Shown here piece after piece: positions 1 to 57,886 of a DNA stretch of 57,886 bases (position 1 is its first letter; each line of letters begins with the position of its first letter). The position numbers and the translations under genes were made by a program. The DNA is from a virus: positions 1 through 57,886 of IMG/VR virus record IMGVR_UViG_3300021403_000001; one strand, written 5' to 3'. A model generated the notes under the pieces. That model was not told the DNA's origin, made no database searches, and was given only the letters and a program-made list of their open reading frames with translations.

Positions 1-126
1 CCCGTCCCATCTGCTTTCCCTTGACCCAATCCTGCAAGAGATTGGCGATGCCGGAAAAGTCCTGCACGGGCGGCGCGTAGTTTGCCGTCGTCGGCGCATT
101 GACGACTGGTGAATCCCAGCTCGCCA
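1..126. repeat. Terminal redundancy, left copy (126 bp)
   Basis: Identical base for base to 57761-57886. It carries the 5' end of the minus-strand 539-residue ejection protein gene: the ATG at 57827 corresponds to base 67 here, so bases 1-67 hold only a duplicate start of that gene. Such an overlap is what a circular contig or a circularly permuted phage genome looks like after assembly. A true physical terminal repeat cannot be excluded. Confidence 0.95.
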
Positions 127-792
127 TCAGACAAAGGCCATAAGGCTAGTGGCGAGGCCAGCACCGGCCTTCAGCGCGCCGAACTGATTGGCCGCGGCCT
201 GATTGTTGGCCAGATCGGCGTTTGCCTGGGCATTGCCTTGACTAGTGTTCGCACCGTAATCGAGGCTCGCCTGCTGGCCTGCAGTACCACTCTGCGTTTG
301 CGCCAAGCCTGAATAAAGGGAGCCCTGCCCCTGTGCGCTTTGCGTCGAGAACGGAAGGTACTGCTGGAGGGCTTGAAGATAGGGCTGATAAGCGTTGGTG
401 GTCGCCGTGTTCTGCCCGAGGTTCTGCAAGGCAACGTCGGTGGCTCCACTTGCAAGCTGGCCAGTGGCCGCCTGATTGCGGAGCACGTTTTGCGAACCCG
501 TATCCAGAGCGAACTGAAAGCCGGGCGTGTTTTGGAGTTGCTGGGTCGCAGAGGCGTTGCCGCTAGCCCCTCCCAAGCCCAACAGGTCACCCAGAGCCTT
601 CGTGCCCTGATTTGCCGTCGCTGTATTCGCGATGAACGGCTGAAGGCCAGCCGTATAAGAATTGGTGGCGTTCGTCAGGCCGGTGCTTAGGTCGCCGGTA
701 GCTTGCGTTTGCCCAGCCTTGATGCTGGCAATCTGCGCGTTCGCCGCGTCCTGCGCGTTGTCGTTGTTAAATAAGTCCAATATGCTGGCCAT
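127..792 (-). CDS. P22 gp7-like DNA ejection protein
   Basis: 221 residues, rich in Ala, Gln, Gly, Asn and Thr, with no Cys. It starts MASILDLFNNDN, a short amphipathic opening typical of small internal virion proteins, and ends in a hydrophobic stretch (GALKAGAGLATSLMAFV). It is the first gene after the 746- and 539-residue ejection candidates when the circle is closed, which matches the P22 order where small and large ejection proteins are adjacent. It would be packaged in the capsid and delivered to the cell envelope with the DNA. The call rests on composition and position, not on a motif. Confidence 0.6.
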   Translation of the reverse strand: MASILDLFNNDNAQDAANAQIASIKAGQTQATGDLSTGLTNATNSYTAGLQPFIANTATANQGTKALGDLLGLGGASGNASATQQLQNTPGFQFALDTGSQNVLRNQAATGQLASGATDVALQNLGQNTATTNAYQPYLQALQQYLPFSTQSAQGQGSLYSGLAQTQSGTAGQQASLDYGANTSQGNAQANADLANNQAAANQFGALKAGAGLATSLMAFV

Positions 793-831
793 GCTGGAAC
801 ATAGCGGCCAACTGGTTTACCAATTTTCGGG

Positions 832-1131
832 CTAGTTAAGCGCCGCTTTCATGGCCAGTTTCACGATCTGATCCACGAAACCCTTTTCGATCGCTCCCGA
901 GCTTTTCCCTGCCAGATGGGCTTTACCATAGAGCCATGCGAGGGTGTACGTCACAGGAGCGGGATCGTTCATGTTGCGGGCTTCAGCGACGGCCTGACGG
1001 GCGTAATCTTCGCCTTGGGCGTAGTCCTTTGCATGGTCGCCGCTTGGTTCTACGGACCATCCATCCCATTGTTCGCCGTCATTCTCGGGCGGCTTGACGA
1101 ACGGCAGAATCCTAGTGGGTTGGTTGACCAT
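832..1131 (-). CDS. Hypothetical virion-region protein
   Basis: 99 residues. The N-terminal half is acidic and Trp-rich (EQWDGWSVEPSG). The C-terminal half is predicted helical, with Tyr/Ala-rich segments (AWLYGKAHLAGK). No known domain is recognised. It lies between the gp7-like gene and the repeat-motif protein at 1168-1503 in the same operon, with short gaps, so a role in the virion or its assembly is likely but unproven. Confidence 0.6.
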   Translation of the reverse strand: MVNQPTRILPFVKPPENDGEQWDGWSVEPSGDHAKDYAQGEDYARQAVAEARNMNDPAPVTYTLAWLYGKAHLAGKSSGAIEKGFVDQIVKLAMKAALN

Positions 1132-1167
1132 GCCGCAGCATACGCCAGTTGGACAATAGTTTGAAGG

Positions 1168-1503
1168 TCACGGCAGCGTCAGGTCCACATAATGGCACCA
1201 CGCGTAGAAAGGAATCGTCGGCTTTCTGTCCACGCCAAGGATCGGCGTTTCCTTCGGCAGAGATTGCGGGTTAGTCGCGAGCGGCCGGATAGACCGATCA
1301 GCCCACAACAGCCACTTCAGGAACGGTATCGTCGGCCGCCGCGCTATCACGATGGCGACGGGCGGCAATGGCTCGCGAGCTCCAACGCCGTGCGGAGCCG
1401 TTGCCTCGTCAATGCCTTGAAGCCAAGCATTAAACTCTATGGTCGGAGAATTTTGCGTATCGACAATGACGCTACCGAATGTCGGTAATGCTGGGCGGCT
1501 CAT
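1168..1503 (-). CDS. Virion-region protein with three PTIxF repeats
   Basis: 111 residues built around three copies of a short motif: SPTIEFNAWLQGID near residue 19, RRPTIPFLKWLLWAD near 55 and RKPTIPFYAWCHYVD near 91. Each reads PTI-x-F-x2-W with an Asp five or so residues later. Similar PT-x2-F-x2-W motifs occur in adaptor or fibre segments of phage proteins. The ATG follows two bases after the stop of the 56-residue gene upstream. No enzyme motif is seen. Function is inferred only from repeat and position. Confidence 0.65.
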   Translation of the reverse strand: MSRPALPTFGSVIVDTQNSPTIEFNAWLQGIDEATAPHGVGAREPLPPVAIVIARRPTIPFLKWLLWADRSIRPLATNPQSLPKETPILGVDRKPTIPFYAWCHYVDLTLP

Positions 1504-1504
1504 C

Positions 1505-1675
1505 TTATTTTTGCCGCAGCCGTTGCAGTGCCCACTTCAGTGTCTCGTAATTGGTCGCCCCATAGCGTGGGTAGTAAGGATCAATGCTCCAGCGCTCCTG
1601 ATCATAGCTATCGCGTATTGCCTGCCATGATGTCATGGCGATAAACAAACCCAGCAAAAATAAGCCAGCGCCCAT
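1505..1675 (-). CDS. Small membrane-anchored protein (56 aa)
   Basis: 56 residues. It begins with a hydrophobic helix (AGLFLLGLFIAM), followed by a charged and aromatic tail with IDPYYPRYG and a basic C-terminus. Its ATG overlaps the stop of the gp10-like neck gene (ATGA), and its stop is immediately followed by the next ATG, so it is embedded in a translationally coupled operon. It is too short for a default gene caller. It could be an inner-membrane-interacting virion or accessory protein; no homolog is recognised. Confidence 0.65.
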   Translation of the reverse strand: MGAGLFLLGLFIAMTSWQAIRDSYDQERWSIDPYYPRYGATNYETLKWALQRLRQK

Positions 1676-3126
1676 CAGTAAGCCCTCGCGTCAGCCGCCT
1701 GCTTTGCCTTGACGAAGGACGCATAGACGGGATCGGACGCGCTCATGCGCCAGCGGCGCCCACGCGGTCCCGCCGTCCCGGCACTCAGGACGGTGACGCG
1801 CTGGGCGCCATTGCCTTGGGCTCCAAGAGTCCTCAGCACCGGGTTTGACCAGGTAGTGCCGCCATCATCCGACCAACTGATCTGCACTTGGGGATTTTGC
1901 TGGTTCGGCGTGCCAGAGGCGATGCCTACCCCCGTTACCCAATCGAAGTCGGCGCGGCCAACCCGTTGTCTGTTCGGGAAGTTCTGCACTTCTCCACTTT
2001 CCATTCGCATGCGGATGGTCTGGCCGAACTCCTGTTGGTTCGTCGCGTCGATATAGCCGAGGTTACCGCTCAACGTGTCGCCCATCACCCATTTGCCGAA
2101 CGCGAATGTTCCGCCCACCCCGCGCCAAGCAGAGAATGGAGCAGTCGTGTTATTCGTGGCTTGGAAACTCTGTCGCTCGTTCCACTTCTCGGTGTTGGTG
2201 TTGAACTCCCAAGTGAAAGTTGGTGACGAAATGAACCACACCGAGCGCCCGCGATCGACATAGCAACCTGCAATAAGCGTCGTCTTGTCGCTTACTGACG
2301 CAATGGCGCGGTCCTGGTCTGGACCTGACACTTTCTGAAGCCCAAAGCTGGTCGCGTCCGTAAAGCGATAAACCCCGCCATCATCGGCAACCCACATCAA
2401 TTGGCCAAAGCCGTCCTGATGGCCTGCGATGGCGTTGGCCGATATCAGCCCGCGGTCGATCACCTGAAGCCGGGAGTATGGAAAGGCCGGAGAGGCGTTC
2501 GCCGTGTCGTTCCAAGCCTCACAGCTCGAGGTCTTGAAGAACAGCATCACGCCCTTGTAGGCGATTCCACGTATCAGTGAATCCGAGGCCCGAGACTGGA
2601 TCGTGACAAAGCAAAGCGCGTTCACGCTGGTAGCGTTGATGCCGGTCGCGAATGCCCGCCCATCTCCAATGGTGAAGAAAAAATAGCCGTCCTGAAACGC
2701 GACCGAGTTTGGAACCGGCAGATTAGCGTCAGGCCATGAGATCGGCGCAGCCCCAGCGGTCGAAACAAATGCGCCGTTCTCTGTGACAATGGCCACATTC
2801 GGATTGGTTGCGAGGTTGTTCCGCGCCATCGTGACCGGCAGCGTGCCAGCAAGTGAACCAAGCACCACTTCATTGCCGGATGCATCGTAGGTGATCAGTT
2901 CACCACTCTTGGCGACATAGATGAGGTTCTTGACGAGGAGCGCCCCCCGGTAGCCCGTAAACGTGCTTGCAGCGAACTGTGTAAGGCCCGCTGATCGCCT
3001 CCAGCGCGGCCCCAGCTTCTCCCCCATCGGCTCGGCATAGCAATTGACGAGCCTCCCTGCGCTCTCCTGAGCGTTCTCTCCTGGAGAGGAAGACAGTGGC
3101 CAAGGGATGTCTACTTCGGCGCCCAT
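1675..3126 (-). CDS. P22 gp10-like tail accessory / DNA stabilization protein
   Basis: 483 residues, close to the length of P22 gp10 (472). The opening VDIPWPLSSSPGENAQESAG and the following LVNCYAEP segment match the start of the packaged-DNA-stabilization gp10 family. The rest is beta-rich (repeated F-x-D-G-x-F and W-S-D-D-G-G-T-T-W), as expected for the beta-propeller hub that closes the portal channel below gp4. It is coupled by ATGA overlap to the gp4-like gene upstream. Spike or fibre proteins would attach to this hub. Confidence 0.85.
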   Translation of the reverse strand: MGAEVDIPWPLSSSPGENAQESAGRLVNCYAEPMGEKLGPRWRRSAGLTQFAASTFTGYRGALLVKNLIYVAKSGELITYDASGNEVVLGSLAGTLPVTMARNNLATNPNVAIVTENGAFVSTAGAAPISWPDANLPVPNSVAFQDGYFFFTIGDGRAFATGINATSVNALCFVTIQSRASDSLIRGIAYKGVMLFFKTSSCEAWNDTANASPAFPYSRLQVIDRGLISANAIAGHQDGFGQLMWVADDGGVYRFTDATSFGLQKVSGPDQDRAIASVSDKTTLIAGCYVDRGRSVWFISSPTFTWEFNTNTEKWNERQSFQATNNTTAPFSAWRGVGGTFAFGKWVMGDTLSGNLGYIDATNQQEFGQTIRMRMESGEVQNFPNRQRVGRADFDWVTGVGIASGTPNQQNPQVQISWSDDGGTTWSNPVLRTLGAQGNGAQRVTVLSAGTAGPRGRRWRMSASDPVYASFVKAKQAADARAY

Positions 3127-3482
3127 CAGAACTGCGGCGCGCGCAGGATTTCACCCGTGGGCCTTCCCCGGTTCATGACACGAAATTGCAGGAGCGCGAG
3201 CTGGTAGTCCTTATCCACTTCGGCCGCGGAATCGCCGATCAGGCCGAACTTGGACTTGCAATGGAAGGCGACACAGGCCGCGAACGGAATGAAATATTCG
3301 TCCGGGATATTGTTGAGGTCGGGGATATAGACGATCTCTGAGGCACCCAATAGGGCCACAATGGACGGAAGCTTTTCCGACACGCGATTAAGGTCCTCGG
3401 TCTCGGCAGTCTGGCCAGCAGCCAGCACACCGAGGTTTTCAAGAACCTCTTGCAGAAGATCGGCTTCCGTCCGGAATCCCAA
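3126..3482 (-). CDS. P22 gp4-like head completion protein
   Basis: 118 residues, mostly helical, with the profile of the tail accessory factor gp4 family (about 110-165 residues). It starts GFRTEADLLQEVLENLGV, has a helical middle (YFIPFAACVAFHCKSKFG) and a QLALLQFRVMNRGRPTGE segment. In P22 this protein binds beneath the portal ring and forms the neck with gp10, which is the next gene here. Unlike P22 gp4 it has no room for a muramidase domain. Its stop overlaps the start of the gp10-like gene. Confidence 0.75.
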   Translation of the reverse strand: MGFRTEADLLQEVLENLGVLAAGQTAETEDLNRVSEKLPSIVALLGASEIVYIPDLNNIPDEYFIPFAACVAFHCKSKFGLIGDSAAEVDKDYQLALLQFRVMNRGRPTGEILRAPQF

Positions 3483-3488
3483 GGCTCA

Positions 3489-3962
3489 TTACTCGTTGAC
3501 GGCGGACTGTGCGAGCGCTTCCTGTTCCTTCAGGATGCTGTACCGCGACTTGTAGATGGTCTGGATGTACTCAACGTCATCCTCGCCGCAGCCGCACTGG
3601 ATGCGGAGGTCTTCCTCATCACGCCAGCGCCGCGCCATCTCCTTCGTCGAGTGCGAGGTCCGCACCCAGCCGACCGCATAGCCGCGGTACTGCTCGGAAG
3701 TATCAGGAATGCTCGGCGTCGCCTTGGCCTGATCGAAGCCTTCGACCTTGAACCAGGGGTTGTTCTTCGCCGCTTCGATCATTTCGACGGCCGAAAGCCC
3801 GTTCTTGATATCCTGCGGCTTCACCGGTTTGTTGGCGTGGAAGCGGTGCCGATTCCAGAGCGTGGAGTGCGGGTCGCCATCATGGATCGGTGTGTAGGTG
3901 ATGGTCGGAAGCTCTTTCTTCTCGGCCTTGGTGGGCTTCTCTAGCGTAGCGGCGGCGGTCAT
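3489..3962 (-). CDS. Hypothetical capsid-neck region protein
   Basis: 157 residues, hydrophilic. A basic/acidic N-terminus (LEKPTKAEKKE) is followed by a His- and Trp-containing segment (HSTLWNRHRFHANKP) and a charged helical C-terminus. A CGCGEDD stretch near residue 125 is the only cluster of Cys. It sits between the secreted-type head protein and the gp4-like gene. No family is recognised. A structural or assembly role is suggested by position. Confidence 0.6.
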   Translation of the reverse strand: MTAAATLEKPTKAEKKELPTITYTPIHDGDPHSTLWNRHRFHANKPVKPQDIKNGLSAVEMIEAAKNNPWFKVEGFDQAKATPSIPDTSEQYRGYAVGWVRTSHSTKEMARRWRDEEDLRIQCGCGEDDVEYIQTIYKSRYSILKEQEALAQSAVNE

Positions 3963-3989
3963 GGCTTCTCCGTTGTGTTCAAAGATAAC

Positions 3990-4013
3990 GGGCGCGGGCC
4001 GTAGCCCACGCCC
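3990..4013 (-). terminator. Hairpin downstream of the secreted-type head gene
   Basis: GGGCG-C-GGGC-loop-GCCC-A-CGCCC forms a long G+C stem with one mismatch, just after the stop of the 4024-4554 gene. On the minus strand it is followed by GTTATCTTTG, not a clean T run. It could be a weak terminator or an RNA-stability hairpin that tunes expression after the head genes. Confidence 0.5.
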
Positions 4014-4023
4014 GACGCGAGAC

Positions 4024-4554
4024 TTACTGATCGTCGTCCGCGATGTAATCGATCAGGAGCGTCACTTTGCCGGCCGTTGCCGCAGTGCCCGTCTGCGTAT
4101 AGCGGACGTACAGGTCAAAGCCGCCCTGCGATCCGGTTGCGGTGCCAGAGGTCACGACAAGGCCAAGGCCTGCCGCGCTGCTCATGTTCTGGTTGCCTGT
4201 GGTCGCAGCAACGCAGTTGGTGCCAGCGGTGGTGCCAGAGGCGAGGAAATCGCCACCGGTCGCCGTTGAGCCGATGGTGAGGTTGTTGGTGGTGCCGGCA
4301 TTGAACGCCGTGGTCACATAGCAGCGGATGCCAGTGATGTAAGCGTTCGCCGGGATGGCGCCGATCTTGACGCCGGCACCGATATTGGCGTCGTTGAAGT
4401 TCACTACCTTGCGGAAGTGAACCGAGGTCTGGATTTGCAGCACGCGCGGCGAGAAGCTGGGCGGACTCGTCAGAGCCAACACAGGCACGGTGAACACGAA
4501 GGCGGTCAGTGCGACCGACAGCGCGCCAAGGATACGGGAACGAAGGGTTTTCAT
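4024..4554 (-). CDS. Head-region protein with N-terminal signal peptide
   Basis: 176 residues. The first 28 look like a Sec signal peptide: basic MKTLRSR, then a hydrophobic core ending near PVLALTSPP. The mature part is Thr/Gly/Ala/Asn-rich and beta-strand-like (TSGTATGSQGGFDLYVRY), with a single Cys pair near residues 94 and 116. It lies directly downstream of the major capsid gene, where many phages place a head decoration protein. A signal peptide is odd for a cytoplasmically assembled head, so it might instead be an uncleaved membrane-binding segment. Hairpins flank the gene on both sides. Confidence 0.6.
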   Translation of the reverse strand: MKTLRSRILGALSVALTAFVFTVPVLALTSPPSFSPRVLQIQTSVHFRKVVNFNDANIGAGVKIGAIPANAYITGIRCYVTTAFNAGTTNNLTIGSTATGGDFLASGTTAGTNCVAATTGNQNMSSAAGLGLVVTSGTATGSQGGFDLYVRYTQTGTAATAGKVTLLIDYIADDDQ

Positions 4555-4589
4555 GGTCTCAAGTCCTGAATTGTTGGGCCAAGGGAGAT

Positions 4590-4612
4590 GCCGGAAGCCT
4601 CATGCCTCCGGC
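4590..4612 (-). terminator. Hairpin between capsid and head-region genes
   Basis: GCCGGA-x-GC-loop-GC-x-TCCGGC forms a stem just downstream of the capsid gene stop on the minus strand. No T run follows (ATCTCCCTT). It may lower read-through or protect the 3' end of the abundant capsid message. Confidence 0.45.
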
Positions 4613-4623
4613 GTCAGGTTTCC

Positions 4624-5772
4624 TTAGGTGTCGCTCGCCGACGCGACGAACGCGGTGAAGATTCCCCACTCCTTCAGATTTCCAGCGAGGTTCTTCTTGG
4701 CGATCTTGGCGAGGCCGTAGGCCATCTTGATGCCGGCGCCGCGGAAGAACTGATAGTCGTCTTCCTTGAGGAACGTCGGAGTCGGCGCGCGGCCCCAGCA
4801 ATGAGCCATCGCGGACTGCCCGCAGATGAACACCGGAGCAACCTGCCCCGCCGAACCGCCGGCCGTGGTGTAGAAGGTCGGCAGACGGATATCCATCTCG
4901 GGGATTTCCCGGATGATCATGCCGCTGTAGATCAGATCGCCGTCCTGGAAGAGCGGGTTCTTGTCCATTCCGTTGCCTTCACGGGCGCGAGCCTGGGTGT
5001 TGGCATTGATGATGGTGGTGTCCAGCTGAAGATCGCGGAAGGCATTCGACCCTGCGAACACCATGAAGTATTCGCGGTTGGTGTTCTTCACCATGTAGGG
5101 GCGAATGCGCGGATTGGCCTTCTTCGCCAGCCGCTTCGCCTTCAGGAGTGTCGCTGCGGAGAGCGTCATGCCGGAGGTGATGTTGGCCATCGAGGAGGCG
5201 AAGTTGCCCGCCACGAGGTTGCCGGTTGCGCCGCCGATCAGAACGCGGTCAGCGTTGTCCGTGATCCACGTATTGCGTTGGGCAGCGGTCGCCGCATCGA
5301 ACAGGATGCCGTTGACACGCTGGCCACCAGCCGAACCGAGGCCCGCAGGCGCCGCTTCAGCGGGGAGCGCATAGAAGGCATCGATGATCTCGTCACGGAT
5401 GAGCTCCTTGCCCCAGTCTTCAAGCAGGGGCTTGGCTTCCGCGAAGATGTCGATGGACGACTTCTGCTCTTCCGCGTTGTTGATCTTGATGGCGTTGCGG
5501 CCCCAATCGATGTACGCGCGGAAGCCGTAGTTATCGATGGTCTCTTCGTTGCCGACCAGGATGCCGGAACCGACAGGCTGGTTCTTCAGGCGAGCCACGA
5601 GCGGCACGTTGATCTGCTCGCCGCCCTTCTTGAGGTCGTTGACGACGCGGATGATCGCGTTCGCCGATGCGCTCATGTAGGGCCCGAAGAGATTTGCGCG
5701 GATGTATTCCCGCGTGATCTCTCGACGGAACTGAATGAGTTTATTGTTGACTTGAACGGTAGTTGAGGCCAC
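4624..5772 (-). CDS. Major capsid protein (P22 coat / N4-gp56-like)
   Basis: 382 residues. The N-terminus MASTTVQVNNKLIQFRREIT, the downstream INVPLVARLKNQPVGSG segment and NYGFRAYIDWGRNAIKIN fit the HK97-fold coat families found next to P22-type portals and scaffolds. Further segments include a conserved NREYFMVFAGSNAFRDL stretch and a C-terminal ALAKIAKK-like tail. It sits immediately downstream of the scaffold gene and upstream of the neck genes, the standard P22-like order. It is expected to form the icosahedral shell. No internal deletion or frameshift is seen. Confidence 0.85.
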   Translation of the reverse strand: MASTTVQVNNKLIQFRREITREYIRANLFGPYMSASANAIIRVVNDLKKGGEQINVPLVARLKNQPVGSGILVGNEETIDNYGFRAYIDWGRNAIKINNAEEQKSSIDIFAEAKPLLEDWGKELIRDEIIDAFYALPAEAAPAGLGSAGGQRVNGILFDAATAAQRNTWITDNADRVLIGGATGNLVAGNFASSMANITSGMTLSAATLLKAKRLAKKANPRIRPYMVKNTNREYFMVFAGSNAFRDLQLDTTIINANTQARAREGNGMDKNPLFQDGDLIYSGMIIREIPEMDIRLPTFYTTAGGSAGQVAPVFICGQSAMAHCWGRAPTPTFLKEDDYQFFRGAGIKMAYGLAKIAKKNLAGNLKEWGIFTAFVASASDT

Positions 5773-5803
5773 GTCCGTAGCTCCTTAATGACGCAGGCGG
5801 CGC

Positions 5804-6940
5804 TTAACCGGCCTGACGATCTGCCCAGACGCTCTCGAAAATCCCTTCTTCGCTGCCATCGAAGTCTGCCGGATTGACACGCTGCGCCGACTGACTTCCC
5901 GAGGCATCGCCGAGCGACTTCGGAAAGCGCGTTACGTTGCGTGGACGGCCATTGTCGGCTTGCGCCGCTTCGGACTTGAGATCGGCGAGCAACTGCTTGC
6001 GGAACTCGGGGTCCTTCATCAGAGCTTCGCGCGTTTCGGTTCGTATCTGCTCCGCGAACTTGTCCGGATCGCTGCCGACGCGCTGCAAGGTGGTCTGCTG
6101 CTTGTGCCAGTTCATCAGGGCGCGGCCGGGGTTCGGCGCGTTGACGATTCGGGCGACTTCAGCGCGGGTCATCGGGTCGTCACGACTGACTTGCCGCATT
6201 ACCTGCTTCGTGACGGGGTTGATGCCGGTCAGGTTCTCGTAGGCTTTGACGAACTCTTCCCCGTGGGCCTCGTGAGCGTCCGCCATTGACGATTCAACGA
6301 AGTTCTGGCGATAGACATCCTGGGCTTGAGAAACGGCTTCGGACTTGGCCTTCTGAAGCACCCATGCCTCGTACCCTTCCGGGTCGGTGAACATGTCTGG
6401 CTTCTGGGCCGGCTTTTCTGGCGTCTGCTGTTGGACCTGTGGCTGCGGTTGGGGCTGGGCAAGCCGCGCCATCATCTCGTCAAAGCGCCGGTTGATGGCC
6501 GCGATCTCGGTCTTGTACCGATCCTCGTTGGCCTTCTCGCGCTCTTCGACTTCGCGCCGCTTGTTTGCCTCTCCCGTCAGGCGGGAACGCGGGACCATAT
6601 GCCCCTTGTCATCGCCTTTGCCTTCGGCCTTCTCTGGCTTCTCGGAGGTGAAGCGGCCCTTGTCGTCTCGGGCTGTCTCTTCCTCTTTCTCGCCGTCAGT
6701 TTCGCCTTTGTCCTCGTCGTTTTTCTCGCCCGCGTCGGCCTTCGTCTCGGATTCCTCACCCGAGTCATCGGCTTCAGCGCCAAGATCGTCTTCCATTTCC
6801 TCTGCGGAGCGGTCGCCGTCGCCATCGGATTCGCCATCTGCGGGCGTATCGAATGCGTCTCGGAAGAGCTCGTTATCGGTGTTGGCGACGGCCTCGGTTA
6901 GAAGTCTGTCTTCCAGCGGAGAAATTTCGCGTTGGCTCAT
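5804..6940 (-). CDS. Scaffolding protein
   Basis: 378 residues, strongly charged. Residues 35-110 are almost all Asp, Glu, Lys, Ser and Gly, then a helical, Gln-rich coiled-coil region (MARLAQPQPQPQVQQQ) and a basic helical C-terminus. This composition and the position between portal and capsid genes are characteristic of P22-type scaffolds, which direct procapsid assembly and then leave the head. The final 40 residues (GSEEGIFESVWADRQAG) may contact the coat. The long plus-strand reading frame opposite it is a composition shadow. Confidence 0.8.
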   Translation of the reverse strand: MSQREISPLEDRLLTEAVANTDNELFRDAFDTPADGESDGDGDRSAEEMEDDLGAEADDSGEESETKADAGEKNDEDKGETDGEKEEETARDDKGRFTSEKPEKAEGKGDDKGHMVPRSRLTGEANKRREVEEREKANEDRYKTEIAAINRRFDEMMARLAQPQPQPQVQQQTPEKPAQKPDMFTDPEGYEAWVLQKAKSEAVSQAQDVYRQNFVESSMADAHEAHGEEFVKAYENLTGINPVTKQVMRQVSRDDPMTRAEVARIVNAPNPGRALMNWHKQQTTLQRVGSDPDKFAEQIRTETREALMKDPEFRKQLLADLKSEAAQADNGRPRNVTRFPKSLGDASGSQSAQRVNPADFDGSEEGIFESVWADRQAG

Positions 6941-7120
6941 AAAATGGTCGTCCCTTCAGTGCCAGCGGTATCGTCGTGGCCACGTTCCGCCAGATATCGC
7001 TCTGGCTAGGCTGAGGAACGAAAGGAAAGCCGCCCCTGAGTGCTTGGCCGCATATCGTTGCGGGCCTCACTGCGGAGCAGAATTGATTGAAAGCGATTAA
7101 CTGATTTACGGAACGCGCCT

Positions 7121-9148
7121 TCAGCGCATCAGGTGCTCGGCGTAACCGCCTTGCGGTACGGTGCCGGGATGCACCGGAGGCACGGCCTGCGGTCCCGGCG
7201 AGGTCGGCGGCAACTGCCCACCGTGCAGCCCCTTGGCGAAAGCGAGCGGCAATTGCAGTTGATCGGCCTGCGGCGTGACTTGCGGCGCGTTCTGCACGGG
7301 GCCAGTCGGGGCCTGCGGCTGCTGGATGTACGGCCGGTCCTGTTGGTCTTTCTGGAACTGCTGGACGCCCATCTGCTCGGCTTCTTGCGCGCTTACACCG
7401 GCCCGAGCGGCGTTGTAGGCCGCCTGCGTAATGCGCTGAATCGAGCCTGCGTTCTTCTCCGCAATCTCCGCGTCGATACGCTCCACATATTTGAGCTTGC
7501 CAGCCTGTTCGATCGGGTCCGGAGGCGTCTGAAGCATCTGCATGTACTTCTGTTTTTCACGATACGGGATCGGCAGAAGGTTCACGATCATCGCCGGTGG
7601 GAACTGCACGCCAGATTGCTGCGCGGCCATGATGATATCGAGCGTATCGGCCTGCATGTTGATGGCGTCGGGACCCTCATCAAGTATGATGTCCACGTTG
7701 ATGGCGCCGAGATAGTTCACAAGCTGCGGCCTGCCCCACTGATCAAGGTCAAGCCCGTTCAACTGGATGAATTGCGCCAACTGCTGGTCATCGGTCACGC
7801 GAATCCACCGCTCCGCGGTCCAGTAGCGCTGCGCGCAATTCCAAACAGCTTGGTAAATGCGAAGCTTCCAACCTCTTAACGCAAGTATGAACGGGCCAAG
7901 CTCTGCCGTGCCAGCTTGCTGCATCAGGTTGACGGCGCGGCCGGAAACATTCTTCGGCACTTGCTCCGACCCCGGCATCACTGGCGTTGCAGGTGCCGAT
8001 TGATCTATCTCGGCTTTTGCTTCCTGAAGGAAGGCCATTTGGCCAGCGAGGTCGCCAGTCTTGTCGTCCGGTTTGATATCAAGGCCGGGGTTTTTCTCGA
8101 TATAGCCGTCCGGCCGCGCCCATTGAGCGCGCGCCTTCTCCACATCGTCAACTGCGCCTTTGTCGGCGATCAGGCGGTTGCTGTTGGTTGTGAACAGGGC
8201 CTTAGAGCGGCGATGGTTGATCTCGTCCTGCGGCCCCTTCAGGTTACGGAAATAGCCGTAGCGGTCCCCGTCGTGATCGACCATGGCCGAAAACATGATG
8301 AAACGCGGAATCGTCTTGCCACGATCATCGAAGAACGGCGACACACCTTCATCAAGGATCACGTCCGCGATGTAGAAGCACCAATGCCACTGGTTACGGT
8401 GCTTGTACCAGTGCTCAACCAGGCGCACGCGGCGCTCGTTGGTCATGATCCAGCGATATTCGCGATCAGCGTAGGTCGTCAGTTCCGAGCCGGTATCGAC
8501 CAGCGAGCGGATGGTGTCTTCAAGGTCCGGAAATAGTTCGATGCAGGCTTCTTCATCAACCCATTTGGCCTGACCGAGATAGCGAGCGTCGTGGAAGTCC
8601 GGCCGATACGAGCGCGGATCATAGAAAAAGTCGTCCCCATAGACGATCTCGAGCTTTACGTCCGGATCGCCCTTATCGCCCTCACGGAGCTTGAACCCCA
8701 TTCCTGAAACGCCGTCGATGCAGGCATGACGGGCCACTTCCGAGCTCTCGGTCTTCCAATCATTGGAATCGAGAATGTAGCGGACAACTTGGGTGGCGAC
8801 TTCGGCGCCCTGATCATTCCTCGGATTGCGCGGAAAGGCCTTCGGGTCCTGCCGTAACCGCTCGGTGAGGCCAACCGTGGCGTTGATCTTCTTGGAAATA
8901 CGGTTGTAAGTGACCGGAAGCTGCCGGCGTGCGCGGAGAACGCGCAATTCTTCGGCGGACCATTGAGCATTATGGTAATATTGCCGAGCCTGTTGCTGCT
9001 CCGCAATCTCAGGCGTCTTCGACGTGAGATAGTCGAGATATTGCCGCTTCAGCCGCGTGACTGAAAGGTAATGGCCTTCCTCGCCATCATAGTTCGGCTG
9101 ATTTGGCGCGTTCTCAGCTTGGCTTTGCTGAATTTGAGGCTGCATCAC
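7121..9148 (-). CDS. Portal protein (P22 gp1-like)
   Basis: 675 residues, near the 725 of P22 portal. Family-like segments include the N-terminal helical YHNAQWSAEELRVLRARRQ, LPVTYNRISKKINATVG, an ARHACIDGVSGMGFKLREGD core, a WYKHRNQWHW wing strand, and a stem/crown part LKGPQDEINHRRSKALFTTN. The C-terminal 100 residues are Gln/Pro-rich and probably form the barrel or a disordered tail. It forms the dodecameric DNA gate. Its start overlaps the stop of the upstream short gene (ATGA). The gap of about 180 bases after it holds no gene I can support. Confidence 0.88.
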   Translation of the reverse strand: MMQPQIQQSQAENAPNQPNYDGEEGHYLSVTRLKRQYLDYLTSKTPEIAEQQQARQYYHNAQWSAEELRVLRARRQLPVTYNRISKKINATVGLTERLRQDPKAFPRNPRNDQGAEVATQVVRYILDSNDWKTESSEVARHACIDGVSGMGFKLREGDKGDPDVKLEIVYGDDFFYDPRSYRPDFHDARYLGQAKWVDEEACIELFPDLEDTIRSLVDTGSELTTYADREYRWIMTNERRVRLVEHWYKHRNQWHWCFYIADVILDEGVSPFFDDRGKTIPRFIMFSAMVDHDGDRYGYFRNLKGPQDEINHRRSKALFTTNSNRLIADKGAVDDVEKARAQWARPDGYIEKNPGLDIKPDDKTGDLAGQMAFLQEAKAEIDQSAPATPVMPGSEQVPKNVSGRAVNLMQQAGTAELGPFILALRGWKLRIYQAVWNCAQRYWTAERWIRVTDDQQLAQFIQLNGLDLDQWGRPQLVNYLGAINVDIILDEGPDAINMQADTLDIIMAAQQSGVQFPPAMIVNLLPIPYREKQKYMQMLQTPPDPIEQAGKLKYVERIDAEIAEKNAGSIQRITQAAYNAARAGVSAQEAEQMGVQQFQKDQQDRPYIQQPQAPTGPVQNAPQVTPQADQLQLPLAFAKGLHGGQLPPTSPGPQAVPPVHPGTVPQGGYAEHLMR

Positions 9149-9441
9149 TCAATGATCCGCCTAGTGGCAGTGGCTTGAGCATTTGACGCGCCTGAGGCCG
9201 AGCCGGTGTAAACGACTTGGCCAGTTCGGACATTGATGACTTGGACTTGGCCGCCCCCAATTGGGCGCATTTGATACGGCGACGACTGCGCGTATTGCTG
9301 GGGCGCTTCAGATGGAGCCTGCGCAACATCGGAGGGCGCTGGCGAAACATACTGAGCGGCAATCTGGCTGTACTGCTCAGGCGAAATCAGGCCCTGCTTG
9401 GCCATCTGTCCCGCCCGCGTTAGTACGTCCTCCGCAGCCAT
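9145..9441 (-). CDS. Small protein with SHOCT-like motif
   Basis: 98 residues. Residues 5-30 (LTRAGQMAKQGLISPEQYSQ) fit the helix-turn-helix-like pattern of the short SHOCT domain: L-x3-G-x-IS-x2-QY. The rest is Gln/Pro/Ser-rich with a short beta segment (GGGQVQVINVRTGQVVYTG). A closely similar motif occurs in the next gene upstream and in the protein at 18706-18966. It is coupled to the portal gene. SHOCT-type motifs are thought to mediate oligomerisation; the role here is unknown. Confidence 0.7.
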   Translation of the reverse strand: MAAEDVLTRAGQMAKQGLISPEQYSQIAAQYVSPAPSDVAQAPSEAPQQYAQSSPYQMRPIGGGQVQVINVRTGQVVYTGSASGASNAQATATRRIIE

Positions 9442-9444
9442 GCC

Positions 9445-9747
9445 TCAGCCCGTCTGCCCCGGCAGGATGTTGAGCGGAGCGCCTGCGGGATTGGTCGAGC
9501 CCATGTTGCCGCCCATGCCGCCAAGCTCAGCGCTCTGCGATCCGTATTTCTGCATCAGTTGATTGTACTGATCCGATGAAATCTGGCCTTGGCTCATCAA
9601 CTGCTTCGCCTTAGCGAGCAACGCGGATGCCGGATTCTGCTGCTGCTGCTGGCCCTGCGCGCCCTGAGCGGGTTGTTGCTGCTGGAAGACGTTGGGCGCG
9701 CCATAGTTCGTCGGCGACGGGACAGCCGTATAATCAGTTGTGCTCAT
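9445..9747 (-). CDS. Gln-rich small protein with SHOCT-like motif
   Basis: 100 residues. A Gln run around residues 23-38 is followed by AKAKQLMSQGQISSDQYNQL, a SHOCT-like motif paralogous to that of the gene downstream, and then a Gly/Met-rich tail. The start codon lies 12 bases past the end of the broken TnpB frame, and AAGGAG just upstream serves as its ribosome binding site, so TnpB and this gene are packed against each other with no room for a transposon right end. Confidence 0.7.
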   Translation of the reverse strand: MSTTDYTAVPSPTNYGAPNVFQQQQPAQGAQGQQQQQNPASALLAKAKQLMSQGQISSDQYNQLMQKYGSQSAELGGMGGNMGSTNPAGAPLNILPGQTG

Positions 9748-9758
9748 CCGGTTACTCC

Positions 9759-10827
9759 TTATGCAGCCTTCCGGCTTTCTTCAGCAAGACGCGGAGCACC
9801 CCGCGCGAGTTTGAGAATGTTTCGGGCCGCGTTTACGTCGCGGTCATGGCTCGCCACAATACGAACAATCCCAAACTCTTATTCCAAGACCTGCGATACC
9901 TTTCGGCCTCTCCGGTGGCAGGCCGCCACAGCAAGAGCAGGCTTGGGTCGTAAACCTCTCGTCCACCTCTAGGAACCTGCCCGCTTTGTAGCGCAGCATG
10001 TTTCGAAAGGCGGACCATCCAGCATCGAGAACGGATTTTGCTGCTCTCGTTTGCGCTAGATTTTTTGCATTCACATTCCCAACCGCGATGAACGCGTATT
10101 CGCGGGCAAGATGTGTAGAAAGTTTGTGGTGAAAATCTCTGCGCGCGTTGGCTATCTTGATGTAGATCGCTTTGGCGCGACGCTTATTGGAGGCCCGTTG
10201 CGCTGTCGCCAACTGATCGGCCCATTTGGCTAGATGGCGAGGGTTTTCAATAATCTGTCCAGTCGATAGGGCGGCTAGAGACTTTAAGCCCAAATCGATG
10301 CCTATCTCGCCGCGCGCAGGTTGCGATTGGTCGCCAGCTTCGGCAAAGAGAATGACGTACCATCGTCCAAGGGCGTCTTCGGTGAAAGCACCACCCTTTG
10401 CCGTAGTTGGAACGGGTCTTCCACCTACCCAGAAGTAAAGTTTCTTGCCAAGATAGACGATACTATTGCCCTCAATTCGTCGACTTTGACTCTGAAACGG
10501 TATCCAGCCGCGAGCACGCTTGCCGCCAAAGCTAGCCCTAAAACTCGGACATTTTCGGTTCTTGTCGCGCGACTGTACAAACTGTCTGCAAACCTCTTGC
10601 ACCGTCTGTTGGTGGATTCCGAGATCGGCGCCTACGCCCTTGCATTGTCGCGCGAAGTCAAATTTCGTCGGCCAAGGGCGCTTCGGTGCTCCGGCAAGAT
10701 ATCGATCTTGGATGTCTCGCTGTGCTGCAGAACACCAATTCCACACTTGGTTGACTGCATAGGCGTGTCGAGTCAGTGCCCGGCGCGCGTGCTTGTCCTT
10801 GATGCGATATTTGTAGGCCTTGAGCAC
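9759..10827 (-). pseudogene. tnpB: TnpB-family RNA-guided nuclease, frameshifted at the C-terminus
   Basis: From a GTG at 10827 (AAGAGGG upstream) the frame runs 327 residues to a TGA at 9844. It has the N-terminal LKAYKYRI start, RuvC-I GIDLGLK (Asp178), a VGNVNAKNL segment where many TnpBs have Glu (Gly250 here, as in a subfamily that may use a shifted Glu such as Glu290 in VDERFTT) and a zinc ribbon, Cys297-x2-Cys300 and Cys321-x2-Cys324. The RuvC-III block HDRDVNAARNIL follows in another frame, ending at a TAA at 9759, so an indel of two lost bases or one gained base has separated it. No tnpA or transposon ends are seen. It lies inside the virion operon. Confidence 0.85.
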
Positions 10828-10835
10828 ATGCCCTC

Positions 10836-11243
10836 TTATGCGGCGGCGTCTGCGCGTGTGCGGGCGATGAGTTCTCGCAGCTTCCGCTTGTTTTCGCCGT
10901 CGATGAAATAACCAAGCCCCCATTTGCAGGAGACCTTCACACCGTACTTGCGAAGTCTTACCCGAAGTTTGCAGATGAATACGTCGATGATCTTGGGGTC
11001 CGGCTCCTTGTCCCAAGTGTTCGGCATGCCGGAATAAATCGCGAGCAACGCTCCTTCTCGCGTGATGATCTCACGCTTCAACAGCATCGTGAGCAGCGCG
11101 CTCATATTGCGGGGAATGCCGAACTCTGGCGGCAAATCCACCTTCATGCCGAGCTCCCGCTCGAGCAATTCGATCCGGTCAAGCAACGGCTCGCAGCCTG
11201 CAGGCCATTCCCGATCATCAGGAACGATTGAGGGCGAGATCAT
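10836..11243 (-). CDS. OmpR/CtrA-type winged-helix regulator without receiver
   Basis: 135 residues. The C-terminal 80 residues follow the effector-domain pattern of response regulators: a REGALLAIYSGMP helix, a DVFICKLRVRLRKYG recognition helix and the wing KWGLGYFIDGENKR. The N-terminal part has a short leucine-rich helix rather than a phosphoacceptor domain. It overlaps the start of its upstream paralog (11240-11614) by four bases. Likely a phage-encoded DNA-binding regulator, perhaps of late transcription. Targets are unknown. Confidence 0.8.
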   Translation of the reverse strand: MISPSIVPDDREWPAGCEPLLDRIELLERELGMKVDLPPEFGIPRNMSALLTMLLKREIITREGALLAIYSGMPNTWDKEPDPKIIDVFICKLRVRLRKYGVKVSCKWGLGYFIDGENKRKLRELIARTRADAAA

Positions 11244-11614
11244 GCTTCGCCCCGTTCGGCGCGGACCAACTCAGCAACTTCGGCCTTCATCTCGGGCGTC
11301 ATGCGATAGCCGATGCCGTGCAGACAAATGAAATCCAGCCCATGCGGGCGAATCTTGTGCCTGATCTTGTTGATGTAAACGTGCAGTATCTTCTCGCCCG
11401 GCCTCACTTTCTTGTCCTGGTACATCGCCTCGAAAATCTCCTCCCGGCGCGCCAAGTCGCGAGCCAAGATGACGCCAAATATCGCCCGCTCTTGCCGCGA
11501 TAGCTTCAGACACGTCGGAATGTCCTGATTGAACCCCAGCACGGTCTCAAGCTGCGCCACGCGCTCTTTCAGCCGCTCGTTCTCTACCTGCAATTCGTGA
11601 TCTTGGAGGGTCAA
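11240..11614 (-). CDS. OmpR/CtrA-type winged-helix regulator with coiled-coil N-terminus
   Basis: 124 residues. Residues 3-25 form a leucine-heptad coiled coil (HELQVENERLKERVAQLE), suitable for dimerisation. A winged-helix effector domain follows: LSRQERAIFGVILARD, LHVYINKIRHKIRPHG as recognition helix, and a HGIGYRM wing. It is a diverged paralog of the next gene, and the pair may act as homo- or heterodimers. ATGA overlaps on both sides show coupled translation. Confidence 0.8.
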   Translation of the reverse strand: MTLQDHELQVENERLKERVAQLETVLGFNQDIPTCLKLSRQERAIFGVILARDLARREEIFEAMYQDKKVRPGEKILHVYINKIRHKIRPHGLDFICLHGIGYRMTPEMKAEVAELVRAERGEA

Positions 11615-11928
11615 TGCGGTGGCACCTGATAGTTTGCCGCCTTTGAATAGCGAGGCTCTTGCCCGCGGCTATGTGGCACCCACCGAATATAAATCAGATG
11701 GAACACGTTGATGACGCGCCAGCCGCGATTGCGATCAGCGGGAAGCCACAGCAAGCCGTGGCCGTGCTCGCCTCGGCAATAGGAGCATGAGCACGCGCGC
11801 GTGTGCCGCTCCACAAGAAGCCAACTCCCGCCGATCTGCGCCTCCAAGAGAGTCCGCGACGTTTTGTTTGGCCATCGGTCGCCAATGACGATGCGCCGAT
11901 ACCAGGGAGTGTTAGGTGTGAAGTTCAT
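11611..11928 (-). CDS. Hypothetical protein with Cys cluster
   Basis: 105 residues from the ATG that overlaps the stop of the gene upstream (ATGA). It begins MNFTPNTPWYRRIVIGDRW and has a Cys/His-rich middle (RACSCSYCRGEHGHG) that could bind a metal ion. The Trp-rich C-terminal half (VFHLIYIRWVPHS) has no recognised family. It lies just upstream of the two winged-helix regulators. Confidence 0.6.
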   Translation of the reverse strand: MNFTPNTPWYRRIVIGDRWPNKTSRTLLEAQIGGSWLLVERHTRACSCSYCRGEHGHGLLWLPADRNRGWRVINVFHLIYIRWVPHSRGQEPRYSKAANYQVPPH

Positions 11929-12203
11929 GTTGGCTCCTCCAGCAGATCGGTCCATCGCGACGGATAGACTTGAACCTCTGCCGTTCCTGGTAGGCCGGAG
12001 GCCCAATGATTTAGAGCCTCGGACCACCAGCCGACAATCCGGCCGTGCGCAACCTTTGCCTCCGGATTGCCTCCCGTTCCATCAGGCGAGTTCACCCATG
12101 GGCAGAACAGAATGAGGGGCTTGTCCTTTGGCGCAGTGTCCATCGCACGCCAATCAGGCGCGGGAGGCGGTACAACGGCAGGCAGGTTCGGTGTTTCTGT
12201 CAT
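11925..12203 (-). CDS. Small DUF551-like phage protein
   Basis: 92 residues with the pattern WRAMDTAPKDKPLILF near residue 18, followed by a GRIVGWWSEALNHW segment and a final YPSRWTDL. This W-x2-M/I-x-TAP-K-D opening is common to short phage and prophage proteins (DUF551-type) of unknown function. Both ends overlap their neighbours by four bases. Confidence 0.7.
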   Translation of the reverse strand: MTETPNLPAVVPPPAPDWRAMDTAPKDKPLILFCPWVNSPDGTGGNPEAKVAHGRIVGWWSEALNHWASGLPGTAEVQVYPSRWTDLLEEPT

Positions 12204-12322
12204 CTGAATGCGCTTTCAAAGCTGAGCACTGCGGGTCTCAGCGCCTCGGTCACCACAATGACCATTCCGAACGCGGCCAAGAGAGCCACAACAGCCATTA
12301 GGAATAGAACCCAGTCGCGCAT
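12200..12322 (-). CDS. Single-pass membrane microprotein (40 aa)
   Basis: 40 residues. Residues 4-24 are a continuous hydrophobic helix (WVLFLMAVVALLAAFGMVIV), followed by a short polar tail. The ATG overlaps the stop of the 55-residue gene (TGATG) and its stop overlaps the next start (ATGA), so it is held in a coupled chain. It probably inserts in the inner membrane; function unknown. Confidence 0.65.
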   Translation of the reverse strand: MRDWVLFLMAVVALLAAFGMVIVVTEALRPAVLSFESAFR

Positions 12323-12489
12323 CAGCAGTGTCCCGGATGCTTTGCTGGCTTGCGCGCTTCCTGCGAGGTGATTCCCAAGCCGTTCCTTTCGAATAGATCG
12401 ACAACGTACTTCATGCGCTCGGTTGCGGTTTTGCCGGGAACCTTGGCTTCTTCGGCCATCGCCATCAGGCGCGCGTAGGTTTCGCTCAC
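12322..12489 (-). CDS. Hypothetical small helical protein (55 aa)
   Basis: 55 residues from a GTG that overlaps the stop of the upstream gene (GTGA). Mainly helical: ARLMAMAEEAKVPG, then TERMKYVVDLFERNG. The C-terminus is His/Cys-ended. No family recognised. Its stop overlaps the start of the 40-residue membrane protein. Confidence 0.6.
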   Translation of the reverse strand: MSETYARLMAMAEEAKVPGKTATERMKYVVDLFERNGLGITSQEARKPAKHPGHC

Positions 12490-12725
12490 AGATACCGCTC
12501 CATTTTCTCTGCCATGGACTTACCGTGCACGTACTGCGTTGAAAGCCATTGCGCCTGCGCCACGGAGCGTTGCAGCCATAGCGCGTCGTCGGCGTCGGCT
12601 AGGCTTAATCCATCCTCTCGGAGCGCCATAACGGCTTTGAAGCCGTATTCATGGACCAGAGCGCGCCAGCCTTTCGGGAGGCGGTCTATCTGGGCCATGA
12701 GCGCTGCGGAGTTGGAGTCAGGCAT
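12486..12725 (-). CDS. Hypothetical protein
   Basis: 79 residues from the ATG at 12725, which lies inside the end of the upstream frame. The sequence RLPKGWRALVHEYGFKAV and DALWLQRSVAQAQWLS suggests a compact helical fold. No family recognised. The longer upstream extension of this frame is Arg/Ser-rich and duplicates the coding end of its neighbour, so it was not used. Confidence 0.6.
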   Translation of the reverse strand: MPDSNSAALMAQIDRLPKGWRALVHEYGFKAVMALREDGLSLADADDALWLQRSVAQAQWLSTQYVHGKSMAEKMERYL

Positions 12726-12912
12726 CGTCAGCCTTCTTTGAGGCCTGCGCAATTTCGATGTCAGACTTCGTGAGAATGTACTTGCCGAACTCCTCGGCGA
12801 CACTGATTGCCTCAGCGGGTGGCGCGCCAGCTTGGATTGCGAGTTCCAAGCACCGTATGCGGTGCGCCTGCCAGATGTGGGCCAGCTCTTGGGCTTCGTC
12901 CTTCTGCGTCAT
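12718..12912 (-). CDS. Hypothetical helical protein
   Basis: 64 residues, three predicted helices (DEAQELAHIWQAHRIRCLE, EAISVAEEFGKYILTK, IEIAQASKKADD). Small, charged and cytosolic. It overlaps both neighbours by a few bases in the accessory chain between terminase and portal. Function unknown. Confidence 0.6.
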   Translation of the reverse strand: MTQKDEAQELAHIWQAHRIRCLELAIQAGAPPAEAISVAEEFGKYILTKSDIEIAQASKKADDA

Positions 12913-13100
12913 GGCTTATCTGGCTTGGCCTGATGCTCAGTTTCTAGCTTCCGCTTGATGTACTTCATCGCTTCCTCGATTGAGGTGCTGGCGAAAGCTG
13001 GGGCGCCGCCGCTAAACGAATAATCATCGCTCGGCTGGCCAACTAGGAAACCTCCGTCTCGCATGCGGCTGATGCGAAGCGTTGTCATCTTTCCATCCAT
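12909..13100 (-). CDS. Hypothetical protein
   Basis: 63 residues from the ATG at 13100, with GGGAG seven bases upstream and a TGATG overlap with the 38-residue gene. An internal ATG four codons on is possible. A beta segment (TLRISRMRDGGFLVGQ) is followed by a helix ending in a Lys-rich tail (SIEEAMKYIKRKLE). Resembles short phage proteins with a C-terminal amphipathic helix; no named family. Confidence 0.6.
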   Translation of the reverse strand: MDGKMTTLRISRMRDGGFLVGQPSDDYSFSGGAPAFASTSIEEAMKYIKRKLETEHQAKPDKP

Positions 13101-13216
13101 CACGCGGCTCCCAGCGTTCGCGTCCAGTACCAAGCGCCCTTGAACGCGCCCCAACGGGAACGGCCGATCAGCCGGTACATCCGGAAGTAATTGCGGAAAC
13201 GGTGGACGCGCTTCAT
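13100..13216 (-). CDS. Arg/aromatic-rich microprotein (38 aa)
   Basis: 38 residues, opening MKRVHRFRNYFRMYRLIGRS and continuing with Trp/Tyr-rich residues. Strongly basic and aromatic, so it could bind nucleic acid or a membrane surface. Its stop overlaps the next start. The gap upstream (13217-13283) holds no gene I can support. Confidence 0.55.
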   Translation of the reverse strand: MKRVHRFRNYFRMYRLIGRSRWGAFKGAWYWTRTLGAA

Positions 13217-13283
13217 GCGCGAGAAATTACTTCACATTCTCAATAGTTCGAATGGCAACAGAGTAGAAACAGTGAGAGATTTT

Positions 13284-13574
13284 TTAGGAGGCGGAGGGTA
13301 GTGCCGCGCTAACCATTCTAGATTCTATCTCTACCCACTCGGCACACCATTGCTCGCTGTCGAACGATGGTTTGAGCAGGTTATCTCGAACATATTCATT
13401 CCAAGCAGTCTGACGAAATTCAATGATCATCTGTTGCCAGCCGAGCATCATTGGCCCAATGCCGTACGGTTCCTCCATCACCTTGACCGGCATCAGGTTC
13501 GCTGCCCGCACAATTGCTGGCGCGGCGACAAATGACACAAGGCCGGTGATCAGGGAGCGACGGGAAAGGCTCAT
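13284..13574 (-). CDS. Exported protein with Tat-like signal
   Basis: 96 residues. The N-terminus SLSRRSLITGLVSFVAAPAI has twin arginines followed by a hydrophobic core and an Ala-x-Ala-type site near VRAAN, which fits a Tat (or Sec) signal peptide. The mature part is short and Trp/Met-containing (GPMMLGWQQMIIEFRQ). A secreted phage product in the accessory region might alter the envelope; no family recognised. It is coupled by ATGA overlap to the gene upstream. Confidence 0.65.
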   Translation of the reverse strand: MSLSRRSLITGLVSFVAAPAIVRAANLMPVKVMEEPYGIGPMMLGWQQMIIEFRQTAWNEYVRDNLLKPSFDSEQWCAEWVEIESRMVSAALPSAS

Positions 13575-13942
13575 TTGAGCGCCTGTTCGTACTTTAACCG
13601 CGGATCATCGCGGTACTTCTCCAAGTCATCAAGGTGCCAGTTCCGCCAATCCCGGAAGGTGAGCTTGCCGTTCACGCGATCCGCATAGGCCGGCCCTTCA
13701 AAGTTACAATCGTCAGGCATTAGGTCGCTGGTCGCGCCGCGCGGCTCTGCGCCAGCCGTCTCATCCAGCAGCCGTCCTATTTCCTCAACGCTTTCCTTAA
13801 CGCCGTGGTTTTCACCGTCAACCCGAACAATCGTGTTGCCGCCCATGTAGCGGGTCAGGTCCGGGCTCACGATGGAAACACTATCGGCCGCGACTATGAT
13901 CTTGTGGCCTTCGGGACGGGTAAGATGGATCAGGCGGGTCAT
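13571..13942 (-). CDS. Hypothetical protein
   Basis: 123 residues. The first 60 look like a small beta domain (MTRLIHLTRPEGHKIIVAAD, then NTIVRVDGENHGVKESVEEI), reminiscent of short phage proteins that begin with a T-R-x-x-G-x-x-x-x-V strand pattern. The second half is acidic with NGKLTFRDWRNWHLDDLEKY. No family recognised. Confidence 0.65.
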   Translation of the reverse strand: MTRLIHLTRPEGHKIIVAADSVSIVSPDLTRYMGGNTIVRVDGENHGVKESVEEIGRLLDETAGAEPRGATSDLMPDDCNFEGPAYADRVNGKLTFRDWRNWHLDDLEKYRDDPRLKYEQALK

Positions 13943-14199
13943 TTGAGAGCTGCGTCGATGAATGCTTCGTGCGTCTGTTTAACCGCGTCACGGTGAAGAG
14001 CATCGTTCCGACAGGCAAGACTCAGGACAATCGCGGTAAAATACTCGTTGCCGGGGTCGCGCATGGCTACGATGGCGGCGCGGGCCTCGTCCAGTTCATC
14101 CTGCGTGATGTTGCTCGGATCAAAAACCGAAGTGCGCCGCGTTCGCTCAAACTTCTGGCGGCGGATCGCCACGGCCACACGCTCAACCATCTCGCTCAT
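13939..14199 (-). CDS. Small helical protein of a common phage type
   Basis: 86 residues from the ATG at 14199, chosen because the segment MSEMVERVAVAIRR matches the opening of a widespread phage/prophage protein type: M-V-E-R-V-A-x-A-I-x-R, later D-E-L-D-E-A-R-A-A-I-x-A-M-R. That group has no assigned role. The upstream extension has no such signature. The 110 bases between this start and the terminase stop hold nothing recognisable. Confidence 0.65.
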   Translation of the reverse strand: MSEMVERVAVAIRRQKFERTRRTSVFDPSNITQDELDEARAAIVAMRDPGNEYFTAIVLSLACRNDALHRDAVKQTHEAFIDAALK

Positions 14200-14309
14200 A
14201 GGGTAACTCCGGTTACTTTGTGGCATCCGCCAGCTGTGCTCCGCGTGTCTACTTTCCACGCCGCTGCGCTTCCGATCATTCTACCCGCAATGGACAACTC
14301 GCCAAAACA

Positions 14310-15845
14310 CTAAATGGTCTTATCGTATTCCGGCAGCGCTTCGTTGAAGTCGTCCTCTCGTGAATGATAGCCGTCGTTAAGATGGTCGGGTTCTTCTTCC
14401 TTGGGCTTCTGGCCCGTGGTCATCTTGTCGAGCAGTTGGCCAACCAAGCCCATGGCGTCAACAAAGTCGTCATGCTTGCCGGCGGGAAACCCCATCATTT
14501 CAGCCCGGCAGTCCGGCCACCATTCCGAGTTCATAGGCACGTAAAGCCCGTGAAGGCCCATGCGACCGCGGATGGATTGAGCTCGGATGGACTTATCACC
14601 CTTGTTCACGGGGAACTGTTCGCGGGCACAGTAGGCCTTGCGCTTGCGGGCTTCCTGCTCAAGGAACGGACCAACGCCGCTCCTGATCTGGCCGGTTTCC
14701 TCAGCCCAACCGATTGGCTTCCAGTGCTTGACCAGATCGCACCAAGCGGCAACCCATTTGTCGGAACTGGCCTGTTGTCGCCAAACATCCAAGAGATACA
14801 TACGGTCTTCCGGATCAATGCCAACGATGACATGCGCTGTGTAATCCCCTCCCGATTCGGTCACGGCATAGTCGGAAGCGCCATAGATGCGCAGCGTCTT
14901 CAGGTCCGGCCGCTTTGAGTATGGTTTCAGCCATTCGGCGAGGAAATAGGCACCGGTCTCCGGACTTGGCTTCTGCTGGTACAGCGCCGACCACTTCCGG
15001 GGATCCGATCTGGCCTCCAAGACCTGGGCCTCGGTGAACCATTCCGGCCAAAGCCGCTGGCCAATCTCGCGCCCAAGAGGATCGTCGGCCTCGGCTATCA
15101 TCGGCAGGATGATCCGGCGCCATTTGATGCCGAGCGCTTCGTCTCGTTCCCTGATGCGCCCGAGCAGATCGAACTCGTTGAAGCGGGTCATGATGATAAC
15201 GCGCTTGGCGTTTGGCTTCAGGCGCGGAACGAAGTCGCCCGTGTACCACTCCCAAGCCTGTTCTTGAATTGTTGCGCTCTGAGCGTCTTCCCATCTGGCG
15301 AACGGGTCTTCCACAAGCCCGATATCTGCGCGCTCGCCCGCGATGGCAACGCCGACGCCGGCCGCTCGATATCCGCCACCCGACGCCAGCGCCCAATCCG
15401 CCATGGCAGACGAGTCCGACGCGATCGATAGTCCAAGCACATCGGAATGCTTCTCAACGAGATTCCTGACGACGCGGCCAACCTTGCGTTGGGCAAATTC
15501 CTGAGTGTGCGAACCGCTCAGCACCAGATGCGTAGGGTTCCTTGCCATGTACCAAGGTGGGAACAAATGCGAAGCATATGTGGTCTTTGCCGAACCAGGC
15601 GGGGCCGATATCTCAAGCCGGTCAAACTCTCCGCGCTCGAGCGCTTCTAGTTCCCTGTTGATCAGCCGATGATGTAAGGCCGGCTCATAGCCGCAGTACC
15701 GCGCCCAATCGTCCAAGCTGTTGCGGACGGTCGCTCGAAACCGCCCCTTGTCCCGCTCAGTGGCGCGTCTCTGCTTCTCCGCTATCACCGCCGCCAGTGA
15801 CGGAAGCTGAGCGGAGGATAGTTTCAAGCCGGTCGAGGTCAGCAT
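14310..15845 (-). CDS. terL: Terminase large subunit (TerL)
   Basis: 511 residues. The ATPase domain has Walker A APPGSAKTT at 81-89 and a Walker B-like LVED near 177-180, followed by an IIMTRFNEFD coupling segment. The RuvC-like nuclease domain has Asp325 in GASDYAVTESGGDY and the acidic pair of KHDDFVDA near 460. This is the packaging motor that cuts concatemers and pumps DNA into procapsids. It overlaps the small subunit gene by 89 bases. With a P22-like head it most probably works by headful packaging. Confidence 0.92.
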   Translation of the reverse strand: MLTSTGLKLSSAQLPSLAAVIAEKQRRATERDKGRFRATVRNSLDDWARYCGYEPALHHRLINRELEALERGEFDRLEISAPPGSAKTTYASHLFPPWYMARNPTHLVLSGSHTQEFAQRKVGRVVRNLVEKHSDVLGLSIASDSSAMADWALASGGGYRAAGVGVAIAGERADIGLVEDPFARWEDAQSATIQEQAWEWYTGDFVPRLKPNAKRVIIMTRFNEFDLLGRIRERDEALGIKWRRIILPMIAEADDPLGREIGQRLWPEWFTEAQVLEARSDPRKWSALYQQKPSPETGAYFLAEWLKPYSKRPDLKTLRIYGASDYAVTESGGDYTAHVIVGIDPEDRMYLLDVWRQQASSDKWVAAWCDLVKHWKPIGWAEETGQIRSGVGPFLEQEARKRKAYCAREQFPVNKGDKSIRAQSIRGRMGLHGLYVPMNSEWWPDCRAEMMGFPAGKHDDFVDAMGLVGQLLDKMTTGQKPKEEEPDHLNDGYHSREDDFNEALPEYDKTI

Positions 15846-16104
15846 GGTCTACCTTGGTAAGATCGTAGGTGCCGACAGAGCCCTTGTGTTCCATTGAGGC
15901 CAGCTTGGCATGAACGAACGGCGCGGCTGCTTTGGCCATCTCGTCGCGTCGGCGCTCGTCGGCTTTCGTGTTGCGCATGACGCGAAGCATGTATTCGAGC
16001 GGCGAAACCCCGGAAGCGAGCGCCTTTCTGCGCACATAGGCGGTGACGCTCGGAACTGAGCCGGGCTTTCTGCCTGCATTCTCTCTTTTGCCGCCGCGAG
16101 CCAT
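15757..16104 (-). CDS. terS: Terminase small subunit
   Basis: 115 residues with the characteristic basic opening ARGGKRENAGRKPGS, which is shared by many phage small terminases, then helices (EYMLRVMRNTKADERRRDEM) and a polar tail. It would recognise the packaging start site and recruit the large subunit, whose gene it overlaps. It is the most upstream gene of the clear virion block. Confidence 0.8.
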   Translation of the reverse strand: MARGGKRENAGRKPGSVPSVTAYVRRKALASGVSPLEYMLRVMRNTKADERRRDEMAKAAAPFVHAKLASMEHKGSVGTYDLTKVDHADLDRLETILRSASVTGGGDSGEAETRH

Positions 16105-16162
16105 TGAATGCTATTCAGAGACGTTCTTTTGTTTCAGCATCTTAACGAATGCCGAATAGCGG

Positions 16163-16402
16163 TTACTTGTTTTGCAGTCCGGCCGCTAAGCGCTTCAGCA
16201 ACTTTGACCGTCTGCGCCATTCAACGCGGTCCTGATCGGTGCAAACCGTATTGTTCGCGGCGATGTCTTCGTAATGCTCGGAAACGTAGATCAGATTTGC
16301 CCGCGTGGCTGGCTTGTCGAAGAACTCGTCTTCCAGCCATTCGCGATCTCGCTTCGCCTTGTGCGAGAGAATTGCTATCGGCTCGGAAAGTGTTTGTGGC
16401 AT
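16163..16402 (-). CDS. Hypothetical protein
   Basis: 79 residues, charged and helical: AILSHKAKRDREWLEDEFFD, then a segment ending RRRSKLLKRLAAGL. No family recognised. It lies upstream of the small terminase gene in the same direction. Confidence 0.55.
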   Translation of the reverse strand: MPQTLSEPIAILSHKAKRDREWLEDEFFDKPATRANLIYVSEHYEDIAANNTVCTDQDRVEWRRRSKLLKRLAAGLQNK

Positions 16403-16433
16403 GCAGCGATGCTATCACAGATGCTTAACGGCG

Positions 16434-16634
16434 TTAAGTGTTGCGTTCTGCTTGATGCACGGCGCTGATAAGCCGCAGAATGAACTCGTCCGCATGAACG
16501 CCACTGCGATCAGGACCGGCGCCGATGATGCCGGGCTTATGGCGGGCCCACCAACTCTCGCGATTGGCCTCGTACCAACGGCGGACTTTGGTGGCGATCT
16601 CATCACCTCTCGCTGTTGGTTCCGCTGCGATCAC
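16434..16634 (-). CDS. Hypothetical protein
   Basis: 66 residues. A basic/Trp segment (KVRRWYEANRESWWARHKP) precedes a helix (ADEFILRLISAVHQAE). No family recognised. It is supported by good codon pattern and by the operon direction only. Confidence 0.45.
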   Translation of the reverse strand: MIAAEPTARGDEIATKVRRWYEANRESWWARHKPGIIGAGPDRSGVHADEFILRLISAVHQAERNT

Positions 16635-16673
16635 GCCGTCTCGTCCTTTTTCTTGGGAGGATCATTTGGGTGT

Positions 16674-16862
16674 TCAGATGTACCGCTGCCACCAGCACGG
16701 TTGGTAGTAAGTGCGCCAACCAAAACGACACGCGGTTGCCTTGACGAAGGCCGATGCGATGGCGTGACCATTGAGGCGATTGAGACCATATAGAACGGTC
16801 CACGATTGCAGAAAGCGCTCACCACGCCTCAACTGCTCATCAATTCGGGCCAACGTGATCAT
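16674..16862 (-). CDS. Hypothetical aromatic-rich protein
   Basis: 62 residues with many Trp, Tyr and Arg (ERFLQSWTVLYGLNRLNG, CRFGWRTYYQPCWWQRYI). The start is six bases past the stop of the 35-residue membrane frame at 16869-16976. No family recognised. Frames on this strand compete here, so the call is tentative. Confidence 0.4.
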   Translation of the reverse strand: MITLARIDEQLRRGERFLQSWTVLYGLNRLNGHAIASAFVKATACRFGWRTYYQPCWWQRYI

Positions 16863-16868
16863 GCGCTT

Positions 16869-16976
16869 TCAGGCTCTCCACATCTCGGCGACGACCCAGC
16901 CGAGCCAAATCCATGACGCAAGCAACCAGTCAATACGCATGTCGCTGGGCGCGCGCTGTACTCGCGAGCGCAGCAT
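16869..16976 (-). CDS. Possible membrane microprotein (35 aa)
   Basis: 35 residues ending in a Trp-rich hydrophobic helix (DWLLASWIWLGWVVAEMW). The frame stays open for about 35 residues upstream of this ATG with protein-like sequence (FVAIDWIERRPTIRF) but no good start codon. It may therefore be the tail of a longer gene disrupted by a frameshift relative to 16930-17085. Confidence 0.35.
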   Translation of the reverse strand: MLRSRVQRAPSDMRIDWLLASWIWLGWVVAEMWRA

Positions 16977-17085
16977 GAAGCGTATCGTAGGCCGTCGCTC
17001 GATCCAATCGATGGCGACGAATCGGCCGGCCTCCAAGACAGAGCCACGCGCCCATGGTTGGAAAATATACCCGGAGCGGAAGCAT
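16930..17085 (-). CDS. Possible small protein (51 aa)
   Basis: 51 residues from an ATG with AGGAG six bases upstream, the best ribosome binding site in this stretch. It opens MLPLRVYFPTMGAWLC and is otherwise basic. It overlaps the membrane frame at 16869-16976 in another phase. One of the two is probably an artefact, or they are parts of one frameshifted gene. Confidence 0.35.
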   Translation of the reverse strand: MLPLRVYFPTMGAWLCLGGRPIRRHRLDRATAYDTLHAALASTARAQRHAY

Positions 17086-17109
17086 GCTCATCTCCTCTGC
17101 CTACACGGT

Positions 17110-17358
17110 TCAGGCGGATGGGCGGGCTTCGCCTTCGGCATCCCGGACCAACTCAAGAACATTGTCACTGTTCTTGGCTAGATGCGTCTCGCAATGGACG
17201 TGATGAGCGAAGCTGTATTCCGGCAGGCCGTTGATGACCTTGCCGGTTTTGCGGAATGACGCAGCGGTAAAGCGAAACCTGAGCGTCGTTCCGTCCTCAA
17301 GCTGGTACTCAGCCCAAGGCTCGTCGGCGCTCAGGATTTTGAGGACAGGGCCGGTCAC
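17110..17358 (-). CDS. Hypothetical protein with beta domain
   Basis: 82 residues. The pattern PVLKILSADEPWAEYQLEDG then TTLRFRFTAASFRKTG suggests a small beta-sheet protein, followed by a His-rich segment (YSFAHHVHCETHLAK). Short proteins of this shape are common in rhizobial prophages without assigned function. ATGA overlap with the upstream gene. Confidence 0.65.
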   Translation of the reverse strand: MTGPVLKILSADEPWAEYQLEDGTTLRFRFTAASFRKTGKVINGLPEYSFAHHVHCETHLAKNSDNVLELVRDAEGEARPSA

Positions 17359-18269
17359 GCTGCGGCGGCTGTCTTCGGTGCGGTCGTGCCAGTGGTTGAC
17401 GGCGGCGGCGTCGGGGCCGGTGCGGGCTTGCTATTGCCGCGCATCTCGGTCGCCAGCGCCATCAACTGATGCTGGATGGTCTCAATGCCCGAGGGCGAGG
17501 CCGTGTGCATCGTGGATGCGATCTCCTGCAGGCGGTCAGCATGCGAGGCATTGTTGGCCGCAGGATCGGTCGCCGACACCGTGTTGTTAAGGATTTCATT
17601 CACGGTTGCCTTGCGGCGTTCGAATGCCGGCGTGCCGATGGTGACGCCATCGCGCTCACGTGTGCCGACTTCTTCCTGCACGGCCATGGACCGATCGCGG
17701 GCCACGTTGGCGACGTTGGTGACGGCTGCGGCGTGGTCCTGCCGTGCCTGCACCTGCTCATCCATGGCTTTGTTGGCCTCGTCACGCTTCTTGGCGAGCG
17801 CATCGAGATCAGCCTGGGTGCGGCCGTACTGGTCAACCGGCTCGCCATTGGCGTTCTTGGCCACCATGCCAGAGGGCGCAACAGGCGAGATGGTGGGGTT
17901 AGTGGTGATCGGCGCGTTGGGGCTGGCCGGCAGCGATCCCGCTACGGGCAGGCTTGCCGTCGCCGTGGTGGGCACCGCGGGCGTATCCGCGACCGGGGCT
18001 ACCTCGCTGGCTGACAGTTTGCTGTCAACATGCATTTCGCGAAGGGCCTCGTCGGTAGACGCGGAGACATCGGGAGCGCCAGACGGTGCAGGGTTCTCCG
18101 CAATGCGCTGATCACCGTGAACATAGGTGGACTCGGCACCGGTCGAAGCTTCGCTCGTGGCGGACGCCGGAGTGCCGGGATTGCTGAGCGTCGGATCAGG
18201 CGCGGGCTGCGCGGGAGGCGTGCTGACGGTCGGGTCAGTCGTGGTGTTCGTGGTGGTATCGTCTGCCAT
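17355..18269 (-). CDS. Pro/Thr/Ala-rich hypothetical protein
   Basis: 304 residues from the ATG at 18269, chosen because AAAGGAG lies eight bases before it. The first 150 residues are low-complexity Thr, Ala, Pro and Ser. A helical charged segment follows (DALAKKRDEANKAMDEQVQA), then a region about mutated-looking repeats AVTNVANVARDRSM and a Pro-rich end. It looks like a flexible, partly coiled-coil protein, possibly virion-associated or a tape-like accessory factor. No family recognised. Confidence 0.7.
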   Translation of the reverse strand: MADDTTTNTTTDPTVSTPPAQPAPDPTLSNPGTPASATSEASTGAESTYVHGDQRIAENPAPSGAPDVSASTDEALREMHVDSKLSASEVAPVADTPAVPTTATASLPVAGSLPASPNAPITTNPTISPVAPSGMVAKNANGEPVDQYGRTQADLDALAKKRDEANKAMDEQVQARQDHAAAVTNVANVARDRSMAVQEEVGTRERDGVTIGTPAFERRKATVNEILNNTVSATDPAANNASHADRLQEIASTMHTASPSGIETIQHQLMALATEMRGNSKPAPAPTPPPSTTGTTAPKTAAAA

Positions 18270-18340
18270 GGTCATGACTCCTTTAATGGCAACGTGTGAA
18301 AGCAGAACAGAGGAACAGCACAAGCCGTTCCAGAAATTAA

Positions 18341-18709
18341 CTATTCCGGTGGTCTGTTGTGGCCGATCAGGCCCGAGAGAGCTTCGTCTAGTGAATCGAT
18401 GCCGCGCTCGTGTTCGTCCAATGCGCTTTCGTGCTGGTCAAACGCGGCGTTGCCCTTGGTGCCGATGGCGTCCACTCGCGCGATCAGCTTATCCGCTCTG
18501 GCGTCAAGCGCCTTGCGTGTGCGAGCGATCTTGTCGGCGAGCTCGGAAAACTTGTTAATGGCAGGCTTAGCGGCTGGCGCGCTGCTGGCGAGTGTCGGCG
18601 CGGGCAACCTGTCCGCCGTCTGCTCGCCTTTCAGTTGGTCAATGGCTTCGGTCAAGAACTCTCCGTAGCGGCCGGCGTGGTCAAGCGCGGGGTCGTGATT
18701 GGCGCTCAA
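18341..18709 (-). CDS. Coiled-coil hypothetical protein
   Basis: 122 residues. Residues 55-115 are a long heptad-patterned helix (FSELADKIARTRKALDARAD, then ALDEHERGIDSLDEALSG), ending with GLIGHNRPPE. The H-N-x-P-P-E ending is common in short alphaproteobacterial phage proteins. It overlaps the next gene upstream by four bases. Confidence 0.7.
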   Translation of the reverse strand: MSANHDPALDHAGRYGEFLTEAIDQLKGEQTADRLPAPTLASSAPAAKPAINKFSELADKIARTRKALDARADKLIARVDAIGTKGNAAFDQHESALDEHERGIDSLDEALSGLIGHNRPPE

Positions 18710-18966
18710 TCGCGGCTCTCTTCGTCGCCGGAAGGCGTGGCCTCTTTTTTCGGGGCGGCCGGTTTCTTGCCGAGCTTGTTGTCAGCCTTCGCGGCGATCT
18801 TGTCGTATTGTGCCTGACTGATGGTCCCTCGATTGAGCATCTGCTTTGCTCTCCCAAGGGCATTCTTGGCATGGTTCTTATCGTTTATGGGGTACTTCCG
18901 CTCCTTGGGCTCCGCGAACTCACTGGAGGGCAGGTCGTCGCGCTCAGCGGTATCGAGCTTGGCCAT
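18706..18966 (-). CDS. DUF6582-like small protein
   Basis: 86 residues from the ATG at 18966, nine bases after AAGGGG. A GTG at 19008 would add 14 residues. The pattern MAKLDTAERDDLPSSEFA, then YPINDKNHAKNALGRAKQ matches a widespread short phage protein type (DUF6582-like). The segment QMLNRGTISQAQYDKIAAKA also resembles the SHOCT-like motifs of the genes next to the portal. Lys-rich C-terminus. Possibly virion-associated. Confidence 0.7.
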   Translation of the reverse strand: MAKLDTAERDDLPSSEFAEPKERKYPINDKNHAKNALGRAKQMLNRGTISQAQYDKIAAKADNKLGKKPAAPKKEATPSGDEESRD

Positions 18967-19041
18967 GGGTTTGCGCCCCTTGAAGACGATCAGGTCGTTG
19001 TTGCTCACCCTGAGGACAGTGAGGAATTCTGATTAATTGTT

Positions 19042-19069
19042 TTGACAGCCTTGTTCATGGGCATAACCT
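19042..19069 (+). promoter_or_regulatory. Candidate promoter for the plus-strand zinc-ribbon gene
   Basis: TTGACA at 19042-19047 and TAACCT at 19064-19069 with a 16-base spacer, about 30 bases before the ATG at 19099. The -35 is perfect, the -10 fair. It explains an isolated plus-strand gene inside a minus-strand arm. Confidence 0.5.
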
Positions 19070-19098
19070 TCCGTGATTCGTTCATGGAGAGGTGCACG

Positions 19099-19368
19099 AT
19101 GCCTCGCAACCGCAACGCTTCTCAGCCCGTCAAACCGATGCCAGCGGTCGAACCGCCCTGCCCGATGTGCAATGGCCGGGACGTAATCGAAAGCGATAAC
19201 TTCGATATAGCCGCGCCTGTGTTTCAATGCATGGACTGCGGCTATTGGGGGACGGACAGGAATAAGTTAGACAATCCTCCGGAGGACCATGAGGCAAGCC
19301 ATTGGGTATCAGGTCAGGCCATGCGCCGCCCCATGCTTGATCAGCCGCTTTGGCCAGATGAGGACTAA
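19099..19368 (+). CDS. Zinc-ribbon protein, plus-strand paralog
   Basis: 89 residues from the ATG at 19099 (GGAGAGG upstream). It has a four-cysteine ribbon: CPMC then FQCMDCGYWGT. The Pro-rich N-terminus and an acidic Trp-containing tail flank it. Its ribbon is clearly related to that of the convergent gene at 19541-19735 (FVCMACRWWGT). Such small ribbons bind nucleic acid or protein partners. The gene has its own promoter candidate and is followed after two bases by one arm of an 18-bp inverted repeat. Confidence 0.7.
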   Translation: MPRNRNASQPVKPMPAVEPPCPMCNGRDVIESDNFDIAAPVFQCMDCGYWGTDRNKLDNPPEDHEASHWVSGQAMRRPMLDQPLWPDED

Positions 19369-19370
19369 CT

Positions 19371-19528
19371 AACCACTTAGCTAGCTGGGCAACCCGGTGT
19401 TGGATTGAATTGTTTCGGAGTCTCGCCCCCTAGCCGAGTGTCACCCGGCAAAATCCACCAACTCTGAAATGCTCCTGTTGCTTGGAGTGCTGACGAGGCT
19501 TGTTTTCCCGCCAGCTAGCTAAGTGGTT
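19371..19528. repeat. 18-bp perfect inverted repeat between zinc-ribbon paralogs
   Basis: AACCACTTAGCTAGCTGG at 19371-19388 is repeated in reverse complement at 19511-19528, with 122 bases between. Each arm contains the palindrome AGCTAGCT. Each arm directly follows the 3' end of one of two related convergent genes (2 and 12 bases after the stops). The 172-base gap between the genes otherwise holds nothing I recognise. It may be an inverted duplication scar, a recombination site or paired 3' RNA elements. Confidence 0.85.
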
Positions 19529-19540
19529 TAAATTAAGCGC

Positions 19541-19735
19541 TCAGGTTTCTTTGGAACCACGTTCTGGCCATTCAATCCTAACCTTGGCCTTCTCTGGAAG
19601 TGGATACGCAATCGCGTCCGGCTTGGTCCCCCACCACCTGCAGGCCATGCAGACGAAGATCGTTCTGGAATGCGCAGCGTCGTGCACGGGGAAAACTGAT
19701 CCTGCTTGATGGCAGTGTGAGCAATCGCTGTTCAT
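19541..19735 (-). CDS. Zinc-ribbon protein, minus-strand paralog
   Basis: 64 residues from the ATG at 19735 (GGAGAG six bases upstream). Ribbon: CSHC, then FVCMACRWWGTKPD. This is the same C-x2-C, F-x-C-M-x-C-x2-W-G-T layout as the gene at 19099-19368, with which it is convergent. A basic/acidic tail ends in ERGSKET. The paralogs share the 18-bp sequence just past their stops, pointing to duplication in inverted orientation. Confidence 0.7.
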   Translation of the reverse strand: MNSDCSHCHQAGSVFPVHDAAHSRTIFVCMACRWWGTKPDAIAYPLPEKAKVRIEWPERGSKET

Positions 19736-19811
19736 GATGGTCTCTCCGATTCGTCCCAAAACGTTCCGCCTGTAACGCTGCAAAAAACCCTTCAGACCGT
19801 GCGATCAATGC

Positions 19812-20057
19812 TTAGCCATCCGCCAGCGATCGAGTTCTTCGCGCAGCCAATCTTTCACGTTGTACGCGACACGCTTCGCACTCCGGATATATTGAAGCCA
19901 TCAGACGGTTGAGCATCCGCTTGAACAAGCCTCTTTTAGACAGAAGCCGCACATACCCTTGCTTAGCTGAAGCGGGGACCGGCCCAAGGTCTATAATGCG
20001 TGTGCCTAATGCGTCAGGTTCAGCTGGGCTACTTTTGGGGAATGGAATTTCACTCAT
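19812..20057 (-). CDS. Hypothetical protein, C-terminus uncertain
   Basis: 81 residues from the ATG at 20057, which overlaps the 52-residue gene upstream (ATGAGTGA). The sequence is polar, then basic (LLSKRGLFKRMLNRLMAS), and ends with C-x2-C and an Arg-rich tail. In the alternative frame over the last 75 bases there is a more protein-like sequence (RVAYNVKDWLREELDRWRM) reaching a stop just downstream, so a frameshift near 19890 is possible. Confidence 0.5.
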   Translation of the reverse strand: MSEIPFPKSSPAEPDALGTRIIDLGPVPASAKQGYVRLLSKRGLFKRMLNRLMASIYPECEACRVQRERLAARRTRSLADG

Positions 20058-20208
20058 GAGACGGTTCCTTGGGGTGCCGCGGCGCGCGAACAATTTCGAG
20101 AGTTTCCAAAGCAAGCCTTTCTAGGTCTTCCATGGGCCAGTCGTCACGGCTGTGCGGGCTAAGAACCTTTGCGATACGGCGTTGGGGAGTGTCTTTGGTC
20201 CTACTCAT
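20050..20208 (-). CDS. Hypothetical small protein (52 aa)
   Basis: 52 residues with GGAGG six bases before the ATG. Basic start MSRTKDTPQRRIAKV, then a helix MEDLERLALETLEI. Its start overlaps the stop of the upstream gene (ATGA) and its stop overlaps the start of the downstream one, so it is held in the coupled early chain. No family recognised. Confidence 0.65.
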   Translation of the reverse strand: MSRTKDTPQRRIAKVLSPHSRDDWPMEDLERLALETLEIVRAPRHPKEPSHE

Positions 20209-20618
20209 CGGTTCCTCCGTATCTCGCATTTCAATTCAATGACTTTTTCCCAAATCGAAAGATACGTCTCTCTCGGCAGCATCTCCTTGGCTACATTTAC
20301 GAACACTCTGTGTTCGTCCGCCTCGTCGGATCGAGACCTTCCCCGTCGCTGCCTTGCGGAACTGGTGGCGATAAGTGCCCTCCGAAGAGTCTTCGCTATC
20401 TTCTGTAGTGCCTCGCGCTCGCTGTGAAGCGCTTTGACTTTTGCTCCCATTTCTGGGGAACGTGGGGACATCGTAGCTTCCCATAGTTCCGTTTTAACCT
20501 CCGCCAACCACTTCTGGGCGTCTTCCAGAGCATTTCTAAAGTCACCAGGCTTCCAATCATCGCCGATGCGGAACGCCTCGGCTATCTCATCAAGCCTGCT
20601 TTGAGAGTCATCGCTCAT
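20205..20618 (-). CDS. Hypothetical helical protein
   Basis: 137 residues, mostly charged helix: NALEDAQKWLAEVKTELWEA, then KVKALHSEREALQKIAKTLR, and a basic RQRRGRSRS patch near residue 90. It could be a DNA-associated or coiled-coil accessory factor. It overlaps the start of the next gene upstream. No family recognised. Confidence 0.6.
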   Translation of the reverse strand: MSDDSQSRLDEIAEAFRIGDDWKPGDFRNALEDAQKWLAEVKTELWEATMSPRSPEMGAKVKALHSEREALQKIAKTLRRALIATSSARQRRGRSRSDEADEHRVFVNVAKEMLPRETYLSIWEKVIELKCEIRRNR

Positions 20619-21036
20619 CGCTTTGGGCTTCCAACTCTAGAGCCTTAGCTGCTGCATAGTGCTTAGCGCGCTGCGCTTCCAAACGTCTTATTTGGGAAAG
20701 CAAAACGTCGATCTCATCTGTGCAGGCAATAGACAACTGAAGTTCACGAAAATAAACGTCCGCCTTTTTCATGTCAGCCGATGGTGTCTGATCGTTTTTA
20801 GCCAGTTCAGAGCGCGTGGCAGCCTCCCGAACATATCTTGCCAATGCCTCCACTTCCCTTTCTAGGACGGTCGAGGCCACGCGCTGCTCTTTAAGATAGT
20901 ACAAGAACATCTCTAAGATGCGTCCGACATGAACAGTGCCGGAACGTATGCACCGCGCTCCTGTCAATTTCATCATGTATTCATGCAGGTCGCGAGACAA
21001 AAAATCGACCGACTTTCTTTGCGGAAATTTCGCCAT
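20608..21036 (-). CDS. Hypothetical helical protein
   Basis: 142 residues from the ATG at 21036, which overlaps the stop of the SANT-like gene (TGATG). The longer upstream reading of this frame merely mirrors that gene. The protein is basic at the start (MAKFPQRKSVDFLS), then long helices ending in EIDVLLSQIRRLEAQRAKHY. Likely an oligomeric DNA- or helicase-associated early protein, by position. No named family. Confidence 0.6.
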   Translation of the reverse strand: MAKFPQRKSVDFLSRDLHEYMMKLTGARCIRSGTVHVGRILEMFLYYLKEQRVASTVLEREVEALARYVREAATRSELAKNDQTPSADMKKADVYFRELQLSIACTDEIDVLLSQIRRLEAQRAKHYAAAKALELEAQSDER

Positions 21037-21389
21037 CACATTGCCCTGTTTCGCCGCGCGAGGGCGCTGAATTGTGGTGGCGGATCGCCCATCAATGACG
21101 CCGTGAGGGACCTCTGTGCCCAAGCTGCGACGCGCTTGGCTTGATCTGCCAATACTTCTGGCGGCGTCGGCTCGCGAACAAATGGAATCGCGGCCAGCTT
21201 TGGCCGGTTCGGCGCGGCCATCAGATAGTTGAACTTCGAAACCACGGCCGCATGACTCCGACCGGGGAAATGCCCCACGATGGTTGCCCAATCGTGGCGC
21301 TCGCGCCTCAGCCGCAACAAAAGCGCAACTTCATCATCTGTCCAGTCTTTCGGCTGGGCTTTGGTCTGATATGCGCAATCGGCTTCCAT
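21036..21389 (-). CDS. SANT/Myb-like DNA-binding protein
   Basis: 117 residues. Residues 15-55 follow a SANT/Myb or trihelix pattern: DWTDDEVALLLRLRRERHDW, then FPGRSHAAVVSKFNYL, with the typical W at the start of helix 1 and R/S-H-x-x-V-x-x-K in the third helix. The rest is Pro/Ala-rich. In replication regions of phages such small proteins may serve as helicase loaders or origin binders, but that is inference. It lies 9 bases upstream of the helicase in gene order on this strand's far side. Confidence 0.65.
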   Translation of the reverse strand: MEADCAYQTKAQPKDWTDDEVALLLRLRRERHDWATIVGHFPGRSHAAVVSKFNYLMAAPNRPKLAAIPFVREPTPPEVLADQAKRVAAWAQRSLTASLMGDPPPQFSALARRNRAM

Positions 21390-21398
21390 GGCGTTCCC

Positions 21399-22745
21399 TC
21401 ATGCCCTCTCTGAAAATCGCATCGTCGCGCCGTCGAATGTGAGGGCGCGTTGCTGGAAGGCTTTGCCGCGTCGTCGCTTGAGGCAAATCACTTCGGCAAG
21501 CCCTTGGCATCGGTGAAGTTCGCTCTGCCATTTGGTGAGCGCTTCTTCACCGCCGCGTTGATCCGGCTTATTGCGGCGTAGCCAGTTGGCTTTTTGCCAG
21601 AGCGCGAGACACCAATCCGAATCCCTCTCCAGCGAGGGTGCATCAGCGTCAAGAATGTCGGGAGTAGGATCGTCTCGCCGCTGAGCTCCGCGCGTGCGCT
21701 GGGCCAATAGGATGACCGGAACCTTCAGCGCCTTGGCCATCCGTTTAAGATCACGGGTAATCTCAGCCATCCGTTCGAACCGATCACGATGTTTGCCTTC
21801 GGCCCTGATCTTGTCGAGTTGATCGATCACCACCAAACTCAATCCGCCTTTGTGCTTCATGGCCATGCCCATGGCTTTGATCTGGCGAACGGACATTTCC
21901 TCTGCGTCCAGAATGTGGAGCGGCATTTGATTGAGCGTCTTGCCAGCGGCAACAATCTGATCCCATTCGAAGGCGTCGAAACTTCCTTCGTGAACTGCTG
22001 AAACCGAGACGCCGGATAGCGCGGCGATCTCTCGCGCGGCCATTTGCTCTTGGCTCATTTCCATCTGGACATAAAGCACGGGGCGGCCTGCTCTGGCGGC
22101 GTGCGAGGCAATTTGCGTGGCGAGGGCGGTTTTCCCATCGGCTTGGGAAGCTATTATTGCCCCGAGGTCCCCGCCCAGCATCAGCCCCAGGATTTCATCG
22201 AGCGGCCCTATCCCGGTATCCGTGCCGGATAGCAGTTCGCCTTGATGTGCGGAATTGGCGGCCTTGAGAACGCTTTCCGCAACTTCCCCTATCGACTTGG
22301 GGCGAAGCGGGCTAGCCGTTGACGTGATCGCCTGAAGATGCTGGGCCGCCTCTGCGCTGATATCGTCCGCGCTGCGGTCGTTCTTCCCGGTTTGCGTGGT
22401 GATCCACTTGGCGAGGGATTGGAGGCGCTTCAGTGCCGACCGCTCGGCCAGCATTGGCGCATAATCGGTGGCGCTGCCGTCTTCCTCTGCACTGGCCTTC
22501 AGGGCCATGATGATGGCAATGGTGGGGTTGCCTTCGTATTCCTCCGGAAGAGAGGCTTGCAGAGCGGTTGTTGTTACCACCCTGCCCCGCTCGGATAAGT
22601 CTCGTATCGCGGTGTAAATATCGCGATGGGATTCCACGGCGAGACAGTCCGCCGTAACCATGTCGTTGACGTGCCACACGTCATGGGGCGAGCGCAGCAG
22701 ACAGCCGATGAAAGCGCGCTCGGTGGCTGACATGTCCGGGATCAT
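21399..22745 (-). CDS. DnaB-family replicative helicase
   Basis: 448 residues, the usual length of DnaB. The N-terminal domain has the expected opening (SATERAFIGCLLRSPHDVWH) and the RecA-like motor has Walker A SQADGKTALAT near 200-210, the H1a-type VLYVQMEMSQEQMAAREIA and Walker B LVVIDQLDK near 304-312, with a later LLAQRTRGAQ motif. It would unwind the phage replication fork together with the Toprim primase encoded at 24828-25883. Its ATG overlaps the end of the cytosine methyltransferase gene (ATGA). Confidence 0.9.
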   Translation of the reverse strand: MIPDMSATERAFIGCLLRSPHDVWHVNDMVTADCLAVESHRDIYTAIRDLSERGRVVTTTALQASLPEEYEGNPTIAIIMALKASAEEDGSATDYAPMLAERSALKRLQSLAKWITTQTGKNDRSADDISAEAAQHLQAITSTASPLRPKSIGEVAESVLKAANSAHQGELLSGTDTGIGPLDEILGLMLGGDLGAIIASQADGKTALATQIASHAARAGRPVLYVQMEMSQEQMAAREIAALSGVSVSAVHEGSFDAFEWDQIVAAGKTLNQMPLHILDAEEMSVRQIKAMGMAMKHKGGLSLVVIDQLDKIRAEGKHRDRFERMAEITRDLKRMAKALKVPVILLAQRTRGAQRRDDPTPDILDADAPSLERDSDWCLALWQKANWLRRNKPDQRGGEEALTKWQSELHRCQGLAEVICLKRRRGKAFQQRALTFDGATMRFSERA

Positions 22746-24004
22746 AGGCCGTGTACCATCTCAATGCGGTGCCCAAGCCAGCGCATGCGGTTCACAGCCA
22801 TTGAGTTACCGAGAGCCTTGTAGCGTGGCCCGTCAGGCGTCCAATTCTTGTTGCGCCATGGCACATCAGTATAGCCGTCCGGGAAACCTTGGAGGCGTTC
22901 GCATTCCTTCGGTGTCAGGCGCCGCACGGCCCAATTCGTGACCACACATTGCGCGCTGTCGCCCTTGCCGGTGCGACCAGCCTCTCCGGTCAGAGCGTGA
23001 GCAATTTCGGACGGGGCACCGCGATCATTGCGGGCGAAGCGTGGCTGAAAAGCGATAGCAGGCATCACGCCAGCATTTGCGTGGCTATTCGAAAATCCTC
23101 CCGCCCGTAACGTTGGTGCGATTCCTACTTCGGCATCGCCGCCGTGGTCTTTCGCGCTGAATGCAATGGGCACCAATGGCGTGCCGCGCCCCGTTCCGTC
23201 CTCTGATGCGTCAAAACCATCCGCCCGCAGGGCGTGCGCAACCAGGTTAGCGACTTCATCGCCGGCGGGCCCAGATGCTCCCTTACTCCATTTTGATGAC
23301 ATCGCCTGCGAGACGATATCGGGCACGTAATCGATTAGTCCGCCATCGCAGTCAAAGTCTGTTCCGAGTCCGCCACCGCCTGTAGGGCGCGCGCTAATTG
23401 TTGGGGCAACTCTTTCCCCCGTTTGGCGGCGCGGCGGAGTATTCCCTTGCAGGCTTTCGCGCTCAAATAATACTGCTGCGGCACGTCGCCAGTCTCTAAG
23501 ATTTCCGACAACGAACACACGCCTTCGTCTTTGAGGGACAGCCCGTCCAAACCCGTCCACTCGCACATATTGCGCATCGAGAACCCGGTAACTCCACCCA
23601 TACCCGAGTTGCCCCAGTCCCCCGAGGAAGGCTCCAAAATCCCGTCCTTGTTCACTCGACAAGACGCCGGGCACATTCTCCCAGAGAAGCCACTCGGGAC
23701 GATACTTGTGAGCGATTGCAAGGAAGGTGAGGCAGAGATTTCCTCTAGGGTCAGCCAAGCCTTGGCGCAGTCCTGCGACGCTGAAGGACTGGCACGGGGT
23801 GCCTCCAACGAGAACATTGACATCTGCATCGGGCCAATCCTTGAACTTGGTGATGTCGCCCAGGTTCGGGATCGACGGATAGTGATGAGCCAGAACGGCG
23901 CAGGGGAATTTATCGATTTCGGCGAAGGCGGTTGGTTCCCAGCCAAAGGGATGCCAGGCCACGCTGGCCGCTTCAATCCCCGAGCAAACCGAGAGATATT
24001 TCAT
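22742..24004 (-). CDS. dcm: DNA (cytosine-5) methyltransferase
   Basis: 420 residues from the ATG at 24004 (GAGAG upstream). Motif I VCSGIEAASVAW, catalytic Cys71 in motif IV GGTPCQSFSVAG, motif VI WENVPG, motif VIII QRRRRVFVVG, and motifs IX-X RLTPKECERLQGFPDGY and YKALGNSMAVN are all intact. About 150 residues between VIII and IX form the target-recognition region. It methylates cytosine C5 and may protect phage DNA or alter gene expression. No restriction partner is seen nearby. The divergent promoter at 24028 carries a GGCC-containing palindrome that could be its operator. Confidence 0.92.
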   Translation of the reverse strand: MKYLSVCSGIEAASVAWHPFGWEPTAFAEIDKFPCAVLAHHYPSIPNLGDITKFKDWPDADVNVLVGGTPCQSFSVAGLRQGLADPRGNLCLTFLAIAHKYRPEWLLWENVPGVLSSEQGRDFGAFLGGLGQLGYGWSYRVLDAQYVRVDGFGRAVPQRRRRVFVVGNLRDWRRAAAVLFERESLQGNTPPRRQTGERVAPTISARPTGGGGLGTDFDCDGGLIDYVPDIVSQAMSSKWSKGASGPAGDEVANLVAHALRADGFDASEDGTGRGTPLVPIAFSAKDHGGDAEVGIAPTLRAGGFSNSHANAGVMPAIAFQPRFARNDRGAPSEIAHALTGEAGRTGKGDSAQCVVTNWAVRRLTPKECERLQGFPDGYTDVPWRNKNWTPDGPRYKALGNSMAVNRMRWLGHRIEMVHGL

Positions 24005-24027
24005 TGAAAATCTCTCAAAAGTAGCTG

Positions 24028-24056
24028 TTGACATACCGGGCCATTGGCCCTATAAG
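24028..24056 (+). promoter_or_regulatory. Strong promoter with palindromic operator
   Basis: TTGACA at 24028-24033, a 17-base spacer, and TATAAG at 24051-24056: near-consensus sigma70. The spacer holds GGGCCA-T-TGGCCC (24038-24050), a perfect palindrome with two GGCC sites. It drives the plus-strand island 24100-24827 and lies 24 bases from the start of the divergent cytosine methyltransferase gene, so one bound protein could regulate both. Confidence 0.75.
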
Positions 24057-24099
24057 GGACGCATCGCAAGGGCAATCCTGCCCGGTGATGGAGAGCAAA

Positions 24100-24309
24100 A
24101 TGCCCTTTCTGGTTTCGCATTCTGGAAGCAAAGTTCACCCCGCCAACTCGTTCGTCATGCGCGATGAGGCGAGCGCCGCCGACATCATGTTTCGGCTCGA
24201 ACATAACGGCGCGGTAGGCGTCACTTGCCGCGAACTGACTGATGAGGAATTTCGTGCTGAGAAGGCTAAGCGCTTGCCTCCGCATCTGCAGCATCTGGCG
24301 GGAGGCTGA
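24100..24309 (+). CDS. Hypothetical protein of the plus-strand island
   Basis: 69 residues from the ATG at 24100, four bases after GGAGAG. Sequence such as MPFLVSHSGSKVHPANSFVM, then DIMFRLEHNGAVGVTCRELT looks like a compact alpha/beta protein. It is the first gene after the strong promoter at 24028. No family recognised. Confidence 0.65.
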   Translation: MPFLVSHSGSKVHPANSFVMRDEASAADIMFRLEHNGAVGVTCRELTDEEFRAEKAKRLPPHLQHLAGG

Positions 24310-24312
24310 GCC

Positions 24313-24624
24313 ATGGATCAGGGAAAAGTCGCAGCGCTTGCCGGAGCATTTGCCGATGTTGTCCACGAATGGACGACGCCAGCGGAGCTTGAGGAAGTTA
24401 AACGCCTCAATCGGACCGAATATGCAAACTCGAGTATTTGCGCCACACACGATTTCTTCGACGCAAATGAGGCGATGGCGGAAGCATTTCGACGCATCTT
24501 CGGACGCGCCATATGGCTCCCGTGCGACGTAGAAGAAGGTCTCTGCCCCGAAAACGAAGCCGATCTTGATCTGCAATTGTGGAATGCCGCTTGGGATCAA
24601 GCTAAAAAGGGTTGGCTTTCGTGA
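24313..24624 (+). CDS. Hypothetical acidic protein
   Basis: 103 residues, acidic and helical: AALAGAFADVVHEWTTPAEL, then HDFFDANEAMAEAFRRIFGR and a C-terminal LDLQLWNAAWDQAKKGW. Prophage proteins with the same H/D-FFDANEAMAEAF pattern are common and uncharacterised. Its stop overlaps the start of the HTH gene (GTGA). Confidence 0.7.
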   Translation: MDQGKVAALAGAFADVVHEWTTPAELEEVKRLNRTEYANSSICATHDFFDANEAMAEAFRRIFGRAIWLPCDVEEGLCPENEADLDLQLWNAAWDQAKKGWLS

Positions 24625-24827
24625 CTTCCGACGAATACCGCGAAGCTCTCGACGCCCTCGGCTTGACACAAGGCGCGGGCGCTCGGCTATTGGGCGTTGA
24701 TGAGCGCACCTCGCGGCGCTGGGCCAATGGTGAGCGTGACATTCCGCCGCCAGCGCAACGCTTCCTGCGCTACCTGATAGCGACGGGAAGGTCTGGCGAG
24801 TACGCGATGAAGCGCTTGGGGTCGTAA
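24621..24827 (+). CDS. Small HTH protein
   Basis: 68 residues from the GTG at 24621 (a TTG nine bases earlier is possible). Residues 10-50 read as an XRE-like helix-turn-helix: LDALGLTQGAGARLLGVDER, then TSRRWANGERDIPPPAQRFL. It probably binds DNA, perhaps the palindrome in its own promoter at 24038-24050. Its stop abuts the stop of the convergent primase gene. Confidence 0.7.
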   Translation: MTSDEYREALDALGLTQGAGARLLGVDERTSRRWANGERDIPPPAQRFLRYLIATGRSGEYAMKRLGS

Positions 24828-25883
24828 TCACGCGACCTCCGCGCAATGCGCCAGCCATAAATCATTGAAATCTCGCCCGCACGGCGGCTCAGCCGCAATC
24901 GTGCAGCTAACGCCCTCCGCAAGCAGCCGTGTCCGCAGCGCGAGTGCGGCTTTGCGCCCTGCCGGAACGGACGGCGCGAAGTCGTTGCCCTGCTTTCGGA
25001 TAGGCGCGTCGCCGTCAGGGGCAATCACGCAATGCTCAACACCAAGCGGGGCTTCAAAGCCAATCAGTCCCGAGGTTGATAGTGCGGCCCAGGTCGGCTG
25101 CTTTTGGCCGGTGAGAAGCCAATATCCTAAGGCGCTCTCAATACCCTCCCCGACCGCAATCTTACTGGCGAGGCCGCCAATGCGAACCGCGCCACCCGCG
25201 ACAGGTCCCAAACCAAGGCGCGCGGTTTCAACGTCGGCCTTGCGCCCATCTTCACGGAGAAAAGTGCGCCAAACTCCCGTTAGATCGCCGCTGATGTCAT
25301 CAACCCGGCAGACCAATACGGGATAGCGCTTGCTCTTGCCGGGGTATGGCAGCGCAGGGTGAAATCTCAGGACCGACGGCCATTCGGGAAAGATAAGCCC
25401 TCTCTGACAGAGATAGGTTGCCGCGAGCGTGTCCTTTAGCGGCTCGGATGCGTTCCAGATCGCCAGTGAAGTTTCGCGCGTGTTGCTCTCGTAACGCTCT
25501 TGCTCGGCTTCCCGCGCCCGCTGGGCGGACTCTGCTTCAAGCCGCTTCCTGTTGCGCTCGGCTTTCTCAGCTTCGCTCAGTGGCTTAGCTGGGCCGGTGG
25601 GGCACGGCTCGCCGGTCAATTGCTCAATCGCCGTCTTCCATGAAATGTTGCCGAGATGCATGGCTAGGGTGATCGGCGACTCCCCTCCTCCGTGGCCGCG
25701 ACAGTGCCACTTGCCTTTGCCGAGGTTGATGCCGAGCCGATCACGGCCGCCGCAAAAGCAACACGGGCCCATCCATTCGCTCCCGGCCCGCTTCAGCTTC
25801 GCGCCGAATTGTTGAGCGGCAACGAGGAGCCCGACGTTTTCGGCGCGCTCTTTCCAAGCCGAGAATGCGCGGTCGTGGATCAT
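24828..25883 (-). CDS. Toprim primase / zinc-finger DNA primase
   Basis: 351 residues. The N-terminal CHC2-like zinc finger uses Cys41, Cys44, Cys61 and His64 (CCFCGGRDRLG, KWHCRGHGGG). The Toprim domain shows VGEGIESALGYW near residue 235 and the acidic APDGDAP near 283. The middle (residues 105-140) is a charged helix. This is the usual phage primase of the DUF7146/Toprim type, without a fused helicase; the DnaB-like helicase is a separate gene downstream. Its start overlaps the methyltransferase gene 25880-26434. Confidence 0.88.
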   Translation of the reverse strand: MIHDRAFSAWKERAENVGLLVAAQQFGAKLKRAGSEWMGPCCFCGGRDRLGINLGKGKWHCRGHGGGESPITLAMHLGNISWKTAIEQLTGEPCPTGPAKPLSEAEKAERNRKRLEAESAQRAREAEQERYESNTRETSLAIWNASEPLKDTLAATYLCQRGLIFPEWPSVLRFHPALPYPGKSKRYPVLVCRVDDISGDLTGVWRTFLREDGRKADVETARLGLGPVAGGAVRIGGLASKIAVGEGIESALGYWLLTGQKQPTWAALSTSGLIGFEAPLGVEHCVIAPDGDAPIRKQGNDFAPSVPAGRKAALALRTRLLAEGVSCTIAAEPPCGRDFNDLWLAHCAEVA

Positions 25884-26434
25884 GCGTAGTATCTAGCGCG
25901 ACGCGCAAATGGATCGAATGCTTCTGGGTTGGCATCAATTATCTCGCCATAAATATCGATCACGACTGGCGCGAATTGCTGGCCAACCAGCTTCATCCCG
26001 GCAATGTCAGAATGGGTGGCGATCACGGCAATATCAGCTTTGATCAGGCCGACAAATTCATCCGCAGCACCGAAGATGTACGAGATGTTCTTGGGCTTCT
26101 GCTCCAAAAGGGTTCGCGCGAAGGCCCATGACCAGAGCGGGTTGGCCTCAAAGCAATAAACTCGCTTGGCGACGTGCGCCATATGAAGCGATAGCAGTCC
26201 GATGCCGCCTCCGATTTCTACAACCGTCTTGCCTTCTATCCTTGGCCCGAGATGCGCGGCCAGCGCGCTTGCAGTTTCATCGTCAATCACTGTCAGCACC
26301 CCCGCAGAGTTGATGTTATGTCGCTCGGTGTAGGCTTCTAATTGCTCTGAGCCTTCGAATTGATTGTAGATGTCGGACAACAGCGTTTGCAGTTCCGGCA
26401 CCAGATCCTGCGCGGCTTTGTTGCCCATCTTCAT
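25880..26434 (-). CDS. SAM-dependent methyltransferase-like protein
   Basis: 184 residues. A class I methyltransferase fold is suggested by motif I VVEIGGGIGLLSLHMA near 70 and a following acidic loop FEANPLW. The end lacks an NPPY or DPPY catalytic motif, so a DNA base is not the obvious substrate; small-molecule or protein methylation is possible. It lies between the resolvase and the primase, overlapping both by four bases. Confidence 0.75.
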   Translation of the reverse strand: MKMGNKAAQDLVPELQTLLSDIYNQFEGSEQLEAYTERHNINSAGVLTVIDDETASALAAHLGPRIEGKTVVEIGGGIGLLSLHMAHVAKRVYCFEANPLWSWAFARTLLEQKPKNISYIFGAADEFVGLIKADIAVIATHSDIAGMKLVGQQFAPVVIDIYGEIIDANPEAFDPFARRARYYA

Positions 26435-26976
26435 GCGGCATCCTTTGCGAACAGTTCGCCGGGCCGCACAAGTTGGGCTTGCTTCAGTACACCAGCCAAG
26501 TGCCAGACTATGCCAATGGCCTCAGCGGCGTCTTTTGACTTGAGATTGGGATAAAGCTGCTTGGCGAGTGCGAAGCTTTCCTCTTTCGAAGCGCGACCGT
26601 TGCCAGTAAATGACTTCCGCCACGATGCCTGATGCGCCTCAATCAAGGGAATGTTGAGCGTGGCCGCGATCTCGACCGCGTGCGCCCGCAGCCCGTAGAG
26701 CCGCAGATATGTCTTCATCGTGACGGGGTTGTGCGTCTCGCCGGGCTTGGCATTCGACCGACGATCCGGCGCGCGAATGTCAGTCACAAGCGGCTGCTCA
26801 ATGCAGACGTGCTGCACGTCATGGGCAACCAGCATCGCGCGATACCAGACGCGGAAACCTGCGAATATCTCCGCGTCCTCTTTGCCCTTCGGCCGGAAGG
26901 CCTCAGCATGCACGATCTTGTCGCCGCTCAGAAATGCGGCTCCCGTAGTCGTGGCGATGTCGAAGCCTGCCAGCAT
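26431..26976 (-). CDS. RuvC-like Holliday junction resolvase
   Basis: 181 residues with the RuvC-fold acidic pattern: Asp6 in AGFDIATTTG, Glu59 in VCIEQPLV and the final acidic residues in KSKDAAEAIGIVWHL. Length matches RuvC (about 170). It would resolve recombination junctions or branched replication DNA before packaging, working with the Bet recombinase of the plus-strand operon. Confidence 0.82.
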   Translation of the reverse strand: MLAGFDIATTTGAAFLSGDKIVHAEAFRPKGKEDAEIFAGFRVWYRAMLVAHDVQHVCIEQPLVTDIRAPDRRSNAKPGETHNPVTMKTYLRLYGLRAHAVEIAATLNIPLIEAHQASWRKSFTGNGRASKEESFALAKQLYPNLKSKDAAEAIGIVWHLAGVLKQAQLVRPGELFAKDAA

Positions 26977-27540
26977 TCAGGCTTCCTCAAGCTCGGCTTC
27001 AGCCTCTTGCTCGGCTTCCGCTTCCAACTTCTTGAAACCAGACGCAAGATCGGCCTGCCCTTCGTGCCATCCTCGGAGCCATGATTGATCCTGCGGCGTG
27101 CTCGGATCGTGAGGCGATTTGCAGGACTCACCCCGCGCGCCCGCAATCTTCCCCTCCGCGTAAGCGGTATCGACCGCCGGTGTCCGGTCAACTTGGTCGA
27201 TCCAATCGAGCTGCGAACCGATGGGGTGGTTGAGGAACTGCGCGATCTGCGCCTCGCGGCGGCGCTTGTCCATCATCTCCGCGTCGTCGCTCTTTCGGAG
27301 CTTCAGGGCGAAGTCGATTTCGAAGGCATCGAAGCCATAGGAGATGATCCGCTTTCGCTGGCTGCGGATCGCGGCGACGACCTCATCCTTCTCTTCGATG
27401 TGCGCCTCCAGATCGGTGATGCCGCGGATAAACAGCGCTTGCCTCTCGGCATCGGTCAGGGCGGAATTATGTCCCGGCTGCGCGGCGGTCTGTTCTTCGA
27501 GTTGCTGTTCTTCGGACTTTTTGCGTCTTCCCATTTCCAT
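26977..27540 (-). CDS. GapR-like DNA-binding domain fused to an RMF-like domain
   Basis: 187 residues. Residues 30-105 resemble GapR/DUF2312: IRGITDLEAHIEEKDEVV, KRIISYGFDAFEIDFALKLR, then a charged end of the helix. Residues 125-170 (AYAEGKIAGARGESCKSP, SWLRGWHEGQADLASGF) fit the Rmf/CrpP pattern, A-x2-G-x2-A-x3-G then W-x2-G-W-x2-G-Q. GapR binds overtwisted DNA ahead of forks in Alphaproteobacteria, and RMF hibernates ribosomes. The fused protein may link phage replication to host DNA or translation. A Glu-rich tail follows. Confidence 0.65.
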   Translation of the reverse strand: MEMGRRKKSEEQQLEEQTAAQPGHNSALTDAERQALFIRGITDLEAHIEEKDEVVAAIRSQRKRIISYGFDAFEIDFALKLRKSDDAEMMDKRRREAQIAQFLNHPIGSQLDWIDQVDRTPAVDTAYAEGKIAGARGESCKSPHDPSTPQDQSWLRGWHEGQADLASGFKKLEAEAEQEAEAELEEA

Positions 27541-27544
27541 TCTC

Positions 27545-27898
27545 CTATGCTGCTTCTAGTTTTTTTAAACGCCATCCAATCTGATCGCTGGTGTTGCGCG
27601 TGATCGTGTAGCCAAGGCGCTCCAGCTTTTTGCGCAACCGCCCCATGATAATGGAGAGCGTGTTTAGGTTTTCGGGGCCGCCGTCTGCGCGGTCGTGATA
27701 AACATACTTGGCTAGGTCATCGAGAGTAGCGAAGTGGCGCTTGTGCCAAAGCGCGTTGAAAATACGACCCTCAGTGCATGTAAGATGAACCGCGCGCCCG
27801 TCTGCCTCAAACACCCGCGTTATGCTCTCCCAAACGAGCTTGCGCGGCATTGGGTGGCCGCAGAGCGGGCAATGACAATGGATCATGGGCGCATTCAT
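27545..27898 (-). CDS. Winged-helix protein with N-terminal Cys pair
   Basis: 117 residues. N-terminal C-x-C-x2-C (HCHCPLCG) is followed by an OmpR-type winged helix: LTCTEGRIFNALWHKRHF, NLNTLSIIMGRLRKKLERLG as recognition helix, then a TSDQIGWRL wing. It is the third receiver-less OmpR-type protein of the genome. It could act as an early transcriptional regulator. ATGA overlap with the LexA-like gene upstream. Confidence 0.75.
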   Translation of the reverse strand: MNAPMIHCHCPLCGHPMPRKLVWESITRVFEADGRAVHLTCTEGRIFNALWHKRHFATLDDLAKYVYHDRADGGPENLNTLSIIMGRLRKKLERLGYTITRNTSDQIGWRLKKLEAA

Positions 27899-28230
27899 GC
27901 CGCAGCCCCGAGCACTTGCCGCAAAAGCTCGTTGGTGGCCGTCTCGCGCTGAATATTCTGCTCTTGCGCGTATTGATCGACCAGCCGGCAGATTTCAGGG
28001 CTGAGCGTTACGCCGGTTTCTTCAATGATGCTGAAGTCCCGCGAGCGGCGGCTGTTCTTCTTGATCGCGCCCCGTTCCTCCAAATCCTGCATGATGTGGG
28101 CCACGCGCCCGCGCGATTTCACGCCGATGCCCTGCCCCATTTCGAGATATGACGGCATCACTCCCCGCTCACCGCGATAGAAGCGGATGAACTTGAGCAG
28201 TTCAAGCTGGCGCGGGGTGAGGTTGCTCAT
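27895..28230 (-). CDS. LexA-type DNA-binding domain protein
   Basis: 111 residues. Residues 3-55 match the LexA N-terminal winged helix: LTPRQLELLKFIRFYRGERG, VMPSYLEMGQGIG, then SRGRVAHIMQDLEERG. No S24 peptidase part follows, only a helical tail (LVDQYAQEQNIQRETATNEL). It may repress SOS-like or early phage promoters without self-cleavage. Coupled to its neighbours by ATGA overlaps. Confidence 0.78.
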   Translation of the reverse strand: MSNLTPRQLELLKFIRFYRGERGVMPSYLEMGQGIGVKSRGRVAHIMQDLEERGAIKKNSRRSRDFSIIEETGVTLSPEICRLVDQYAQEQNIQRETATNELLRQVLGAAA

Positions 28231-28763
28231 GCCACCTTCCGATGAAGGCGCAGCGCGCTTTGCTCACCGCGCGTGCCGTGGCCGGTGCCGAGTAGGAAAT
28301 GCGGCTTACAATATGAGCTACTGCCGAAAGGCAGGTGCCCGCAGTACGTCATCACGTCGGGCGACGGATCGCTGCCGATGGGCCACCTACACGTCTTGTC
28401 CGTGAGCTCCATGATCTTGACGCCAAGGGGCTCAATGCGTGGCTCTTCCTTGCAGACGAACGGCTGGGGCCGAACTTGTGGGCCGCGATTGATCGCCTGC
28501 ACCTGAGCGCCGACTCCCATGGCAAAACGACTTGCCCGCTTGTCGCGCTTCGCTTGGGCCGCGCGTTCGTCACGCGCTTTTTTCAATTCAGCGCGGCGCT
28601 CTGGCGGGTTTGGCTCTTTGCGCTTTAGGCCGAGCCTGCAGCATTGGCGAGAGATGGCTCCCTTGGTCACGCCGAAGCGATCGGCCATCTTCTGGTAGGT
28701 AGCACCTTCCGCGAACATCTGTTGGAAGTTAGCTTTGGCGCGGTCGTCCCAATCAATCTTCAT
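28227..28763 (-). CDS. GcrA-like cell-cycle regulator
   Basis: 178 residues. The N-terminal HTH (NFQQMFAEGATYQKMADRFG, TKGAISRQCCRLGLK) and the C-terminal Cys signature CRWPIGSDPSP, then CGHLPFGSSSYCKPH, are the two halves of GcrA. In Caulobacter, GcrA binds sigma70 and activates promoters methylated at GANTC. A phage copy could redirect host transcription. The middle, residues 60-115, is basic (ERRAELKKARDERAAQAKRD). First of the strongly coupled early genes on this strand. Confidence 0.82.
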   Translation of the reverse strand: MKIDWDDRAKANFQQMFAEGATYQKMADRFGVTKGAISRQCCRLGLKRKEPNPPERRAELKKARDERAAQAKRDKRASRFAMGVGAQVQAINRGPQVRPQPFVCKEEPRIEPLGVKIMELTDKTCRWPIGSDPSPDVMTYCGHLPFGSSSYCKPHFLLGTGHGTRGEQSALRLHRKVA

Positions 28764-28796
28764 CAGCGATTTCCCCTAATCCAAGGCGCAATCCAT

Positions 28797-29135
28797 TCAG
28801 CTAGATCGGCAAGCCGACCGCCCCAGGAAATCAATCTGAGGGCGATAAAAGTCCGAGTCGCCTTGAACGAGACGGCTTTCGAGTATCGCGAGCCGCGTCC
28901 GTAGTTCGTGGAGTTCATTCGCTGCTTCCCTAGACCGTTTGCGCTGCAAGGCTTCTTTGATGGCATCAACTTCGAACTGCTCAACGCGGCGCGCTTTGCT
29001 GTACCAAAGGTCAAACGTGCGCCAGTAAGTGAACCCGACCGCTCCAGCGGCGCGCTCAATCGCTCGCTTGACCCGCTCACCGAACACAGGCGACGCCAAC
29101 TCTTTCAGGCAAATTGCAGCTTCACTGACCTGCAT
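28797..29135 (-). CDS. Hypothetical early protein
   Basis: 112 residues from the ATG at 29135, with GGGAGGGAGG upstream. MQVSEAAICLKELASPVFGE, ERAAGAVGFTYWRTFDLWYS, then a coiled-coil segment ending LRTRLAILESRL. Short proteins with the same C-L-K-x-L-A... opening are common in rhizobial phages. Divergent from the gene at 29209-29517; the 73-base gap holds repeats of TGGGAGGGA that may be regulatory. Confidence 0.65.
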   Translation of the reverse strand: MQVSEAAICLKELASPVFGERVKRAIERAAGAVGFTYWRTFDLWYSKARRVEQFEVDAIKEALQRKRSREAANELHELRTRLAILESRLVQGDSDFYRPQIDFLGRSACRSS

Positions 29136-29208
29136 ACGCGCCTCCCTCCCATCACTATTGGGAAGGTTCTCATTTCCCTCCCAATTCCCAAGCCGCAGGT
29201 TCCTAACC

Positions 29209-29517
29209 ATGAAACCCGCAATGAAAACGCTTTACGAAAACTCACCCGCAGCCCGCACAGCGGCCCTTGGTGCAACGCGCCAGATGATCGCCGACGCGCA
29301 ATTCGGCGCGCTCGTGGCAGCACTGATCGACTGCAACGCCGTTCCGCACAACGTCATGGCTGCGACTCTGAAAAGGCTTGCGGATGGATTGATCGCGAAG
29401 GCGCGCGGAGAGATGGAAACGGACCGGCTGATCTATCCTGCGGAGGCGTTTGACCGAGCGCGTGAGATTCACGAAATGGCGGTGCGACTAGGCGGCCGAT
29501 CAGGTGCCCGAGCATGA
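29209..29517 (+). CDS. Hypothetical plus-strand protein
   Basis: 102 residues from the ATG at 29209. Helical, Ala-rich, with MKTLYENSPAARTAALGATR, then IADAQFGALVAALIDCNAVP and FDRAREIHEMAVRLGG. No family recognised. Its 3' end overlaps, on the opposite strand, the tail of the candidate membrane gene 29354-29563. Confidence 0.55.
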   Translation: MKPAMKTLYENSPAARTAALGATRQMIADAQFGALVAALIDCNAVPHNVMAATLKRLADGLIAKARGEMETDRLIYPAEAFDRAREIHEMAVRLGGRSGARA

Positions 29518-29563
29518 ATCCGGCAAACGGCGCGACAACCAAAGCAGCGACGGCCCAGATCAT
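29354..29563 (-). CDS. Candidate membrane protein, antisense overlap
   Basis: 69 residues. It begins with a membrane helix (MIWAVAALVVAPFAGFMLGH) and is then Pro/Arg/Ser-rich. The start overlaps the stop of the gene upstream (ATGA), continuing a coupled cro-proximal chain. Its second half is antisense to the 29209-29517 gene, which could be the true coding strand there. The hydrophobic start and the overlap support it. Confidence 0.45.
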   Translation of the reverse strand: MIWAVAALVVAPFAGFMLGHLIGRLVAPPFRESHALGQTPPQDRSAGPFPSLRAPSRSIHPQAFSESQP

Positions 29564-29763
29564 GCGGCACCTTCAACGGATTGAGCCGCGTGGCGTTTAT
29601 CGGCATCGGCAATGGCTCGAGAAAGCGCGCTGGGCAAGTTCCGGCCAAAGACCGCGCATCGTGTCGAATGCGTCAGTCCCTTGCGGAGAACTTCAAAACC
29701 GGTTGCGGTTCGGAGAACCCAGTGCGTGGAGTTCTCGTGCATGATGTCGGCTTCGCTGGTCAT
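29560..29763 (-). CDS. Hypothetical protein after the Cro-like gene
   Basis: 67 residues. A strand-rich first half (HENSTHWVLRTATGFEVLRK) and a helical second half (LSRAIADADKRHAAQ). It overlaps the Cro-like gene by four bases (ATGA), so it is probably the second product of the early minus-strand transcript. No family recognised. Confidence 0.6.
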   Translation of the reverse strand: MTSEADIMHENSTHWVLRTATGFEVLRKGLTHSTRCAVFGRNLPSALSRAIADADKRHAAQSVEGAA

Positions 29764-29981
29764 GCGGCCGTCTCATGCTCTGGCCAAGGAAGGTCCGGCC
29801 TCAACCCTTTCGCGGTCACCGTTCCACCGGTGGCCTTCTCGATCAGGAGAGCCAGTTCGGCCGAAACCCGGCCGCTATCCTTTGCCTGCCAAATAGACTG
29901 CTGCTTCACCCCACACGCCTCGGCAAGTTTTGCCTGCGAGCCGAGTTGCGAGATGGCCGTTTCGAGCAGTTCGCGTGTCAT
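29760..29981 (-). CDS. Cro/YdaS-like HTH regulator
   Basis: 73 residues, almost entirely a Cro/YdaS-type HTH: LGSQAKLAEACGVKQQSIWQ, then EKATGGTVTAKGLRPDLPW. The ending R-P-D-L-P-W is typical of this group. It starts the minus-strand early operon and is divergent from the CI-like gene. Three 18-bp candidate operators lie in the gap. It would counter the repressor and favour lytic growth. Confidence 0.82.
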   Translation of the reverse strand: MTRELLETAISQLGSQAKLAEACGVKQQSIWQAKDSGRVSAELALLIEKATGGTVTAKGLRPDLPWPEHETAA

Positions 29982-29993
29982 AGCGAACCCTCT

Positions 29994-30058
29994 TAACAGG
30001 TGAAACAGTGAAACTCAACAGTTTTTTATGTCAGGACCGGCAACAGGAGAACCTGTAT
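29994..30058. promoter_or_regulatory. Three candidate CI/Cro operators (lysogeny switch)
   Basis: Sites at 29994-30011 (TAACAG-N6-CAGTGA), 30016-30033 (CAACAG-N6-ATGTCA) and 30041-30058 (CAACAG-N6-CTGTAT) match the consensus TAACAG-N6-CTGTTA seen perfectly at 31878-31895. Starts are 22 and 25 bases apart, about two helical turns, in the gap between divergent cro-like and cI-like genes. This is the layout of a lambda-type right operator. Confidence 0.72.
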
Positions 30059-30070
30059 GCTGTCCCGACC

Positions 30071-30715
30071 ATGGAACCCACGGAAGTCGGCGCCGTCATT
30101 CGCGCAAAACGAGAGGAAAAAGGTTGGTCGCAGGGCGATTTGGCCCGCGCGATTGGCATCAAGCAGCAATCGATCGATGCTGTGGAAAGCGGCCGCACCG
30201 CCAAGAGCAAACATCTGCCTGAAATCATTGCCGAGCTCGGTATACCGCCTGAAAGGGTCGGCCTCCCGAAACAACCGGCCGGCGACGGCATGATTCTGCA
30301 GCCGCTCACTCGAGACCGCGATTTCCCGATTTATGCCTCGGTTGAGGGCGGCCCCGGCGAGATCATCAGATCCACCGAGCCGGTCGATTGGTACCCGCGC
30401 CCTGCCCCGGTCGCGCACGTCCGGGATGCGTACGGCCTGTTCGTGGTCGGTGATTCCATGGCGCCGGAGTTCGAGCCCGCGGATATCGCCCTGGTAAACC
30501 CTATCCTGCCGCCATTAGCGGGCAAGCCGTGCATTTTTTATGCGGAACGGCAGGGAGAAGCCAAGGCCACCATAAAGCGCTTCCTGCGGGCCTCCCCGGC
30601 CGTCTGGCACGTGTTCCAACACAACCCGCCGCGGGGCATGGCCCACGAGTTCACCCTCTCGCGTAAGGAGTGGTCGATATGCCACCGCGTGCTTGGAAAG
30701 TACTACCCGCAATAG
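30071..30715 (+). CDS. cI: CI-like repressor (XRE HTH + S24 peptidase fold)
   Basis: 214 residues from the ATG at 30071; a GTG at 30008 would add 21 poorly conserved residues and cover operators. The HTH (WSQGDLARAIGIKQQSIDAV) is at 19-38 and an S24 domain follows, with Ser129 in VVGDSMAPEF and Lys169 in ATIKRFLR as the expected dyad. No Ala-Gly cleavage site is evident in the linker (PIYASVEGGPGE), so RecA-driven self-cleavage may not occur and induction may use another route. It would maintain lysogeny by binding the TAACAG-type sites. Confidence 0.88.
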   Translation: MEPTEVGAVIRAKREEKGWSQGDLARAIGIKQQSIDAVESGRTAKSKHLPEIIAELGIPPERVGLPKQPAGDGMILQPLTRDRDFPIYASVEGGPGEIIRSTEPVDWYPRPAPVAHVRDAYGLFVVGDSMAPEFEPADIALVNPILPPLAGKPCIFYAERQGEAKATIKRFLRASPAVWHVFQHNPPRGMAHEFTLSRKEWSICHRVLGKYYPQ

Positions 30716-30954
30716 CCGCGCTGCTCTTGGCAGCCTGCGACTTGACGACACGCGCCCCAGGCTATGAAACAAGCACGATGCACGCTGATGGTTCTCCTGT
30801 GACGGCCGAAGAAAAGGCCGAGGCATTGTCGCGCCACAAGTCAGAATGCCAGCGGCTTTATGGAATGCTGGGAGACCGCTCTCTGACCGCACAACAAATC
30901 GAAGCAATCCGGGTCAGCATGAACGCAAAGTTGTGCGCTGGGTTGGTGCCCTGA
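30679..30954 (+). CDS. Small lipoprotein, possible superinfection factor
   Basis: 91 residues from the ATG at 30679 (AAGGAG eight bases upstream). A hydrophobic signal ends in a lipobox LLAACDL, so a cleaved, lipid-modified protein is expected. The mature part is hydrophilic with two more Cys (SECQRLYGML, AKLCAGLV). It starts inside the end of the repressor gene, so it would be expressed in the lysogen. Prophage lipoproteins in this position often alter the host surface or block superinfection; that is inference. Confidence 0.72.
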   Translation: MPPRAWKVLPAIAALLLAACDLTTRAPGYETSTMHADGSPVTAEEKAEALSRHKSECQRLYGMLGDRSLTAQQIEAIRVSMNAKLCAGLVP

Positions 30955-30955
30955 T

Positions 30956-31522
30956 CTATCGTCCTACAATCCTAGCGCATTGAAAACTATAGACTTTATC
31001 ATCGAAAGCGATTCCACCCGTGATTATGGCCGTCTCAGGCCGACCGCCGATCACTTGCTCCACGGTCGGCATTTGGCCACCAAAATACGCCAAAACCTCT
31101 GGCAGATCGGCCAACAGATAGCCCTTTCCCGCATTGTTAACCGCCATCACAACCTGATGCAGTAACTTGGCCTCGAGACTGTCCTTAGCGTGAATTGGAG
31201 TAGGCTTCCGTTCCTCAGGAGCAATCTGGCTGATCGGAACGCCAGCGAGAAGCGCCGCTTTCCATCCTTTAGGAGGCGGCCACGAAACACCCCACTTGGC
31301 CAACGTGTCACGAGTCCATGCGCCGCCCGGAGATTTGGCCGATTCGATTTCTTCAGCGGTGACAATACGGAATGGCGTTCCGGTGACTTCTCCGCAAACC
31401 GCGCGTTCCAGGTCATCCCAATTGTCGATCTTGGTGCTTTTTCTGCGCCTTGGCCTTCCGCCTGGGTACATCTGCTCTGATGCGCGCGGTTGTTTTGCTT
31501 TAGACCAATTGAGCTTGACCAT
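30956..31522 (-). CDS. Hypothetical minus-strand protein next to the repressor
   Basis: 188 residues. The N-terminus is basic (PGGRPRRRKSTKIDNWDDLE), then SPGGAWTRDTLAKWGVSWPP, PPKGWKAALLAGV, and a C-terminal AYFGGQMPTVEQVIGG. No family recognised. It is alone on its strand, convergent with the repressor-lipoprotein pair, and its upstream region carries repeats of GGTCTAA that may be its operator. Confidence 0.6.
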   Translation of the reverse strand: MVKLNWSKAKQPRASEQMYPGGRPRRRKSTKIDNWDDLERAVCGEVTGTPFRIVTAEEIESAKSPGGAWTRDTLAKWGVSWPPPKGWKAALLAGVPISQIAPEERKPTPIHAKDSLEAKLLHQVVMAVNNAGKGYLLADLPEVLAYFGGQMPTVEQVIGGRPETAIITGGIAFDDKVYSFQCARIVGR

Positions 31523-31856
31523 TTCCTCTCTCCACGACTAGCAGTGTTTTATCAAAGGTTATTTGGTCTAAGTTATTGATCTTAAGGTCTAAAACCTCAG
31601 TTCAGATTGGTGTATCCCCAAAGACCCCCCTACCCCCCATGGAACCATGGGAAGGCGGGAGATCGTTGGGTGTCCGAAACCTTCAGACGAGTTGGTTGCA
31701 GAGCCCCAAGGCACCTTACGGTTAGCCTGTCCTCAGTACCCCAGCCGCGCCGTAGGACTTTCGACCCTGCGCGTGCCGCCCTTACTGGGTGAGCCCCGAC
31801 GCTTTCGCGCCTCGGCAATGGTGACGGCGGAAGAGCCATACCATAAATTTTGCCTG
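31523..31856. other. Untranslated region upstream of the plus operon
   Basis: About 330 bases with no gene I can support. It holds a near-perfect 16-base hairpin CCCATGG-AA-CCATGGG (31636-31651), C-rich tracts, and G+C-rich sequence that could fold. It separates the minus-strand 188-residue gene from the operator-promoter of the plus-strand operon, so it may act as a 5' leader in one direction or hold an unrecognised RNA. Confidence 0.5.
31563..31592. repeat. GGTCTAA repeats
   Basis: TTGGTCTAA at 31563-31571 and AAGGTCTAA at 31584-31592, 21 bases apart, plus an inverted copy TTAGACCAA at 31500-31508 within the start of the 188-residue gene. Spacing of two helical turns suggests a protein-binding site for that gene. 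Confidence 0.5.
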
Positions 31857-31899
31857 TTACAAACTTTCCTGTTGACTTAACAGTTTTAGCTGTTAGATT
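31857..31899 (+). promoter_or_regulatory. Operator-promoter of the plus-strand operon
   Basis: A perfect 18-bp site TAACAG-TTTTAG-CTGTTA at 31878-31895 and a weaker one TTACAA-N6-CTGTTG at 31857-31874, 21 bases apart. The -35 TTGACT (31872-31877) sits between them and the -10-like TAGATT (31894-31899) overlaps the perfect site, so bound repressor would block transcription. It is the likely left-operator counterpart of the sites at 29994-30058. Confidence 0.75.
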
Positions 31900-31928
31900 T
31901 CTTCCCATCAGAGATTGGGGAGACCGAA

Positions 31929-32174
31929 ATGACCGCACCAGCCCATTCCTACTACGTCGTCATGATCGACTACGGCCGCAAAGGTCGCGAAGCGATTGTT
32001 GACCCGGAAGTGACGCGCCGTGAAGTCGTCTCCAGGATCAAGTCCGGCGAGTATGGGCCGATCAACTTCATCCACTTCGTGGAAGTCTATGCAGACGGAT
32101 GGGGCCGCTCCACCGACGTGACTAATGAGGTGTTGAACGAGGCTGATTTCTACAATCAGCAGGCAGCGGAGTAG
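31929..32174 (+). CDS. First gene of the plus operon, hypothetical
   Basis: 81 residues with GGGGAGA before the ATG. Sequence such as HSYYVVMIDYGRKGREAIVD, then GPINFIHFVEVYADGWGRST suggests a small alpha/beta protein. Homologous short proteins open early operons of rhizobial prophages. It lies 30 bases downstream of the operator-promoter, so it would be the first gene derepressed on induction. Confidence 0.7.
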   Translation: MTAPAHSYYVVMIDYGRKGREAIVDPEVTRREVVSRIKSGEYGPINFIHFVEVYADGWGRSTDVTNEVLNEADFYNQQAAE

Positions 32175-32179
32175 CAGCG

Positions 32180-32374
32180 ATGGCAACCGTCAAGGTTCAA
32201 GCCCGCTATCTCCAATCTGGCGATCAGGTCGGCTCCGGTGAAATCGTGACATGGGTTGGCGCTGGCGTTCGCACGCCGCGCGGCAAGGTCGAAGTGGTCC
32301 TTGAGAAGGACGGTAGCCGCCGCCTCGCTATCTGGGGCGCGTCCACCACGATCAACGTCCGGAGGGCTGCGTAA
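32180..32374 (+). CDS. Small beta-rich protein
   Basis: 64 residues, almost all beta strands: KVQARYLQSGDQVGSGEIVT, then GKVEVVLEKDGSRRLAIWG. It has the shape of an SH3-like or Hint-associated small barrel. Its stop overlaps the next start. Function unknown. Confidence 0.65.
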   Translation: MATVKVQARYLQSGDQVGSGEIVTWVGAGVRTPRGKVEVVLEKDGSRRLAIWGASTTINVRRAA

Positions 32375-32583
32375 TGCTCAGTCTCAGCCAGCGCCTTTTC
32401 CTATCCGCCCTCCTCGCCATCAATGAGGCAATGGTCGAGAGTTTCCCCGATCACCCGGAGGCTCCGAAACTGCGCGAAGTCATAGACGCAGTGAAGCGCG
32501 CCTTCGCGCCGCGCCTTCCGACGCTGATCATCGCCGATCCTTATTTCGACGCGGATGAACTTGAGATCGGAGCAAGCGCATGA
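32374..32583 (+). CDS. Hypothetical small protein
   Basis: 69 residues. A hydrophobic helix at the start (SQRLFLSALLAINEAMVE) is amphipathic rather than clearly transmembrane; an acidic tail ends in EIGASA. Coupled to both neighbours by overlapping start/stop codons. No family recognised. Confidence 0.6.
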   Translation: MLSLSQRLFLSALLAINEAMVESFPDHPEAPKLREVIDAVKRAFAPRLPTLIIADPYFDADELEIGASA

Positions 32584-32666
32584 CCCGCGCCGAACTGACC
32601 ATTGACCTCTTTGGCCTCATCTGCCTCGTCGCGATCTGGTTTGCTGTGTGGGTGGTGCTGCCATGA
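32580..32666 (+). CDS. Membrane microprotein (28 aa)
   Basis: 28 residues: a short polar start then one hydrophobic helix (LIDLF-like, LICLVAIWFAVWVVLP). Overlaps both neighbours by four bases (ATGA twice), so it is translated in the coupled chain. Likely a single-span inner membrane peptide of unknown role. Confidence 0.6.
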   Translation: MTRAELTIDLFGLICLVAIWFAVWVVLP

Positions 32667-32920
32667 ACGCGCCAGCAGCAAAGCAGCAAGAGCCGACGTT
32701 CTTTACTGGGACCAGCTTCGCGGTCGGTGAAATCGAACTCGGTCTCCGCGTCCTCGCCGCGAAAACCCGCGACCTCAAGCGCGGCAATGAGACCGGCAGC
32801 GCCGTGGATCAGAAGCTGGCGGCTGAGGCCATCTCGAAATTGGCAGGGCAGATCGCCGTGCTCGCGGACACGCTCGTTCGCGTCAGTTGTGCTCACCTAA
32901 ATCGGAGGCCCAGGCCGTGA
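32663..32920 (+). CDS. Hypothetical protein
   Basis: 85 residues from the ATG overlapping the microprotein stop. FFTGTSFAVGEIELGLRVLA, then DQKLAAEAISKLAGQIAVLA suggests helices with a coiled-coil tendency. No family recognised. Its stop overlaps the GTG of the next gene. Confidence 0.6.
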   Translation: MNAPAAKQQEPTFFTGTSFAVGEIELGLRVLAAKTRDLKRGNETGSAVDQKLAAEAISKLAGQIAVLADTLVRVSCAHLNRRPRP

Positions 32921-33855
32921 CCCAACAGGCTGACCAATACTCATTCTGGCGTCGCCGCCTCACGGGCGAGATTGTCCCGATCCATGACAGCGAGCCGCAA
33001 GCCGGTTTCTATCGGATGAAAAGCCGCGACGGGGAATGGAAGCCCGTAGCGTACTGGTTTACCCGAGATGGCAGCTTGCGTTGCCGGATAGGCACATCAG
33101 ATGTCACCGACCAGATAGCTAACGAGCGCTGGCCATGGGCATCGAAGCACCCGATTACCCACGAAGTTTACAAGGCCGTCATTGCTGGCGAAGCGTGGCC
33201 CGATCAGCATGAGTCCGTCATTCGCGACCGTGCCAACTCTGTCGGCGCCCCTGACGAAGTGTCTTTCGATGGGCTCAAGGATCGCATTGAGGACCTGGCG
33301 CGCGATGCCGAGCGCCTGATTGGCGAAGGCGCAGCCAAGGATCAATCCGCAGCAGACCGCGCGTCCGACCTCGCGAACCGCTTGGCTGAGCTCCAAAAGC
33401 AGGCCGATGCTGCGCGCATTGTCGAAAAAAAACCCCATGATGACGCCGCGGCCGCCGTGCAGGCCAAGTGGAAGCCGATTCTTGCAGCGGCTGATGTCTA
33501 TAAGCGCATCAAAGCTGCGGTGATCACGCCGTTCCTGGTAGCAGAGGATGCCAAGCGGCGCGCAGCCGAAGAAGCAGCACGCAAGGCCGCTGCTGATGCC
33601 GCCAAGGCTGGCCAGCCGATACCGGATGCGCCGCAAATGCAGCGCTCGGCACCGAAGGCGGGAAGTGGTGGACGCCGATCTGTCGCGCTACGCACCGTGC
33701 GCGTCGTTACCATTACCGACCGCGCCGCGTTGCTCGCGTTCTTCTCGGGCAATGAGCAGATCACCGAAGTCCTGCAGAGACTCGCTGAGAAGGCATCCGC
33801 CGCTGGCGTTGACGTGCCCGGCATTTCCGTCACCGAAGAACAGAGGGCAGCATGA
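32917..33855 (+). CDS. Hypothetical protein with central coiled coil
   Basis: 312 residues from the GTG at 32917 (GTGA overlap). The first 100 residues form a Trp-rich domain (WKPVAYWFTRDGSLRCRIGT). Residues 130-250 are a long Ala/Glu/Lys helix (RLAELQKQADAARIVEKKPH, EDAKRRAAEEAARKAAADAA), and the end is a small folded part (RTVRVVTITDRAALLAFFSG). It immediately precedes the Bet recombinase, where other phages place its exonuclease partner or accessory. No nuclease motif is visible. Confidence 0.65.
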   Translation: MTQQADQYSFWRRRLTGEIVPIHDSEPQAGFYRMKSRDGEWKPVAYWFTRDGSLRCRIGTSDVTDQIANERWPWASKHPITHEVYKAVIAGEAWPDQHESVIRDRANSVGAPDEVSFDGLKDRIEDLARDAERLIGEGAAKDQSAADRASDLANRLAELQKQADAARIVEKKPHDDAAAAVQAKWKPILAAADVYKRIKAAVITPFLVAEDAKRRAAEEAARKAAADAAKAGQPIPDAPQMQRSAPKAGSGGRRSVALRTVRVVTITDRAALLAFFSGNEQITEVLQRLAEKASAAGVDVPGISVTEEQRAA

Positions 33856-34715
33856 GCACGGCCGTTGCGAATGTCTCGGAACCCCCCGGCAGATCACTCT
33901 TGGCGGACATGGCTGGCCGCTATCACATGGAGCCGCAGAAATTTGCGGCGACCTTGCGCGCCACGGTGGTTCCAAAGACCGCCTCGAACGAGGAGTTCGC
34001 CGCATTCCTGATGGTGGCGAAGCACTACAACCTCAATCCGATCACCAAGGAAATCTATGCCTTCCCGAAGCAGGGTGGAGGCATTCAGCCAATCGTCTCG
34101 GTGGATGGCTGGGCCAACCTGATCAACTCGCATCCGCAGTGCGACGGTTTCGAGTTCGAAGATCATCTCAACGATAGCGGAGATTTGGTTTCGATTACCT
34201 GCAGGATGTATCGAAAGGACCGTTCCAAGACCACGACCGCGACCGAATACATGGTCGAATGCCGCCGCGAGACATCAACCTGGAAGCAATGGCCGCGCCG
34301 GATGCTGCGTCACAAGGCGCTGATTCAGGCCGCACGCTATGCCTTCGGATTCGCCGGCATTGTCGATCCGGACGAAGCAGAGCGCTTCACTACCTCACCG
34401 CAGCGCGTTCGCGATGTCACGCCGCGCGAGGAGCCGCCAGCACCGCCGCAGGTGGCCGCTATTGAGCCACCAAAGCCCGCACAGGCCACACCAGCACCTC
34501 AGACTGCTCAACCAGTCGACGATGTGCCGAGCCCCATGCAGGACACAGACGGTTTTTTGAGGATCATCACGGCAAAGCTTATGGCGGCGGAAGCCGTCGA
34601 AGGCCTCAACGAAATCTGGGATCGTTACGTCACGCCAGCCGAGAAAGACCTATTCCCGACCGATGTTGATGACCTCGTGTCCGTGTTCCGCAAGCGGGAG
34701 AGCGAGCTGGCATGA
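33852..34715 (+). CDS. bet: Bet-family single-strand annealing protein
   Basis: 287 residues. The Bet/RecT pattern is clear: LRATVVPKTASNEEFAAFLM, LNPITKEIYAFPKQGGGIQP, IVSVDGWANLINSHPQCDGF, then CRMYRKDRSKTTTATEYMVE and MLRHKALIQAARYAFGFAGI. It anneals complementary single strands in phage recombination and repair. A Pro-rich linker (residues 195-225) joins a small acidic C-terminal part that may bind SSB or a partner. Overlaps the NinB gene. Confidence 0.88.
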   Translation: MSTAVANVSEPPGRSLLADMAGRYHMEPQKFAATLRATVVPKTASNEEFAAFLMVAKHYNLNPITKEIYAFPKQGGGIQPIVSVDGWANLINSHPQCDGFEFEDHLNDSGDLVSITCRMYRKDRSKTTTATEYMVECRRETSTWKQWPRRMLRHKALIQAARYAFGFAGIVDPDEAERFTTSPQRVRDVTPREEPPAPPQVAAIEPPKPAQATPAPQTAQPVDDVPSPMQDTDGFLRIITAKLMAAEAVEGLNEIWDRYVTPAEKDLFPTDVDDLVSVFRKRESELA

Positions 34716-35488
34716 CGCGGGCACTCGTCACCATCCGCTGCGAGGAAGATCGGTTGCGGGCGTCCCGCTGGGCTTTGCGCGCACGACCAGGCATGCGCAT
34801 TGAGTTCAAGGAAGCCAAGCGCACGGTCGATCAGAACGCGCGGATGTGGGCAATGCTTACCGATGTTGCCAGTCAGTTGCCGTGGCACGGCATGAAGCTG
34901 ACGCCAGACGACTGGAAAATCCTGTTCCTTGATGCGCTCAAGCGCGAGATCAGAGCAATTCCGAACTTGAACGGGGACGGTTTTGTTAATCTCGGAAAGT
35001 CGTCTTCTGATCTGACGCGCGCCGAAATGAGTGACCTGATGGAGCTAATCTCCGCGTTCGGCACCAGCCACGGGGTCACATTCCACGACGACCAAGAAGA
35101 TTCCAATTCGACCGAACCCGCCCAGTCTCCCCAAGACTCTCAGGATCGGTCGGATAAGCCCGAGGCCAGCCTGCCTAGTTCGGTCTCGGGCAACCAATCG
35201 TCCGCAACTCCAGCCCGTGCGGATGAAGATGGGAGCGGTGCTTCACCCCCGACGCCGCTCCCATCGCTTCCGGAGGGCTGGGAAATTACCTACGCGGCAG
35301 CATTGCGGCGCGCTCAGAAGCCCATCAGCTTGGACAAGCTTGCAAGCCAGTGGTGGGCAACGCATGGCGGCTGGGAAACACATAAGAACGGCCCCAACGC
35401 GACAACCGCAGCGGCGATCTACACCGCCTTCAAAACCAACTTTGGCAACAAAGACGCGATTGAGCGCGACCTTCGGGAGATTTTCTAG
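34712..35488 (+). CDS. ninB: NinB-like recombination protein
   Basis: 258 residues. The first 130 match NinB: VTIRCEEDRLRASRWALRAR, KRTVDQNARMWAMLTDVASQ, and a conserved SDLMELISAFGTSHGVTF end. NinB (Orf of lambda) binds single-stranded DNA and assists Red annealing, in keeping with the Bet neighbour. The extra 120 residues are a Ser/Pro/Asp-rich linker plus a helical domain (WWATHGGWETHKNGPNATTA) not present in lambda NinB. Confidence 0.85.
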   Translation: MTRALVTIRCEEDRLRASRWALRARPGMRIEFKEAKRTVDQNARMWAMLTDVASQLPWHGMKLTPDDWKILFLDALKREIRAIPNLNGDGFVNLGKSSSDLTRAEMSDLMELISAFGTSHGVTFHDDQEDSNSTEPAQSPQDSQDRSDKPEASLPSSVSGNQSSATPARADEDGSGASPPTPLPSLPEGWEITYAAALRRAQKPISLDKLASQWWATHGGWETHKNGPNATTAAAIYTAFKTNFGNKDAIERDLREIF

Positions 35489-36093
35489 TGTTGTTGTTTC
35501 TCGACACAGAGACGAGCGGCCTGATCAAGCGGAATTTCCCACTTGAGTCGCCAGAACAGCCGTGGATTGTCTCGATTGCTTGCCAGCTATGTTCCAGTGA
35601 CGGCACCGAGCTCGCCGCGCTCCGCACCACGATCCGCGCCCATGGTCGCGCCATTGGCGAAGCAGCCAAGGCCGTCCATGGGATTTCATCGCGTGACGCC
35701 GGCAAAGGCGGCATCGCGGAAAAGAGCGCCCTGCGCCTTCTCTGTGGCCACGAAAGCCTAGCGTCGCAATCTCGATACGTGATCGGCCACGGGCTAGACT
35801 TCGACCGCGACGTGATTTCCGGAAGCCTATTGCGGAATGGATGGGACCCAGCTGTCTGGCTGCGGCCCGGCTTGACCTTCATCGACACCATGATCAGCGT
35901 TGCGCCATTCTGCAAACTACCATCCGATCACGATAGCGGTTCTTACAAGTGGCCATCGCTGGATCAAGCTTGCGAGTTTCTTCTCGGTGAGCCTCCACGC
36001 GAAGGCCGTCACGATGCTTGGGACGATCTGAATCGCTGCAAGCGGCTGTATTTCTGGCTTCGCGAGCGAGGCGCTTTTGAGGTGGCGGCATGA
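35488..36093 (+). CDS. DEDD-type 3'-5' exonuclease
   Basis: 201 residues from a GTG overlapping the stop of NinB. The exonuclease motifs are LLFLDTETSGL (residues 2-12), YVIGHGLDFDRDVI (Asp pair) and the final HDAWDDLNRCKRL, as in DnaQ/RNase T-like enzymes. It would trim 3' ends in repair or replication. Adjacent to Bet and NinB, it may supply end-processing to the recombination module. Confidence 0.8.
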   Translation: MLLFLDTETSGLIKRNFPLESPEQPWIVSIACQLCSSDGTELAALRTTIRAHGRAIGEAAKAVHGISSRDAGKGGIAEKSALRLLCGHESLASQSRYVIGHGLDFDRDVISGSLLRNGWDPAVWLRPGLTFIDTMISVAPFCKLPSDHDSGSYKWPSLDQACEFLLGEPPREGRHDAWDDLNRCKRLYFWLRERGAFEVAA

Positions 36094-36488
36094 AACCTCA
36101 GCGCATCATCCGGCCTGCATCGGCTTTCTCCGTCGCTTCCACAAAGCAACGGCGCCCGCGTGACAAGGACAAAAATCACCTTGCGTTCATTCGCTCGCTC
36201 AAGTGCTGCCTCTGTGGCGTTCCTGGTCCTGACCCTGCGCATATCCGATCGGCAAGCAATCTTCATGGCAAACGGGAAACCGGAGGCGCTGAAAAGCCTG
36301 CGGACAAATGGACAGTCCCGCTTTGCAGGATTCACCACGACGAACAGCACGCCGCAGGAGATGAACTGAAGTGGTGGGCATCGAAACGAATTGATCCGTT
36401 CGGGCTCGCGCTGTCGCTCTACGCTGCGAGCGGAGACGATGAAGTAGCGGAAGCCATTCTAACGTCTCATCAGAGTGCGCAGCGATGA
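36090..36488 (+). CDS. DUF968/HNH-like recombination nuclease
   Basis: 132 residues. CCLCG near residue 38, PDPAHIRSAS, then DKWTVPLCRIHHDEQHAAGD reproduce the Cys/His pattern of DUF968/NinG-type phage nucleases, which carry an HNH-like zinc site. In lambdoid phages such proteins help recombination or resolve branches. The N-terminal 30 residues are basic and disordered. Overlaps the next microprotein. Confidence 0.75.
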   Translation: MKPQRIIRPASAFSVASTKQRRPRDKDKNHLAFIRSLKCCLCGVPGPDPAHIRSASNLHGKRETGGAEKPADKWTVPLCRIHHDEQHAAGDELKWWASKRIDPFGLALSLYAASGDDEVAEAILTSHQSAQR

Positions 36489-36577
36489 CCGACCTTCAAG
36501 CCAAAGCCCTCTCCGGCTGGTGTATTCTGTTTCTGCTGATCGGGGTTGGCATAACGAAGCTAGGAGGCTGGTGGTGA
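36485..36577 (+). CDS. Membrane microprotein (30 aa)
   Basis: 30 residues: a polar start MTDLQAKALSG, one hydrophobic helix (WCILFLLIGVGITKLG), ending GGWW. ATGA overlap with the nuclease gene and GTGA overlap with the next. Likely a single-span inner membrane peptide. Confidence 0.6.
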   Translation: MTDLQAKALSGWCILFLLIGVGITKLGGWW

Positions 36578-36696
36578 TTCTTATCCCGGTTTCGTTCGCA
36601 GTCATGATTTTAGCATGGTGGTCTCTGCCATTGCTGGTGTTGGGAATGTTTCGTGTTGTGCATGGACGATGGCCTGAGAGACAGTGGCCGTATTGA
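36574..36696 (+). CDS. Membrane microprotein (40 aa)
   Basis: 40 residues from the GTG overlapping the previous stop. Hydrophobic for the first 28 residues (VILIPVSFAVMILAWWSLPL), then a basic/aromatic tail RVVHGRWPERQWPY, so N-out/C-in insertion is plausible. It pairs with the 30-residue membrane peptide just upstream. Function unknown. Confidence 0.6.
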   Translation: MILIPVSFAVMILAWWSLPLLVLGMFRVVHGRWPERQWPY

Positions 36697-36726
36697 TAGG
36701 GAATTAAGGGAAGATAGGAGGGCGAC

Positions 36727-37137
36727 ATGCTCGCACAGAACTTCAAGACGGCGGATGATCTGGGAATAGCCCAGCACGAATTTGAGGCGCTGGCAAAAAC
36801 GCTGGTTCTCTTGGAGACCGGCAAACTTCGGCATGTGCCTGACGATAATGCTGGGGAAATGGTTTTGCACACGGAGGCTAAGTTTAATGGCCTCTTCAAC
36901 ATGAATCTGTGGGGGAACAAAACTGATTGCGGCACAGTCGCGTGCATTGGCGGCACCGCGCAGCTAATCGGCCGCTTTGAGTTTCGCGAAATGCCGGACG
37001 CGCTGGACGATCTTTTTTATCCAGATAGCCTGCCGCTGACCAATTGGAATCGCATTACCACTTCCCAAGCCGCCACTGCCCTCCGCTCCTATCTCACGAC
37101 TGGCGACGCGCGCTGGGATTTGGCCGTTCAGCTTTAA
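36727..37137 (+). CDS. Hypothetical protein
   Basis: 136 residues, with GGAGGG five bases before the ATG. A helical start (NFKTADDLGIAQHEFEALAK), a Cys-containing centre (KTDCGTVACIGGTAQLIGRF) and DDLFYPDSLPLTNWNRIT later. Phage proteins with the same C-G-T-V-A-C-I-G-G pattern are widespread and uncharacterised. Confidence 0.7.
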   Translation: MLAQNFKTADDLGIAQHEFEALAKTLVLLETGKLRHVPDDNAGEMVLHTEAKFNGLFNMNLWGNKTDCGTVACIGGTAQLIGRFEFREMPDALDDLFYPDSLPLTNWNRITTSQAATALRSYLTTGDARWDLAVQL

Positions 37138-37161
37138 TGCCCCGATTACGCGAGGTTTGAA

Positions 37162-37689
37162 ATGAGCGCCATGCCGTCAGAACACCTGCTTTCCCTCGCG
37201 GACTGCATCGAGGACGCGCGCAATCAGTTCCTCGATGACTTTCCAGACGAGACGAAGAAGGCGATCCTTCAAGGCGTTCTTTGGAACGACAAAGGCACCT
37301 TCGCGCCGGCTCTCCGCGAACTCGTCGCCCTGCGAGCGCAGCTTGCCAAATCCCCTCTCCCTGATGGGGAGACGGTCGCTTGGCGGATTCCGGCGAAAGA
37401 CATTCAAAACCTGCGCACTGTTTTGAACATGGCGGCGAACAGAAACGTGGCGAGTGTAGAGTTCGTCAACCGCTGGACGGTCTATCTCAACAAACTTGCA
37501 GCCGCGTCTTTCTACGCCTCCCCTCCCCCTGTGAGCGGGGACGTGAGGACCGTCATCGCTGAAATGATCGAAGTTGCGACGGGCGACGACGATAGCGTTT
37601 TGGCTGAGTGGACTTGTGACAACAAAGCCACCATCGACAAATGGCAGATGCGCCTTTCCCGCGCCCTCTTACCTTCCGGGGAGAAGTGA
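37162..37689 (+). CDS. Hypothetical protein
   Basis: 175 residues. Helical ends (LADCIEDARNQFLDDFPDET) and a central strand part (GETVAWRIPAKDIQNLRTVL). No family recognised. Its stop overlaps the next start (TGATG). Confidence 0.6.
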   Translation: MSAMPSEHLLSLADCIEDARNQFLDDFPDETKKAILQGVLWNDKGTFAPALRELVALRAQLAKSPLPDGETVAWRIPAKDIQNLRTVLNMAANRNVASVEFVNRWTVYLNKLAAASFYASPPPVSGDVRTVIAEMIEVATGDDDSVLAEWTCDNKATIDKWQMRLSRALLPSGEK

Positions 37690-37949
37690 TGGGCGATCCG
37701 GGCCTGACTGGAATTGCCGCGCTGGAATCGGAGATGCGAGACCGATTGAATGCGAAGGACGCCGAGATCGAGCGGCAACGTATCCATCTTGATAAAGCAC
37801 ACGCCACGCTGCGGCGGATATTGGTCGATCCTCCGGCGACCCTGGACGAACCCGATACCGACGCAGAGGTGATTATCAAGCTGCGCGATCATGTTCATGC
37901 CTATTTCGCTTACGCCGTAACTGACGAACTACGCGAGAACGAGAAATGA
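37689..37949 (+). CDS. Hypothetical coiled-coil protein
   Basis: 86 residues from the ATG overlapping the previous stop. A coiled-coil-like helix (MRDRLNAKDAEIERQRIHLD) precedes a DPPATLDEPDTDAE loop and an aromatic helix (VHAYFAYAVTDEL). No family recognised. Confidence 0.6.
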   Translation: MGDPGLTGIAALESEMRDRLNAKDAEIERQRIHLDKAHATLRRILVDPPATLDEPDTDAEVIIKLRDHVHAYFAYAVTDELRENEK

Positions 37950-38061
37950 CTTTAGCGCGGTGGGACTGATCGGCGGAGCCGCGAAGGGTGTGTTGGGACC
38001 GCCGTCAAGCCCAAACCACGACACACCCGCCCAAAAACACCACACGCAATCGGAGAAGGCA

Positions 38062-38295
38062 ATGCCTCACGTTCTTTGGCTAATCGAGCACCCCGACAAC
38101 GGCAAGCAGTCTCCCTTCTATTTCGGTTGGGAGGAAGGTGAGAGGGGATGGACCGGCGAGATTGACGCTGCGTTCAAGTTCGACACGAAGGACGCGGCCG
38201 AGAAGATGGCGAGCGACTGTGGCCTTCCCGACTACCAAATCAGAGATCACAAATGGCTGGATCACAAACCTACGTCAAATTTGGACGTAGCCTGA
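38062..38295 (+). CDS. Hypothetical protein
   Basis: 77 residues from the ATG at 38062 with GGAGAAGG just upstream; a longer form from 37960 would be Gly/Pro-rich and unlikely. HVLWLIEHPDNGKQSPFYFG then WTGEIDAAFKFDTKDAAEKM resembles short phage proteins that end in a D-x-K-x-A-x2-M helix. The 112 bases before it hold no gene I can support. Confidence 0.6.
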   Translation: MPHVLWLIEHPDNGKQSPFYFGWEEGERGWTGEIDAAFKFDTKDAAEKMASDCGLPDYQIRDHKWLDHKPTSNLDVA

Positions 38296-38320
38296 CGGCG
38301 ATAAAGAGTTGTTAAATCAC

Positions 38321-38896
38321 ATGGACGCCATCCCAGATCTTCCGCCATACACCGTCCTGGAGAACGGCTACATCCATGGAACGTGGTTCTGTGGGCGTCC
38401 GACCAAGAAGTATTACGGATCCTTCCCCTATTCCTTCTGGCCGCGCGCTCAGCAAGTCCTCCGGCCATGGGGAACGCTGCTGCATTGGTTCAGCGGCCTT
38501 GAGCAGCCCGAGCCCGGCATCACCACGGTTGACGGCAACCCCGAGGTGACGCCCTCTGTTGTCTGTCAGGGCACGAACCTGCCGTTCGCCGATTGCACCT
38601 TCGACGCCTCGTTTGCGGATCCTCCCTATTCGCCCAAGGATTCCGAGCGCTACGGGTTGCCCTATCCGTCCGCCACGAAGGTCATCGCCGAGCTGGCGCG
38701 CGTCACTAAACCGGGCGGCAAGATTGGTCTGCTTCACGAGTTCATTCCGCCGACCGGCGGAAAGCGGTGCTTGCCCGTCAAGCTACTCGGAATCATCGGC
38801 GTGATGAACGGCCCACAGAAACGGATCCGGCTCTTTGCGATCTATCGCAAGCTGGCGACGCAAACAGATTTATCCATCGGTTTGGGCGAGAAATGA
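38321..38896 (+). CDS. DPPY-motif methyltransferase-like protein
   Basis: 191 residues from the ATG at 38321. FADPPYSPKDSERYG near residue 103 is the DPPY-type catalytic motif of amino-methyltransferases, and ARVTKPGGKIGLLHEFIPPT follows like strand 5. The SAM-binding motif I is less clear, in a GTLLHWFSGLEQPEPGITT region. It could modify an adenine or cytosine amino group or a small base precursor. It is coupled by ATGA overlap to the PAPS-reductase-like gene, suggesting a two-step modification. Confidence 0.7.
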   Translation: MDAIPDLPPYTVLENGYIHGTWFCGRPTKKYYGSFPYSFWPRAQQVLRPWGTLLHWFSGLEQPEPGITTVDGNPEVTPSVVCQGTNLPFADCTFDASFADPPYSPKDSERYGLPYPSATKVIAELARVTKPGGKIGLLHEFIPPTGGKRCLPVKLLGIIGVMNGPQKRIRLFAIYRKLATQTDLSIGLGEK

Positions 38897-39642
38897 AACC
38901 CCGCACCCTCATTTGGTTTTCGACCGGAGCCGCCAGCGCGGTCATGACGCAGCTTATGCTTCGCGAGGACCGAGAGACGGCGATCGTGGTCCGGTGTGAG
39001 ACGGGCAACGAAGACCCGGACAATTACCGCTTTGAGGCCGACGTGATGCGCCACCTCAACACGTCGATTACCGTCCTAAAGTCTGACGAGTTCGATAACG
39101 TCCGGGACGTGTGGAAGCGCGAGCGCTACATGGCCGGCATCAATGGCGCCTCCTGCACGCGTGCCATGAAGGTTGAGCCGCGCCTCGCATTCCAGCATCC
39201 GACAGACCGCCATGCCTTCGGCTACACGGCCGACAAGGCGGACAAAGAACGCTTTAAGCGCCTGCAAGAGAATTACCCCGAGTTGGTGGTTCGCGCGCCT
39301 CTGATCGAACAGGGGATTAACAAGGCCAATTGCTTGGGCAGGATAGAGCGTTGGGGCATCGCGCTTCCCCGCTCCTACGCGATGGGCTTTCCGAACGCCA
39401 ATTGCCTGCAAAGCGGATGCGTGAAGGGCGGCTTGGGCTACTGGTCCCGGTATCGCCATTACTTTCCGGAAGCGTTCGCCAAGACCGCCGCCCAGGCTCG
39501 CGAGATCGGCGCGCGGCTGGTCAAATACAAAGGCGAGCGCATCTTCATTGACGAGATTCCAGCCGACTATCCGATGATAGACGCGACCCTTCCGGCCTGC
39601 GATTTTCTTTGTCACTTGGCTGAGGCGGAGCCCGTCGAATGA
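38893..39642 (+). CDS. PAPS-reductase-like ATP pyrophosphatase
   Basis: 249 residues from the ATG overlapping the methyltransferase stop. The first strand and loop IWFSTGAASAVMTQL is a PP-loop variant common in phages. Then RCETGNEDPDNYRFEADVMR, GASCTRAMKVEPRLAFQH, AFGYTADKADKERFKRLQEN, and a Cys-rich NANCLQSGCVKGGLGYW site follow the phage PAPS-reductase-like family (PF01507). Known relatives activate a substrate by adenylation and may add sulfur or modify nucleic acids; the exact reaction here is unknown. Confidence 0.82.
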   Translation: MKPRTLIWFSTGAASAVMTQLMLREDRETAIVVRCETGNEDPDNYRFEADVMRHLNTSITVLKSDEFDNVRDVWKRERYMAGINGASCTRAMKVEPRLAFQHPTDRHAFGYTADKADKERFKRLQENYPELVVRAPLIEQGINKANCLGRIERWGIALPRSYAMGFPNANCLQSGCVKGGLGYWSRYRHYFPEAFAKTAAQAREIGARLVKYKGERIFIDEIPADYPMIDATLPACDFLCHLAEAEPVE

Positions 39643-39809
39643 TAATTAGCAAAGCGTATTCATGCCCGTGCGGTGATTGGCACCCAACTCCCAAATGGCT
39701 CAAGTGGTTCGGTAAGGCGCCCTATCGTCGCGCGCTATATGCGTGGCCGCACATCGGTGGCGGCTGGGATGGCTGGGAATATGCCCTAACCTCGGGATTT
39801 GGTGCATGA
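39639..39809 (+). CDS. Small Trp-rich protein (56 aa)
   Basis: 56 residues. It has a C-P-C site (AYSCPCGDWHPTPKWLKW) and many Trp and Tyr (YAWPHIGGGWDGWEYALT), perhaps a small zinc- or nucleic-acid-binding module. ATGA overlaps with the PAPS-reductase-like gene before it and with the excisionase-like gene after it support its reality. Confidence 0.65.
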   Translation: MIISKAYSCPCGDWHPTPKWLKWFGKAPYRRALYAWPHIGGGWDGWEYALTSGFGA

Positions 39810-40147
39810 ATCTGCCCGCCCACATCACCCCCGCCGACTTCGCCAAGCAGTACGGCGAGAGCGAAAGACGTGTGCGCGAGCGTGCGCGGCGCCTTGGCGC
39901 GTGCCGGATTATGGGCAATCGTATGGTCCTACTGCCCCAGGACGTAGCTGCCCTATTGGAGGACGCCAAGCCATGCCCCTCAAAATCTTCAAACGAGGTC
40001 GCGTCTATCACTTCGCAGGAACCATCGCAGGTAAGCGAGAGCGTGGTTCGACGGGTCTTGAGACCAGGGAAGCCGCGCTTGCATTTGCGGCCGAGTACGA
40101 AGCCAAGGCAAGAAAATGTCGTGAGCTTGGACCAGAGGCGGTCCTGA
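39806..40147 (+). CDS. Excisionase-like winged-helix protein
   Basis: 113 residues from the ATG overlapping the 56-residue gene. Residues 1-45 (HITPADFAKQYGESERRVRE, then RRLGACRIMGNRMVLLPQDV) match the HTH that precedes integrases in rhizobial prophages, which commonly end in a CPS-rich tail. It overlaps the integrase by about 175 bases in another frame. It probably sets the direction of site-specific recombination or is an integrase-linked regulator. Confidence 0.75.
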   Translation: MNLPAHITPADFAKQYGESERRVRERARRLGACRIMGNRMVLLPQDVAALLEDAKPCPSKSSNEVASITSQEPSQVSESVVRRVLRPGKPRLHLRPSTKPRQENVVSLDQRRS

Positions 40148-40950
40148 CGTTCGAGGATGCCGTGCTGAACTACTTCGCCGCGGAAAAGACCGAGCGCTTC
40201 ATTGCGAAGCCCCGTGCCTATTTCAAGAACACCCTTGTGAAGGATATTTCGGCTGGCGTGATCCGTCAGGCCGCGATCGACCTATATCCGGCTGCTGCGG
40301 CATCCACGCGCAACCGTCAGGTCATCGTCCCGGTGCAGGCCGTCATTAACCACTGCGCTGACTTGCAGCTCTGCGCCGCGATCAGGGTCAAACGGTTCCC
40401 GATCGACAAGAAGGAAAAGACGCCGGTTACGGTCGAGTGGGTGCGCGCCTTTGCCAAGGGCGCCCCGCCGCACCTTGCCGCCCTTGCCCTCTTTCTGTTC
40501 GGAACCGGCGCCCGCATCTCGGAAGCCCTGAAGCTTCGATGGGAGGACGTGAACCTTCAGGCCGGGACGGCCAAGCTTGTGCAGGGCAAGCAGCGCAACG
40601 AAAGAACCGCTAGGCTACATCCCGAGGTCATCGCCGCAATGGCGAACTTGAAGCGCTACAGGGGGCGCGGTCCGTTCTTCTATCTGGAACGGTCATCGGC
40701 CTACGGTGCCTGGGAGCGCGCCTGTAAGGCCGCCGGCCTGCCCTATCTCTCCTTCCATTGCTGCCGGCACGGCTTCGCCACGACGCTGCTGCACAAGGGC
40801 GTGGACGTTCTGACGGTCGCCAAGCGCGGCGGCTGGAAATCGGCCCGGCATGTCTTTGAGACCTACGGGCACGCTAGCGAGGACGCATCGGTCGTGGACA
40901 AGATTTTTGACGAGCCGATGCCCGCGAAAAAGAGTAAGATGGCATCATGA
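39973..40950 (+). CDS. int: Tyrosine recombinase (phage integrase)
   Basis: 325 residues from the ATG at 39973. Catalytic residues are Arg181 in GTGARISEALKLRW, His262 and Arg265 in FHCCRHGFATT, a Trp in GGWKSARHVF and the nucleophile Tyr298 in ETYGHAS. The N-terminal core-binding domain begins with IFKRGRVYHFAGTIAGKRER. It would integrate and excise the genome at attP. The attP site is not identified; the region 41.73-42.01 kb is the nearest non-coding candidate. Confidence 0.92.
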   Translation: MPLKIFKRGRVYHFAGTIAGKRERGSTGLETREAALAFAAEYEAKARKCRELGPEAVLTFEDAVLNYFAAEKTERFIAKPRAYFKNTLVKDISAGVIRQAAIDLYPAAAASTRNRQVIVPVQAVINHCADLQLCAAIRVKRFPIDKKEKTPVTVEWVRAFAKGAPPHLAALALFLFGTGARISEALKLRWEDVNLQAGTAKLVQGKQRNERTARLHPEVIAAMANLKRYRGRGPFFYLERSSAYGAWERACKAAGLPYLSFHCCRHGFATTLLHKGVDVLTVAKRGGWKSARHVFETYGHASEDASVVDKIFDEPMPAKKSKMAS

Positions 40951-41726
40951 CTCCCCTTGCCTACAGCGTCGCGAAAGAGAATTGGTTGCCTGAGAAGCGG
41001 CGCCGGTTTCAGGACAAGTATGGCATTCTCGAATTTATGGATGATGTGCGCTGCTTCGAAGTTTCTGAGGTGTTCGAGCTTGCGGATGAGCTTGGAGAAA
41101 AATGGTATAAGGAGGATGCCAAAAGCCAATTCCTGTCGAACTCCATTGACACCACATTTGCGTTTCTGCCCGCAGAGAAAACTTGGATCGAGTGGCGAGA
41201 AGGCCCGGCGCGCGTGGCCGTTCTTTTGCTGAATTGCAAAGATGATGGCCAAGCGTTCGCCACTATCATCATTGCCAATCAGAAATATTTCGGCTCTGTG
41301 GATACGTTCGTGCTCAAACTTCACGACAATGAGAACTTTGAAATACGAATTTATCCGGACTCGCCGTTCAATCCAGCCACTCAGGCCTTTTTCCAGTATC
41401 GGCTCTACGCTTTCCTGGCGCTGATAAATTCCCCGAGTGTGATCGGTCGTCAGCAGCACGCGCCTCACAAGGCGTTGCAGAAAGAAGCTAGGGCTCAAGG
41501 GATCGGAAACGTCCCCGAGTGGACCTTGCTTCAATTGCACGTTGCCAAGCCCGCCGATCTGGACGACGGCGAAGCACACGAAGAGCATCTGACGGGCAGG
41601 CGCGCGCTGCACTTCTGCCGGGCGTTCGTCCGCATTCGGCTCGGCAAGCTTGAGTACGTCAGGGCGCATTGGCGGGGCGACGAAGCGCGCGGTGTCAGGG
41701 AAAAAACGTACATGGTGACACGATGA
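40947..41726 (+). CDS. Hypothetical phage protein following integrase
   Basis: 259 residues. It has a hydrophilic N-terminal domain, a beta segment (IEWREGPARVAVLLLNCKDD) and a conserved-looking C-terminus: WTLLQLHVAKPADLD, HFCRAFVRIRLGKLEYVRAH, WRGDEARGV. This ending (H-F-C-R-A-x-V-R-I-R ... H-W-R-G-D) is widespread in phage and prophage proteins of unknown function. ATGA overlap with the integrase. Confidence 0.75.
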   Translation: MTPLAYSVAKENWLPEKRRRFQDKYGILEFMDDVRCFEVSEVFELADELGEKWYKEDAKSQFLSNSIDTTFAFLPAEKTWIEWREGPARVAVLLLNCKDDGQAFATIIIANQKYFGSVDTFVLKLHDNENFEIRIYPDSPFNPATQAFFQYRLYAFLALINSPSVIGRQQHAPHKALQKEARAQGIGNVPEWTLLQLHVAKPADLDDGEAHEEHLTGRRALHFCRAFVRIRLGKLEYVRAHWRGDEARGVREKTYMVTR

Positions 41727-41875
41727 CGAGATGGGTGCGCGCCGAAAGCGACGATAGGTTGACATCACCCGGACGAGCCAAGAGACGCGGTAGGCTCGTC
41801 GCCCGAATTGGCTCAAAAGTGACACACTCAAAAATTGGAAATTCCAGAAACCAGCGAAAGACGGGCACAACTTGA
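41723..41875 (+). CDS. Possible small basic protein
   Basis: 50 residues from an ATG overlapping the previous stop. Very basic (GRAKRRGRLVARIGSKVTHS) and without a recognisable fold. The underlying DNA contains two mutually exclusive hairpins, so this stretch may be an RNA or recombination site rather than a gene. Confidence 0.3.
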   Translation: MTRWVRAESDDRLTSPGRAKRRGRLVARIGSKVTHSKIGNSRNQRKTGTT

Positions 41876-42011
41876 AAATCTCAAACGCCCCTGGCGAGGG
41901 CCGTGGCGTTTTATGATAAGATGAGAAAATTCAATGCAGACTAACAACTTAGCATCCACGCCCCTGCAAGTTCGTGCAAGTTTAGGCGTGAACCTAGGAG
42001 GAACATGCGTC

Positions 42012-42209
42012 GTGATTGACACAAAATTGGCACAGCGGCGTTCCGGTCCCGTTCGCTTCGAAAGCGTCTCCTACCGCGGCGAGATATTCGGCCCCTACGA
42101 CAGCATGGAGGCCGCAGCTCAGGCCGCGAAAGAGAAGTGGCCAGACCAGCACCAGGACGAAGATCGAACCGGGGCCGGGTGGGACGTGCAGGTCGAAGGG
42201 GCGAAGTGA
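42012..42209 (+). CDS. Hypothetical protein
   Basis: 65 residues from the GTG at 42012, ten bases after AGGAGG; an ATG at 41934 would add 26 residues but has no good ribosome binding site. VRFESVSYRGEIFGPYDSM then AAAQAAKEKWPDQHQDED looks like a small alpha/beta phage protein. Its stop overlaps the next start. Confidence 0.55.
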   Translation: MIDTKLAQRRSGPVRFESVSYRGEIFGPYDSMEAAAQAAKEKWPDQHQDEDRTGAGWDVQVEGAK

Positions 42210-42406
42210 TGGCGACCTTCGCGCAAGGCTGCTGCTCGGCAATCTTCCCGTGCTCGCATCAGCAAAAAGACCCGTTCAGCATCTGCGACATCTGTCAGCA
42301 ATCTCATGACATGGCCAGAGACCGCGCCCTGTCCGATGCAAGGCGACTCTTGGAATCGCACGGCTACACTGTGACGAAGCCGCAAAAGCAAACAGTCACC
42401 GCATGA
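42209..42406 (+). CDS. Small Cys-rich protein
   Basis: 65 residues with Cys at several places (QGCCSAIFPC, FSICDICQQSH), which could bind one zinc ion, followed by a helix with a Lys/Thr tail (RLLESHGYTVTKPQKQ). No family recognised. TGATG overlap with the previous gene. Confidence 0.6.
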   Translation: MATFAQGCCSAIFPCSHQQKDPFSICDICQQSHDMARDRALSDARRLLESHGYTVTKPQKQTVTA

Positions 42407-42473
42407 GTTAACGGCAAACGACAACCTGTGACAGGTGCGGCCATTCCGGCTCGCCTGTGCAATGGAGGCGAAG

Positions 42474-42659
42474 ATGGATGCCTTAGCTGTGATTGCCGCC
42501 GCGCTCAATGAGTTCGACGTGGAGGACTTCATTGACGAAGATTTCAACCGAGCTGCGGCTGCGAAGATCGTCGCCGAGCTGGAATGGCAGAACTTTCGGA
42601 TCGTGAAGATGGAGCGAAAGCCCATGGCGGCGGACATCCAGATCGCGGGGGCGAAGTAA
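42474..42659 (+). CDS. Hypothetical small protein
   Basis: 61 residues from the ATG at 42474 with GGAGG five bases upstream. Acidic helical start (AVIAAALNEFDVEDFIDEDF) and a strand with Lys/Met at the end. Its stop overlaps the next start (TAATG). Confidence 0.6.
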   Translation: MDALAVIAAALNEFDVEDFIDEDFNRAAAAKIVAELEWQNFRIVKMERKPMAADIQIAGAK

Positions 42660-42856
42660 TGGCTAAGCCGAAGTTCAAATTCGTTCCTGATGATGTCAGG
42701 AATCTCGTGATCGACGAGTGCGCCAAATGCGTCCCCACGACTTGGCTTGACCCGCTTCTTACCGGGCCGAAGGCAGTTGGCGACATGCCAGCGCGGGAGA
42801 CGGAGGCGCTATTGCGAGCCATCCAGGATCGTATCCGCGCGCTCAAGTCCGCTTGA
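42659..42856 (+). CDS. Hypothetical small protein
   Basis: 65 residues. Basic start MAKPKFKFVPDDVRNLVIDE, two Cys in ECAKCVPTTW, then a helical end. No family recognised. Same coupled chain as its neighbours. Confidence 0.55.
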   Translation: MAKPKFKFVPDDVRNLVIDECAKCVPTTWLDPLLTGPKAVGDMPARETEALLRAIQDRIRALKSA

Positions 42857-42879
42857 ACGGCAAGTTAAGGAAAGAAACA

Positions 42880-42904
42880 GCCCGACGACTAAATTTAGTC
42901 GGGC
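42880..42904. terminator. Hairpin with TTTAGTC palindrome
   Basis: GCCCGAC-loop-GTCGGGC forms a seven-base stem (42880-42904), and the inner GACTAAATTTAGTC is itself a palindrome. GACTAAAT/GACTAACA repeats continue to 42922, just before the ATG at 42923. No T run follows, so an operator or RNA-stability element is as likely as a terminator. Confidence 0.5.
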
Positions 42905-42922
42905 GACTAACAGGGACTAAAT

Positions 42923-43144
42923 ATGAAAGAGCGGCCAGCCAACGACGACATGCTTGAGGGCTTTCTAGACGGTTACGACTTGACCGCTCCGGAGCCATCA
43001 TCAAACCGCTCCAACAGCTACCGGCACGGCTTCAAGGTTGGCCGTCTCGATAAGACGCCGGCCGATTGGGGGAAGTACACAGCCGACGAGCTGCGCCGGA
43101 TGGCCGACGAAGCAATGGAAGCCGACGAGCCAAGGGGCGTCTAA
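42923..43144 (+). CDS. Hypothetical small protein
   Basis: 73 residues: MLEGFLDGYDLTAPEPSSNR, then KVGRLDKTPADWGKYTADEL and an acidic end. Short proteins with the same G-x-x-D-G-Y and G-R-x-D-K-T pattern are frequent in phages of this group. TAATG overlap with the next gene. Confidence 0.65.
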   Translation: MKERPANDDMLEGFLDGYDLTAPEPSSNRSNSYRHGFKVGRLDKTPADWGKYTADELRRMADEAMEADEPRGV

Positions 43145-43485
43145 TGAGCGATGGAAATCAGACCGACATTCTTCAGCAGCTCGACGAAATCGGCGATTGG
43201 GTGTCTGACAAGGAATGGCATCAGCACCCGATAGCTGCTGAGGCGCAACGTGAGATCAAGAGGCTTCGCGCCAACCATCGCGACGTGGTTGAGCATAAGC
43301 GCGGCACGTCCAAGCGCCTCAAGGCCGCCCTAGAAGGGCTCCAACAGATTTATGATGTATGCAGGGACAACGTTGCCGAAAGCTGCAACCATCGCATGGC
43401 GCTTGATTTTGTGCATCAGGTCGCCGGTGCGGCATTCGAGAAAGCAACGCGCAATCTACCGCCATCCGAATGGAAAACGCCTTAA
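43144..43485 (+). CDS. Hypothetical coiled-coil protein
   Basis: 113 residues from the ATG overlapping the previous stop. ILQQLDEIGDWVSDKEWHQH, then a helix (EIKRLRANHRDVVEHKRGTS, LKAALEGLQQIYDVC). No family recognised. Confidence 0.6.
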   Translation: MSDGNQTDILQQLDEIGDWVSDKEWHQHPIAAEAQREIKRLRANHRDVVEHKRGTSKRLKAALEGLQQIYDVCRDNVAESCNHRMALDFVHQVAGAAFEKATRNLPPSEWKTP

Positions 43486-43507
43486 CGCGCCCTGAAGGAA
43501 CATTTCG

Positions 43508-43669
43508 ATGACTCTAGCAATCTGCCTTTTCCTCTACTTCGCGCCGCCCATCGCCTCCATGTTTATCACACCGCAGATGGCGATCCATGGGCGCGTCTGG
43601 CTGTTTAATCTGGTCTGGCTGTTCGCGTGGCCGATCCTGATACTGTTCCTCCCGCTGAGGACGCGATGA
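43508..43669 (+). CDS. Two-span membrane microprotein (53 aa)
   Basis: 53 residues with two hydrophobic helices (AICLFLYFAPPIASMFI and VWLFNLVWLFAWPILILFL), ending in RTR. ATGA overlap with the next gene. A small inner membrane protein, function unknown; two-helix size also fits holin-like or superinfection proteins. Confidence 0.6.
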   Translation: MTLAICLFLYFAPPIASMFITPQMAIHGRVWLFNLVWLFAWPILILFLPLRTR

Positions 43670-43917
43670 TGATGCACATCATCAGCGATCCGAGCATGAA
43701 GCGACCGGGCTACGTCTATAGGAACGGCGTTGGCGTTCCGGTGGGCACTCAACCGCACATCAACTGGAAGCACATCGACGGACCGCTTCTCCGGGCATCA
43801 GACGGTCAATTGCATTGGCTGACGTGGCGCGAGCGATTCCGTCTGTTTATCGGCCTAGCCGACATCCACGACATCGACTTTGAGTACAGAAAAGCGACGG
43901 AAAGAATGGTTTTTTGA
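43666..43917 (+). CDS. Hypothetical small protein
   Basis: 83 residues. MMMHIISDPSMKRPGYVYRN then WLTWRERFRLFIGLADIHDI. Short phage proteins with this W-R-E-R-x-R/L-x-F-G-L pattern are common and unassigned. Same coupled chain. Confidence 0.6.
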   Translation: MMMHIISDPSMKRPGYVYRNGVGVPVGTQPHINWKHIDGPLLRASDGQLHWLTWRERFRLFIGLADIHDIDFEYRKATERMVF

Positions 43918-43919
43918 AC

Positions 43920-44108
43920 ATGGAATGCAAGCTGATGACCCAGGAAGAGATCGAGCGCATCATTTTGGTCGAGGTTCTCGACTTCAAAAAACCGGAGCGC
44001 GCTGGATCGCATTGCCGGCGCTTGGCTCAGAACGCCGCGAAGCAGATAATCGAAGGGTTTCAACAGCAAGAGCGAGAATCGGTTGCAAGTGTTGAAACCT
44101 CGTCTTAA
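43920..44108 (+). CDS. Hypothetical small protein
   Basis: 62 residues from the ATG at 43920. Helical (MTQEEIERIILVEVLDFKKP) with a polar Ser-rich tail. No family recognised. Confidence 0.5.
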   Translation: MECKLMTQEEIERIILVEVLDFKKPERAGSHCRRLAQNAAKQIIEGFQQQERESVASVETSS

Positions 44109-44134
44109 CGCGTCGTTACAATGGAGAAATAAAA

Positions 44135-44320
44135 ATGGACGCATCATCGGACTTCATCTCGTTACCAAAAGCCGGGTTGGTCTACCAACTCAATAAAGTC
44201 CACGTCGAGGTCGTCGGGTTCGACGATGATGAGGTGCGATGGCAGGAAAAGGGCAAGAAGGCCCTCCATAGAACCCCGCGCTGGTACTTCGAACTCCACG
44301 CGGCGGCTCCATCGCGATAA
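44135..44320 (+). CDS. Hypothetical small beta-rich protein
   Basis: 61 residues with GGAGAAA before the ATG. Beta strands (LPKAGLVYQLNKVHVEVVGF, DDDEVRWQEKG). No family recognised. Confidence 0.55.
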   Translation: MDASSDFISLPKAGLVYQLNKVHVEVVGFDDDEVRWQEKGKKALHRTPRWYFELHAAAPSR

Positions 44321-44334
44321 TTGACAGGTAAGTC

Positions 44335-44529
44335 ATGGACCGAAAAGAACGAGCGGCAATGCGGCGATTAGTTGCGGACTACATGCACAGCGAGGGCTGC
44401 TCGTGTTGTCGTGACACCGAGGCACACGAGAAGCATGCCGCAGCTCTGGCGAAGGCCCTCGGGGTTCGGAAATATGGCGACGGGAGCGGCTACGATTTTG
44501 CCAAGCACAGAAGCCGCGAAGATAGGTAG
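44335..44529 (+). CDS. Small Cys-containing protein
   Basis: 64 residues. A CSCCRDTEAHEKHAAALAKA segment has three Cys and two His in a possible metal site. Similar short phage proteins (C-S-C-C-R-D) are known without assigned function. Confidence 0.6.
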   Translation: MDRKERAAMRRLVADYMHSEGCSCCRDTEAHEKHAAALAKALGVRKYGDGSGYDFAKHRSREDR

Positions 44530-44533
44530 TTAA

Positions 44534-44779
44534 ATGCAGATCACCAGCAACGTCTCACACGCAAGCGTCAAGGTGTATGTCAACGACATACTCCACATCC
44601 ATTTCGCGCGTGAGCGGTTCGTTGGCTTGTCATCGTGGCAGTACGAGAAGGAAGGCCGCAAGGATCAGGGCGGCATGTACTACATCGAGATCGTGCTGGA
44701 CGGCGGCAACGTGACGGTCGATTACGATCGGCGGGATATGTGGCTTGGCGTATTGGCAGAGCTTGAGAAGGCCCGATAA
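44534..44779 (+). CDS. Hypothetical beta protein
   Basis: 81 residues, beta-strand rich (VSHASVKVYVNDILHIHFAR, GGMYYIEIVLDGGNVTVDYD). No family recognised. Confidence 0.6.
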   Translation: MQITSNVSHASVKVYVNDILHIHFARERFVGLSSWQYEKEGRKDQGGMYYIEIVLDGGNVTVDYDRRDMWLGVLAELEKAR

Positions 44780-44794
44780 TCAGCAGTTAGAGAA

Positions 44795-45355
44795 ATGACG
44801 CCCGAGCGATACCAGGAAGTACGAGCTGCCATCATCGACGCGGGCTACGCGAGCGAGATCGAATGGGCTGAAGGTGTCAAGGCGCCTGAGAATGCCGAGG
44901 ACTTCGCTGGCGAGGCCGTCTGGGTAATCCTGTGCAGCGGCATGAAGGAGCAAATCGCGCGGAAGATCAGCGACAAGGTTTGGGGCGCCATCCGCGATGG
45001 TCAGCCGGTACGCTCGGTATTTGGTCACGATGGGAAGGCTGCCGCCATAGAGACGATCTGGCGCGACCGCGAACGGCTGTTTCAATCCTTCAAGCTGGCG
45101 AACGATAAGGTCGAATTTTGCCAGCGCCTGCCGTGGATCGGCGGCATCACGAAGTGGCACCTCGCCAAGAACTACGGCGTCGATTGTGCCAAGCCGGACA
45201 TTCACCTGTCACGACTTGCGACCCACTATGGGACCACGCCGGCCAACCTGTGCGCTGCATTGGCGAAGTCATCTGGCGACCGCATCGCGACCGTCGATCT
45301 TGTCATCTGGCGAGCCTGCAATCTCGAAATTATCAAGACGCGAGAACTTGCGTAA
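44795..45355 (+). CDS. HhH glycosylase-like protein
   Basis: 186 residues. LPWIGGITKWHLAKNYGVD near residue 112 is a helix-hairpin-helix, followed by CAKPDIHLSRLATHYGTTP, as in HhH-GPD DNA glycosylases and their phage relatives. The expected catalytic Asp or Lys context (K-P-D-x-H-L) is partly kept. It may recognise modified or damaged bases, perhaps in host DNA. It closes a run of small genes before the structured RNA. Confidence 0.68.
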   Translation: MTPERYQEVRAAIIDAGYASEIEWAEGVKAPENAEDFAGEAVWVILCSGMKEQIARKISDKVWGAIRDGQPVRSVFGHDGKAAAIETIWRDRERLFQSFKLANDKVEFCQRLPWIGGITKWHLAKNYGVDCAKPDIHLSRLATHYGTTPANLCAALAKSSGDRIATVDLVIWRACNLEIIKTRELA

Positions 45356-45377
45356 ACATCACAGAAAGGCAATCGAC

Positions 45378-45539
45378 ATGACAGAGGACGAACGCGAAGA
45401 ATTCATCTATAGCTTGTTGGGCGAATTTCAAAGGTCGCTTGGCTCAATTACAGATGAGCAGAAATATGCTTTCATCGCCGGAGCCAGATCGGCTTTAGTC
45501 ACCCTTGAGGAGCGCGAAAAGGCTGCGCGGAAACGATGA
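45378..45539 (+). CDS. Hypothetical small protein (53 aa)
   Basis: 53 residues, acidic then helical: DEREEFIYSLLGEFQRSLGS, TDEQKYAFIAGARSALVTLE. Short phage proteins with G-x-R-S-A-L are common. ATGA overlap with the next gene. Confidence 0.6.
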   Translation: MTEDEREEFIYSLLGEFQRSLGSITDEQKYAFIAGARSALVTLEEREKAARKR

Positions 45540-45736
45540 CTGAACGCGAAAAAATCGATCCCGATATGATTACTCACTTGCAGCAGTTCATCGCCATTGC
45601 GGAGACTTGCCACCGACAGCGGGAGCCTTCGTATTCGTGGCACGTTCTCGACTGGATGTCCTACAAATCGCAATGCCGCTGGCCGTTGGTCCGGAAGTGT
45701 GACCGTCTCATCGATCCTTCGATGATTGTTCCTTAA
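45536..45736 (+). CDS. Hypothetical small protein
   Basis: 66 residues. PDMITHLQQFIAIAETCHRQ then WHVLDWMSYKSQCRW. No family recognised. Its stop lies two bases before the outer stem of the first structured RNA, so that RNA would be in its 3' untranslated region. Confidence 0.55.
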   Translation: MTEREKIDPDMITHLQQFIAIAETCHRQREPSYSWHVLDWMSYKSQCRWPLVRKCDRLIDPSMIVP

Positions 45737-45738
45737 CG

Positions 45739-45879
45739 GTGAGTGACCGATGACTTTGCTCGGAGCGAGCGGGACGCTCGGGCTTCGCCAAGAACAAGTT
45801 GCCTCCCCCGTTATCTTGGCTAGTGGGAGAGGCGGTCGGGTCGCGCCCGGCCTCCGAGCCCACTAACTGAGTCGCTCAC
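45739..45879 (+). ncRNA. Structured RNA, copy 1 (phage RNA family)
   Basis: Core 45758-45859: P1 GCTCGGA with TCCGAGC, P2 CGAGCG-GGA-CGCTCG, P3 GCCAAGA with TCTTGGC enclosing a 20-base loop, a pseudoknot of loop bases 45801-45809 with 45825-45833 (eight pairs and one C-A mismatch), and P4 GGTCGGG-TCGCG-CCCGGCC. An extra outer stem pairs 45739-45747 with 45871-45879. Copy 2 at 49094-49197 has the same fold with different stem sequences. Plus strand is preferred because both copies follow plus-strand genes, but G-U/C-A balance does not decide strand. Confidence 0.8.
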
Positions 45880-45947
45880 AGCCAAATGAACTTGAGTCCG
45901 AGACAACATATCCTTGACCCATCCTATCCGCTGCGGAATCATGTGGG

Positions 45948-46163
45948 ATGCCAATCGACCCAGAGAACGATCCGAACGAGGATTACGAAATCGGTCACAT
46001 GCCCCAGAGGCCCCACAGTATGCCGCCGGATTGGTGGACAGTGTTCTGCAATGGAGTTCCGGTCTATCACTTCGCGCCGGACAAAGTGGCTGAAGCCGAA
46101 CGGTACGTCACCGACCCGGCGTATCGGGTGAATCTGGTGACTAGGTTGCTGCATGATAGATAG
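45948..46163 (+). CDS. Hypothetical protein
   Basis: 71 residues. PEDNEDYEIG-like acidic start, SMPPDWWTVFCNGVPVYHFA, then AERYVTDPAYRVNLVTRLLH. Short phage proteins with this P-P-D-W-W... pattern are known but unassigned. It is the last plus-strand gene before the minus-strand lysis block. Confidence 0.6.
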   Translation: MPIDPENDPNEDYEIGHMPQRPHSMPPDWWTVFCNGVPVYHFAPDKVAEAERYVTDPAYRVNLVTRLLHDR

Positions 46164-46235
46164 CCAATTCTTGCACGCAGAACCGTAACGAAACTCACCA
46201 GATCAAACCCCCTCCATCGGTCCGATGACGACCCG

Positions 46236-46394
46236 TCAGTGGACACCCATCAGCAAAAGCGTCGCGAAGCAGCCAATAGCGATAAGCCCCAGCGGAAGCG
46301 GATATCGGTTGTTGTGATCGTTCATGTGACCGCACGCGCCGATGATGAGGCAACCGACACCGGTCACGGCCAGCAGTTCTACGAGCGCGATCAT
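46236..46394 (-). CDS. Two-span membrane protein, holin candidate (52 aa)
   Basis: 52 residues with two hydrophobic helices: MIALVELLAVTGVGCLIIGA and PLGLIAIGCFATLLLMGVH, and a short polar loop between. It lies at the end of the lysis block and overlaps the 68-residue gene upstream (TGATG). A small two-span membrane protein next to an endolysin is a reasonable holin candidate, but the 112-residue protein at 47025 competes for that role. Confidence 0.55.
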   Translation of the reverse strand: MIALVELLAVTGVGCLIIGACGHMNDHNNRYPLPLGLIAIGCFATLLLMGVH

Positions 46395-46597
46395 CGCTTG
46401 CACCGCTTGGCCTTGGCGATATCGGCCTCTGAGACGCCTTTGGCGCGAGCGGCCTTCTCTGCCGCGGCTTCACCTCCAGCCTCTACAACGGCTCCCTTGG
46501 CCATCCAGCAGAAGAATGCGGACGGCTTGTCGTTGGCGAGTGCTGGGCCAATCATGATTGTGAGGCCGAAGATGATGGCCGTGAAGTGTCGGATCAT
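46391..46597 (-). CDS. Small exported protein
   Basis: 68 residues. MIRHFTAIIFGLTIMIGPALA is a Sec signal peptide; the mature part has two Cys (FFCWMAKGAVVE, AKRCKR) and a helical AEKAARAKGVSEADIAKAK segment. It could be a spanin-like or periplasmic lysis accessory by position. ATGA overlap with the 129-residue gene. Confidence 0.6.
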   Translation of the reverse strand: MIRHFTAIIFGLTIMIGPALANDKPSAFFCWMAKGAVVEAGGEAAAEKAARAKGVSEADIAKAKRCKR

Positions 46598-46983
46598 TTA
46601 GCGCCCTTTGGAGATTGAAACTGCGTTTCGTTGTAGCGCTGCAATGCTATATTGTGACGATCCAGACCTTGATGCAGCTTACTGAGGTCTTCGCGGATCA
46701 GGAGATTGTCCTGCTCCATATTTCCCTGTCTGACAGCAAGAGCGGCTTGCCGATCCTCAACCAAGGAAAGGCGTCGATCCGTATTCTTTAGATCGGTCAA
46801 GTTCGTCTCGACGCCTCTGACGCGAATGTCGAGCCCTTCAAGCTTACCGGTGACTTGCGTGTGGTTGATATCGATCTTGCCGCCCAACTTGACGACAAAA
46901 ACCGTGACCGAAATGATGTTGCCAAGGACAGTAACAATCCCGACCACTAGAGAAGCGATAACTCCGGGGTCCCACATTCCCAT
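46594..46983 (-). CDS. Membrane-anchored coiled-coil protein, spanin candidate
   Basis: 129 residues. An N-terminal hydrophobic helix (ASLVVGIVTVLGNIISVTVF) is followed by a long polar coiled coil (VETNLTDLKNTDRRLSLVED, RHNIALQRYNETQF). This N-in anchor plus periplasmic coiled coil matches i-spanins, though a holin-accessory role is also possible. Overlaps the 68-residue exported protein, a classical i-spanin/o-spanin arrangement if that protein is the outer partner. Confidence 0.55.
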   Translation of the reverse strand: MGMWDPGVIASLVVGIVTVLGNIISVTVFVVKLGGKIDINHTQVTGKLEGLDIRVRGVETNLTDLKNTDRRLSLVEDRQAALAVRQGNMEQDNLLIREDLSKLHQGLDRHNIALQRYNETQFQSPKGAK

Positions 46984-47024
46984 GCGCCTCTAGTTACCCA
47001 AATGCACAAGAACGTGCGGCCCCA

Positions 47025-47363
47025 CTAGCCGCTGCCTTGAGTCGATGTGCTGGCCGTTGGCGCGGAAAGAACCGGAGAGTTCGGGCCACCCTTGCTGACG
47101 TGCTGCAACAGTTCCACGACCGCGCCGAGAACGTCGCCGCCGTTGCTGGTGGAGATGTCAGTAAGCGCGCGCTCGAGATACGGCGCGACAAGCACGATCC
47201 ACGGCTGCACCATGGCCATACCAGGGACGAACATGCCGGCAACGCCAGCCACGGTAGGTTCTACCTTCATCACGTTCTCTACAACTTTTTCCGCGGCCGC
47301 CGCGGCACCTGCGATCGTGCCGACCGTCGTTGCCGCCTGAGTCGTCTGTGCTACGTCACCCAT
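47025..47363 (-). CDS. Hydrophobic phage protein, holin candidate
   Basis: 112 residues from the ATG at 47363 (AGGAG seven bases upstream). Two Ala/Gly-rich hydrophobic stretches (TVGTIAGAAAAAEKVV and VAGMFVPGMAMVQPWIVLVA) and a polar, Ser/Thr-rich tail. Similar proteins next to phage endolysins are annotated as holin-like. It directly follows the endolysin gene on this strand. Confidence 0.55.
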   Translation of the reverse strand: MGDVAQTTQAATTVGTIAGAAAAAEKVVENVMKVEPTVAGVAGMFVPGMAMVQPWIVLVAPYLERALTDISTSNGGDVLGAVVELLQHVSKGGPNSPVLSAPTASTSTQGSG

Positions 47364-47377
47364 AGTCATTCTCCTGG

Positions 47378-48760
47378 TTAAGCTACGTTTGGGGGTTGTG
47401 CCGCAACTGCGGCGGGTGGAACGGGCGGTACGGCGGCGACACGAGCTGGGCCGCGTGCGAGATTGAAGCCGTACAAAATTTGGGCGTCAGACAATGGCGT
47501 CGGGCGGCCAGCTTCGTAGCGAAACATCGCTTTGCCAAAGGCAAGCAACGTCGCGTCGTCGTCGAGATTGATATCGGCTTGCTCGCTAAGCCCTGACCAT
47601 GCCGCAACCTCCGCGACATAGTTGGAATAGTCTTGGCCGCCGCCGTAGCGGTTGATAATCGCGCTGAGCGTGGTGGCTCCAGCGGCGTGGTATTTCTGCA
47701 GCAGAGTGAACCACGCGGCGACACCGTATTCGGGTGTGGAGAAGATCACCGTCGAGTTCGCCTCTGCGCCCGACATCGATGTTACCTTGTCGCCGACGTA
47801 GCCGGGCGCGGTCTTGATCCACGGTGCCACATTGAGTGCGCCTGGATTGTTAGTGCGGATCGATGCCGGGATGCTCTTGTCGAAAGGAGTTGACGAGAAG
47901 TATCCGCCAGCAACCATCGCGCTAAACTCCGCATTCTGCGCGGGAGTGGCTGGGATAGTGGTGGCTCCGGAGACAGTGGGTGGAGCTTGGATATTCACCG
48001 GCGAGCCGGCCGGCATCATCACGGGCCCCGTCGTCGGCAGCGGAACTGATTTCGGCCAGACGTAGGCGCGGAATCCAAACGTCGGGCTATCCTTGGGAAG
48101 GGCCTCTTCCTGCACCATGTCGTTTTCGTTGCCCCCGAGCGTCCAAATCCGGGTCGCATCCTCGCCACCATAGAAGCCGACATGGCCCAACCCGCTGTTC
48201 TTGGAGTTGCGCCAGAAGACAACGAGACAGCCGAGAACCGGGGTCGCAATCTGGATAAAATCAGGATGGCTCAGGAACGACTGTGAGGAGGGCGAGCGTG
48301 TGCCGGGGACGCCAGCCTGCTCCAGCTTGGCGTTGGCCCAAATCGCGCACCACGGGTCGCCCAAGGCACCCGTGTGGGCCTGCTTGATGAATAGATCGAT
48401 GCCCTGATTGTCGCCGGTTTCGTGAAAGCCTATGTCGAGTAAGCCGAGCTTGAACCAGGGCGGGGCTGTACCGAACAGGCCAGTAAAATTGGGAACTTGC
48501 GCGCCGCTTGGACTTGGCGCGGCTACCGGTTTTGCCGGCGCGGGAAGAACTGGCGGCGAAACCGGCTGCGCAACCCCTGATATCACCTTGGGGCTGATCG
48601 GCTGCTGACCCGCCAAGGCCTGCGCGAGCAACGTAGAGAGGTCGTGATTCTGCTGTCCGGACTGCGATATCAGCGAGGCTAGCTTGAAGCACAGCCAGAG
48701 CAGGCCCCCGACCACGGCCAGCATGCAAAGCAGAGGAACATTCGTGAAAAAATCGGCCAT
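47378..48760 (-). CDS. Membrane-anchored modular endolysin
   Basis: 460 residues. An N-terminal hydrophobic helix (LLCMLAVVGGLLWLCFKLAS) could be a signal-anchor. The middle has a CHAP/NlpC-type domain of the TIGR02594 group: FKLGLLDIGFHETGDNQ, catalytic Cys138 in PWCAIWANAKLEQAG, and His193 in SGLGHVGFYGGED. A second domain (NNPGALNVAPWIKTAPGYV, then FSTPEYGVAAWFTLLQKYH and GGGQDYSNYVAEVAAW) resembles a transglycosylase-like lytic module. Two lytic domains with a membrane anchor suggest a regulated secreted lysin. Confidence 0.8.
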   Translation of the reverse strand: MADFFTNVPLLCMLAVVGGLLWLCFKLASLISQSGQQNHDLSTLLAQALAGQQPISPKVISGVAQPVSPPVLPAPAKPVAAPSPSGAQVPNFTGLFGTAPPWFKLGLLDIGFHETGDNQGIDLFIKQAHTGALGDPWCAIWANAKLEQAGVPGTRSPSSQSFLSHPDFIQIATPVLGCLVVFWRNSKNSGLGHVGFYGGEDATRIWTLGGNENDMVQEEALPKDSPTFGFRAYVWPKSVPLPTTGPVMMPAGSPVNIQAPPTVSGATTIPATPAQNAEFSAMVAGGYFSSTPFDKSIPASIRTNNPGALNVAPWIKTAPGYVGDKVTSMSGAEANSTVIFSTPEYGVAAWFTLLQKYHAAGATTLSAIINRYGGGQDYSNYVAEVAAWSGLSEQADINLDDDATLLAFGKAMFRYEAGRPTPLSDAQILYGFNLARGPARVAAVPPVPPAAVAAQPPNVA

Positions 48761-48880
48761 AAGCCGACTTTTGGGCTGTACTTATTGAAGGTTTTTCTTT
48801 GGGGTTGTGGGAGGCATCCCAGCTTGCTCGCGGGAGGGTTGTGGGGCTAGAACCTTCACGACAAACGATGAGGCGGCGAC

Positions 48881-49078
48881 ATGGGCACCGATGGCGGCTA
48901 CCGAGAGCGGTTCGATCGAGTCCTTAAAGAGAAGGAACTTATTGCCGTCCGCCGATGGGACGGCAACAATGGTTGGGGACGAACAACGCTGAACGAACGG
49001 CGTTGGTTCGCGGCTATCATGGTCGGTTGGCTTCTTGTCGTGATCGTCTTTGGCTTCTACAAGATATTTGCTGGCTGA
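48881..49078 (+). CDS. Small membrane protein
   Basis: 65 residues with GAGG before the ATG. A polar, basic N-terminus (YRERFDRVLKEKELIAVRRW) and a C-terminal hydrophobic helix (IMVGWLLVVIVFGFYKIFAG). It is a plus-strand gene among minus-strand lysis and tail genes and is followed 15 bases later by the second structured RNA. Confidence 0.6.
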   Translation: MGTDGGYRERFDRVLKEKELIAVRRWDGNNGWGRTTLNERRWFAAIMVGWLLVVIVFGFYKIFAG

Positions 49079-49093
49079 GAACCGCTGCGGAAA

Positions 49094-49197
49094 CACAGGA
49101 TAGCGAGCGGAACGCTCGGGTTTACTAGGGCGAGATCGGGTCCCGCGAAATCCTAGTTAGTTTGCGAGACCCAGGCAGATCGTGCCTGCCTCCTGTG
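49094..49197 (+). ncRNA. Structured RNA, copy 2 (phage RNA family)
   Basis: P1 CACAGGA with TCCTGTG, P2 CGAGCG-GAA-CGCTCG, P3 ACTAGGG with TCCTAGT enclosing a 20-base loop, a pseudoknot of loop bases 49138-49146 with 49164-49172 (eight pairs and one C-A mismatch), and P4 GGCAG-N7-CTGCC. Positions of every element match copy 1 (7 bp, 6 bp, 7 bp, loop 7+9+4) but most paired bases differ. The 3' end lies seven bases before the stop of the minus-strand tailspike. Confidence 0.8.
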
Positions 49198-49204
49198 GCC
49201 ATCC

Positions 49205-51655
49205 TTACCGATACGCAGTGACGCTGTACGTCCCGTTCGCGATGTTGCCGGAGGCATAGCGGAGTCGGACGTTGGTGATCGTCGTCGCGGAAAAGTAAGC
49301 GCCGCTGGCGCCGAAGCTTATGTACCCTCCCGCCGTGTTATCCTTGTACGTCGACTGCCAGTTCCACGCCTGAAAGTCTCCGGCGTTGCTCTGTGGCGTC
49401 AGATTGATAATGGCCGACATGAAAAACCCGACCACTTGAGCGCGACATATCACCGGCAACGCAGCGGCGCCTCCGGCAATTCCGCCTTGGGTGCCTCCGA
49501 ACGAAGTGAATCCTCCCCCATAGCTATAATTTGCTGCCGTCGTGTCATAGCTCACGCCGCTATTGGTCGACACGATCATCTGCAGGTCTTGGTTCGCCGT
49601 CACCGGATCGAAACTGTTGAGGCGGATTTCGACGAACCGCGCGCCGGACGGGATAGGAATATCGACGGTCGCAACTGCCGAGACCGTCGTGACGGACACG
49701 GCTTGGTATGGCGAAGTGGAGAAGCCAGCGCTTGCATTTGGGGCGGCGGCCAGCGCGGTCGCAACGCCCGTCCCGAGGCCGGAAATGCCGGTCGAGATCG
49801 GCACGCCAGTGATGTTGGTGCCCGTGCCCGACGACGGCGTTCCGAGCGCACCACCGTTTACAACGTGCGATCCAGCAGTGCCCGTGTTTACTTTTAGTGC
49901 CGCCTCGACGCCGCTTCCGAAGCCTGTTCCGTTTAGCTGAATCGTCCCGGCTAGATTTACCGTCGTGCCCGTGAGCTGCACGGTCGAGCCGCGAAGCTCC
50001 ATACTCTTCAAGGTGTTGTTGGCGTCGTTGATGGAGCCAAACGAAACGCCGTCCGCGAGGTTAAAATTGGAGCCAACATAGAGATTTTTATCAGCAGCGA
50101 CATGACAGACGAACGGAACGCCCGTGATGCTGGTTGAGGACGCTCCGCACAAAATCGACGTGCTGCCGAATAGTGCAGTGAAGCCGCCCGTCGTCGGCGT
50201 CGTCGCGCCTACGGTGCCATTGATGTTGATGCTGGCGGTGCCGGTAAGGTTCGTGACGGTGCCGGAGGACGGCGTCCCGAGCGGCCCCCCGCTATAGAGC
50301 AGCGTTCCGCTCGCGGCTGGAAGTGACCACGCAAATGACGACGCGCTCGCCGGTGCCGACAGCGTGCTGAGGCCGCCTGCAGCTTGCCCGAACTTCACGC
50401 TGCCATCGCGCGATCCGGCATAGCCCGTGTAAATCGAACTGAGCGATGGCGCCTCGGTGTTCGACCAGAACTTGGTGAGGCCGTCGATTTCTAGCGTGGC
50501 GCTAGCATTGGTATTGTTGATCGCAGGACGCCCGGCGCTAGCGCTATATCCACTCAACCCGTAGAAATTCGAGTTTACGATCTTGTAATTGGAGTCCGCA
50601 TTCGATCCGTCGATGAAAAGCTGATTTGTGCCGAAGCCAAGACCGGAAAAATTAGCCGTGCGAAGCCATGCTACGTTATCGAACAGGACGTTCGCCTTGT
50701 GCGCAGTATTGGTGATCCAGATGTCGCCCTGCCCGCCATTGCCCTCGAACGACATTCCAGAAAATAACACGGTGCCGTAGCCGTCGCCGGGATCGACCAG
50801 CCGAATGCCGTAGCAATTGGTCGTCGTTCCGCCGCAGGCCGTGGAGCCGTTGTACTGGATTGATCCGCCGTACCAGGAGAGCGAATTCGGGTTGGTGACC
50901 TGAAGGCCGAACGTGGCGTTGTTCGATACCGTGGTCGAATAAAACGCTATCGAATTCGTGCTGGTAATGGTCGATGCGCCGTTGAAGCGCAGGCCGCCAT
51001 TATTGAACCGGAATTGCGAGCGCAAAAATTCTGACTGTTCAACGTCGGTCGCGTCGAACGCCAGGTCGAGCGCTTCGATATCCACGTCGTCGATATGGAA
51101 AAACGCCGCCTTGTTGATCTGAAGGCCGATGCTGCCTGCGTTGATCGCGCTGGCATTGCCTACAATCCGCAATCCCTTGACCATGAAATCGCTTTCAAGG
51201 GCGGAAGCATTGCCGGTGTATTTGATGAAGATGCCGGTGAACGTGGTGTTGATAATGCAGGACCGGCCCTGACCGTCGCCGAGCAATTGAATCTTGCCCT
51301 GAAACCGCGTGGTGATCGCGGAAAGATCGACGGTAAGCTGATTGGTTGTCTTGTAACAGGCGGTTGAAGCCGGGAAATACACCGTTCCACCGCCCGCGGT
51401 AATGGCTGCGGCTATCGCATTGTTTATGGATGTTGTGTCATCAGACGTGCCGTCACCCTTCGCAGAAAACGGCGACGATTTGACATTGATAAATGGCACG
51501 CCAAGATTAGCGGCCGCCCCGGCGGCGGTTGACGCGCCCGTACCCCCTTTCGGTATTGAAAGGGGCGATGTGCCGGGGTTCACTTGGGCAACAGCGGGCG
51601 TTGCCAACAGCAATCCAAGCAGGGCAAGTAGATAGAAATTGTTCGCTGGCTTCAT
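49205..51655 (-). CDS. Tailspike-like protein with beta-helix and signal-like start
   Basis: 816 residues from the ATG at 51655; a GTG three codons earlier is possible. A hydrophobic N-terminus (FYLLALLGLLLATPAVAQ) resembles a signal peptide, then the phage fibre motif PKGGTGASTAAGAAANLG. A pectate-lyase-like parallel beta-helix follows (VKSSPFSAKGDGTSDDTTSI, GGGTVYFPASTACYKTTNQL), then repeated NGGALGTPSSGT-type segments. It is probably the receptor-binding or depolymerising spike on the gp10-like hub. Signal peptides are unusual for virion proteins. Confidence 0.78.
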   Translation of the reverse strand: MKPANNFYLLALLGLLLATPAVAQVNPGTSPLSIPKGGTGASTAAGAAANLGVPFINVKSSPFSAKGDGTSDDTTSINNAIAAAITAGGGTVYFPASTACYKTTNQLTVDLSAITTRFQGKIQLLGDGQGRSCIINTTFTGIFIKYTGNASALESDFMVKGLRIVGNASAINAGSIGLQINKAAFFHIDDVDIEALDLAFDATDVEQSEFLRSQFRFNNGGLRFNGASTITSTNSIAFYSTTVSNNATFGLQVTNPNSLSWYGGSIQYNGSTACGGTTTNCYGIRLVDPGDGYGTVLFSGMSFEGNGGQGDIWITNTAHKANVLFDNVAWLRTANFSGLGFGTNQLFIDGSNADSNYKIVNSNFYGLSGYSASAGRPAINNTNASATLEIDGLTKFWSNTEAPSLSSIYTGYAGSRDGSVKFGQAAGGLSTLSAPASASSFAWSLPAASGTLLYSGGPLGTPSSGTVTNLTGTASININGTVGATTPTTGGFTALFGSTSILCGASSTSITGVPFVCHVAADKNLYVGSNFNLADGVSFGSINDANNTLKSMELRGSTVQLTGTTVNLAGTIQLNGTGFGSGVEAALKVNTGTAGSHVVNGGALGTPSSGTGTNITGVPISTGISGLGTGVATALAAAPNASAGFSTSPYQAVSVTTVSAVATVDIPIPSGARFVEIRLNSFDPVTANQDLQMIVSTNSGVSYDTTAANYSYGGGFTSFGGTQGGIAGGAAALPVICRAQVVGFFMSAIINLTPQSNAGDFQAWNWQSTYKDNTAGGYISFGASGAYFSATTITNVRLRYASGNIANGTYSVTAYR

Positions 51656-51724
51656 CAATTCCACACGGCAAATTGCTCTGTGGAATGCAGTCTTGGGCCA
51701 AACGGGTTGACTAATTTCCGGCCT

Positions 51725-52246
51725 TTAATAGGCCCCCGAACCGTCAGGCAATGGCGTGAGAGTGATTGACCCACCGTTCCCGTCGATTCTGTAGACGTAG
51801 TTCACGCTGGCCATCTGGGTTTGGCCAGCCTTTGGGGTGATGGTGATGTTGTTAGCGGATGCCGAACCAAGAGCATCGACCACACGAAGCGCTTTGGTGC
51901 GCGCAGACCAATCAACGGTGATGGCCATAGGCAGCGACTTAACCAGGATCACTTCATCGGAGGGTTGTGCGGTATAGGCCGATCCGCTCGTGAGCGTGAT
52001 GATTGACTTGGCGGAAACAACGGCTGAGACTTGCACCAGCGAAGCAACGCCCGTCAGGACATTGTAGGCCATGACGTAAGTATTAGCTGGATCTGGGATG
52101 GTGGTCAGTTGCTGGAATGAGTTGAAATCCAGCTTCACCGTCCAAATTCCGTTGGACTTTGTGATCTTGATTCCGCTCGCGCCGGCAACCAGCGACGGGA
52201 AGTTGACCTTGGTATCGACGCGGAGATTGTACGGGAGGGCGTTCAT
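51725..52246 (-). CDS. Tail fibre-associated protein
   Basis: 173 residues, beta-rich with many Val, Thr and Ser (LPYNLRVDTKVNFPSLVAGA, WTVKLDFNSFQQLTTIPDPA). It lies between the tailspike and a second fibre gene in the same direction. Probably an adaptor or distal fibre domain; no family recognised. Confidence 0.65.
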   Translation of the reverse strand: MNALPYNLRVDTKVNFPSLVAGASGIKITKSNGIWTVKLDFNSFQQLTTIPDPANTYVMAYNVLTGVASLVQVSAVVSAKSIITLTSGSAYTAQPSDEVILVKSLPMAITVDWSARTKALRVVDALGSASANNITITPKAGQTQMASVNYVYRIDGNGGSITLTPLPDGSGAY

Positions 52247-52918
52247 TTAGTTTGTGACGCCTCCGTATGCGACTGGCAGTCGGCCTAGAAACAATTGCCG
52301 CGTGTCGATTCCGTCCGCACTGGTCAGCGTTGCCGCTACCGAATGCATCCCCGGACCAAGCGAGCGCATAGACGTTTCCGAGAAATAGACTTGGAAAATT
52401 CCGGTATCGACAATCGAGATGCCGTTGCCAATGGAGGCGGTCAGAATTGGCGCGCCCCAATCGTATTCGCCAACCGTGGCGTAAGGTCCGTAGCCATCCC
52501 TGTTGTAGCCGGGGCCTTTCGCCCTGCGGATTTCAAGCTGGATCGATACGCTGGCGACACTGAAGGTGATAGCGCCGGTCGTCGGATTATAACTCGCAAC
52601 CTGACCCTGCATGAAGTTGGTCGCATCGGACTGCGCGGCGAAGTTCACATATTGCCCAGCCGATATCGCGAGGCCGGCCCCGATGACAGCGTTGACGGTG
52701 CCGTTGCCGATGGTGAGATTGCTTGACGATTGAGCAGTCAGAACTGTGTCGCCGTAGAGCGCGTTCATCACCTGCACGTTCCAAGCTGAGAACGAGCCTT
52801 GACCGCCGATATTGGAAAGTGAGATCGGGTCGCCGGAGTCGTCATCATAGACGCCGATCAGCTGTGACCAACTCTCGCGGTTTGTAATTTCAGGGAACTG
52901 TGTTGACGGGGCGTACAT
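52247..52918 (-). CDS. Tail fibre or adaptor protein
   Basis: 223 residues, beta-rich (YAPSTQFPEITNRESWSQLI, then GIFQVYFSETSMRSLGPGMH). The short end resembles domains that occur at fibre tips (RLPVAYGG). It directly follows the collar-type fibre gene and abuts it without a gap. Confidence 0.65.
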   Translation of the reverse strand: MYAPSTQFPEITNRESWSQLIGVYDDDSGDPISLSNIGGQGSFSAWNVQVMNALYGDTVLTAQSSSNLTIGNGTVNAVIGAGLAISAGQYVNFAAQSDATNFMQGQVASYNPTTGAITFSVASVSIQLEIRRAKGPGYNRDGYGPYATVGEYDWGAPILTASIGNGISIVDTGIFQVYFSETSMRSLGPGMHSVAATLTSADGIDTRQLFLGRLPVAYGGVTN

Positions 52919-53893
52919 CTACAACTTCCAGAAGTGACTTCCGAGAACGAATAGCCCCATGTTGTTGTGAGCCTGCCCGCCCGTGTTGGTTGATGTCCCG
53001 CTCAGTGACGCGACGCCAACCCAATTCCCGTTGCTATTAGACGGCGCTATATTGGTGGTCGCCGTGCTTGTGACCTGAATGCTGCCTATAGTTCCGCTTG
53101 ACAGCGCGATATTCGGGAATCCACCGCCGGGCGTAATGGTTGTGCTGATCCCAGTCGGCGTTTCCGTTAGCGTCAGTGTGTGGTTCGCTTCGCCGCCGTA
53201 GCCTGCAGCGGTCGTCACTGTGTCAGTGCTGCCCGGCATATTTGCCGAAGAGATGCGCCCCGCCGCAGCGTTGCCCATATCGTCAAGGCCAATCGGGCCG
53301 CGCCCGCGCATATCGAGCAGCGTGATTTGCTTGTTGGCGTTGAAGTCGGCCAATGCATTCGCGCCACGACCACCGACAACCGGACACTTCGCATCTGGAT
53401 AGGTGTTCCAGATGTAGAGGAATAGTGCCTGAGCCGATGCGTTAGCGAGTTCCGAACCGCCAGAGGACGCGTTGCCAATCGTGCGACCGTTGAGGCGAAC
53501 CCAACCAGTCATCGTGATAGCGTCGGGCTTCCACGTCCACATTCCAGTTGAAAAGACAGTCGTCGGGTCAACTGGCGTGCCGCCACCGCCAGAGCTGGAA
53601 GCACCTATCGACGGAACGGACGGATAGAAAAATCCGCCGTTGGCCTGCACGCCGAAGGCATCCGTCAGGCGCAAGCCGAAGGTGCCGTCGTTTACGAAAA
53701 ACATCGGGATACGGCCCGAAGCATCCGCCACCAGCGGATTCGTGGTCGGTAGCGTCAGTCCGATGTCCTGATAAACATTTGCGAGCGCGGAAGAACTGCC
53801 GCCCTGGTAGACGGTCAACAGCGCACCGGCCATCGGCTGGCCGTTGATGTCGTGCTGTTGGGTGTTTGCGGTTCCCGGAAAGGTGCCGGCCAA
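52919..53893 (-). CDS. Tail fibre with collar domain
   Basis: 324 residues. The N-terminal part (TANTQQHDINGQPMAGALLT, VYQGGSSSALANVYQDIGL) is an adaptor-like beta domain, followed by a tail-collar-like region: WVRLNGRTIGNASSGGSELA, then DMRGRGPIGLDDMGNAAAGR, and a Thr/Asn-rich end. Phage collar domains trimerise and carry host-binding tips. First gene of the fibre cluster after the ejection proteins. Confidence 0.75.
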   Translation of the reverse strand: MAGTFPGTANTQQHDINGQPMAGALLTVYQGGSSSALANVYQDIGLTLPTTNPLVADASGRIPMFFVNDGTFGLRLTDAFGVQANGGFFYPSVPSIGASSSGGGGTPVDPTTVFSTGMWTWKPDAITMTGWVRLNGRTIGNASSGGSELANASAQALFLYIWNTYPDAKCPVVGGRGANALADFNANKQITLLDMRGRGPIGLDDMGNAAAGRISSANMPGSTDTVTTAAGYGGEANHTLTLTETPTGISTTITPGGGFPNIALSSGTIGSIQVTSTATTNIAPSNSNGNWVGVASLSGTSTNTGGQAHNNMGLFVLGSHFWKL

Positions 53894-53965
53894 TGTCTAT
53901 CCGCCCGTTGTTACGGGCCGGATTGTGGCCTAGACTGGTTGCCTAAAATCCGTGACCGGAGGCGG

Positions 53966-56206
53966 CTATTGCTGCGGCAGATCGTAGGGATTTTCCGGCG
54001 TGTGATCGGGCGCTTCCGGATCAGGCCCCTTGATAACGCGCTGTGCCAAAGTAGCGGCCCCGGCCGCGGCATTCTCGGGGCCAACATCGTAAGCTCCGAT
54101 CCGGGCACCAGCCGCAGTGGCTCGCCGCAACGCGTCGAGGTACGCGGGAGAACTAGCGACAACCTGCACGCCTTTCGCAAGAACGGCAGGATCGTCCGAA
54201 GCGAGCATTTCGCCCACACGGCGAGCAACGCGACTGTCGATTACCTTTGCGCCGTGACGAATCGCTCCGAAAGTGAGCGCCGCAGTGAGGACATGCACCG
54301 GGTTGAAATCATGTTCTTTGAGGCCTTCAAACGCGGCGACGGCCCCTCCTCCGGCCAATCCCGCCTCCGCAAACTGTCGCATCGTGGTCGAATTGCCCAG
54401 CGCCTTTCGGGCTTGGTCAATCACGTGCTCGGTACGCAAAAGGGCCTCGAGCTGGGCGGCTCGTTGAGGACCAAGGGCGAGATTGATCTTCTGCCGCGCG
54501 GGTCCGTTGTTGAGAAAGATGGAATTGAGGACGTTGCGGTTGTCCCCCGTTCTCTCGATTTTATCGGCCAAATCAGACGCAAATCCGCGGGCAAATAGTT
54601 CTCGCTCGGGAGCGCTCATCTTCGAAAGAGCGCGCCGCGCCTCGTTCAAGTTGGCGTTCGACATAACAAACTTTTGGCCTGCCTCTAGCGCATCTTCCGC
54701 ACCAAAGAACGCCGCGGCACCTTGGCGTGCAGCTTTGTATTCCGGAACAGCGGCGTCGAGATGCGCCACAAGCTGATTCTTGAGCGCAAGCAAATCAGCA
54801 GCTTGGCCCTTCTCACCAGCACGCATGGCTGCGCCGATCTTGTCGTCAAGGTTCTGCTTCACGGCATCCCAGAACTGGAGATTGGGGCGTGCGTTTCCGG
54901 CCAGAGAGACCGAGCCGTTAGTCCCGAATACAAAGGGATTTTTGACTGGGGTAAATCCCTGAGCCGCGGCTTTGTTCGCACCGGTTCTTGTCGCGTCTCG
55001 CGCGGCCTGTTGGAAGTCGGGGGACTTCAGGAGTTGCGCCAACCCTGAATGCCAGATGCCGCCTGCGCCCTTTGCGTAAGCCTTGGCATAGGCCGGTTTG
55101 TTGGCCACCTTGGCGGCTTGCTGAAGCACTTGGCTATCGGCATCGGCGTTCGCGCCGCCTGTGATGCGCCGAATGAAGTTGCCAACTCGGGGCGCCTGAG
55201 TGGCAAACCGATCTTGCGTTAGCTCCTCAAGGGCTTGGCGGCCTTCCGGAGAAGTGTTCGCCGCCGAACGGGCAAGTGCCCTGGTTCTCTCGCCGCCAGT
55301 ATCCACGATGGCCCTTGGTGTTCCTGCGGCGTTAGCAGCGGCAATGTCCTGCCGCGAGAGCTGCGGGCCTTGGCTTTCCATGTCAGACTGCAAAGCATTT
55401 ACAACGCGGCGCCCGGCCTCAGCGTCCACATCGCGCGTTCCTCGCAAGATCGAGACGCCCTTATCGATGCCTTGGCCAATCACGTGGCCACCAGCCGATG
55501 CAACCGTTCCAAACGCCGCGCCGGTTAGAGCCCCCTTTCCGCCTTCCTTTGCGATGGTCGCGGCGTCCTCGCCGTGCCCTATCGCATCGCCAGTGCCATA
55601 CAAACCGCCGCCGACAACGCCACCACCAATGCCGCGCGCGATTTTTGCTGCAGCGGTCGCGCCGCCTGCTACGCCCATCGGCGTCAAAAGAGCGCCGCCC
55701 AACTGGCCGGCAATATAAGCGGCTGGGTGTTGCTCCATCGCCAATTGTTCATCGCTTAGTTGGGCCTTCCGGCCGCGCTCATAAGCCGCCTGTACTTCCG
55801 GATCGGGATGATCGGAAAGATAGTTGTGCAGCACCTTGGCCGCGCCGACGATGGGGCGAATGGGGTTGAGGTCGATTTCATCAGGGTTTTTGGCCGCGCT
55901 CGGAATACCAGATGCTTCCGCTAGGCCTGCGATTGCTGGAGACGAACCGAAAGTCAGCGCATTGCCGATGCCCTTTACGGCGGACTCGGCGCCTCCAACC
56001 TCACGGGTTGGCGTCGCTTCTTCCGGTGGTGGCTTATCCGAAAACGCGGCCTCAAAATGGCTATCATCGGCAGGCTTTGGCGGTGCCGCATCCTTCGGCG
56101 GCTCGTCGCCGAAATGGGCGGCAAACGGATCATCCCGAAATTTGATGCTGACATCGCCCGGAGCGCGCGGACTAACCGCAGTGTCGATGGGCGCTACATC
56201 ACCCAT
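53966..56206 (-). CDS. Large DNA ejection / internal virion protein
   Basis: 746 residues. The first 100 are polar; residues 160-240 are Gly/Ala-rich with membrane-like stretches (YIAGQLGGALLTPMGVAGGA, IARGIGGGVVGGGLYGTG), then long helices with paired Arg/Ala (RTGANKAAAQGF) and a C-terminal helix bundle. No lytic domain is recognised. Size, composition and place between the fibre genes and the 539-residue gene fit the gp16-like injected protein of P22, which crosses the envelope with the DNA. Confidence 0.65.
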   Translation of the reverse strand: MGDVAPIDTAVSPRAPGDVSIKFRDDPFAAHFGDEPPKDAAPPKPADDSHFEAAFSDKPPPEEATPTREVGGAESAVKGIGNALTFGSSPAIAGLAEASGIPSAAKNPDEIDLNPIRPIVGAAKVLHNYLSDHPDPEVQAAYERGRKAQLSDEQLAMEQHPAAYIAGQLGGALLTPMGVAGGATAAAKIARGIGGGVVGGGLYGTGDAIGHGEDAATIAKEGGKGALTGAAFGTVASAGGHVIGQGIDKGVSILRGTRDVDAEAGRRVVNALQSDMESQGPQLSRQDIAAANAAGTPRAIVDTGGERTRALARSAANTSPEGRQALEELTQDRFATQAPRVGNFIRRITGGANADADSQVLQQAAKVANKPAYAKAYAKGAGGIWHSGLAQLLKSPDFQQAARDATRTGANKAAAQGFTPVKNPFVFGTNGSVSLAGNARPNLQFWDAVKQNLDDKIGAAMRAGEKGQAADLLALKNQLVAHLDAAVPEYKAARQGAAAFFGAEDALEAGQKFVMSNANLNEARRALSKMSAPERELFARGFASDLADKIERTGDNRNVLNSIFLNNGPARQKINLALGPQRAAQLEALLRTEHVIDQARKALGNSTTMRQFAEAGLAGGGAVAAFEGLKEHDFNPVHVLTAALTFGAIRHGAKVIDSRVARRVGEMLASDDPAVLAKGVQVVASSPAYLDALRRATAAGARIGAYDVGPENAAAGAATLAQRVIKGPDPEAPDHTPENPYDLPQQ

Positions 56207-56207
56207 G

Positions 56208-57827
56208 TTACTGCGCCCACTTCAGCTTGCCATCGATCTTGACAGGTTGGCCCTTTGGCAAATGGGCGTTGAACGCTTCGCGCGCCGTGGGGAACTCAGG
56301 CGGGGCGATCAGGCGCGGGTCCTTCATCTCAGCTTCGTTGAACAGCGGATGCTTGACGTAGTAGTCGTGAATCGCCTGATCTAAGCCAACATTCATCTTT
56401 CCGGGGCGGTTGCCGGGATTGGACTCATATTCCCGCGTAATGCGCGCGATTTCTTGAACATCGCGATAGGTCCGGTCTGTTATCTCGACCAAGAGTCGGT
56501 TCGTAACTGGCGTGATGCCAAGGTTGGCAATCGACTTCTGCATATTTTTGACTTCGGCGATGCGAACCGGACCAGCGCCCGATGCACCCAACGCCCTGAT
56601 CTGGCTGGTGAGCATGTCGCTGACGATCTTGTTAAAGCCTTCCTGCGGAAGCGCCTTGTTCGGGTCGGCACCAATCGTCGCAGCGAATTGCTTATAAGCC
56701 CGGTTGGTCGGCTCGAGCGGACCAGAATAGAAGTTCGGGCTATTGATGAGCGTTTTCGCCAACTGGATTTTCGGCTGCTCGATAGACGCCTCGGTCGCCG
56801 CTTTCTGGATGCCTTCATATTTTTTGCTGTAGGCAATCGAGTCCTGCTTGGCGAGCTCGACGCCACCACCTACGCGCGCCTGGTAGCCAGCCATCGTTTC
56901 GCCGGGCAGGTGGTCGGAGTTAAAGTTCTTCATATCCGGCGTAGATTTGTCCTCCTCGCTCAGGTAGTCGCGGATTTGCTTGGCTCGAGCATCCGTTGCC
57001 TCCGCTTCCGACTTTGCCATCTCCGACGCCTTCGGATTGACATTGGCAATTGCCGCTCCATAGGCGCGAAGACGCGTTGCCCTCGCTGACAGCGCATCGG
57101 CATCGGCTTGTGACCATCCGGGCGAGGCATCGGATTGAGGCTGCGCTGTGACCTGTGGAACGCCCGCTTGGGCAACGCGCTGATTAGGCGTTAGCTGGGG
57201 TGTTCCTTCTTGCGGGGCGCTCTGCGGCACGCCAGAGGCCGTTGCGGATGAAGTCGGTGCAGCCGAGGCCATCACGACATTGCCAATGCCGCCCTTCTTG
57301 AGTTGGGCGATCGCGGGGCCTAATACGTTCCTGACCTGCGGGTCCTGAGTGTCAATCGGCGCGTTCGGCGCAACGCCAAGCTGGCGCGCGACGGACTCCG
57401 ACGCTGCTTGTAATTGATCGTTCGGGATGCCTTGAGCAGAAAGAATGCTCATGACGGTTGGCTGAGCCGTTTGTGCCGGCGCTGCTGCTGGGCCGCTGGG
57501 AGCGCTAGCCGATGGCTGCGCTACGGGCGCCCTTTGTGGTGCTGGGCCTCCTGCCGGGGTTGGCTGGCCTGCCATGATGGCATTAGCTGCAGTCTGACCT
57601 TGCTGACCCGCGATCTGCGTATTGATCAGCGGCATCGCGTAGTCGGGATTTATGCGCGCTAGTTTGTCCGTGACCGCGCCAACATCAATAGGAGCATTCG
57701 GATCGGTGCTACCGCCAACCTTCGGAATGCCATTGCGGAAGAGAGTTGCCTTCTCCTCCTCCCGTCCCATCTGCTTTCCCTTGACCCAATCCTGCAAGAG
57801 ATTGGCGATGCCGGAAAAGTCCTGCAC
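56208..57827 (-). CDS. DNA ejection / internal virion protein
   Basis: 539 residues from the ATG at 57827, inside the terminal repeat. A polar start (DFSGIANLLQDWVKGKQMGR), a long Ala/Pro/Gln/Thr-rich middle (PAGGPAPQRAPVAQPSASAP, GTPQLTPNQRVAQAGVPQVT), then helical charged parts (SYKKYEGIQKAATEASIEQP-like) and a conserved-looking end. No lytic motif is seen. With the 746- and 221-residue genes it forms a three-protein ejection set like P22 gp7/gp20/gp16. On the circle it runs directly into the gp7-like gene. Confidence 0.65.
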   Translation of the reverse strand: MQDFSGIANLLQDWVKGKQMGREEEKATLFRNGIPKVGGSTDPNAPIDVGAVTDKLARINPDYAMPLINTQIAGQQGQTAANAIMAGQPTPAGGPAPQRAPVAQPSASAPSGPAAAPAQTAQPTVMSILSAQGIPNDQLQAASESVARQLGVAPNAPIDTQDPQVRNVLGPAIAQLKKGGIGNVVMASAAPTSSATASGVPQSAPQEGTPQLTPNQRVAQAGVPQVTAQPQSDASPGWSQADADALSARATRLRAYGAAIANVNPKASEMAKSEAEATDARAKQIRDYLSEEDKSTPDMKNFNSDHLPGETMAGYQARVGGGVELAKQDSIAYSKKYEGIQKAATEASIEQPKIQLAKTLINSPNFYSGPLEPTNRAYKQFAATIGADPNKALPQEGFNKIVSDMLTSQIRALGASGAGPVRIAEVKNMQKSIANLGITPVTNRLLVEITDRTYRDVQEIARITREYESNPGNRPGKMNVGLDQAIHDYYVKHPLFNEAEMKDPRLIAPPEFPTAREAFNAHLPKGQPVKIDGKLKWAQ

Positions 57828-57886
57828 GGGCGGCGCGTAGTTTGCCGTCGTCGGCGCATTGACGACTGGTGAATCCCAGCTCGCCA
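57761..57886. repeat. Terminal redundancy, right copy (126 bp)
   Basis: Exact repeat of bases 1-126. Removing one copy leaves a 57,760-bp unit in which the minus-strand operon is continuous across the join. Assemblers leave such overlaps on circular or permuted genomes. Read depth at the ends would tell a real physical repeat from an assembly overlap. Confidence 0.95.

Follow-up and report, generated by a model that had tools for sequence, protein, structure and literature searches.

The window analysed here, the whole stretch of 57,886 bp, is an IMG/VR virus record that carries terminase, portal, recombination, integrase and tail/lysis genes. The late genes lie on the minus strand, and a block of small plus-strand genes stops near 46.2 kb. 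Two related structured RNA elements were located on the plus strand, copy 1 at 45759–45862 (104 nt) and copy 2 at 49094–49201 (108 nt), both measured from an acceptor-type stem to a terminal CCA and each supported by covariation with the other and by a match to a descriptor of one half of a tRNA. Both lie just 3' of short plus-strand genes, as the first-pass annotation had reported. The gene upstream of copy 1 is a 66-aa ORF (45536–45736) with 22 nt between its stop codon and the start of the RNA, and the one upstream of copy 2 is a 65-aa ORF (48881–49078) with a hydrophobic C-terminal stretch and a corresponding gap of 15 nt. Neither has a family match, no relatives of either were found in INPHARED, and none of the 65-aa ORF in IMG/VR. 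Copy 2 occupies the gap between the 65-aa ORF and a convergent tail-spike gene, with no plus-strand operon downstream, and no intrinsic terminator (a hairpin followed by a T run) was found 3' of either copy. The surroundings therefore name no partner, and they give no support for a riboswitch acting on a downstream gene.

Two other genes of the record may be mentioned. A phage-borne phosphoadenosine phosphosulfate reductase-like gene (38767–39642, plus strand) adjoins the integrase. Within the head-gene operon there is a TnpB/Cas12f-like gene (9844–11016, minus strand; OrfB_IS605 PF01385, Cas12f1-like TNB), the frame of which stops early while ...HDRDVNAARNIL goes on in another frame; its RuvC region reads FIAVGNVNAKNL, with Glu missing at the usual place. 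This gene could be a decayed or co-opted TnpB. It is directly followed by a gene that has a ribosome-binding site of its own, so that no adjacent right-end RNA is obvious.

Architecture of the two copies

The helices described in the first-pass annotation are all present in both copies, position for position, but the element had been drawn too short and should reach the CCA at 45862 and 49201. The acceptor-type stem (P1) of copy 1 is formed by CTCGGAG (45759–45765) and CTCCGAG (45852–45858), with an optional eighth pair of G45758 with C45859; the original assignment, GCTCGGA/TCCGAGC, does pair, but the stem is better placed one base inward, where 8 bp are possible. In copy 2 the same stem consists of CACAGGA (49094–49100) and TCCTGTG (49191–49197). 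The joining segment J1/2 is absent in copy 1 (0 nt) and 3 nt long in copy 2, and leads to P2, which stands in the place of a D-type arm and reads CGAGCG GGA CGCTCG in copy 1 (45766–45780) and CGAGCG GAA CGCTCG in copy 2 (49104–49118). The near-identity of P2 noted earlier is thus borne out, the stems being identical and the loops differing by one G/A exchange.

P3 pairs GCCAAGA (45787–45793) with TCTTGGC (45814–45820) in copy 1, and ACTAGGG (49124–49130) with TCCTAGT (49151–49157) in copy 2, and encloses a large loop that is split 7+9+4 in both. The central nine positions of this loop form the pseudoknot, in which GCCTCCCCC (45801–45809) pairs with GGGAGAGGC (45825–45833) in copy 1 and GGGTCCCGC (49138–49146) with GCGAGACCC (49164–49172) in copy 2. 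Its length of nine positions and the shared C.A mismatch at position 6, both part of the original description, were confirmed. P4 begins 0–1 nt after the pseudoknot and constitutes the T-type arm, GTCGG GTCGCGC CCGGC (45835–45851) in copy 1 and GGCAG ATCGTGC CTGCC (49174–49190) in copy 2. The CCA follows at 45860–45862, with C at the discriminator position, and at 49199–49201, with G at that position.

A competing pairing is also available. In each copy loop segment L2 is complementary to L3, the sequences differing between the copies: GUUA/UAGU in copy 1 (45810–45813 with 45821–45824) and GAA/UUU in copy 2 (49147–49149 with 49161–49163). Their pairing lengthens the pseudoknot helix and excludes P3, and the resulting extended hairpin appears in the minimum free energy (MFE) structure of either copy; in these models it may represent a folding intermediate or a switch. 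Outside the acceptor-type stem, the flanks 45739–45747 and 45871–45879 of copy 1 can pair over 9 bp, and 49083–49089 and 49214–49220 of copy 2 over 7 bp. This outer helix, P0, was not counted as part of the element, random flanks pairing equally well with p = 0.03 (copy 1) and 0.22 (copy 2).

Covariation, strand and homologue searches

The first-pass annotation claimed that P1, P3, P4 and the pseudoknot have diverged in sequence and still pair, and this claim stands, with 10–13 double changes depending on the alignment and none of 500 shuffles reaching the observed count. In the two-row alignment, for which one T of copy 2 was duplicated to keep register, 13 of the 34 pairs have changed on both sides and one on a single side, and the only unpaired position is the shared C.A. 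Shuffles gave a mean of 6.5 double changes (0/500 attained 13), and as a control, sliding the partner columns by 1–3 positions left just 0–2. With unedited sequences extended to the CCA and aligned without forced bases, double changes were seen in 10 of 32 pairs (0/500 shuffles). By helix, this unforced alignment gave three double changes and one wobble change in P3, three double changes in the pseudoknot helix and two in P4; P2 is invariant and therefore contributes no covariation evidence. The MFE z-scores, from -1.8 to -3.2 over both strands, are mildly unusual, and at this modest level single-sequence folding is by itself not decisive.

The pairing also carries information on the strand. 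Read on the plus strand, the two copies together contain 5 G.U pairs and 3 mismatches (L2:L3 included), the mismatches being the shared C.A in each copy and a further one where L2 and L3 of copy 2 extend the helix. Read on the minus strand, they contain 2 G.U pairs and 6 mismatches on the same basis. The C.A of the pseudoknot becomes G.U on the minus strand, so the pseudoknot by itself leaves the strand unobvious, and the plus strand is favoured because of the balance of G.U pairs and mismatches over all helices together with the CCA end. From the covariation, the two copies are almost certainly paralogues of a real, plus-strand, pseudoknotted RNA.

Relatives of this RNA were sought widely. 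An exact 18-mer of P2 had no match in IMG/VR, and looser P2 patterns there gave, among the matches listed, chance hits with the rest of the fold absent. Searches of INPHARED and PLSDB by blastn found no homologue. Across 84,980 GTDB species genomes the P2 18-mer occurred in 88 stretches, none of which had the P3, pseudoknot or T-arm on inspection; the best score among them with covariance model R1 was 27 bits, against 112–115 bits for the two copies. A second covariance model, R3, scored copy 1 at 116.9 and copy 2 at 125.5 bits, both being its training copies. In 1,972 genomes and records, most of them from Alphaproteobacteria, no match of R1 or R3 in the large sets reached E ≤ 0.001, while the positive control on the virus record itself worked. 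Phage relatives reached via the endolysin, TerL, a virion protein and a 186-aa gene carry no copy of the RNA. A free-form structural descriptor lacking the tRNA marks was discarded as too loose, shuffles attaining equal scores. In Bradyrhizobium aeschynomenes, two contigs start with the same ~66-nt repeat (1–67 and 1–66), present in that genome just as these two contig-end copies and containing TAGCGAGCGGGACGCTCGGG, which it has in common with the P2 region; the repeats were rejected as homologues, as they share 20 nt and not the rest. The proposal of an RNA family therefore holds for two paralogues in one phage, but no third member was found. The first-pass annotation had considered that a lack of further homologues would count against the element, and so far there are none; with two-sequence models, sampled genome sets and matches as listed, this is an absence of evidence and weighs little.

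Resemblance to and departures from tRNA

The outer half of the RNA, comprising the acceptor-type stem, T-type arm and CCA, went unremarked in the first-pass annotation and is in our view the most informative feature. In both copies a 7-bp acceptor-type stem abuts a 5-bp T-type stem with a 7-nt loop, followed by one base and CCA, and the T-type loop has U55, C56 and G57 and is closed by G53:C61. A strict descriptor (acceptor 7 bp, T-type arm of 5 bp and 7 nt, G53:C61, U55, C56, R57, N73, CCA) matched twice in the window, at copy 1 and copy 2, and not at all in 40 Markov-shuffled windows, figures that overstate independence because the rule was written once the cloverleaf-like layout had been noticed, T54 and A58, failing in both copies, were omitted, and the copies are homologous. 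With the same reservation, the strict descriptor found three real tRNA genes (Leu, Asn, Glu) and copy 1 itself over 2.17 Mb of other fetched loci, and a version permitting one acceptor mismatch gave one further match in related phages, with 6 of 7 pairs. When the loop rule was removed, ~0.3 matches per strand were expected and two were found, again the two copies. A CCA one base 3' of a 7-bp helix of comparable span occurs in 3 of 194 cases in the window, and a MAFFT alignment made without forcing has no gaps from column 71 through the CCA. On this evidence the outer half is probably tRNA-like in both copies.

There are departures as well. The T54:A58 reverse-Hoogsteen pair, the most conserved T-loop pair of tRNA, is absent, these positions being G54/C58 in copy 1 and A54/U58 in copy 2. 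Neither copy has an anticodon arm with a 7-nt loop and U33, and its place is taken by P3 and the H-type pseudoknot. The D-type arm has 6 bp and a 3-nt GRA triloop, with the usual D loop absent. ARAGORN at default settings called no tRNA or tmRNA at either copy; with a relaxed score and an intron allowed, it proposed copy 2 at 49094–49201. The Rfam models for tRNA, tRNA-Sec, tmRNA and viral tRNA-like structures (TLS) matched neither copy. The first-pass annotation had recognised no known family and proposed a comparison with Rfam, which over all families gave nothing at the gathering threshold (copy 1 had chance-level matches at E>1, copy 2 none). A tmRNA was ruled out by C3-G70 in both copies (there is no G3.U70) and by the lack of a tag reading frame. 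Judged by sequence, neither copy is a true tRNA, and the RNA is probably a tRNA look-alike that would be unable to join in protein synthesis.

Interpretation and known systems

Taken as a whole, the observations are best accommodated by paralogous, phage-encoded, plus-strand, non-decoding tRNA-like RNAs that are matured by host enzymes and have a decoy or partner role, a statement that we consider slightly better supported than not. The outer half, ending in an encoded NCCA, would mimic the acceptor stem and T arm of a tRNA, with a rigid 6-bp hairpin at the place of the D arm and an H-type pseudoknot at that of the anticodon arm. The RNA would be transcribed 3' of a small accessory gene. Cleavage by host RNase P would take place 15–22 nt past the stop codon, just 5' of the acceptor-type stem, and the CCA would be exposed by the host's 3' processing; this would yield a stable RNA of ~105 nt and shorten the mRNA at its 3' end. 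Amid stems that have otherwise diverged, the P2 stem is the same in both copies, which suggests sequence-specific recognition of P2, and the RNA could then engage a protein that reads the top half of tRNA together with this conserved arm. Its target might be a host enzyme that acts on tRNA, or a defence/toxin protein, for which it would serve as decoy or competitor; alternatively, it might partner a phage protein. More tentatively, and with somewhat less than even confidence, we propose a new dsDNA-phage family of non-decoding tRNA mimics, in which a pseudoknot takes the place of the anticodon arm, maturation falls to RNase P and the CCA processing of the host, and two diverged versions share an invariant D-type arm; such mimics would probably bind, or act as decoys for, a host protein that works on tRNA and may be anti-phage. 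If true, this would give a phage tRNA mimic that can be tested directly, and tRNA gene finders would be overlooking such RNAs.

As a rather unlikely alternative, the element could be a structured sRNA encoded by the phage, or a 3'-UTR element (a stabiliser or protein-binding site), with no relation to tRNA. In favour of this, the fold and its place behind ORFs are established, T54/A58 and an anticodon arm are lacking, and ARAGORN and Rfam were negative. This reading would make the cloverleaf-like layout and the CCA coincidental. However, the strict acceptor/T-arm/CCA rule picks out the two copies and otherwise just true tRNA genes, and a plain 3'-UTR element leaves the same-register CCA of both copies unexplained. 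It is improbable that the RNA is a regulatory switch in which P3 plus the pseudoknot alternates with the extended hairpin to govern the stability of the mRNA from the upstream gene or its readthrough. Such a switch would account for the L2/L3 complementarity kept by different sequences and for the extended hairpin in each MFE structure, but L2:L3 amounts to just 3–4 pairs, with 3 G.U across the two copies, and there is neither an intrinsic terminator 3' of the copies nor anything on the plus strand downstream of copy 2.

The presence of a TnpB/Cas12f-like gene with no obvious adjacent right-end RNA raises the idea that the copies are guide-RNA scaffolds acting in trans for its product, and phage-encoded, TnpB-derived regulators (TldR) provide a precedent (PMC13418256). 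This is very improbable, as the tnpB locus has no R1 match above noise, the copies lie 35 kb from it, the sequences 3' of copy 1 and copy 2 have no match elsewhere in the window, the TnpB-like frame is broken near its C-terminus, and P1 closes the RNA, whose 3' end is CCA rather than a guide. Equally hard to credit is a put-like RNA antiterminator or a single-stranded-DNA (attC/origin-like) element: two diverged copies per phage do resemble HK022 putL/putR in number, and the strong stems would form in ssDNA too, but copy 2 has no plus-strand operon downstream, the G.U pairs favour a plus-strand RNA, and by inspection the attC core motifs and single long hairpin are absent.

If the copies are non-decoding tRNA-like RNAs, as we favour, several known systems invite comparison. 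tRNA-like structures are well established in plant RNA viruses and in tmRNA. To our knowledge, no dsDNA-phage RNA has been described in which an acceptor/T half of tRNA type and an encoded CCA go together with a pseudoknot standing where the anticodon arm would be, and limited searching of the literature returned no dsDNA-phage example of this combination. HK022 putL and putR likewise form a related pair of structured RNAs within a single temperate phage; put RNAs are situated early in operons and have no pseudoknot or CCA, whereas the present RNAs sit behind genes and have both. The likeness to the upper half of tRNA comprises the 7-bp acceptor-type stem, the adjoining 5-bp T-type stem, the 7-nt loop with U55, C56 and G57, G53:C61 and NCCA; unlike tRNA, the phage RNAs lack an anticodon arm and T54:A58, have a 6-bp D-type arm with a triloop, and contain an inserted pseudoknot. 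tmRNA (ssrA), which has been characterised as upper-half tRNA (PMC3985003), similarly replaces the lower half with pseudoknot-bearing RNA, but is ~350 nt long compared with ~105 nt, and the phage RNAs have C3-G70 rather than G3.U70, no tag frame and no default tmRNA call. The mascRNA of MALAT1 and menRNA are tRNA-like RNAs that RNase P frees from the 3' end of longer transcripts (PMC11693755), a mode of release that may apply to the phage RNAs as well, although mascRNA and menRNA keep a small cloverleaf and derive from eukaryotic nuclear lncRNAs. The 3' tRNA-like structures of plant RNA viruses (TYMV, TMV) share a tRNA-like fold, a pseudoknot and a CCA behind coding sequence; the copies have no match to the Rfam TLS models, belong to a dsDNA phage, and use the pseudoknot to replace the anticodon arm instead of building the acceptor arm.
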